Assembly (NCBI GenBank): GCA_030617765.1
Contig: JAUWUU010000008.1
Location: forward strand, 1-32,245
Length of the DNA stretch: 32,245 nucleotides
Source of the DNA: Flavobacteriia bacterium
Lineage (GTDB): Bacteria > Bacteroidota > Bacteroidia > Flavobacteriales > Flavobacteriaceae
Direction of reading: 5' to 3'
The position numbers were made by a program, and so were the translations under genes. How positions within the stretch are numbered: the stretch's first letter is position 1; each line of letters opens with the position of its first letter. Shown here one piece after another: positions 1-32,245 of the stretch. Below the pieces are notes generated by a model. That model saw only the letters and a program-made list of their open reading frames with translations. It had not been told where the DNA came from and did not search any database.

Positions 1-535
1 TATCAATTTCATCACTAAAACCTTTGGGTAAAGTAATCCAATCTTTTTCAGTGTAAACTCTCAAAGTGTTTGATCTAAAATGATATAAATTAATGTTATC
101 ATTTTTTAAATCAATAAATAACTCATAACCACTACTGGGGCAATTATGTGCTTTACACCCACTTGCGTGAATAATCTGGTCCTCTATCGTAATTGGAGTT
201 TCGGTATTCCAGTTTGCAACTAAGGCATCATAATCAAATCTTCTGATACTTTTTAGCCTGCTAGCTAAAATTTCATTTTCAAATAATCCTACTTGCGTTG
301 GATACTTTCCTAATAAAACATTAAAATATAATGAATCCGGTTTAGATTTGCTGTTTATTTCCATTTGCTTAACTTTTTTAGATTGGTTATTTATTTTTGT
401 TTCGATTTCTGTTTCTTGCTCTGTTTTTATTTCTTGTTTTTCTTGTATTGGTGCGGTTTGTTTTTCATTTTTAAAATTGTTACAACTAAAAATTAAAATG
501 ATTAGAATAAAGGATAGATTTTTTAATATTTTCAT
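1..535 (-). CDS. Predicted lipoprotein with Ivy-like CKxHxC motif (partial)
   Basis: The gene reads leftward from ATG at 535 and runs off the window edge; 178 codons are visible. It begins with a short hydrophobic signal and a lipobox (LIFSC, Cys18), followed by a low-complexity Lys/Glu/Gln linker to about residue 65, so it is probably a membrane-anchored periplasmic or surface lipoprotein. The folded part contains CKAHNC at residues 127-132, just before a predicted beta strand. The periplasmic lysozyme inhibitor Ivy carries CKPHDC in a similar place, where the loop plugs the lysozyme active site. A lysozyme-inhibitor role is therefore an inference from one motif and its surroundings, not a firm assignment. 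The next gene upstream on the same strand ends only 11 bases from this start, so the two are probably co-transcribed. Confidence 0.7.
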   Translation of the reverse strand, partial: MKILKNLSFILIILIFSCNNFKNEKQTAPIQEKQEIKTEQETEIETKINNQSKKVKQMEINSKSKPDSLYFNVLLGKYPTQVGLFENEILASRLKSIRRFDYDALVANWNTETPITIEDQIIHASGCKAHNCPSSGYELFIDLKNDNINLYHFRSNTLRVYTEKDWITLPKGFSDEID

Positions 536-546
536 TTTATTAATGC

Positions 547-747
547 TTAATTATTTTTAAAATATTGATAAATTGATATTATTATTAATACCAATAATAT
601 CGGATATATAATAAGAAGATCAACTCTAATTACGGCTCCTCCACCTTCTGGTTGTGAATTTGACCATATACGAACATATATCTCCCAAATTATATATGCT
701 ATCACTAAAAATAATGTTGCTATCTGTACTTTGGTTAGTGAATTCAT
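547..747 (-). CDS. Small two-helix membrane protein, unknown function
   Basis: A 66-residue protein starting at ATG 747. A longer reading frame extends upstream to 837, but the 747 start is preferred because the upstream codons are Tyr/Ile-rich without signal character and a TAnnTTTG promoter motif lies at 765-772, inside that extension. It has two hydrophobic segments, about residues 8-26 and 44-62, joined by a polar loop containing a Gly triplet. I do not recognise the family. It probably shares a transcript with the downstream lipoprotein. Confidence 0.5.
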   Translation of the reverse strand: MNSLTKVQIATLFLVIAYIIWEIYVRIWSNSQPEGGGAVIRVDLLIIYPILLVLIIISIYQYFKNN

Positions 748-764
748 AACTCTAATAATTTTTG

Positions 765-772
765 CAAATATA
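765..772 (-). promoter_or_regulatory. Flavobacterial -7 element TATATTTG
   Basis: Perfect match to the TAnnTTTG -7 motif of Bacteroidota housekeeping promoters, 17 bases upstream of the ATG at 747. No clear TTG -33 element was found at the usual distance. Confidence 0.5.
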
Positions 773-842
773 TGGTAATAATAATAAATGTATTTATCGA
801 TAAAAACACTTAAATATTTACATCGAACTATTAACAATTTCT

Positions 843-850
843 TACATTTG
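843..850 (+). promoter_or_regulatory. Flavobacterial -7 element TACATTTG for pgk
   Basis: Perfect TAnnTTTG match ending 17 bases before the first ATG of pgk. It is divergent to the promoter at 765-772. Confidence 0.55.
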
Positions 851-867
851 TATTTCTAAAATTTAAG

Positions 868-2058
868 ATGATGAAAACTGTAAATGATATTAATTTTAAA
901 GATAAAAAAGCGCTGATTAGAGTAGATTTTAATGTGCCTTTAAATGATGAATTTCAGGTAACTGATACAACAAGAATTCAAGCTGCCAAGCCTACAATTC
1001 TAAAAGTATTAGAAGATGGTGGTAGCGCAGTATTAATGTCGCATTTGGGACGCCCAAAAGGTGTTGAAGAGAAGTTCTCATTAAAACATATTGTTAAAGA
1101 AGTTACTAATATACTTGGTGTACATGTAAAGTTTGTTGAAGATTGTATTGGAGAAGTTGCTGAAAGAGCTGCTGCTGAATTAAAAAATGGCGAAATTTTA
1201 TTATTAGAAAATTTACGCTTTCATCCTGAAGAAAAAGCAGGTGATAAGGATTTTGCTGAAAAACTTTCAAAGCTTGGTGATATTTATGTAAATGATGCTT
1301 TTGGTACTGCACACAGAGCGCACGCTTCTACTACAATAATTGCACAATTCTTTCCTGAAAATAAATGTTTCGGACTTTTATTAGCGAAAGAAGTAGAAAG
1401 TCTAAACGCTGTTTTAAATAATAGTACTAAACCGGTTACTGCAGTTATTGGGGGGGCAAAAGTATCCTCAAAAATTGATGTGATAAAAAACATCATGGAT
1501 AAAGTTGACAATATCATTATTGGTGGTGGAATGGCTTATACATTTATAAAAGTTAAAGGAGGAAAAATTGGCGATTCATTAGTTGAAGATGATAAGTTAG
1601 ATGTTGCACAAGAGATCTTAAATCTGGCAAAAGAAAAAAATACTAAAATTCACTTACCTATTGATGTTATTGCTGCCGATGCATTTAGTGAAGATGCGAA
1701 TATTCAAATTTTTCCTGCCAATGATATTCCTGATGGCTGGATGGGATTAGATGCAGGACCAAAAACAAATGTTGGATTTTCATTTATCATTGCAGCTTCT
1801 AAAACTATTTTATGGAATGGTCCTATAGGTGTTTTTGAAATGGCAAAATTCGCTAAAGGAACTATCGAAATGGGTAATGCCATTGCTGATGCAACTGCCG
1901 AAGAGGCATTTTCATTAGTTGGTGGAGGCGATTCTGTTGCAGCTGTTAAACAATTTGGACTTGCCGATAAAGTAAGTTATGTTTCAACCGGAGGCGGTGC
2001 CATGCTAGAAATGCTCGAAGGGAAAACCTTACCGGGAATTAAAGCATTATTGAATTAA
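868..2058 (+). CDS. pgk: Phosphoglycerate kinase
   Basis: Glycolytic and gluconeogenic cytosolic enzyme transferring phosphate between 1,3-bisphosphoglycerate and ADP. At 396 residues it has the usual bacterial length. Visible hallmarks are the N-terminal RVDFNVPL segment (about residues 18-25), the substrate-binding SHLGRPKG segment, the NDAFGTAHRAHAS segment, and the C-terminal nucleotide-binding GGGDSVAAV with TGGGAMLE. Two ATG codons are in tandem (868 and 871); the second fits the common family start MKTVNDINF better, giving 395 residues. It stands alone with its own promoter and terminator, and is convergent with the next gene. Confidence 0.98.
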   Translation: MMKTVNDINFKDKKALIRVDFNVPLNDEFQVTDTTRIQAAKPTILKVLEDGGSAVLMSHLGRPKGVEEKFSLKHIVKEVTNILGVHVKFVEDCIGEVAERAAAELKNGEILLLENLRFHPEEKAGDKDFAEKLSKLGDIYVNDAFGTAHRAHASTTIIAQFFPENKCFGLLLAKEVESLNAVLNNSTKPVTAVIGGAKVSSKIDVIKNIMDKVDNIIIGGGMAYTFIKVKGGKIGDSLVEDDKLDVAQEILNLAKEKNTKIHLPIDVIAADAFSEDANIQIFPANDIPDGWMGLDAGPKTNVGFSFIIAASKTILWNGPIGVFEMAKFAKGTIEMGNAIADATAEEAFSLVGGGDSVAAVKQFGLADKVSYVSTGGGAMLEMLEGKTLPGIKALLN

Positions 2059-2075
2059 TCTTTCAAAATGTGATA

Positions 2076-2112
2076 ATGCGTTAATGATTTATTGTTTAAA
2101 TAATTAACGCAT
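2076..2112 (+). terminator. Intrinsic terminator after pgk
   Basis: A perfect 10-bp inverted repeat (ATGCGTTAAT at 2076-2085, ATTAACGCAT at 2103-2112) with a 17-base loop, followed by a T-rich run at 2113-2124. It lies in the short convergent gap between pgk and the FAD protein and may work weakly in the other direction too. Confidence 0.75.
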
Positions 2113-2152
2113 ATTTTTATTTTCCTCTAAATTCGTTGTAATACAATAAATT

Positions 2153-3715
2153 TTAAAGAACATTTAAGCTTATAGCACATTGTTCGGCACATTTTTCTCC
2201 GTCAATTGCGGCAGAAATAATGCCACCTGCAAAACCGGCTCCTTCGCCACAAGGATACAATCCTTTTATTTGTATATGCTCCAGCGTATTTCTATCCCGA
2301 GGAATTCTTACAGGTGATGAAGTTCGGGATTCTGGTGCATGAACCACTGCTTCATTGGTAAGATAACCTTTCATGCTATTACCAAACATTTTAAAACCTT
2401 CTTGTAAAGTTTGATAAATAAATTTTGGTAAAACATCTCCCAATTCTACTGAAGTCGTCCCAGGAATATATGATGTTTTAGGGATATCTTTCGATAATTT
2501 TCCTCTGGTAAAATCTACCAATCGCTGTGCAGGTACTCTTTGAGTTTCACCTGCCAAACGCCAAGATGATTGTTCGATTTGTTTTTGAAATTCCATTCCG
2601 GCTAATGGTCCAAATTTTTGGAAAGGCGCAAAATCCTGTAAATTTAAAGCAACAACAATACCTGAATTCGATGTGGGTTGATCTCTTTTTGAAGGCGACC
2701 AACCATTGGTGACTACTTCACCCGGAGCTGTGGCACTAGGAGCAATCACGCCACCCGGACACATACAAAAAGAATATACTCCACGATTTTTAGCTTGTTT
2801 TACAATACTATATGAAGCAGGGGGTAAATACTCATTTCTAATTTCACAATGGTATTGAATACTATCAATTAATTTTTGTGAATGTTCTACCCTAACCCCT
2901 AAAGCAAATGGTTTTGCTTCAATAGCAATACCTTTTTTATACAATAATTCAAAAATATCCCTTGCAGAATGTCCTGTTGCTAAAATCAATTTTGATGCAT
3001 GAATAATATCTCCATTTTGAGTTTCTACCCCATTAATCGTATCGTTTTTTAATAAAATATCTTTAACTCTAGTATTGAATTTTACAATACCACCATGATC
3101 TAAAATAGTTTGACGAATATTTTGAATGATCTTTGGTAATTTATTGGTTCCGATATGTGGATGTGCATCAATTGCAATATTTTGTGTTGCACCGTGAGCA
3201 ATTAATAGTTTTAAAATACTTTTAACATTCCCTCTCTTTTTTGATCGTGTATATAATTTTCCATCAGAAAAAGTACCAGCACCCCCTTCACCAAAACAAT
3301 AATTTGAATCTTCATCTACCGTATGAAACCTGGTAATTGCCGCCAGATCCTTTCTACGGTCACGTACATTTTTACCTCTTTCTAAAACTATAGGTCTTAA
3401 ACCTTTTTCAATTAATTTTAAAGCTGCAAATAATCCCGCCGGTCCGGCACCAACGATGATGACTTCTTGTGCATTTGTAACATCTTTAAAATCGGGCAAT
3501 TCGATCTTTTTTTCTTTAAAATCCTCCTGAATAAATAATCTTATACTTAGGTTGATCTTTATATTTTCTTGACGTGCATCAACAGATCTTTTAAGAATCT
3601 CAACATGATTAATATCCTTAAAATCAAGTCTGACTTTTTTAGCAACAAACAACTTTAATTGTTCTTCGTTATGAGCAATTTCAGGTTTGACTTTAATTTG
3701 AAATTCTTTTTGCAT
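2153..3715 (-). CDS. FAD-dependent oxidoreductase (COG2509-type)
   Basis: A 520-residue flavoprotein. After an N-terminal region of about 85 residues typical of this family comes a dinucleotide-binding Rossmann motif (VGAGPAG, residues 88-94) ending in an acidic/basic LERG strand, then the family segment FGEGGAGTFSDGKLYT, a CPGG segment, and a C-terminal FAD-contacting segment PCGEGAGFAGGI. This matches the widely conserved group annotated as FAD-dependent dehydrogenase or NAD(P)/FAD-dependent oxidoreductase, whose physiological substrate is not established. Predicted cytosolic, with no signal peptide. It follows the porin-like gene on the same strand with a 47-base gap and could be co-transcribed with it. 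Confidence 0.9.
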   Translation of the reverse strand: MQKEFQIKVKPEIAHNEEQLKLFVAKKVRLDFKDINHVEILKRSVDARQENIKINLSIRLFIQEDFKEKKIELPDFKDVTNAQEVIIVGAGPAGLFAALKLIEKGLRPIVLERGKNVRDRRKDLAAITRFHTVDEDSNYCFGEGGAGTFSDGKLYTRSKKRGNVKSILKLLIAHGATQNIAIDAHPHIGTNKLPKIIQNIRQTILDHGGIVKFNTRVKDILLKNDTINGVETQNGDIIHASKLILATGHSARDIFELLYKKGIAIEAKPFALGVRVEHSQKLIDSIQYHCEIRNEYLPPASYSIVKQAKNRGVYSFCMCPGGVIAPSATAPGEVVTNGWSPSKRDQPTSNSGIVVALNLQDFAPFQKFGPLAGMEFQKQIEQSSWRLAGETQRVPAQRLVDFTRGKLSKDIPKTSYIPGTTSVELGDVLPKFIYQTLQEGFKMFGNSMKGYLTNEAVVHAPESRTSSPVRIPRDRNTLEHIQIKGLYPCGEGAGFAGGIISAAIDGEKCAEQCAISLNVL

Positions 3716-3762
3716 TTGTTTGTTGAAGTTAAAATGATGATCTTAATTAAATTTGAGCCTTA

Positions 3763-5748
3763 TTATATAAAGAAATTCCACACTAAACCAAACCTGACGA
3801 TAAAATCACGATAAGGATATGTGGGTGCCGAATAATAATTATAGCCAGTAAAATGCGAGTTCACATGTTCAAATAATAGATAAAACCTTGTTCGTTTGAT
3901 CTCAGCATTGATAAAAAAATCAAATAAAGGGAAACCTCCATATTCAGCATCATTCTGTAAATAAAATTCCGACAATAACGGATTATACGCATTCATATAA
4001 TACTTGCTAAAATAGGTAAATGTTATTCCGGTTTGTAAATGTAGCGCATCTCCTTTAAAAATACGATCCTGAAAATAAAAAGAATTTCGGGTAATAAAAT
4101 CAGGAACCCTATAAACATCATTTCCGCTAGAAACGTTTTGATAAATAAAAGCATTATCCAAAGCAAATTTTCCAAATCTAAACTCCTTACTAATTTTAAC
4201 TTTTAAATAATTAACGGTTTCATTTGATTGAAAAGGTTTTGCTTGACTTTGACCATCAGGAAGTTTAAAATAACTGTAATTATTGATTGAAGTCATTTGA
4301 GCTGATGCATTTAACCATTTTAATGAATTGATCGCCAAATAAAAACTGTTGGTTTGTTCATCACTAAAGTCATTTTGCCAATTATAGCTTTTATAATCAC
4401 TTTGAAAAAGTAAAAAATTAAAATTTGGTGATCTTGTATTTGTAAAAGCACCTGCTTCAATTGATGTTATACTGTCGATTCTATAAGATGCATTTGCCGA
4501 AATATTATTACCACTTAAATTACCTGATAAAATTGTAGATGCTTTAGCATGTAAGTTGAATTTCTTTAAGTCGGTTTGCCATTCAACACCTGCGGCTATC
4601 AGGTTTCCATCTAATTTTGAATCGATTACTTCTTCATCACTTACCAACATACTTTTATAACTGTACGAGTAATCAAAATCACTAACATTTACTTTAAAAT
4701 CACCTAAAATATAAGGCGAATTAAAGTTGACATATATTTCATTGTACATTTTTGAATACTTTGCATCATCCCTTATTGGAGAAACAAAAGCTTGCCCAAA
4801 AAAAGAATTTGCAGCATTCTCTTTAAATTCATAATGTTTTCGCTCATAATTAAAAATATGTCCAATTTTAAAATTGGATAATCTTCTGGTTTTAACAGAA
4901 TCTTTTTCCTGCCAAAGTTTGTAAGACTGATCAAAATAATATCGATTTCCTCGTAATAGATTTCCAGCATCGGTCAAATTTGTAACCAGTCTGGCACGGT
5001 CTTTAAAATTTTCAGCCCCACTTTCAAAGTTTACAATTGATTCTTGGGTTAAACCTCCATTTTCTTCATTATTAATGTCCTGAGCAGCTATATGAGCACG
5101 AATAAAATATCTTTCATCTTTTGTATTATAACTCATCGTCATCCTTAAATTACCATGATCACTTAAAATATGCCGGTAATTTCCTAAAGATCGCAAACCT
5201 TTAAAGGCAATAGAAGCGTTAAACTGTTTTGACATATTAAAAGTAAACATCCCTTCCAATACCTGACCTTGTTCCATACCAGTTCTGTATGTTAATACGG
5301 TTGTTGGTGTTGGAACCTGAAAATAATTAATATCTTCAACTTCAGAATAACTATGGTGTTTAGCTCGTGCACCAATAGTTGGATATATTGAAAGGTCATT
5401 AAATGTATAGGCTAAATTATTAAAAGTCTGACCTTGATTTTGAAAAGCAAATAATTCTAAATTATCTTTTTTTGTAAAATTAAATCTATAATATTTGGCT
5501 AAGTTCATTGTTGTATCAATATAAGTAGTATCAGTATTATACGAAATAATTTTATAATCGGTATAATGTGTTTTGCCACTTAATTTTACATCAATTTCTT
5601 TGGTAAATACTCTGGTTGAATCATCAGGATTTTCCAAAAACCTATTATCCAAATTAGAAGACCCGGATAAAGGTCTATTTGGATTAATTTGTGCTAATGC
5701 AGAAAAAGCAAATAATAATAAAAAAAATACTGTAAGTATTCTAAGCAT
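3763..5748 (-). CDS. Putative outer-membrane porin (Bacteroidota family)
   Basis: A 661-residue exported protein. The N-terminus is a signal peptide with a long hydrophobic core ending at ALAQ (about residue 19). The rest is rich in alternating aromatic/polar stretches typical of beta strands and ends in an aromatic-hydrophobic strand (LVWNFFI), as expected for an outer-membrane beta-barrel. Length and overall pattern agree with the family named putative porin in Bacteroidota genomes; the substrate is unknown. A TAnnTTTG promoter motif lies 19 bases upstream of the ATG. The family assignment is from recognition of the pattern rather than a single diagnostic motif. Confidence 0.8.
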   Translation of the reverse strand: MLRILTVFFLLLFAFSALAQINPNRPLSGSSNLDNRFLENPDDSTRVFTKEIDVKLSGKTHYTDYKIISYNTDTTYIDTTMNLAKYYRFNFTKKDNLELFAFQNQGQTFNNLAYTFNDLSIYPTIGARAKHHSYSEVEDINYFQVPTPTTVLTYRTGMEQGQVLEGMFTFNMSKQFNASIAFKGLRSLGNYRHILSDHGNLRMTMSYNTKDERYFIRAHIAAQDINNEENGGLTQESIVNFESGAENFKDRARLVTNLTDAGNLLRGNRYYFDQSYKLWQEKDSVKTRRLSNFKIGHIFNYERKHYEFKENAANSFFGQAFVSPIRDDAKYSKMYNEIYVNFNSPYILGDFKVNVSDFDYSYSYKSMLVSDEEVIDSKLDGNLIAAGVEWQTDLKKFNLHAKASTILSGNLSGNNISANASYRIDSITSIEAGAFTNTRSPNFNFLLFQSDYKSYNWQNDFSDEQTNSFYLAINSLKWLNASAQMTSINNYSYFKLPDGQSQAKPFQSNETVNYLKVKISKEFRFGKFALDNAFIYQNVSSGNDVYRVPDFITRNSFYFQDRIFKGDALHLQTGITFTYFSKYYMNAYNPLLSEFYLQNDAEYGGFPLFDFFINAEIKRTRFYLLFEHVNSHFTGYNYYSAPTYPYRDFIVRFGLVWNFFI

Positions 5749-5767
5749 AAATATTTTTAATTGACAA

Positions 5768-5775
5768 CAAAGGTA
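5768..5775 (-). promoter_or_regulatory. Flavobacterial -7 element TACCTTTG for the porin gene
   Basis: Perfect TAnnTTTG match 19 bases upstream of the porin ATG, in the divergent gap shared with rnhB. Confidence 0.55.
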
Positions 5776-5855
5776 AAATAATTGTGTAAATATATTTAAA
5801 GTATTTATAAGTGTTAATGTATTAAATTAGCATTTTTGATTTTGGTTATATAAAT

Positions 5856-6455
5856 ATGCTAAAACATAACTTTTCATCATATAAACTTGAAGCAGGAACA
5901 GACGAAGCCGGTCGAGGTTGTCTTGCCGGACCTGTTGTTGCTGCAGCAGTAATTTTACCTAGTAATTTTAGGCATGATCTATTAAACGATTCCAAACAAC
6001 TTACTGAAAAACAGCGACAATTTTTAAAACCAATTATTATTAAAGAAGCGCTTGCTTATGGAGTTGCTTTTGTTGATCAGGAAAAGATCGATGAAATAAA
6101 TATTTTAAACGCTTCAATTTTAGCCATGCACATGTCTATTGATGCATTAAAAATAAAACCTGAATTTATTATTGTTGACGGCAATAAATTTAAACAATAT
6201 CAAAATATTGAATACAAAACCATTATTAAAGGAGATGGTAAATATTTGAGTATTGCTGCAGCTTCTATTTTGGCAAAAACTTTTCGTGATGAATTTATGG
6301 AAAAGATTCATGATAAATTTCCGGAATACAATTGGAAGCAAAATAAAGGATATCCAACAAAACAACATCGGCAGGTAATAATTCAATCAGGCATAACAAA
6401 CTACCATCGAAAATCTTTTAAGTTGGTTCCTGATCAGTATAAATTGGAGTTTTGA
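5856..6455 (+). CDS. rnhB: Ribonuclease HII
   Basis: Cytosolic endonuclease cutting the RNA strand of RNA-DNA hybrids and removing single ribonucleotides from DNA. At 199 residues it is a normal size. The four acidic metal ligands are visible: Asp16-Glu17 in GTDEAGRG, Asp108 in IIVDGNK, and Asp127 in [17 protein letters not shown]. The C-terminal YPTKQHR segment is also typical. It is a single gene, divergent to the porin and convergent with the LolC/E-like permease gene, which ends 30 bases away. Confidence 0.97.
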
Positions 6456-6485
6456 AAAAAATTGCTATAAACTATATGCTTAGTC

Positions 6486-7685
6486 CTAATCCACCAACTT
6501 ATTACTAATCCTTGCACTTGCAATTTTTGCAGCCAAATAACCTAAAATAACTATTGTTAAAATTACAACCAAAACATTGGTTAAATGAAATTCAACAGGA
6601 TATGCCAAATTCTTAGTAATCATTATAAGTCCGTATTTTTTTTGTAACAGCACAAAAGGTATGGCAATTAATAAACCAATCACCAGGCCAAACAAGGTCA
6701 ACAAAAATCCTTGCAATACAAATATTTTTCTGATTTCTTTAATGTCAGCACCTAAATGAAAAAGTGTTTTTAAATTACTGCGCTTATCAATGATCATCAT
6801 TACTATTGCACCTATCACATTAAATAATGCAATAATTAGGATCAATGTAAATACTAAATAAGAGGCTAAATTTTCTGTATTGAGCATTTTATAAAAAACG
6901 GAATTTAACTGTTCTCGTGTTTGAACTTTGTAATTTGCCCCCAATTTATTTTGCAAGTCTGATTGTACATCTTTAGCCAAACCTTCGTCTATTAGTTTTA
7001 ACTCAACTGCTGTAATTTGATCTTGTTTATAATCTAACAGATCTTTTGTCAAACTCAAATTGGCAAAAACATATTTTTTATCAAGATCATCAGTAAGCCT
7101 ATATATACCAATAGGTTGTGTGCTCATACTTTTAAAAGCAGTTTTTGGATTTGTAATATAACCTTTTCCTGGTTTTGGGACAAAAACCTTAAGTGGATCT
7201 AAAAAATCATAAGCACCTACTGAAAGTATATTAGATATTCCGCTACCTACAACTACGGTGTGTTTTGCTTTATAATTAACCCAATCACCAAAGTATACTG
7301 CTGTATCTAATTTATTAACGAGCAGGTAATTTGAATCAACACCTTTAATCATAGCAATATGAGATTTATCTCTATAATTAAAAAATGCTCTTTCTTCAAT
7401 TACTTTTGAAAAATTAGCAATTTTCTCATTGACCAAAGCTTTTTCTATAGTATCATTAAATAAAAAAGATTTTCCTTTTACAACGCTTATTTTTAAATCG
7501 GGATCGGCAATTCTAATAAAACTCAAACTAAAACTCTTCAATCCTGAAAAAACTGATAAAACAACAAAAAGAGCTATTGTACTTACAATAACGCCTAAAG
7601 TTGCAATTAAAGTAATGATGTTTATTGCATTACTACTGCTTTTAGAAACCAAATACCTTTTAGCTATGTAAAGTGGAAAATTCAA
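6486..7685 (-). CDS. ABC transporter permease, LolC/LolE-like (FtsX fold)
   Basis: A 399-residue inner-membrane protein with one N-terminal transmembrane helix (about residues 22-48), a large periplasmic domain of the MacB type, and three C-terminal helices (about 275-390), the layout of the LolC/E lipoprotein-release permeases. The start codon is TTG: it lies one base after the rbfA stop codon, and the encoded beginning (NFPLYIAKRYL) is where homologues start, so the unusual start is well supported and suggests translational coupling to rbfA. No ATPase partner (LolD type) is next to it. The role in moving lipoproteins to the outer membrane is inferred from family membership. Confidence 0.88.
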   Translation of the reverse strand: MNFPLYIAKRYLVSKSSSNAINIITLIATLGVIVSTIALFVVLSVFSGLKSFSLSFIRIADPDLKISVVKGKSFLFNDTIEKALVNEKIANFSKVIEERAFFNYRDKSHIAMIKGVDSNYLLVNKLDTAVYFGDWVNYKAKHTVVVGSGISNILSVGAYDFLDPLKVFVPKPGKGYITNPKTAFKSMSTQPIGIYRLTDDLDKKYVFANLSLTKDLLDYKQDQITAVELKLIDEGLAKDVQSDLQNKLGANYKVQTREQLNSVFYKMLNTENLASYLVFTLILIIALFNVIGAIVMMIIDKRSNLKTLFHLGADIKEIRKIFVLQGFLLTLFGLVIGLLIAIPFVLLQKKYGLIMITKNLAYPVEFHLTNVLVVILTIVILGYLAAKIASARISNKLVD

Positions 7686-7686
7686 C

Positions 7687-8076
7687 TTATTTCTTTTTCT
7701 TTTCTGATAAGATCTCAGGGTTTAGAATTGGATTTTCTTTGTTTTTTAATGCTGCATCAATATTATCTATATAATCTAATGAATCATCAATATAAAAAGT
7801 CAGTTCGGGCATTTTCCGCATTTGATGTCTCATACGCTGAGCTAACTGGTGTTTAAGCTTTACTGAATCTAAAACAATTTCCTGAAAAATAGCTTCTTTT
7901 TTATCAGAAGGAAAAATACTCAAATAAACTTTAGCTTCATTTAGATCAGGTGTTACATTAACTTTAGTTACTGAAATAATAAGCCCTTTTAATCTTTCTT
8001 GAGTACTTATTCTAAGAACATCTGCAAGTTCTTCCTGTAAAACTCCGGCTATCTTTTTTTGTCTATTTGTTTCCAT
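7687..8076 (-). CDS. rbfA: Ribosome-binding factor A
   Basis: A 129-residue single KH-like-domain protein that binds the 30S subunit and helps 16S rRNA 5-prime processing. The family pattern is clear: N-terminal QKKIAGVLQEELADVL, the central ISVTKVNVTPDLNEAKVYLSI strand, and the MRKMPELTFYIDDSLDY segment. It ends in a lysine tail. It is the first gene of a two-gene unit with the LolC/E-like permease, an arrangement common in Flavobacteriia. Confidence 0.95.
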   Translation of the reverse strand: METNRQKKIAGVLQEELADVLRISTQERLKGLIISVTKVNVTPDLNEAKVYLSIFPSDKKEAIFQEIVLDSVKLKHQLAQRMRHQMRKMPELTFYIDDSLDYIDNIDAALKNKENPILNPEILSEKKKK

Positions 8077-8356
8077 AAATGCAAAAATAAGCTTAAAATA
8101 TTTTATAAATTATTTATTCTTAAAAAAAGAAATATTCAAAGTCCAAAAAATGAAAAAAGACAATATTGCTTTAAGTAATTCGAAAATTCAAAATTAAACC
8201 TTCCAGGCTATTCATTATCAAGTTTCACTAACAATATATTTAATCTTTTAATGAAAAAATTATCCGTGATTTTAGAAATAAACTTTGTGAAGATGTTTAG
8301 TTTGCAAAATGAATTGAATTAAGTACCTTGCAAATCGAATTTTTTGACTAAAAAAC
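8077..8356. other. Divergent intergenic region rbfA / ftsX
   Basis: A 280-base AT-rich gap without an RNA gene or convincing reading frame. A perfect minus-strand TATTTTTG motif lies at 8082-8089, only five bases from the rbfA ATG, which would give an almost leaderless rbfA transcript. On the plus strand TTG (8302-8304) and TACCTTG (8324-8330) are 19 bases apart and could serve ftsX, though the second is an imperfect -7 element. The remaining 200 bases show nothing I can name. Confidence 0.4.
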
Positions 8357-9235
8357 ATGAGTAAATCTTTTGAAAAATACCACAAACGCCGTTTGCGTTC
8401 TTCGTATATTTCAGTTGTCATCAGTATTGCTTTGGTATTATTTTTATTAGGATTACTAGGTTTATTAGTGCTCAACACTAAAAAAGTTGCCAATCATTTT
8501 AAAGAACAGGCTGCCATTACACTTTTTATAAAGAATGATGTAAAAAAAGAAGGAATTAAGAAATTACAAGCTTCGATTGATAAAGAACCTTTCACAAAAA
8601 GCACAAGGTTTATATCTAAAGACGAAGCCGCTGAAATTTATAAAAAAGAAAATGGTGAAGATTTTATGAATTTCTTAGGCTATAATCCGTTGCAAAATGC
8701 AATTGATATTAATGTAAATGCCGATTTTGTGACTCCTGAACAAATGAATAAAATTGAAAATATTTATATCAATAACCAGTTTGTTTCTGAAGTTTCTTAT
8801 GATAAACCTTTAATTGATCTTCTTACAAAAAATGTAAGGAGAATTAGTTTTTTTATATTGATTTTTAGTGCTTTATCTACACTAATTGTTGTCGTTTTGA
8901 TCAATAGTTCTTTGCGCTTATCAGTTTATTCAAAACGTTTTACTATTAAAACCATGCAAATGGTAGGTGCTACAAAAAGTTTTATAAGGAAGCCTTTTAT
9001 TTGGAGAAGTATTAAACTTGGAATGATCGGTGCATTTGTTGCTTTATTAGGTTTGAGTGGAGTAGTATATTATATCCATAAAAACTATCCTGAGTTTAAT
9101 TTTATCAATGACAAATTACAGATCTTAAGCTTGTTTGGTGGTATTTTCCTTATTGGTATTTTAATAACCTGGTTGAGTACTTTTTTTGCGACGCAAAAGT
9201 TTTTGAATTTACAAACCGACGAGTTGTTTTACTAA
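8357..9235 (+). CDS. ftsX: Cell division protein FtsX
   Basis: A 292-residue inner-membrane protein, the permease-like partner of FtsE, which couples ATP hydrolysis to activation of septal peptidoglycan hydrolases. It has an N-terminal helix (about residues 18-41), an extracellular domain to about residue 165, and three further helices (about 168-190, 218-238, 258-280). The intracellular segment KRFTIKTMQMVGATKSFIRKPF is the signature of FtsX. ftsE is not in the window. It heads a plus-strand run with the DUF3098 gene, uppP and truB. Confidence 0.93.
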   Translation: MSKSFEKYHKRRLRSSYISVVISIALVLFLLGLLGLLVLNTKKVANHFKEQAAITLFIKNDVKKEGIKKLQASIDKEPFTKSTRFISKDEAAEIYKKENGEDFMNFLGYNPLQNAIDINVNADFVTPEQMNKIENIYINNQFVSEVSYDKPLIDLLTKNVRRISFFILIFSALSTLIVVVLINSSLRLSVYSKRFTIKTMQMVGATKSFIRKPFIWRSIKLGMIGAFVALLGLSGVVYYIHKNYPEFNFINDKLQILSLFGGIFLIGILITWLSTFFATQKFLNLQTDELFY

Positions 9236-9245
9236 ATATATTTAT

Positions 9246-9509
9246 ATGGCAAAGAAAAAAACTACAAAACAAGAAGGCGAATTCTTATTCGGTAAAAAAA
9301 ATTACATCATAATGATCATCGGTGTAGTTATTCTTTTAATTGGATTTGCCCTAATGAATGGCGGTGGTAGTGATGACCCAGCAGTTTTTAATGAAGATAT
9401 CTACAATTTTCAAAGAATAAGATTGGCACCAACATTAGTGCTTATAGGATTGGCAGTAGAAATTTATGCTATTTTTGCAAATCCAAAAGGAAAACAAATT
9501 AAAGAATAA
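9246..9509 (+). CDS. DUF3098 family membrane protein
   Basis: An 87-residue protein with a lysine-rich N-terminus, FLFGKKNYIIM before the first helix (about residues 19-38), a GGGSDDP...IYNFQRIRLAP loop, and a second helix (about 59-77). This is the pattern of DUF3098, a Bacteroidota family consistently placed between ftsX and uppP. Function unknown; the position suggests a link to the cell envelope or division, which is inference. It lies 10 bases after ftsX. Confidence 0.9.
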   Translation: MAKKKTTKQEGEFLFGKKNYIIMIIGVVILLIGFALMNGGGSDDPAVFNEDIYNFQRIRLAPTLVLIGLAVEIYAIFANPKGKQIKE

Positions 9510-9544
9510 TTTTAAATTCAGCAATACTTTTCAATATAGATCTT

Positions 9545-10339
9545 ATGAGTTTAATAGAAGCAATTATTCTTGGAATAGTTCAGGGTTTAACCGAATTTTT
9601 ACCAGTTTCATCAAGTGGACATTTAGAACTGGGAAAAGCACTTTTTGGTGAAAAATTAGTAGCTCAAGATAGCCTTACTTTTACAGTTGTCTTGCATTTT
9701 GCAACAGCCCTTAGTACTATGGTTGTTTTTAGAAAAGAAGTTTTTACGATTATTAAAGGTTTATTTCAGTTTCAATGGAATGAAGAATTCGAATTTTCAA
9801 TAAAAATTATCATTTCAATGATTCCTGCTGTAATAATCGGTGTATTTTTTGAAGAAGAATTAGAACAGCTGTTTGGAGGTAAAATTTTATTTGTTGGCAT
9901 AATGTTACTGATTACAGCATTACTTTTATTACTTGCAGATAAGGCTAAAAACACCGATAAAAATGTTACCTATAAAAAATCATTTATTATAGGAATTGCT
10001 CAGGCAATTGCTATGTTACCCGGAATATCGCGATCAGGAGCAACTATTTCTACTTCTGTTTTATTGGGAATTGATAGAACTAAAGCAGCTAGGTTTTCAT
10101 TTTTAATGGTCGTTCCTCTAATTTTTGGTAAAGTTGCCAAAGATCTAATGAGTGGTGAGATTAGTTTCCAAAATGAACAATTTGGTGTAATGAGTGCAGG
10201 ATTTATTGCTGCATTTATTTCAGGAATTTTTGCCTGTAATTGGATGATCTCACTGGTAAAAAGAAGCAAACTTTCTTATTTTGCTATTTATTGTGCAATT
10301 GTTGGCTTAATTGCCATTACCTATGCTTTATTGAATTAA
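9545..10339 (+). CDS. uppP: Undecaprenyl-diphosphatase
   Basis: A 264-residue polytopic membrane protein that dephosphorylates undecaprenyl diphosphate so the lipid carrier can be reused for peptidoglycan and other envelope polymers; this activity also gives bacitracin tolerance. The two catalytic regions are present: the N-terminal GLTEFLPVSSSGHLEL (about residues 15-30) and PGISRSGATIS (about 160-170). Hydrophobic segments suggest about eight helices. The stop codon is immediately followed by the truB ATG. Confidence 0.97.
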   Translation: MSLIEAIILGIVQGLTEFLPVSSSGHLELGKALFGEKLVAQDSLTFTVVLHFATALSTMVVFRKEVFTIIKGLFQFQWNEEFEFSIKIIISMIPAVIIGVFFEEELEQLFGGKILFVGIMLLITALLLLLADKAKNTDKNVTYKKSFIIGIAQAIAMLPGISRSGATISTSVLLGIDRTKAARFSFLMVVPLIFGKVAKDLMSGEISFQNEQFGVMSAGFIAAFISGIFACNWMISLVKRSKLSYFAIYCAIVGLIAITYALLN

Positions 10340-11035
10340 ATGAGAGTTGAAGATTTTCAAAACGGACAAATCATCTTAATTGACAAACCTCTACAATGGA
10401 CATCTTTTCAAGTTGTAAAAAAATTACGATGGGGAATTCAAAAAAACTTCAATATAAAAAAAATTAAAGTTGGTCATGCAGGAACTCTAGATCCTTTGGC
10501 AACAGGGCTATTACTAATCTGTACCGGTAAATTTACCAAAAAAATAGATCAATTTCAGGCCGAAACCAAAGAATATATCGGAACGATAACGCTTGGCGCC
10601 ACAACACCTTCTTATGATCAGGAGACTGAAATAAATGAAACTTTTTCAATAGATCATATAACTACAAAAAAATTAAATTCAATAACTAAAACTTTTATTG
10701 GCGATATTGACCAATATCCACCAATATTTTCAGCAATTAAAAAAGATGGTGTTAGGTTATATGAATTAGCCAGAAAAGGTGAAACAACTAAGATCAACTC
10801 AAGAAGGATACATATTTATGATTTTAATATAACTAAGATCAACTTACCTACAGTAGATTTTAGAGTAGTCTGTAGTAAAGGAACTTATATTCGTTCATTG
10901 GCTTATGACTTTGGTAAAGCACTAGATTCCGGTGCATATTTATCTTCATTGCGAAGAACAAAAAGCGGAGATTTTGATGTAGAAAATGCCGTTTCTCCTG
11001 ATAAATATTTAGATGTATTAAGAACACTTTTGTAA
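10340..11035 (+). CDS. truB: tRNA pseudouridine(55) synthase
   Basis: A 231-residue cytosolic enzyme making pseudouridine 55 in the T-arm of tRNA. The catalytic aspartate is Asp51 in GHAGTLDPLATGLL, and the RNA-binding KGTYIRSLAYDFG segment is near residue 180. It lacks the C-terminal PUA extension of the E. coli enzyme, which is normal for short Bacteroidota TruB. The ATG directly abuts the uppP stop, so translation is probably coupled. It converges with the next gene with a gap of only two bases. Confidence 0.96.
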   Translation: MRVEDFQNGQIILIDKPLQWTSFQVVKKLRWGIQKNFNIKKIKVGHAGTLDPLATGLLLICTGKFTKKIDQFQAETKEYIGTITLGATTPSYDQETEINETFSIDHITTKKLNSITKTFIGDIDQYPPIFSAIKKDGVRLYELARKGETTKINSRRIHIYDFNITKINLPTVDFRVVCSKGTYIRSLAYDFGKALDSGAYLSSLRRTKSGDFDVENAVSPDKYLDVLRTLL

Positions 11036-11037
11036 TT

Positions 11038-11505
11038 TTAAAACAAATGTGATATCCAACTCTCAGTTGCAGGCACTTCCCAACAACATTCATACTCTGA
11101 TTTTGTATTGATAAAATTATTAAAAACTACAGTTTTTTTAGAAACCCCTCTGTTTTTGATAAGTTTCTTAAAATCGGGTATTTCTTTTACCTGCACATAT
11201 TCACCTTGCTTAAAAAATACTTTTACTTTATCTATTAAAGAAATTTTATATTCATTTTCAAGGGTCTGTAATAAATTAACCAGAGTGTTATTTTGACTGA
11301 TACTTAATGGAGTTCTATTTGAAATGATAATGATAATAAACTGTTGGTACTTAATCTCATAAAAGAAATCTAAATCAGAAATATCTTGTAAAAACAATTC
11401 AATTTTTTGATTTATTTCTACTAACTCTTTAGGGTAAAATTTCCTATTGCATGGAAAAATATAAAATTTTGAAGTATTATTCAATAAACTGAAATCAACT
11501 AACAT
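11038..11505 (-). CDS. Conserved Bacteroidota protein often labelled 'ABC transporter ATPase'
   Basis: A 155-residue protein recognised as a Bacteroidota-specific family with conserved FKQGEYVQVKEIPDFKKLIK, VSKKTVVFNN and the C-terminal WEVPATESW. Database entries often call it an ABC transporter ATPase, but the sequence has no Walker A motif, signature motif or Walker B, so that name is not supported. No signal peptide or membrane segment is seen. Function unknown. It follows the threonine dehydrogenase on the same strand with a 33-base gap. Confidence 0.8.
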   Translation of the reverse strand: MLVDFSLLNNTSKFYIFPCNRKFYPKELVEINQKIELFLQDISDLDFFYEIKYQQFIIIIISNRTPLSISQNNTLVNLLQTLENEYKISLIDKVKVFFKQGEYVQVKEIPDFKKLIKNRGVSKKTVVFNNFINTKSEYECCWEVPATESWISHLF

Positions 11506-11538
11506 AAAGTAATTTGTTTTTTAATCTAGAAAATATAA

Positions 11539-12480
11539 TTAAACAGCAAAATGCAATCCTTGCAACATTTCTCTTACCAATTCATCTAAGTCAACTTTGT
11601 GCTCCCAATTCCAGTCTTTTCTTGCTTGTTTATCATCAATAGTCTGAGGCCAGCTCTCTGCAATTCCTTGACGATCATCTGTCTTGTAATTTATTGTGAA
11701 ATCAGGAATATGTTTTTTAATAGCTTCAGAAATTTCTTTTGGAGAAAAACTTACAGCTGCTAAATTATAAGAGGTATATCTTTCAAATTTTTCATGCTGC
11801 ATGATTTTTATAGTGGCATTTATTGCATCATCCATATACATCATAGGTAAAACTGTGTTTTCACTTAAAAAACTTGTATATGATTTATGTGCTTTTGCCC
11901 CATGAAAAATTTCAACAGCATAATCTGTAGTTCCTCCACCTGGATTTGTTTTATAGCTAATAATTCCCGGATAGCGCACACTACGAACATCAACACCAAA
12001 CTTATCATGATAATAAGCACACCAACTTTCACCGGCCAATTTACTGATACCGTACACAGTTGAAGGGTTCATTACAGTTAATTGTGGAGTATCTTGTTTT
12101 GGTGACGAAGGTCCAAAAACAGCTATTGAACTGGGCCAAAATACTTTATCAATAACCTTTTCTCTTGCAAGATCTAGCACATTAAACAGTGAATTCATAT
12201 TTAATTCCCATGCATTCTTTGGTTTCTTTTCGGCTATAGCCGATAACATTGCTGCCATCAAATAAACTTGGGTTATTTTATGTTTTTGGATTACTTTTAA
12301 AATATCATCTTTGTTTGTCACATCCAATATTTCAAAGGGTCCTGACTCCATTACTTCATAATTTCCGTTCCTAATATCTGAAGCGACTACTTTTTGATTA
12401 CCATAGATTTGACGTAATTTTAAAGTAAGTTCGGTACCTATCTGGCCGCTAGCACCAATAACGAGAATATTATTGTTCAT
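11539..12480 (-). CDS. L-threonine 3-dehydrogenase, SDR/epimerase type
   Basis: A 313-residue NAD-binding protein of the extended short-chain dehydrogenase family. The Rossmann motif is GASGQIG (residues 9-15), and the catalytic Tyr143 and Lys147 lie in YGISK, with SS at 117-118. The segments VMNPSTVYGISKLAGE, RYPGIISY and GGGTTDYAVEIFH match the UDP-galactose-epimerase-like threonine dehydrogenases known from Flavobacterium and related bacteria, which oxidise L-threonine to 2-amino-3-ketobutyrate. This is not the zinc-dependent Tdh of E. coli. No 2-amino-3-ketobutyrate CoA ligase gene (kbl) is next to it. It has a TAnnTTTG element 19 bases upstream. Confidence 0.88.
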   Translation of the reverse strand: MNNNILVIGASGQIGTELTLKLRQIYGNQKVVASDIRNGNYEVMESGPFEILDVTNKDDILKVIQKHKITQVYLMAAMLSAIAEKKPKNAWELNMNSLFNVLDLAREKVIDKVFWPSSIAVFGPSSPKQDTPQLTVMNPSTVYGISKLAGESWCAYYHDKFGVDVRSVRYPGIISYKTNPGGGTTDYAVEIFHGAKAHKSYTSFLSENTVLPMMYMDDAINATIKIMQHEKFERYTSYNLAAVSFSPKEISEAIKKHIPDFTINYKTDDRQGIAESWPQTIDDKQARKDWNWEHKVDLDELVREMLQGLHFAV

Positions 12481-12499
12481 TGTTTGTTAATTTGATATA

Positions 12500-12507
12500 C
12501 AAATATA
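12500..12507 (-). promoter_or_regulatory. Flavobacterial -7 element TATATTTG for threonine dehydrogenase
   Basis: Perfect TAnnTTTG match 19 bases before the ATG at 12480, in the divergent gap with the lipoprotein gene. Confidence 0.55.
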
Positions 12508-12566
12508 ATGATTTTAGCTAGTAAAAATAAGTTTTGCACATTACAAAATTGATACAAAATTTTCTT

Positions 12567-12574
12567 TATTTTTG
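12567..12574 (+). promoter_or_regulatory. Flavobacterial -7 element TATTTTTG for the lipoprotein gene
   Basis: Perfect TAnnTTTG match 22 bases before the ATG at 12597. A TTG sits 15 bases upstream (12549-12551), slightly closer than the usual -33 spacing. Confidence 0.5.
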
Positions 12575-12596
12575 GCTTTTCATATATAATTAACTT

Positions 12597-13232
12597 ATGT
12601 TGAGTAAATCTCTTTTTATATTATTAATTCTGTCCATTTTTTATTCTTGCAACAATAAAATTTTAAAAGAAGAAACAACAATCCTTCAAGAAAAAAAGGC
12701 AGACAGCCTTAAAAAATATGTTTTACAGATCAGTGTTAAATTAACTCCAAAATCTAGAGTTTTTATACAAGATTGGAAAGAATATCAAAGACTTAGCAGT
12801 TTTTTAGAAGATAATAAAATCTACACTCCTGAAGAATCTTTGTTAAATGCTGAAGAATTAGCAAAACTAACACAAGAATTAAAAGATTCTATTCGTATTG
12901 AAGAACTACAAACCCCGTCGGTAAAGATCAGATTAAATGTTATTCATAATGAAGCTTTGCGTATAGAAGACATGTCAAAAATTTCAATAATTACAAGAGA
13001 TGAGATCAATACAGAATACGGTAAGATCTATGAAGCATTTTCAGCGCTAAACTCCAAGATAAACAATAATTTAAATCAAAAAGAGTTAAATGAAGAGCTG
13101 GAAGATTTTATTAATGAAATTACTACTATAGATTCTTTAAATTTAGATACTATTCTTGATAAAAAACCAATTAAATTTCAAAATAAAAAATTAAACGACT
13201 CTAAAATATTGAAAAAGCTCAAAATTAAATAG
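12597..13232 (+). CDS. Predicted lipoprotein, helical, unknown function
   Basis: A 211-residue protein with a hydrophobic N-terminus and a lipobox-like IFYSC (Cys18), so probably a lipoprotein. The mature part is strongly charged, Lys/Glu/Asn-rich and predicted helical, with coiled-coil-like stretches around residues 90-110 and 140-175, and ends in a basic tail. I do not recognise the family. It lies 52 bases upstream of the T9SS-exported propeller gene on the same strand, but that gene has its own -7 element, so a functional link is only suggested. Confidence 0.7.
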   Translation: MLSKSLFILLILSIFYSCNNKILKEETTILQEKKADSLKKYVLQISVKLTPKSRVFIQDWKEYQRLSSFLEDNKIYTPEESLLNAEELAKLTQELKDSIRIEELQTPSVKIRLNVIHNEALRIEDMSKISIITRDEINTEYGKIYEAFSALNSKINNNLNQKELNEELEDFINEITTIDSLNLDTILDKKPIKFQNKKLNDSKILKKLKIK

Positions 13233-13244
13233 TTATATTTTTCA

Positions 13245-13252
13245 TATCTTTG
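13245..13252 (+). promoter_or_regulatory. Flavobacterial -7 element TATCTTTG for the T9SS protein
   Basis: Perfect TAnnTTTG match 32 bases before the ATG at 13285. It lies inside a small inverted repeat (7-bp arms 13244-13250 and 13254-13260). Confidence 0.45.
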
Positions 13253-13284
13253 AAAGATATAAAAACTGCTATTTAATCCCTATT

Positions 13285-16200
13285 ATGAAAAGAATATTCA
13301 CTAGCATATTTATGATTTTTTTTCTGACCTTAAGTGTTAAGGCTCAGTTTAATGAAAATGCTCCCTGGATACAAAATCAACAAACCTCAACAACAGTCTC
13401 AAAAAATTCATTACAAAATCTTAGCAAGAGTTTTAACGAATATTTTAAAGATCGAGATTGGGAAGCTAAAGGTAGTGGTTATAAACCTTTTAAACGATGG
13501 GAAGATCATTGGAAATATTACACGCTAAAAGATGGTAGCATCGCGCCTCCTTCAATGCTTTGGCAATCATGGGAACACAAAAATGAGATTGCTAATAAAT
13601 CAGATAATATAAGTAACTGGCAATCACTAGGTCCTTATACTACAAATGTTAAAACCGGACAAGGAAGAATTAATAGTTTTATTATTGACCCAAATAACCC
13701 CAATACTTTTTATGTAGGTGCTCCTTCAGGAGGTATATGGAAATCAACAGATGCCGGAACTAACTGGAAACCATTATCCGATAATATTCCTCAGATTGGC
13801 GTTTCTGGTATTGCAATCGACCCTAATAATTCAAATGTAGTATATATTGTTACCGGTGACGATGACGCTCGTGACACCTACAGTGTTGGTGTAATGAAAT
13901 CAACCAATGGTGGAAACAACTGGAATAAAACAGGATTGACTTTCAACGATGTTAATGCATCAGCTAATGAGATTTTTATTAATCCTAACAATTCAAATAT
14001 GCTTTGGGTTGCAACAAACCAAGGCTTTTACAAATCAGAAGATGCAGGAGCCAACTGGCAAAGAAAATTAAGTGGTAATATTAGAGATATTAAATTAAAA
14101 CCCGGAAATTCTAATACTATTTATGCTGTAACTTCATCAACTTTTTGGAAATCAATCGATGCTGGTGATACTTTTGTACAAATTACAAATAACTTACCAG
14201 ATCCAGTAGCTGACACATCCTCACGAATGACTATTGGCATAAGTGCAGCAAATCCTGAAATAGTTTATGTTTTAAGCGCTAAAGATGACAATTCATTTCA
14301 AGGTCTATACAAATCAACCAATAGTGGAGATACTTTTACAAAAACCCTTGAGACCGATGATATCTTTGTAAGCAAACAAGCATGGTATGACATGTCTTTG
14401 ACTGTTTCACCTAATGATGAAAATTTAATTTTTGTAGGAGTTCTGGATATCTGGAAATCATCTGATGGAGGTGATAATTTTACACAAATAAATCATTGGT
14501 GGAATCCTTCCGAGCCCGCTTATACACATGCCGATATTCACTTTTTAAGGTACTTCAATAATAAATTATATGCAGGTACTGATGGTGGGATCTACGAATC
14601 TTCTAATAACGGAATTTCTTTTACAGATCTAACTGAAACACTAAATATTAGTCAGTATTATAAAATATCTACTGCAAAACATTCCGTAACTAATATTGTT
14701 GGTGGCTTACAGGATAATGGTGGTTTTGCCTTTAGCAACAACATATGGCATAGATATCATGGTGGTGATGGTATGGATTGTGCTGTTGACCCAAATAATC
14801 AAGATGTTTACTATGGCTTTACACAATTTGGCAGCAGCTTAAATATGACTCATAATGGTGGTGAAACTGAGGGTGTAATTATCGCCACAGCTCCAGCTGA
14901 TGAAGTTGACGGATCTAGTGATAGGGGTGGTAACTGGGTTACACCACTGGTGATAAATAAAGATGGCGTAATCTATGCAGGGTACGAAAAACTATACAAA
15001 TTAATTAATAATGACTGGGAAGCTGTATCAGACAATATTTTTGGGGGCAACTTAAATAATATAGATATTTCTCCAAATAATAGTGATCTTATTTATGTAT
15101 CTAAAAGTAAATATTTATATAAAAGTATAGATGGAGGCTTAACTTTTACCCAGTCAACTTATGTATTTCCTTACACAATCAGCTCAATAGATATTAATAG
15201 TAATAATAGTGATATTGTATATATATCTGTAGGTGGATTTTTTAATAATGGTGTTTATAAATCAACCGATGGTGGAACTAATTTCGAAAGTATCTCATTA
15301 AATCTGCCAAACGAGCCAAAATTAGTTATCAAACACCAAAACCTGAGTTTACAAAATGATCTGTATTTAGGTACAAGTTTGGGTGTTTACCATATCAATG
15401 ATAAAATGACAGATTGGGAAGTCTATTCTACCGATTTACCAAATGTGCCAATAAAAGATATCGAAATAAATACAGAAGAAAAAATAATAACTGCAGGCAC
15501 ATATGGCAGGGGTGTATGGCAATCACCTATTGAAGTTATAACGGCAAATAATGACATCAGCTTAGTTGATATTCTTAGCAATAATAGTGTACAATGCAGT
15601 GGAATCACACCAAAAATTCTAGTTAAAAATAACGGCTTAAACATTATTAATACAGTTACTATTAATTACAGTATTGACAATGAAGATTTCAATTTTCAAT
15701 ATAACGAAAGTATCCCTTCAGGGCAAAATAAAGAGATCAGTTTGCATTCAAATAATTCATTGGAATTTGGCATCCATAATCTAAATATCAATATTAGCAT
15801 AGATAATGATGCTTTCGCTGAAAATAATTCCGCTTCAGTAAATTTTACAGTTAACAACTCATCTACTGGTCAATATGTCAATACTTTTGGCGATGTTAAT
15901 GACGATGAATGGTTGATTCAAACCATTGGGAAAGATATTGACCTATGGCAAAAAGGCAAACCAACGACTACAAAATTTAACAATATTATTGAAAGCGGTT
16001 ATGTAACAAGCCTGACCGAAAATTACACCGATGAAACCGTAAGTTATCTAATCTCGCCATGTTATAATTTAACGCAATTAGAAAATCCTGTTTTGAAATT
16101 TGATATGGTGTTTGATATTGAAAAAGACTGGGATGTTTTGTACTTGGAATATACTGTTGACAACGGTAAAACATGGAAAATCTTAGGCTCTGCTAGTGAT

Positions 16201-16677
16201 CCAAACTGGTATAACAGTAGTTTTATTGATCCTCAAAGACCTATTACTGTTGGAAAACAATGGACAGGTACTGATATAACTTTAAAAGAATACAGTTATG
16301 ATCTGGCAGCACTTCAAAATGAATCAAATATAATTTTTAGATTTGTATTTGCTACTGATCAGGCTGCTAATCAAGAAGGTGCCGTAATTGATAATTTTAC
16401 TATTGATGCTACAGCAATTTTAGCGGTAAATGATTTTGAAAAAACTGCTTTTAATGTTTATCCAAACCCTTCCTATGGTACTTTTATTATTCAACGTAAA
16501 GGCAATGAAGAAATGCAAATTTCAATTTATGATATCACGGGTAAATTGATCTACAAAAGAAATGATATCATTGAAAACTCTTTCGAATTAAAATTAAATC
16601 AAGTTGATAAAGGAATATATTTTTTAAAGATCCGCGTAGGAAATAGCCAGGCTACTAAAAGAATAATTTTAAAATAA
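13285..16677 (+). CDS. T9SS-exported VPS10/BNR-type beta-propeller protein
   Basis: An 1130-residue secreted protein. It has an N-terminal signal peptide (cleavage near VKAQ, residue 20), then about 700 residues of sortilin/BNR-like repeats with at least nine Asp-box-like turns of the form KSTDAGTNW, KSEDAGANW, KSSDGGDNF or KSTDGGTNF. Next comes a CARDB-like immunoglobulin-type region (about 750-870), then a jelly-roll-like region with LKFDMVFDIE and VLYLEYTVDNGKTW (about 940-1010). The C-terminus from FNVYPNPSYGTF onward (about residues 1056-1130) is a type A T9SS sorting domain with ISIYDITGKLIY and GIYFLKI, ending in a basic RIILK. Such proteins are carried across the outer membrane and usually anchored or released. 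There is no catalytic motif I can name, so binding or adhesion is as likely as hydrolysis. Confidence 0.9.
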   Translation: MKRIFTSIFMIFFLTLSVKAQFNENAPWIQNQQTSTTVSKNSLQNLSKSFNEYFKDRDWEAKGSGYKPFKRWEDHWKYYTLKDGSIAPPSMLWQSWEHKNEIANKSDNISNWQSLGPYTTNVKTGQGRINSFIIDPNNPNTFYVGAPSGGIWKSTDAGTNWKPLSDNIPQIGVSGIAIDPNNSNVVYIVTGDDDARDTYSVGVMKSTNGGNNWNKTGLTFNDVNASANEIFINPNNSNMLWVATNQGFYKSEDAGANWQRKLSGNIRDIKLKPGNSNTIYAVTSSTFWKSIDAGDTFVQITNNLPDPVADTSSRMTIGISAANPEIVYVLSAKDDNSFQGLYKSTNSGDTFTKTLETDDIFVSKQAWYDMSLTVSPNDENLIFVGVLDIWKSSDGGDNFTQINHWWNPSEPAYTHADIHFLRYFNNKLYAGTDGGIYESSNNGISFTDLTETLNISQYYKISTAKHSVTNIVGGLQDNGGFAFSNNIWHRYHGGDGMDCAVDPNNQDVYYGFTQFGSSLNMTHNGGETEGVIIATAPADEVDGSSDRGGNWVTPLVINKDGVIYAGYEKLYKLINNDWEAVSDNIFGGNLNNIDISPNNSDLIYVSKSKYLYKSIDGGLTFTQSTYVFPYTISSIDINSNNSDIVYISVGGFFNNGVYKSTDGGTNFESISLNLPNEPKLVIKHQNLSLQNDLYLGTSLGVYHINDKMTDWEVYSTDLPNVPIKDIEINTEEKIITAGTYGRGVWQSPIEVITANNDISLVDILSNNSVQCSGITPKILVKNNGLNIINTVTINYSIDNEDFNFQYNESIPSGQNKEISLHSNNSLEFGIHNLNINISIDNDAFAENNSASVNFTVNNSSTGQYVNTFGDVNDDEWLIQTIGKDIDLWQKGKPTTTKFNNIIESGYVTSLTENYTDETVSYLISPCYNLTQLENPVLKFDMVFDIEKDWDVLYLEYTVDNGKTWKILGSASDPNWYNSSFIDPQRPITVGKQWTGTDITLKEYSYDLAALQNESNIIFRFVFATDQAANQEGAVIDNFTIDATAILAVNDFEKTAFNVYPNPSYGTFIIQRKGNEEMQISIYDITGKLIYKRNDIIENSFELKLNQVDKGIYFLKIRVGNSQATKRIILK

Positions 16678-16823
16678 TATTCTAAATTAAGACTTCTTTT
16701 TTTTATCTTCAAACAGATTTTTTACATAACGCAAACTCGTACTCGTCTAGAAACTCAAACAATTTCAATAGAAAAATATATTTCAAACTGACTTATTTTA
16801 AATCAAAAAATTAGGATCTAAAA

Positions 16824-16851
16824 AATCCGAAATAAATAACTATTCCGGATT
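16824..16851 (-). terminator. Terminator at the end of the dcw cluster
   Basis: An 11-bp stem with one mismatch (arms 16824-16834 and 16841-16851, six-base loop). Read on the minus strand it is followed by a run of T, the expected order for an intrinsic terminator 35 bases after the ftsZ stop codon. Confidence 0.6.
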
Positions 16852-16885
16852 CTCCCACTAACTAAAAAAACTAAAATTAATTTAT

Positions 16886-18772
16886 CTAATCAACATTATC
16901 ATGTAAAAAAGAGTTATTTGATCGCATTTGAATTTCATTATTATCATCTAAACCAAGTGTAGTTCTGGATTTATTATTTTGTGCTTCTGAAGATGGATTA
17001 GCTTCATTAATATCAACTCCCAAACGTTTATAAGCAGGTTGATTTTCCATTTCATCAACATTTTGATGAACCTTATTGATAAATTTATAATTAAATTCCT
17101 TCATCCTGTTTCTTCTATCATCAGCCCTGTTCTTTAATTCTGAAATAGTTAGATTTAATGGCGATACTTCACTCTCGATAGTATTTTTCTCTGAAACTAT
17201 ATCTTCATCTTTATGAAGATTTTTATCAACACGCAACTCAAAATCTAAATCGTTATCTTTTTTAGAATCTTCTTTTATTTCTTTAAGTACTTTTAATTCG
17301 GGCGCGTATTCATCTTCTATTTCTAAATTATGTCTAACTTTATCATCTTTAACAATTTGTGGTTTTATCTCTTCTAATCCAATTATTTCAATATCATTAA
17401 CATGGATATTTTTATCTATAATCGTATCAACAGTTTTTGTTTTTTGAATAGGTAGATCAAAAGTAAATGCAAATTGATTTTTACTAATTTCTTGAATTTC
17501 GCTATCTGGTTCCGATATTTTTTCATCAACTAGAGTAGAAATTATTAATTCACTCTCTTCAATAAGTTCATCTTCAGCTTCTTGCTCAACTTCCTCATTT
17601 ACTACATTTAAATTATCAGCCTCCTGATGGGTATTTTCAGACTTTTCCTCTTGTACTTCTTCTTGCAATATATGATGCTTAATTATCTCAGAAGATTCAG
17701 TCTTTAAAGATTCCTTTTGCTTTTTTTCATTTTCATCTAATAAATTATGTACAATTTTCTTAGAATTATTACTTGTGAACTCATTTTGCAGTTCAATATT
17801 AAAACCGGTTGCAATTACTGTTACCGAGATAGATTCACCCAAATTTTCATCTTCACCTACTCCCATAATAATATCGACATTAGTTTTGGCCTCAGATTGA
17901 ATATAATCATTAATTTCTCCTATTTCATCAATGGTTACCTCTGAAGTACCAGAAACAATTAATAACAGAACTCTTTTAGCACCAGTAATTTTATTATCGT
18001 TTAATAATGGAGAATCTAAGGCTTTAGTAATAGCACTTTGTGCGCGATTAATTCCAGTAGCCGAACCAGAACCCATAATTGCAGTACCACTTTCAGAAAG
18101 TACTGTTTTAGCATCTCGTAAGTCAATATTTTGAGTGTAATGATGTGTAATTACCTGAGCAATTCCTGTAGCAGCTGTTGACAAAACCTCATCAGCTTTA
18201 GTAAAGCCTGCCTTAAAACCTAAGTTACCATAAACTTCACGTAATTTGTTATTGTTAATTACAACCAAAGAATCAACATGTTTACGTAATTTTTCAATAC
18301 CTATTTGCGCCTGTTCATTCCGCATTTTGCCCTCAAAACTAAATGGTGTTGTAACTATTCCTACAGTTAAAATATCCATTTCTTTGGCAATTTTTGCAAT
18401 AACAGGTGCAGCACCTGTACCTGTGCCACCTCCCATACCGACAGTAATAAACAACATTTTTGATCTTTTGTCTAACATGTCTTTTATATCATCAATACTC
18501 TCTAAAGCAGCTTCTTTACCAATCGTTGGATTGGCACCTGCACCTAGTCCTTCGGTAAGTGTAGCTCCTAACTGAATTTTAGTCGGAACAGGACTGTTAT
18601 GCAAAGCTTGTGAATCAGTGTTACAAATTACAAAATCAACTCCTTTGATTCCTTTTGAAAACATGTGATTAATTGCATTGCTTCCTCCGCCTCCTACTCC
18701 AATTACTTTAATTACATTAGACTGGTTCTTAGGTAAATCAAATGAAATGTTGGTTAAATCTATACTGCTCAT
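16886..18772 (-). CDS. ftsZ: Cell division protein FtsZ with long C-terminal linker
   Basis: Tubulin-like GTPase forming the cytokinetic Z-ring. The GTP-binding parts are clear: GVGGGGSNAINHMF (about residues 25-38) and the tubulin signature GGGTGTGAAP (114-123), plus the T7 loop TNVDIIMGVG that completes the GTPase site of the neighbouring subunit. The globular core ends near residue 330; an acidic, Glu/Lys/Ile-rich disordered linker of about 250 residues follows, then PAYKRLGVDI (579-588) and a 40-residue tail. Long tails are usual in Flavobacteriia. It is the last gene of the cluster, 58 bases after ftsA. Confidence 0.98.
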   Translation of the reverse strand: MSSIDLTNISFDLPKNQSNVIKVIGVGGGGSNAINHMFSKGIKGVDFVICNTDSQALHNSPVPTKIQLGATLTEGLGAGANPTIGKEAALESIDDIKDMLDKRSKMLFITVGMGGGTGTGAAPVIAKIAKEMDILTVGIVTTPFSFEGKMRNEQAQIGIEKLRKHVDSLVVINNNKLREVYGNLGFKAGFTKADEVLSTAATGIAQVITHHYTQNIDLRDAKTVLSESGTAIMGSGSATGINRAQSAITKALDSPLLNDNKITGAKRVLLLIVSGTSEVTIDEIGEINDYIQSEAKTNVDIIMGVGEDENLGESISVTVIATGFNIELQNEFTSNNSKKIVHNLLDENEKKQKESLKTESSEIIKHHILQEEVQEEKSENTHQEADNLNVVNEEVEQEAEDELIEESELIISTLVDEKISEPDSEIQEISKNQFAFTFDLPIQKTKTVDTIIDKNIHVNDIEIIGLEEIKPQIVKDDKVRHNLEIEDEYAPELKVLKEIKEDSKKDNDLDFELRVDKNLHKDEDIVSEKNTIESEVSPLNLTISELKNRADDRRNRMKEFNYKFINKVHQNVDEMENQPAYKRLGVDINEANPSSEAQNNKSRTTLGLDDNNEIQMRSNNSFLHDNVD

Positions 18773-18830
18773 AACTTTTTCTTAAAAGGTTTTATTACTA
18801 ATGTTTTTTCTATTATGCTATTATTTTATT

Positions 18831-20132
18831 CTATTCTGCGTTTTCTAAAAAATCTCTAAATTTTTCAATCCATTTATCAAAGACTGTTCTTTTTGGGCTT
18901 TCAGTAGAAATTGTTGAATCCTTTACAGTTTCTTGTTGTGATTCAATTTTATCAATTTTATCCTTTTTAACATATTCATTTAATCCATTCATCAATAATC
19001 CAACAGCAGTTGCATATATCGGACTGGATAATTCCACATCACTACTACTCGATAAATGCTCATTAGGATAACCGATACGAGTATCCATACCTGTGATATA
19101 TTCAACCAATTGTTTGATATGCTTAAGTTGAGCACCTCCTCCGGTTAGAACAATTCCTGCAATTAATTTTTTCTTATTATCTTCAAAACCGTAATTTTTT
19201 ATCTCTAAAAATACTTGTTCTACAATCTCAAGAATTCTGGCGTGAATAATCTTTGAAAGATTTTTTAATGTAATCTCTTTTGGATCTCTACCTCTCAAAC
19301 CGGGAATGGATACTATTTCATTATCTTTATTTTCACCCGGCCAGGCTGAACCAAACTTAGTTTTTAACAATTCTGCTTGTTTTTCAATGATCGAACATCC
19401 TTCTTTAATATCTTCTGTAATTACACCGCCACCAAATGGAATAACTGCGGTATGCCTAATAATGCCGTCTTTAAAAATTGCCAGATCAGTAGTTCCGCCA
19501 CCGATATCAATCAAAGCAACACCTGCTTCTTTTTCTTCCTGACTTAAAACTGCATTTGCAGAGGCTAATGGTTCAAGAGTTATACTTGATAATTCTAAAC
19601 CGGCACTTTTAATACATCTTCCAATATTTCTTATTGATGAAACTTGCCCAACAACTACATGAAAATTGGCTTCCAGCCTTCCTCCATACATACCCGTGGG
19701 TGTTTTTATTTCGGCCTGACCATCAACTTTATAATCTTGGGGCAAAACATGAATAATCTCCTCACCGGGAAGCATTACCAATTTATAAACCTGATTGATC
19801 AATCTTTCAATATCATTTTCATCAATTACTCTATCTGGATAAGGTCGTGTTATATAATCACTATGATGTAAACTACGAATATGCTGACCTGCAATTCCTA
19901 CATCTACTTTTTCAATTTTTTTTCCGGATGTAGCTTCTGCCTGATCAATAGCTTGTTGAATAGACTGTATTGTTTGAGTTATATTATTTACAACTCCCCT
20001 GTGTACGCCCAAACTTTTGGCCCTACCCAAACCAAGCACCTCAATTTTGTTATAAGTATCATTTTTACCTACCATTGCAACAATCTTTGTTGTTCCAATA
20101 TCTAAACCAACCGCAATGTTTTCATTTTCCAT
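18831..20132 (-). CDS. ftsA: Cell division protein FtsA
   Basis: A 433-residue actin-like ATPase that tethers FtsZ to the membrane and links it to the periplasmic divisome. Actin-family phosphate-binding segments are visible: AVGLDIGTTKIVAMVG at the N-terminus, VALIDIGGGTTDLAIF in the middle, and IVLTGGGAQLKHI towards the C-terminus. The C-terminal FDKWIEKFRDFLEN is the amphipathic membrane-targeting helix. It starts three bases after the ftsQ stop, so the two are translated together. Confidence 0.97.
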   Translation of the reverse strand: MENENIAVGLDIGTTKIVAMVGKNDTYNKIEVLGLGRAKSLGVHRGVVNNITQTIQSIQQAIDQAEATSGKKIEKVDVGIAGQHIRSLHHSDYITRPYPDRVIDENDIERLINQVYKLVMLPGEEIIHVLPQDYKVDGQAEIKTPTGMYGGRLEANFHVVVGQVSSIRNIGRCIKSAGLELSSITLEPLASANAVLSQEEKEAGVALIDIGGGTTDLAIFKDGIIRHTAVIPFGGGVITEDIKEGCSIIEKQAELLKTKFGSAWPGENKDNEIVSIPGLRGRDPKEITLKNLSKIIHARILEIVEQVFLEIKNYGFEDNKKKLIAGIVLTGGGAQLKHIKQLVEYITGMDTRIGYPNEHLSSSSDVELSSPIYATAVGLLMNGLNEYVKKDKIDKIESQQETVKDSTISTESPKRTVFDKWIEKFRDFLENAE

Positions 20133-20135
20133 ATT

Positions 20136-20888
20136 TTACTTTTTTGTGCAAACAACTTGATTTTCATACTTTAAATTAATCGTGTCAAAATTTTTTAAAG
20201 TACTATCAGCTAATGCTTTTTGATAAAATGCTTTTAGTTTATTTTTTTTATTATTAAAATTTTGTACAGTTCCCAAAATAACAATTTGATCTCCAATTCT
20301 GGTTTTCAAAATAAATTGATTAACGCCCTCTTTTTCATTTTGATCTATACCAATAACTTGCTTTTTTAAAAAATCATCTTCTTTAATTCTTTTCGATAAA
20401 TTAATAATATCTAAATTATTATCCTCATCTATTTTACTCGAGACGATTGGTACTCGAGCCGAATAATTTTCAGACAATGGCATTTTCTTACCAAGTTCAT
20501 CATAATAATATGATTCTAATCCATTAACTACTCTTAAAACAGGGGTTCTTTGTGTAATAATCGCACCTAATTTATTATCAATTGTTGAATAAATTTCAGC
20601 ATTTTGGATCATTACATTTATTTTGACAAATTTTTCTAAATTATTCAAATGTAAACTTTCTATTGTTTGGTTATTTATGGTATCAAGTTTTTGTATTAAC
20701 AATTTATTAACCGTTTCATAAGTAATAAATAGGTTGTTTCCATTTTTAAATTCAATATCAATTTTATCAATCTTTTTATTAGAATGTCTATTAGCGGCAA
20801 ATCCGTATAAAAACAAAACCAGTAGGAAAAGAACTATAAATTTGATATGTACAATATATTTTTTCAATTTAGATTTTGATATTTTCAT
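20136..20888 (-). CDS. ftsQ: Cell division protein FtsQ
   Basis: A 250-residue bitopic membrane protein: a short basic cytoplasmic N-terminus, one transmembrane helix (about residues 12-31), then a periplasmic part with a POTRA-like domain and the FtsQ beta domain (conserved VNGLESYYYDELGKKMPL-like segment near residue 120). It links early and late divisome proteins. In relatives murC lies directly upstream; here the upstream neighbour is murG, separated by a 94-base gap containing an inverted repeat. The match rests on position and topology plus modest sequence conservation. Confidence 0.9.
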   Translation of the reverse strand: MKISKSKLKKYIVHIKFIVLFLLVLFLYGFAANRHSNKKIDKIDIEFKNGNNLFITYETVNKLLIQKLDTINNQTIESLHLNNLEKFVKINVMIQNAEIYSTIDNKLGAIITQRTPVLRVVNGLESYYYDELGKKMPLSENYSARVPIVSSKIDEDNNLDIINLSKRIKEDDFLKKQVIGIDQNEKEGVNQFILKTRIGDQIVILGTVQNFNNKKNKLKAFYQKALADSTLKNFDTINLKYENQVVCTKK

Positions 20889-20900
20889 TAATAATTAAAA

Positions 20901-20951
20901 CTATGGCAAACTAAAAGTTCAATCCCCTAATCAAACTTTTATTTGCCATAG
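20901..20951. repeat. Long inverted repeat in the murG-ftsQ gap
   Basis: The arms are 20901-20917 and 20936-20951. They pair over 16 bp (10 bp and 6 bp, interrupted by one bulged base) around an 18-base loop. On the minus strand the hairpin is followed by TTTTAATTATT and then the ftsQ ATG, so it could act as a transcription attenuator or mRNA structure before ftsQ. It fills the place where murC lies in related clusters and may alternatively be a deletion scar or a small palindromic element. Confidence 0.75.
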
Positions 20952-20982
20952 TAACCAAAGTATTTAGCACATTATGTTCATT

Positions 20983-22074
20983 TCAATTTAACAAAGCTTC
21001 AACGGCATCAGCAATTTTTGCTGTAGCATTAGGTAAAGCCAAATTTTTAATATTTACACTCAATTCTTTTTGCAATTGATTGTCTTCAAAAAGTTTATCA
21101 AATTCCTTCGAAAACTCCTTTATCTCATCCTCTTTAATCATTATTGCAGCATTATTTTTTACAACTGCCATAGCATTTTTGGTTTGATGATCTTCGGCAA
21201 CATTTGGTGACGGAATAAAAATTACCGGTTTACCTACCAAACACAATTCTGAAATTGTACCAGCCCCGGCTCTACTGATCAAAATATCTGCTGCTGCATA
21301 TAAAAGATCCATCTTCTGGATAAAAGCATGTGTTTGCACTCCTTCTATCTGATCGTATTTTTTATATTCATCAAAATATAATTTCCCTGTTTGCCATATA
21401 ATTTGAATTTCATTTTTAAGTAAATCTTTTAAGTTTTTTTCAATCGTTTGATTAATTGCCCTTGCTCCTAAACTTCCACCTAAGATCACTAATGTTCTTA
21501 ACTGTTTATCTAATCTAAAATACTTAACAGCTTCTTTTCTTTTTTTTGAAATATCAATAATATCTTGTCTTACAGGATTACCCGTCATGATAATTTTTTC
21601 TTTTGGGAAAAATTTATCCAATCCATCATAAGCAACACATATATTTTGCACATTCTTAGCTAATAATTTATTGGTAATACCCGGAAAAGAATTCTGTTCT
21701 TGAATCAAAGCAGGTATATGTTTTTTATTAGCCATAAACAATGTTGGTCCTGATGCAAAACCTCCTGTTCCTATCGCCACATCCGGTTTAAATTGTTTAA
21801 TAATATTTTTAGCTTTATATAAACTATCGATCAATTTAAACGGAAAGGTTAAATTTTTTGCTGATAGACTTCTATTAAATCCCGTAATATTCAATCCTTT
21901 TATCTTATAACCAGCCTGTGGAACTTTTTCCATTTCCATTCTATCATTTGCTCCAACAAATAAAAATTTTGCATTTGGAATCCTGCTTTTTAATTCATTT
22001 GCAATTGCAATTGCCGGATAAATATGTCCGCCCGTTCCTCCTCCACTCAACAATATGTTAACCGACTGTTTCAT
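20983..22074 (-). CDS. murG: UDP-GlcNAc:lipid I N-acetylglucosaminyltransferase MurG
   Basis: A 363-residue peripheral membrane glycosyltransferase that adds GlcNAc to lipid I to form lipid II. The N-terminal glycine-rich loop [16 protein letters not shown] (about residues 10-25), GTGGFASGP, and the C-terminal donor-binding [18 protein letters not shown] segment are all present. Length is normal. It overlaps the end of ftsW by 17 bases. Downstream, where murC is usually found, there is only a 94-base gap. Confidence 0.98.
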
Positions 22075-23263
22075 GTAAAATATCTAAAGGGTTTTCTAAT
22101 TCAATTTCAGTATTACTTTCGATCACTTTTTCAGTATTCGCAACACTTATACTCAACACAACTCCAATTGCAAAACAAGTCATCCAAATTGAAGTACCAC
22201 CTGTACTTATCAAAGGCAAGGGCTGACCAGTTACCGGAAACAAACCTACAGCAACTGCAATATTTATAAATGCTTGAAAAACAATGGGTATCCCAACACC
22301 TAAAGCTAATAATGTGCCGAAAATAGTTTCAGTTTTTGTGGTTATAATTACAATTCTAAAAAGTAACCCCAGGTATAATAATACTATTAAAATAGCTCCG
22401 ATCAAGCCAAATTCTTCAACTATAATTGCATAGATAAAATCGGAAGAAGATTGCGGTAAGAAGTTTTTTTGAACGCTCTTACCCGGGCCTTTACCATTTA
22501 TTTCTCCAGAAGCTATAGCAATTTTTGCTTTTTCAGCCTGATAATTATCTTCACTCTCTCCTGATGTAAAATTTTCAATTCTACTACTCCAAGTTTGAAT
22601 TCGAGTATTTTTTATTGCATCAGGAAAAGCTTTAGCTGTAAGTAAAAAGATAGCAAAAACTAAAACTGCCATTCCTAAAATGTACATAATATACTTGATT
22701 GGGTAACCTCCAAGAAATACCAAAAGCATTACCATAACAAATGCAATAGCCGTTGTTGAAAAGTTCGCAGGTAAAATAAGCAACATAACAATTCCAACAG
22801 GCAACCACAAATATAAAATACTCTCTTTAAAATTAATCTGTTTATCTCTATTACGGGCCAAGTATCTTGCTACAAACATCATAACAACTACGACTGCCAA
22901 AGTTGATGTTTGAAATCCCATTCCTACGAATGGAATTTGTATCCATCTACTTGCATTGGCTCCGCTTATTACGGTTCCCTGAGTCATTGTAAAAATTAGT
23001 AAAAGCACAACTACCGGCATCAGCAAAACTGACAATCCACTAAAATACTTATAGGGTATTTTATGAGTTGCATAAACAATAACAAAACCAAGTAATAATA
23101 GAATGGCGTGTTTAATTAAGTAACCAAATGTTGTTCCCTTTCCGGTTACATAAACAAGATTTGTACTAGAACTATACACAGGTAAAAACGAAAATATAGC
23201 CAAAACAGCAATGATTGCCCAAATGGTTTTATCTCCTTTAATATTTGCTAATAATTGTTTCAT
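22058..23263 (-). CDS. ftsW: Septal peptidoglycan polymerase FtsW
   Basis: A 401-residue SEDS-family membrane protein that polymerises lipid II glycan strands at the septum together with FtsI. About ten hydrophobic helices are seen. Conserved SEDS segments include [17 protein letters not shown], the large extracellular loop with [20 protein letters not shown], the [18 protein letters not shown] stretch, and [16 protein letters not shown] near the C-terminus. It starts 27 bases after the murD remnant. Confidence 0.97.
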
Positions 23264-23290
23264 TTATTTTTTATAAAACATTTATTGTAT

Positions 23291-23839
23291 TTATAATTTT
23301 CTAACTGCTTGCTTAAATTTTCTCCCTCTATCTTCATGATTATCAAACATAACATATCCTTCACATGCTGGTGACAACAATACAGCATCTCCCTTTTCGG
23401 TTAGTTTATAAGCAATACTTACCGCTTCGTGCATACTATGTGTTTCAATCATAAAATCAACAACATTTACAAAAGTTTTAATAATATTATGATTATTGTC
23501 TCCCAGACAAATAATAGCTTTTACTTTTTCTCGCACCAAAGGGAGTAAAGTTTCGTAATCATTCCCTCTATCAACACCTCCAACAATCCATACTAAAGGA
23601 AATTCAACACTATCAAGGGCATAATAAGCAGCATTAACATTTACGGCTTGTGAATCATTAATATATTGTACACCATTAATTTTAAGTACTTCTTCTAATC
23701 TATGTTCCTCTTGATCACAAATTGCTAAACTTTCTCTAATTGTTTCTTTTCGAACATGTAACAGTTCAGAAATCATTTTAGATGCCATAGCATTTTTAGT
23801 ATTGAAATTTTGTTGCAAAGCAAAAGCTGAAATACTCAT
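23291..23839 (-). CDS. murD: Truncated MurD: C-terminal ligase domain only
   Basis: A 182-residue open frame in the usual murD position, 23 bases after mraY. MurD is normally about 440-450 residues. The N-terminal UDP-sugar domain and the ATP-binding domain with its GTNGKTT loop are absent; what remains aligns with the end of the central domain (FNTKNAMASKM, EEHRLEE) and the whole C-terminal domain (QYINDS, IVGGVDRGNDY, VLLSPAC, NHEDRG). Residues that hold D-Glu in E. coli MurD are changed: the NDSKATN motif reads NDSQAVN (Gln64, Val66), the Lys of GGxxK is Arg91, and the Ser after SPACA is Gly161, with Glu160. It cannot be a ligase alone. It is either a decaying relic or a retained domain with another role. 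The frame is uninterrupted and has its own ATG. Confidence 0.9.
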   Translation of the reverse strand: MSISAFALQQNFNTKNAMASKMISELLHVRKETIRESLAICDQEEHRLEEVLKINGVQYINDSQAVNVNAAYYALDSVEFPLVWIVGGVDRGNDYETLLPLVREKVKAIICLGDNNHNIIKTFVNVVDFMIETHSMHEAVSIAYKLTEKGDAVLLSPACEGYVMFDNHEDRGRKFKQAVRKL

Positions 23840-23862
23840 TTAATTTAATTTTTTAATAATTA

Positions 23863-25095
23863 TTATCTTACTTTTAATGTTACTATGGATAGAACTGCAA
23901 GCAAAATACCTACGATCCAAAATCGAGTAGCAATTTTACTTTCGTGATAACCACTTTTTTGGTAATGATGATGTAAAGGAGACATCAAAAATATACGCTT
24001 ACCTTTTCCATATTTTATTCTCGTATATTTAAAATAGGAAACCTGTATCACTACCGATAGGTTTTCTATCAAAAAGACTCCGGCTAAAATTGGCAAAAGC
24101 AATTCTTTTCGCACAGCAATAGCCAAAACAGCAATTACTCCTCCAATTGTCAAACTTCCAGTATCACCCATAAATACTTGCGCCGGATATGTATTATACC
24201 ATAAAAATCCTATGAGACCTCCTACAAAAGCACTAAGAAAAATAGTCATTTCACCAGAGTTGGGTATATACATAACATCAAGATAATCCGCAAAAATGAT
24301 ATTACCAGAAACCCAGGAAAATACGGCCAATGCCAAAACAATTATTGCCGAACTTCCAGCTGCCAGCCCATCTATTCCATCCGTTAAATTAGCACCATTA
24401 GAAACAGCAGTAATTATAAATATTACTATTCCCACAAATAATAACCATACATAATCTTTAGCACCTTCACCTGCCCAGCTCAGCAAACTGGCATAATCAA
24501 ACTCATTATTTTTTACAAAAGGAATGGTTGTTTTTGTTGATTTATGAGCCTCAGTAAAATCACTGGTTGGATTGGTTAATTGTTCAATTCTAACAATCTG
24601 ATCACCACGTAATTTCTCTTTTACAACCACATCAGGATTAAAATAAAGAACAATGCCAACAAAGGCTCCCAGAATAACCTGACCAACTATTTTAAACCTA
24701 CCTTTTAAACCATCTTTATTCTTTTTAAAGACTTTGATATAATCATCGATAAAACCAATCATACCCATCCAAACAGTAGTTACTATCAATAAAATAATAT
24801 AAATATTGTGTAGTTTTGCGAATAGAAACACAGGAATTAAAGTTGCAAATATGATAATCAAACCACCCATAGTAGGAGTTCCCGTTTTTTCAACCTGACC
24901 CTGTAAACCTAGATCACGAATTGACTCTCCTACCTGCAAACGTCTTAATTTATCAATTATCTTTCTCCCATAAATTGTAGAGATCAATAATGAAAATGAA
25001 AATGCCATTGCAGAACGGAAAGAAATGTATTGAAACAATCCTGCGCCTGCTAGGTTGTGTTGGTTATCTAAATAATCAAATAAATAATATAGCAT
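23863..25095 (-). CDS. mraY: Phospho-N-acetylmuramoyl-pentapeptide transferase MraY
   Basis: A 410-residue polytopic membrane enzyme that transfers phospho-MurNAc-pentapeptide to undecaprenyl phosphate, forming lipid I. Conserved motifs are GTPTMGG (cytoplasmic), the DDY of [33 protein letters not shown] with its catalytic Asp pair, VFMGDTGSL, and [15 protein letters not shown]. An insertion of about 50 residues between the middle helices makes it longer than the 360-residue E. coli protein, as is usual in Bacteroidota. It starts two bases after the murE stop. Confidence 0.98.
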
Positions 25096-25097
25096 CT

Positions 25098-26561
25098 TTA
25101 TTTATTCATTTCAATTAGTAATTCATTTACAATTTTAAAATCATCAAAATCAGATCGAACATTGCCGATTATCTGATAGTTTTCATGACCTTTACCTGCA
25201 ACCAAAATGATATCTCCTTTGTCTGCCAACTTACATGCTGTTTTTATAGCCTGTTTTCTATTAGTGATAGAAACTGTTTTTTTATAATTTTCAGGATGAA
25301 CCCCTGCTTCAATGTCTTTAATTATTAATTCCGGGTCTTCACTTCGCGGGTTATCAGATGTAAAAATTACTTGATTACTCAAAGTAGAAGCGATGTTTCC
25401 CATTTTAGGTCTTTTATCTTTATCTCGATCACCTCCACAACCTACAACAGTAATTACTTGTTCATTATGAGTGCGGATAGAATTAATAGTTTCTAATACA
25501 TTTTTTAAAGCGTCGGGAGTATGAGCATAATCTACAATTGCTGTAATATCACCTTTTGAAGTAGCATACTGAAATCTTCCATCAACAGTTTTAAGGGAAC
25601 TAATAATCCTTAATGCTTCTAATTTTTCCATACCCAATAAATCAGTAGTTGCATAAATAGCTAATAAATTATAGGCATTAAAAGTTCCAATTAGTTTTGT
25701 ATAAACTTCCTGATCATTAATATTCAGCAACAATCCATCAAACTGATTTTCAATTATTCTTCCCTTATAGTCAGCCACCGTTTTTAAGGCATAGGTATAT
25801 TTGTTTGCCTTTGTATTTTGCAACATGACCTCTCCATTCTTATCATCAATATTCACTAATGCAAATGCTGATTTTGGTAGATTATCAAAAAAGTTCTTTT
25901 TTACATCTCTATAAGTTGCAAAAGAATCGTGATAATCCAGATGGTCATGAGTTAAATTTGTAAATACTCCCCCATCAAAATCTAATCCGGAAGTTCGTTT
26001 TTGATGAATTCCATGCGAACTAACTTCCATAAAACAATAACTTACACCCTGCTGTACCATTTTGTGTAAATATTGATTGATCGTTAATGAATCAGGCGTA
26101 GTATGTGTTGCTGAATATTCATTTTCATCAACCATTATCTTAATTGTAGACAACAATCCACTCTTAAATCCCGCTTCTTTAAAAAGCATATATAATAAAG
26201 TTGCAATAGTTGTTTTTCCGTTTGTTCCGGTTACACCAATTAATTTTAAATTCTCAGAAGGATTATCATAATAATTTGAAGCTATTATCGCTAAAGCTTC
26301 ATCACTATCTTTTACTTGTATATAAGTAACATTATTATGTAATGTTTTAGGTAATACTTCACAAACAATAGCTACTCCCCCACTTTCAATAGCTTTATCA
26401 ATAAAATTATGACCATCAAATAAAAGTCCTTTTTGAGCAACAAATAATGTATTCTCTATTACTTTTCTAGAATCAAAAGCAATATTATTGATATTGACAT
26501 CGGTTGTTCCATTTACCGCTTCAACAGATACTCTAAATAATATGTCCTTTAAAATTTTCAA
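25098..26561 (-). CDS. murE: UDP-MurNAc-L-Ala-D-Glu:meso-DAP ligase MurE
   Basis: A 487-residue cytosolic ATP-dependent ligase adding the third residue of the stem peptide. The ATP loop GTNGKTT is at about residues 112-118, GTFNAYN at 292-298, and DNPR at 403-406. DNPR is the motif that recognises meso-diaminopimelate, so the wall is predicted to be DAP-type. The start codon is TTG, eight bases after the ftsI stop; no ATG fits the expected N-terminus ([10 protein letters not shown]). All three Mur-ligase domains are present, in contrast with the murD remnant two genes downstream. Confidence 0.97.
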
Positions 26562-26569
26562 ATCAGAAT

Positions 26570-28549
26570 TTATGATAGATTTAAAATTATTTCAGTTCCT
26601 TTTTCAAATTTTGAACCAGCTTTGATCGACTGTTCTTTTACTTTACCATTACCATTTACATTTACACTAAAACCTAAATTTTCTAATAAAGGAATTGCAT
26701 CCATACCACTCATGTTTTTAACATTTGGTACTATCTGATAATCTGTATTTACCTTTTTGTAATAATTTTCATAATTTTTATCAAACGATGTTATTTCATT
26801 TTTTAAAAAAATCTCTTCCTGAACCGGTGTTTCTGAATATATTTTATGCGCAATTTTATTAAATACCGGACCTGCAACAATATTTCCATAATAACCAATC
26901 TTCTTATCGGGTTTATGGATTACTACAATACACGAATATTTTGGCTTTTCTGCAGGAAAATAACCCACAAAAGATGATATATATTTTGTACCACTTTCTT
27001 TCCAATAATCGGTTTGACAAGTACCTGTTTTACCTGCCATAGAAAAATTGTCATTATAAATATTTGTAGCTGTACCCCTTTTTACTACATTTTGCATCAT
27101 TTCTTTAACCTTATCAATAGTTTCTTGCGAACATATTTTTGGATTGATCACTTCTTTATCAAATGTTGTAATTGAGTTACTTTGTGTACGGATCTCTTTA
27201 ATGAATTGTGGTTTAACCATCTCTCCATTATTAGCAATAGCATTATAAAAGGTCAATGTTTGTAATGGTGTAAACGAAACTCCATAACCATAAGCCATCC
27301 ATGGAAGTGACAATCCATTCCAGTTTTCTTTATCATCTGGATTTGGAATTACAGGATTTCCTTCTCCTTTTATTGACAAGCCTAATTTTTTACCAACACT
27401 CATTCTATTCAATCCTTCAATGAACTTCTTAGGATTATCTTTATAATGGTCATTGATAATTTTTACCATCCCAACATTTGATGAAACTTCAAAAACTCTG
27501 GCAGCTGATATTTTACCATAGCCACCTTTGTGAGAATCTCTTACTTTTCTTTTATAAAAAGAAATCACACCATTCTCAGTATCAATAATTTGAGATGTAT
27601 CAATAACTTTATCCTCTAAAGCAACCACCATTCCCATAAGTTTGAAAGTAGAGCCCGGCTCATGCGACTCCCATACAGCGTAATTTCTTCGTGAACTATA
27701 AGTGCCATTTTTTGTTTTTCCTAAATTTGAAATGGCTTTAATTTCCCCAGTTTGAGTTTCCATAACAACAACAGTTCCGTGCTCCGCATCAAATTTTTCA
27801 AGCTGTTCAAGCAATGCATAATGTGCGATATCCTGAATTTTAAGATCAATTGTAGTAATAACATCCCTTCCATCAATTGGTTCGATTTCGTTATTATCAC
27901 TAATCGGTTTCCATTGTCCTTTGGCAATCTTTTGTTTTAATCTTTGTCCATTCTTACCTCTTAAATACTCATAGAAATATCCTTCAATTCCAACTTTACC
28001 ACGATAATCATCAAATCCAACAGCTCTTTCTGCCATTTTACCAATAGGATGTTCGCGAACTGTACGTTGCTCTATAATCAAACCTCCTTTATAAGTACCG
28101 AGTTTGAAAATTGGGAATTTTTTTAATTTCTGATATTCATTATAACTAAGATTTCTGGTTATAAACAAATAACGATTTTTATTTGCCCTGGCTTTTCGAA
28201 TTCTATTTTCATAAAAACCTGCGCTATTTCCCAGCATTTTTGAAAGTGATTTACTCAACTCTCTGATTCCTTTCTCAAAATCTTTATCAGAAACTGAAAT
28301 AGGATCCATTCGTACATCAAATTTGGAAATAGATGTTGCCAACAAACTACCATCAGCTGTATAAACATTACCTCTGTTTGCTTTTATCTCAAAAGTTTTT
28401 ACGGTACTTTGTTCAGCTAAACTTCTGTAATCATCACCCTGAACAAATTGTATTTCTATTAATTTATATATTATGGCTACAGCAAACAAAACAATCAATC
28501 CCGAAAGGATATACGTTTTATTTAATATTTGCTTTTTTTGCGTTGCCAT
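26570..28549 (-). CDS. ftsI: Septal transpeptidase FtsI (PBP3) with one PASTA domain
   Basis: A 659-residue class B penicillin-binding protein that cross-links septal peptidoglycan with FtsW. It has a short cytoplasmic N-terminus, one transmembrane helix (about 11-31), a dimerisation domain with NRGNVYTADG, and a transpeptidase domain. The catalytic motifs are complete: SxxK at 300-303 (STFK), SxN at 356-358 (SSN) and KTGT at 507-510. The last 55 residues form a single PASTA domain (VPNVKNMSGMDAIPLLENLG), common in Bacteroidota FtsI. The ATG is one base after the ftsL stop. Confidence 0.97.
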   Translation of the reverse strand: MATQKKQILNKTYILSGLIVLFAVAIIYKLIEIQFVQGDDYRSLAEQSTVKTFEIKANRGNVYTADGSLLATSISKFDVRMDPISVSDKDFEKGIRELSKSLSKMLGNSAGFYENRIRKARANKNRYLFITRNLSYNEYQKLKKFPIFKLGTYKGGLIIEQRTVREHPIGKMAERAVGFDDYRGKVGIEGYFYEYLRGKNGQRLKQKIAKGQWKPISDNNEIEPIDGRDVITTIDLKIQDIAHYALLEQLEKFDAEHGTVVVMETQTGEIKAISNLGKTKNGTYSSRRNYAVWESHEPGSTFKLMGMVVALEDKVIDTSQIIDTENGVISFYKRKVRDSHKGGYGKISAARVFEVSSNVGMVKIINDHYKDNPKKFIEGLNRMSVGKKLGLSIKGEGNPVIPNPDDKENWNGLSLPWMAYGYGVSFTPLQTLTFYNAIANNGEMVKPQFIKEIRTQSNSITTFDKEVINPKICSQETIDKVKEMMQNVVKRGTATNIYNDNFSMAGKTGTCQTDYWKESGTKYISSFVGYFPAEKPKYSCIVVIHKPDKKIGYYGNIVAGPVFNKIAHKIYSETPVQEEIFLKNEITSFDKNYENYYKKVNTDYQIVPNVKNMSGMDAIPLLENLGFSVNVNGNGKVKEQSIKAGSKFEKGTEIILNLS

Positions 28550-28550
28550 A

Positions 28551-28877
28551 CTAATTTTTGATCTTTACTTTAATTTTTTGTGGGGGATTTATATAGGTAT
28601 AAAAACCATTAATTTCTAATTTTTTAACAATACTCGACTCCATCTTTAATTTCATCAGATCAGAGCGTGTAGAAACAAATTCTGAGCGTAACTCTCTTTT
28701 TTGTTTATTGAGATTAGCAATTTTTTGGACTTTCTTATCAATATTATGAGAGCTTCCAATCATCAACAAAGCCAAACTTGTAAGGAAAATGATAAAACCC
28801 CAATTTTTTTGGGCGTCTTTATCAACAAGAAAGTTTCCTTTTAAAATTCCATACAGCGTTTGTTTAGTTTTTGACAC
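28551..28877 (-). CDS. ftsL: FtsL-like cell division protein
   Basis: A 108-residue bitopic protein with a basic cytoplasmic N-terminus containing a conserved LKGNFLVDKDAQKNWGF stretch, one transmembrane helix (about residues 27-43), and a periplasmic coiled coil (about 50-85). Topology, size and position between rsmH and ftsI identify it as the FtsL equivalent, which forms the FtsQLB scaffold. Sequence similarity to E. coli FtsL is very low, as is usual for Bacteroidota. Confidence 0.85.
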   Translation of the reverse strand: MSKTKQTLYGILKGNFLVDKDAQKNWGFIIFLTSLALLMIGSSHNIDKKVQKIANLNKQKRELRSEFVSTRSDLMKLKMESSIVKKLEINGFYTYINPPQKIKVKIKN

Positions 28878-28906
28878 TTTAATTATTTTCCCTTTTATTT
28901 AGACTA

Positions 28907-29815
28907 CTAATTTTTTATTGCTACTCTTAATTTTGCACTTCGGGCGCGATTATTTTCTTTTAATTCTTGCTCATTTGGAATGATTAACTTTCCTGCTTTT
29001 TTAAATGGAACATTTACATTTCCATAAAAATCTTTATCAGCTTCTCCTTCAAATTTCCCAATTTGAATATATCTTTTTACCAACCTGTCTTCTAAAGAAT
29101 GATATGAGATCACACTCAATCTTCCTCCTTTTTTCAATAGATCAGGAGTTTGCAATAAAAACTCTTTCAAAACTTCAATTTCTTGGTTTACTTCTATTCG
29201 GATTGCCTGAAAAATTTGCGCCAAAATCTTATGTTCTTTGTTCTTGGGTAAGAACTTTTGCAAAACCTTTTTCAAAGCAAAACTTGTTTTAATTTCATTA
29301 TCAATCCTAGCATTTACAATTGTTTTAGCTAAAACTCTTGAGTTTCTCAATTCACCATATTGAAATAGAACATTACCTAGTTTTTCTTCATCGTATTTAT
29401 TGATAATATCAAAAGCAGATAAACTGTTATTTTTATCCATTCGCATATCTAATTCTGAATCAAATCTCGTAGAAAATCCTCGTTGAGCTTCATCAAACTG
29501 ATGAGATGAAACACCCAGATCTGCTAGAATTCCATTAACTTCAGTAACTCCATAAAATCTCAAAAAACGTTTGATATATCTAAAATTTTCATGAATTAAA
29601 ACAAATCTATCATCATCAATCATGTTTTTTAATGCATCAGAATCTTGATCAAATGCAAATAATTTTCCGTTTTCTCCTAACCTTTTTAAGATCTCTTTAG
29701 AATGACCTCCCCCTCCAAACGTAACATCGACATATATTCCGTCATCTTTAATAGCTAAACCATCAACACTTTCAAAGAGCAATACAGGGTTATGATACAA
29801 CATCGCCATCTTCAT
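28907..29815 (-). CDS. rsmH: 16S rRNA m4C1402 methyltransferase RsmH
   Basis: A 302-residue SAM-dependent enzyme (older name MraW) methylating N4 of C1402 in 16S rRNA. The SAM-binding YVDVTFGGGGHSKEIL is near residue 30, followed by ADLGVSSHQFDEAQRGFS and the C-terminal SYHSLEDRLVKRY and NNRARSAKLRVA. Three in-frame ATG codons are close together (29815, 29809, 29803). The last one gives MLYHNPVLL, which resembles most family starts best, so the true protein may be 298 residues. All candidates overlap the end of mraZ. Confidence 0.97.
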   Translation of the reverse strand: MKMAMLYHNPVLLFESVDGLAIKDDGIYVDVTFGGGGHSKEILKRLGENGKLFAFDQDSDALKNMIDDDRFVLIHENFRYIKRFLRFYGVTEVNGILADLGVSSHQFDEAQRGFSTRFDSELDMRMDKNNSLSAFDIINKYDEEKLGNVLFQYGELRNSRVLAKTIVNARIDNEIKTSFALKKVLQKFLPKNKEHKILAQIFQAIRIEVNQEIEVLKEFLLQTPDLLKKGGRLSVISYHSLEDRLVKRYIQIGKFEGEADKDFYGNVNVPFKKAGKLIIPNEQELKENNRARSAKLRVAIKN

Positions 29816-30263
29816 TTACATTACCCATAACTTCTTCGGCTAATCCGGCAAAATCGACGGTAGCTTCATCAATTGATTTTTCATATTTATCTTTATCCCA
29901 AATCTCGATAATATTTACCGATGATGATAAAACAATCTCTTTCTTGATTCCAGCAAATTGATGTAAGTCTTTTGGAATTAACATTCTTCCTGACACGTCC
30001 AACTCAATTACTTTTACTCCAGCAGTAAACCTTCTTATAAAATCATTATTCTTCTTAACAAATCTATTTAGTTTGTTTACCTTCGCCATAAGCTGATTCC
30101 ATTCCCCCATGGGATACAATTCTAAACAAGGCTGAAATACAGAACGCTTTAAAACAAAACCATCTTGCAAAACACTAGACAACTGCTTTTTAACCGTAGA
30201 AGGCAACATTAACCTGCCTTTTACATCGGCTTTACATTCATATGTTCCTATTAGATTTACCAC
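29790..30263 (-). CDS. mraZ: Transcriptional regulator MraZ
   Basis: A 157-residue protein with two AbrB/SpoVT-like repeats, each with a DxxGR motif: ADVKGRLMLP (about residues 13-22) and LDVSGRMLIP (about 89-98). MraZ is a ring-shaped DNA-binding protein that controls its own cluster by binding short direct repeats upstream. The start codon is GTG at 30261-30263, fitting the usual family start VNLIGTYECKAD; no ATG suits. It is the first gene of the dcw cluster, and its promoter region holds three TGGTA repeats. Confidence 0.96.
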   Translation of the reverse strand: MVNLIGTYECKADVKGRLMLPSTVKKQLSSVLQDGFVLKRSVFQPCLELYPMGEWNQLMAKVNKLNRFVKKNNDFIRRFTAGVKVIELDVSGRMLIPKDLHQFAGIKKEIVLSSSVNIIEIWDKDKYEKSIDEATVDFAGLAEEVMGNVNEDGDVVS

Positions 30264-30292
30264 TTAAACACGTTATATATTAAATACTATGA

Positions 30293-30300
30293 CAAATATA
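30293..30300 (-). promoter_or_regulatory. Flavobacterial -7 element TATATTTG of the dcw cluster
   Basis: Perfect TAnnTTTG match, 29 bases before the mraZ GTG start. The MraZ boxes start eight bases upstream of it and cover the place expected for the -33 element. Confidence 0.65.
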
Positions 30301-30308
30301 AAGAAAAT

Positions 30309-30334
30309 TACCACTTTTTACCATTTTTTACCAC
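30309..30334 (-). promoter_or_regulatory. MraZ operator: three TGGTA direct repeats at 10-bp spacing
   Basis: Read on the minus strand, TGGTA occurs three times separated by exactly five bases each (plus-strand TACCA at 30309-30313, 30319-30323, 30329-30333). Two are preceded by G and one by A. In E. coli MraZ binds TGGG-type pentamers with the same five-base spacing upstream of mraZ, so this is very probably the autoregulatory operator. The boxes sit next to the -7 element, consistent with control by competition with RNA polymerase. A fourth TGGTA overlaps the GTG start codon (30258-30262). Confidence 0.8.
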
Positions 30335-30459
30335 TTTGTTAATAACTTTCTTTTTTGTAAAATATTGCATTGATTTATAGATATTTAAAATAAAAAGATG
30401 AGATTTTTAAAAAATATTTAATTAATGAAAAGAAATTTAGTAATTTGAACCAAAATAAT

Positions 30460-30467
30460 TAAATTTG
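30460..30467 (+). promoter_or_regulatory. Flavobacterial -7 element TAAATTTG for the hydrolase gene
   Basis: Perfect TAnnTTTG match 28 bases before the ATG at 30496. Confidence 0.5.
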
Positions 30468-30495
30468 TAGCTTGCTTATAATTAAAATGTAATTG

Positions 30496-31275
30496 ATGAA
30501 ATATACCCTAAAAAAAGAAGGAGATTTTTCTTACTTAGAAGAAGGTGAAGGAACACCACTCATTATTTTACATGGTTTAATGGGTAATTTAAGTAATTTT
30601 GATAGTGTATTCGATCATTTTTCAAAGATTGGTTATCAGGTTATTATGCCAGAATTACCTGTGTATTCATTACCCTTATTAAAAACAAATGTTAAAAATC
30701 TATCTCTTTTTTTAAAGAAATTTGTAGAATACAAAAATTTAAACAATTATATTTTATTAGGGAATTCATTGGGAGGACATCTAGCGTTATACCACACAAA
30801 AATGAATCCGAAAAAAGTTATTGGATTAGTTTTAACCGGTAGTTCAGGTTTATATGAAAAATCTATGGGTAAAAGTTATCCTAAAAGGGGTGATTATGAA
30901 TATATAAAAAAGGGTGTACAAGATGTTTTTTACGATTCGGATATCGCTACTAAAGAACTTATTGATGGAGTTTTCAAAGATGTCAACAATAGAAATAAAG
31001 TAATTAGAACTCTTGCGCTTGCCAAGAGTGCAATTAGGCATAATATGGCAAACGACCTTCCAAATATGACAATGCCTGCCTGTTTAATTTGGGGAGAAAA
31101 TGATACTGTTACACCTCCTGAAGTTGCTGAAGAATTTCATAGCCTTTTGCCCAATTCCGAATTAAATTGGATCGATAAATGTGGGCATGCACCTATGATG
31201 GAGCATCCAATACAATTCAATGCATATGTAGAAAAATGGTTAACTAAATACATTAATCCCAAAGAAAAAATATAG
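30496..31275 (+). CDS. Alpha/beta hydrolase
   Basis: A 259-residue cytosolic alpha/beta-hydrolase-fold protein. The oxyanion-hole HGLMGN is at residues 26-31, the nucleophile elbow GNSLGGH has Ser91, the acid is Asp203 in GENDTVTPP, and the base is His231 in CGHAPMMEHP, so the catalytic triad is complete. An in-frame TTG at 30493 lies one codon upstream, but the ATG at 30496 is the better start. The substrate cannot be told from sequence. Related hydrolases are often found next to mraZ in Flavobacteriia. The PLP-enzyme gene follows after 39 bases and may be co-transcribed. Confidence 0.92.
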   Translation: MKYTLKKEGDFSYLEEGEGTPLIILHGLMGNLSNFDSVFDHFSKIGYQVIMPELPVYSLPLLKTNVKNLSLFLKKFVEYKNLNNYILLGNSLGGHLALYHTKMNPKKVIGLVLTGSSGLYEKSMGKSYPKRGDYEYIKKGVQDVFYDSDIATKELIDGVFKDVNNRNKVIRTLALAKSAIRHNMANDLPNMTMPACLIWGENDTVTPPEVAEEFHSLLPNSELNWIDKCGHAPMMEHPIQFNAYVEKWLTKYINPKEKI

Positions 31276-31314
31276 CTATTTTATTTATATTAGTTTACGT
31301 TAATTTAAAATATA

Positions 31315-32245
31315 ATGTTACTCCACAATAGATTTAGTTTAGGTTTTTTACCTACTCCAATTCACTCCTTATCAAAACTATCAACCAAATATCCTGATTA
31401 TAACCTTTTTATAAAAAGAGATGATCTTACTGGTTTGGCTGGCGGTGGAAATAAAACAAGAAAACTGGAATTTTTAATACAAGACGCTATAAATAATAAC
31501 TGTAAAATTATCTTAACTGCTGGTGCACAACAGTCTAATCATTGCCGTCAAACAGCAGCCGCCTGTTCAATTGCTGGCTTGGAATGTCACTTATTATTAG
31601 GAGGAATCAAACCTGAAATTTACGAAGGCAACTTATTGCTTTCTAATGTGTTAGGAGCAAATATTCATTTTACAGGGGAGAACAGAAAAGGAGAAGACAT
31701 GGAATCTCTTAAAACTGAATTAGAAAATAATGGTAAAAAATGCTATATAATTCCCTATGGCGGATCAAATATTACTGGAGCCTTGGGCCTTGTTTATGCA
31801 ATTAAAGAATTGAAGGATCAATTAATTGAACAAAAAATCAACATAGACTATATATTTTTTGCATCAAGCTCAGGAGGAACACAAGCGGGCATGATCATTG
31901 GATGTTATCTCTATAATTTTGATGTAAAATTATACCCAATTAATATTGATAAGGATGAGAATACGGAATTCTCAACTGAAAATATTATTTTAAATATTAT
32001 CAATGATGGAAAAAAAATACTGGATATTAATAGCGATTACCAACTTAAAGATATCACATTAATCAGAGAATATGATAAAACAGGATATGGTAATGTAACA
32101 AAAGAAGAAATTAATACAATCAAAGAGTTGGCAACAACTGAAGGTATTATAATTGATCCTGTGTATACCGGAAGAGCTTTTAATGGCATGTTGGATCATT
32201 TAAATAAAAAAAAGCTAAAACCCGATTCTAATATTCTTTTTTGGC
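31315..32245 (+). CDS. PLP enzyme, D-cysteine desulfhydrase / ACC deaminase family (partial)
   Basis: The gene starts at ATG 31315 and is cut by the window end; 310 codons are visible, nearly the full family length. It begins with the family stretch FLPTPIHSLSKLS, then IKRDDLTGLAGGGNKTRKLEFL, in which the Lys of GNKTRK is the expected PLP-binding lysine, followed by AGAQQSNHCRQTAAAC. IPYGGSN and ASSSGGTQAGM form the cofactor phosphate and substrate site, and the DPVYTGRAFNGM segment is near the end. The family covers D-cysteine desulfhydrase and 1-aminocyclopropane-1-carboxylate deaminase; the sequence alone does not settle which, but desulfhydrase is the commoner activity. Confidence 0.9.
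   Translation, partial: MLLHNRFSLGFLPTPIHSLSKLSTKYPDYNLFIKRDDLTGLAGGGNKTRKLEFLIQDAINNNCKIILTAGAQQSNHCRQTAAACSIAGLECHLLLGGIKPEIYEGNLLLSNVLGANIHFTGENRKGEDMESLKTELENNGKKCYIIPYGGSNITGALGLVYAIKELKDQLIEQKINIDYIFFASSSGGTQAGMIIGCYLYNFDVKLYPINIDKDENTEFSTENIILNIINDGKKILDINSDYQLKDITLIREYDKTGYGNVTKEEINTIKELATTEGIIIDPVYTGRAFNGMLDHLNKKKLKPDSNILFW

Follow-up and report, generated by a model that had tools for sequence, protein, structure and literature searches.

According to the available excerpts of PMC6420597, bacteria cannot do without the enzymes MurC to MurF, which are also drug targets; alternatives to this route are already in print. Mpl, a recycling ligase that leads to UDP-MurNAc-tripeptide, loads preformed peptide and so bypasses MurC and MurD (PMC3060825, in its available sections); the characterised enzyme is listed there with rates of 260/min for the tripeptide, 1.4/min for L-Ala-D-Glu and 0.7/min for L-Ala. 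The MurD2/MurL pair of Xanthomonas likewise replaces the D-Glu step, with epimerisation at the peptide level: a MurD-like ligase, MurD2, acts on UDP-MurNAc-L-Ala, without glutamate racemase as far as the accessible text of PMC8788868 describes it. A stand-alone MurD C-terminal domain, or a combined loss of MurC and MurD in Flavobacteriaceae, was not encountered in the open-licence literature, mostly the top titles among the matches listed.

The window analysed here is the whole 32,245-nucleotide stretch of contig JAUWUU010000008.1, from a member of the Flavobacteriaceae. The features of its dcw cluster that bear on the question are given below, where we assign the names mraY, ftsW and murG from content and take ftsQ to be so from content and position.

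25098..26561, minus strand: murE, intact, with DNPR (NF001126, 637.7 bits, cut-off 373)
23863..25095, minus strand: mraY (frame; used in trees and for dN/dS)
23840..23862, minus strand: mraY/stub junction, 23 bases; site of the missing UDP- and ATP-binding domains of MurD (frames)
23291..23839, minus strand: stand-alone MurD C-terminal domain, called the stub below, 182 aa (open frame, TIGR01087, PF02875, model, dN/dS)
22058..23263, minus strand: ftsW (frame)
20983..22074, minus strand: murG (frame)
20889..20982, minus strand: murG/ftsQ junction, 94 bases; murC is absent here (frames; murG-ftsA distance)
20136..20888, minus strand: ftsQ (frame)

Preceded by mraY and followed by ftsW, the stub is a single open frame of 182 codons that begins with ATG and covers the end of the MurD central domain and the entire C-terminal domain. 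The 441-position MurD model TIGR01087 aligns with it at positions 265-441 only, at 148.7 bits against a cut-off of 211.95; PF02875, the C-terminal domain, is the only domain matched in a Pfam scan, and phmmer aligns the product with residues 261-435 of E. coli MurD. The stub does not comprise the three domains of a MurD ligase (UDP-MurNAc-binding, ATP-binding and C-terminal). An AlphaFold model built on 24 sequences (mean pLDDT 83; 51-68 up to residue 50 and, beyond it, at least 89 in 13 of the 14 ten-residue blocks) predicts a MurD C-terminal fold, with MurD C-domains as the top structural matches (8dp2, Z 26.6, rmsd 1.2 Å over 142 residues) and Z of at most 13.5 for other Mur ligases. The first-pass annotation, made from the letters of the window, had described an intact frame for the MurD C-terminal domain alone, with no room for the front domains, and it was right on both points: between the end of the mraY frame at 23863 and the stub lie 23 bases. 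The stub is thus like full-length MurD in sequence, dcw slot, fold, NDS and SP loops and hinge arginine, and differs from it in lacking the UDP- and ATP-binding domains, in its lost D-Glu contacts, in standing alone and in the accompanying loss of murC.

The same arrangement is found in the murD slot of at least 15 genomes from six genera of Flavobacteriaceae. These comprise clade A (G000-G005, G044 and G272; eight genomes, G000 being that of the window) and clade B (G148, G337, G253, G405, G205, G227 and G390; seven genomes). A search of 397 genomes of the family with the stub gave 386 matches, including 330 of the 330 genomes whose completeness is 90% or more and contamination 5% or less. 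The seven weak matches that were opened proved to be MurD tails of 172-178 codons in the murD slot, in genomes with three or four central-domain genes; the figure of 15 is a lower bound, with these seven opened and frame lengths at hand for part of the 386. The gap between mraY and the stub, stop codon included, is 15-32 bases in the eight clade A genomes and 5-40 in the seven of clade B. Identity to the stub of the window is 62-89% for the rest of clade A, across two genera, and 23-46% for clade B, so that the idea of a fairly recent event, raised at first sight of the window, is not borne out.

The earlier annotation missed a second loss: murC is also gone. This gene normally lies between murG and ftsQ, where the window has 94 bases, and the distance from murG to ftsA (stop codon included) is 853 bases. 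Among the 11 stub genomes in which the script recognised both genes, this distance is 710-862 bases, versus 2042-2123 in six of six genomes with full MurD. In G227, ftsA went unrecognised, yet murG and ftsZ are 2.2 kb apart, too close for murC to fit in along with ftsQ and ftsA; in G002, G337 and G205 the sequence stretch ends before the murC slot is readable. Altogether the slot is empty in 12 of the 12 readable stub genomes (of 15), that of the window included. With murC gone as well, the question becomes one about the pathway rather than about a single gene.

In the genomes and stretches searched, the lineage of the window and other genera of Flavobacteriaceae are without MurC and full-length MurD. 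The window's genome (2.2 Mb, 166 contigs, 90% complete) has four Mur central-domain genes, which read as MurE, MurF, a 451-aa MurC/Mpl-like ligase (P0002) and FolC, where MurF and FolC are our presumed assignments from content, length and matched range. Mur-ligase searches of the six genomes of its genus (G000-G005) found no MurC or full MurD. In another genus, the genome of G044 comes as one contig (3,534,456 bases; completeness rating 100%) and has a 182-aa stub, an empty murC slot and only four central-domain genes, again read as MurE, MurF, MurC/Mpl-like and FolC. G272 has the gene set of G044 plus an 886-aa protein that is probably a cyanophycin synthetase. Among 41 genomes of the family that are at least 90% complete, the central-domain gene count is six in 32, seven in five, five in one and four in three, the last being G000, G044 and G054, of which G054 has full MurD. 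The MurC/Mpl-like query found MurC in eight of eight MurD-positive relatives and in none of eight stub genomes.

The first-pass annotation had proposed a genome-wide search for a full-length MurD or a MurD2-like ligase, and had named intact murD in relatives, combined with an assembly deletion here, as what would overturn it. No full MurD was found in the stub genomes searched, single-contig G044 included; intact-murD relatives do exist, but G044 carries the stub all the same. An assembly artefact is ruled out by this contig and by the recurrence of the stub in 15 genomes. A six-frame central-domain search reading through stops found no frameshifted or displaced MurD pieces in the slot, and no relocated MurC was found in the stub genomes by the Mur-ligase searches. 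MraY, MurG, FtsW and PBP are retained in stub genomes, and their presence together with MurE, MurF and the MurC/Mpl-like ligase indicates that these bacteria presumably still build peptidoglycan, with neither MurC nor MurD.

The stub frame is open in 15 of 15 genomes, and all eight clade A stubs align with 50 full-length MurDs without an indel in the 182 columns. Nine stub pairs were compared by the Nei-Gojobori method. The four close ones, all from clade A with dS of 0.14-0.62, give dN/dS of 0.099 (G000/G005), 0.104 (G000/G002), 0.067 (G005/G002) and 0.041 (G003/G001), with non-synonymous changes below the neutral expectation (Fisher p from 1.3e-7 to 2.7e-23); the five more distant and less reliable ones (dS 1.2-3.8) give 0.067-0.189. 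In the same close pairs, dN/dS is 0.026-0.064 for mraY and ftsW and 0.137 and 0.045 for murG (two computable pairs), and the murE values come partly from part frames, the script having started at the first Met. For the C-domain of full-length MurD, two pairs of other genera give 0.036 and 0.037. The stub ratios lie above these yet far below 1, which suggests a tail that is somewhat freer than in working MurD and firmly constrained. The codon comparisons show purifying selection keeping the MurD tail in place in clade A. Neither the relaxed selection nor the stops and frameshifts of a pseudogene are seen, given the clade A ratios and the 15 open frames. A simple pseudogene, which the first-pass annotation would have recognised by dN/dS near 1 with stops, is contradicted by ratios of 0.04-0.10 in the four close clade A pairs and by frames free of stops. 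Its suggestion of a retained non-ligase role has gained good support from these comparisons, with 15 open frames, the low dN/dS, and ligase contacts lost but the fold apparently kept.

In MurD, Thr321, Lys348 and Ser415 contact D-Glu (E. coli MurD numbering, counted on the E. coli alignment), and each is found in 50 of 50 full-length MurDs of relatives, which served as the reference set. The window has Val, Arg and Gly, respectively, at these positions, together with NDSQAVN, all as first noticed in the sequence. Thr321 is kept in none of the eight clade A and two of the seven clade B stubs, Lys348 in three and none, and Ser415 in two and none, so that the D-Glu contacts of a MurD ligase are mostly lost in both clades; Thr321 has become Glu in four of eight clade A and three of seven clade B stubs. 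Ala414, present in 49 of 50 full MurDs, is kept in one of eight and none of seven, and the adenine-loop residues Gly265 and His267, invariant in the 50 full-length MurDs, in none of either clade, in clade B partly owing to a later start. By contrast, NDS, Trp84, Gly113, Ala139, Ala143, Leu154, Ser156 and Pro157 (stub numbering) are kept in 15 of 15 stubs. Arg302, which is reported to contact the ADP α-phosphate (PMC4816537, in the part available), is kept in 14 of 15. As judged from the alignments and the predicted fold, the side chains that would hold D-Glu are gone, and the fold and two loops beside the old pocket stay, in parallel in both clades.

What might take the place of MurC and MurD is suggested by P0002 (L003 1180-2535; G000:C79), a 451-aa MurC/Mpl homologue with all three Mur domains. 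Thirteen of the 15 stub genomes have it, one of them only in part, and all six stub genera are represented; the drafts without it are G002 (51% complete) and G253 (95%). It scores 233.1 bits against the MurC model TIGR01082 (cut-off 335.1) and 170.1 bits against the Mpl model TIGR01081 (cut-off 388.7), and 12 of 12 sequences have ELHTYSS where Mpl has EPRSNT (the latter from PMC3060825, available sections). Ligases of the P0002 type form a third group in Flavobacteriaceae, under both the MurC and the Mpl cut-offs. A changed specificity of this ligase or of MurE in stub genomes was looked for, and little was seen. The MurC/Mpl-like ligase is nearly unchanged between genomes with and without MurC and MurD: six clade A ligases differ from those of six relatives by four fixed differences, none in the C-domain, and one position, Trp282, has a pattern compatible with a change in both clades, in a comparison that left out G002, G005 (partial) and G253, which have no whole frame. 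MurE, compared with G002 and G405 left out, has DNPR in 22 of 22 sequences, which we take to denote the meso-DAP type; two positions differ in stub genomes, and it is otherwise nearly unchanged. That MurE is intact and nearly unchanged suggests UDP-MurNAc-dipeptide as an intermediate.

A dipeptide epimerase orthologue accompanies the stub in 14 of 15 genomes (six of six genera) and occurs in 17 of 47 others (15 of 43 genera). The association by genus has a Fisher value of 0.004 with relatedness ignored, on counts in which related genomes are not independent and the limit of E <1e-70 was set after the table had been viewed, two others lying at 6e-39 and 3e-38. In the search for a gene confined to stub genomes, the epimerase emerged as associated with the stub, though other genomes have it too. 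In G205 the gene runs off the end of a contig, and in both groups several copies were flagged with a stop in the matched stretch. The stub genome without it is G000, in which the contig that carries murI stops short of the position of the epimerase in G005, and the draft gave no match to the enolase-type model. The 346-aa protein of G044 has the N and C domains of the enolase superfamily (PF02746 and PF13378, above cut-offs) and, among 11 PDB sequences, matches 3iji at 2e-58 and 1jpd, an L-Ala-D/L-Glu epimerase, at 6.6e-35, likenesses that make it a putative member of that enzyme family. In G227, a genome in which no MurC or full MurD was found, a dipeptide-epimerase gene (L200 16616-17632) adjoins mraZ, where the dcw cluster ends. 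Glutamate racemase (MurI) lies over its cut-off in seven of eight clade A genomes, the eighth, G004, being 69% complete.

The reading that we prefer, with a probability of about one half, is that the MurC/Mpl-like ligase attaches a peptide made beforehand, after which MurE continues, and that the tail is a non-catalytic partner. UDP-MurNAc would no longer be loaded stepwise with L-Ala and then D-Glu; instead, P0002 would join to it a preformed peptide, most likely L-Ala-D-Glu, that the dipeptide epimerase and recycling might supply, and MurE would then add meso-DAP as usual. More tentatively, the tail may hold an assembly of the ligase, MraY and MurG, or close over the nucleotide of another Mur ligase. 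With a non-catalytic partner role it would be understandable that the stub has kept its fold, hinge arginine, NDS loop and SP loop and lost the D-Glu contacts. A scaffold would also fit the published association of Mur enzymes, described in the available excerpts of PMC6420597 for MurE-MurF with MurG in Bordetella. Compared with Mpl, the difference would be that P0002 is the sole entry route and that MurE is retained, besides the scores and the residues at EPRSNT. Unlike in the Xanthomonas route, with its full-length MurD2 and no racemase, MurC and full MurD are both gone here and MurI is kept in clade A.

Several observations count against this reading. The weak use of L-Ala-D-Glu and L-Ala by Mpl puts both short substrates within chemical reach, but at rates far below that for the tripeptide, and P0002 falls below both the MurC and the Mpl cut-offs. 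The retention of MurI in clade A means that the cells probably continue to make free D-Glu. An epimerase-only route could do without this racemase, and its retention argues against that part of the explanation. The one mapped MurD partner met in the literature covered binds residues 53-103, outside the tail (PMC12208494, in the part available), and in the two very divergent stubs of genus g223 His301, Glu304 and the GG loop are gone. A bolder form of the proposal, to which we give distinctly less credence, is that twice in Flavobacteriaceae both amino-acid steps were replaced by loading of preformed L-Ala-D-Glu (or a longer peptide), and that each time MurD was reduced to its C-terminal domain, the tail becoming an obligatory non-catalytic subunit of the loading machine.

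The kept residues and the kept racemase can also be read in terms of catalysis. If the stub closed in trans over the ATP-loaded N-terminal and central domains of P0002 or MurE and helped to add D-Glu, as in a split ligase, the retention of Arg302 in 14 of 15 stubs and of the Asp of NDS in 15 of 15 would be expected, and the D-Glu probably still made by MurI in seven of eight clade A genomes would have a use; yet most stubs of both clades have lost Thr321, Lys348 and Ser415, and both P0002 and MurE have C-domains of their own, which makes such help unlikely. Slightly better placed, though still improbable, is a ligand-binding regulator, whose remodelled pocket would sense a nucleotide or UDP-MurNAc-peptide and tune MraY, MurG or a ligase. 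The invariance of NDS and SP beside an old pocket whose contacts were rebuilt, with Thr321 replaced by Glu in half of clade A and three of seven clade B stubs, would suit a sensor, but these invariant residues may be structural only.

Two further accounts are less probable still. That MurC and MurD lie elsewhere and were missed, on unbinned contigs or a plasmid or by divergence too great for the models, draws on the state of the data, as 14 of the 15 stub genomes are drafts (51-99% complete) and short central-domain matches stand at contig ends in G003 (C9, 110-aa frame) and G253 (C64, 149-aa frame). The single contig of G044, rated 100% complete, speaks against it, as do the control genomes, where the central-domain model matched in 12 of 14 and the C-domain model in 11 of 14, and we regard it as quite improbable. 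The least probable account is that of a relic, a MurD gene without its front part that is slowly decaying. It could draw on the relaxed D-Glu contacts, on g223 stubs that are 23-25% identical to that of the window, and on stub ratios somewhat above those of the full-length C-domain, higher still among some distant pairs; against it stand the open frames and indel-free clade A alignments, purifying selection (Fisher p as low as 2.7e-23), and the same outcome in two clades.

Several flavobacterial groups thus appear to be without two cell-wall enzymes thought necessary, and their cell-wall pathway must differ. If true, bacteria that have MraY, MurG, FtsW and PBPs but neither MurC nor MurD would show that there is another way to supply the first two stem residues. 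A stand-alone MurD tail that is under selection without ligase contacts would, if true, argue on genetic grounds that a domain of a Mur ligase can have a structural or regulatory function, a point of relevance to the multi-enzyme Mur complex debated in the available excerpts of PMC6420597. Both claims are open to ordinary biochemistry on proteins of environmental bacteria.

The number of origins was approached through trees. In a tree of mraY and ftsW from 53 of 58 loci, clade A is grouped (support 84) inside a group with G139, G333 and G243 (support 100), three genomes with intact murC and murD; the latter grouping has a support of only 0.106 in a four-protein tree of 42 selected genomes. That tree places clade B elsewhere and rejects a single stub clade (AU p 0.009, from 5000 replicates, too few according to the program), whereas a nine-protein tree of 19 genomes does not reject it at 0.05 (AU 0.064). 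In a tree of the C-domain itself, all 15 stubs are grouped (support 0.81), with AU of 0.43 versus 0.57, so that neither alternative is rejected. The clade A start is a Met that is conserved within 48 of 50 full-length MurDs, and four clade B stubs start 9-11 columns later. On this sequence evidence, two independent truncations are likely but not proven, and the stub may have been transferred between the clades.

The tails of genus g223 (L200 9342-9857, from G227, and L201 10247-10780) have 28-32% identity to their best query. Both have also lost most of the HRLE hinge, and they are still open frames in both species. In the related genus g135, which keeps MurC and MurD, the MurC/Mpl-like match is partial, with 42-45% identity and an internal stop (G333:C1:389998-390546, L101; G139:C47:130897-131445, L102), possibly the reverse loss.
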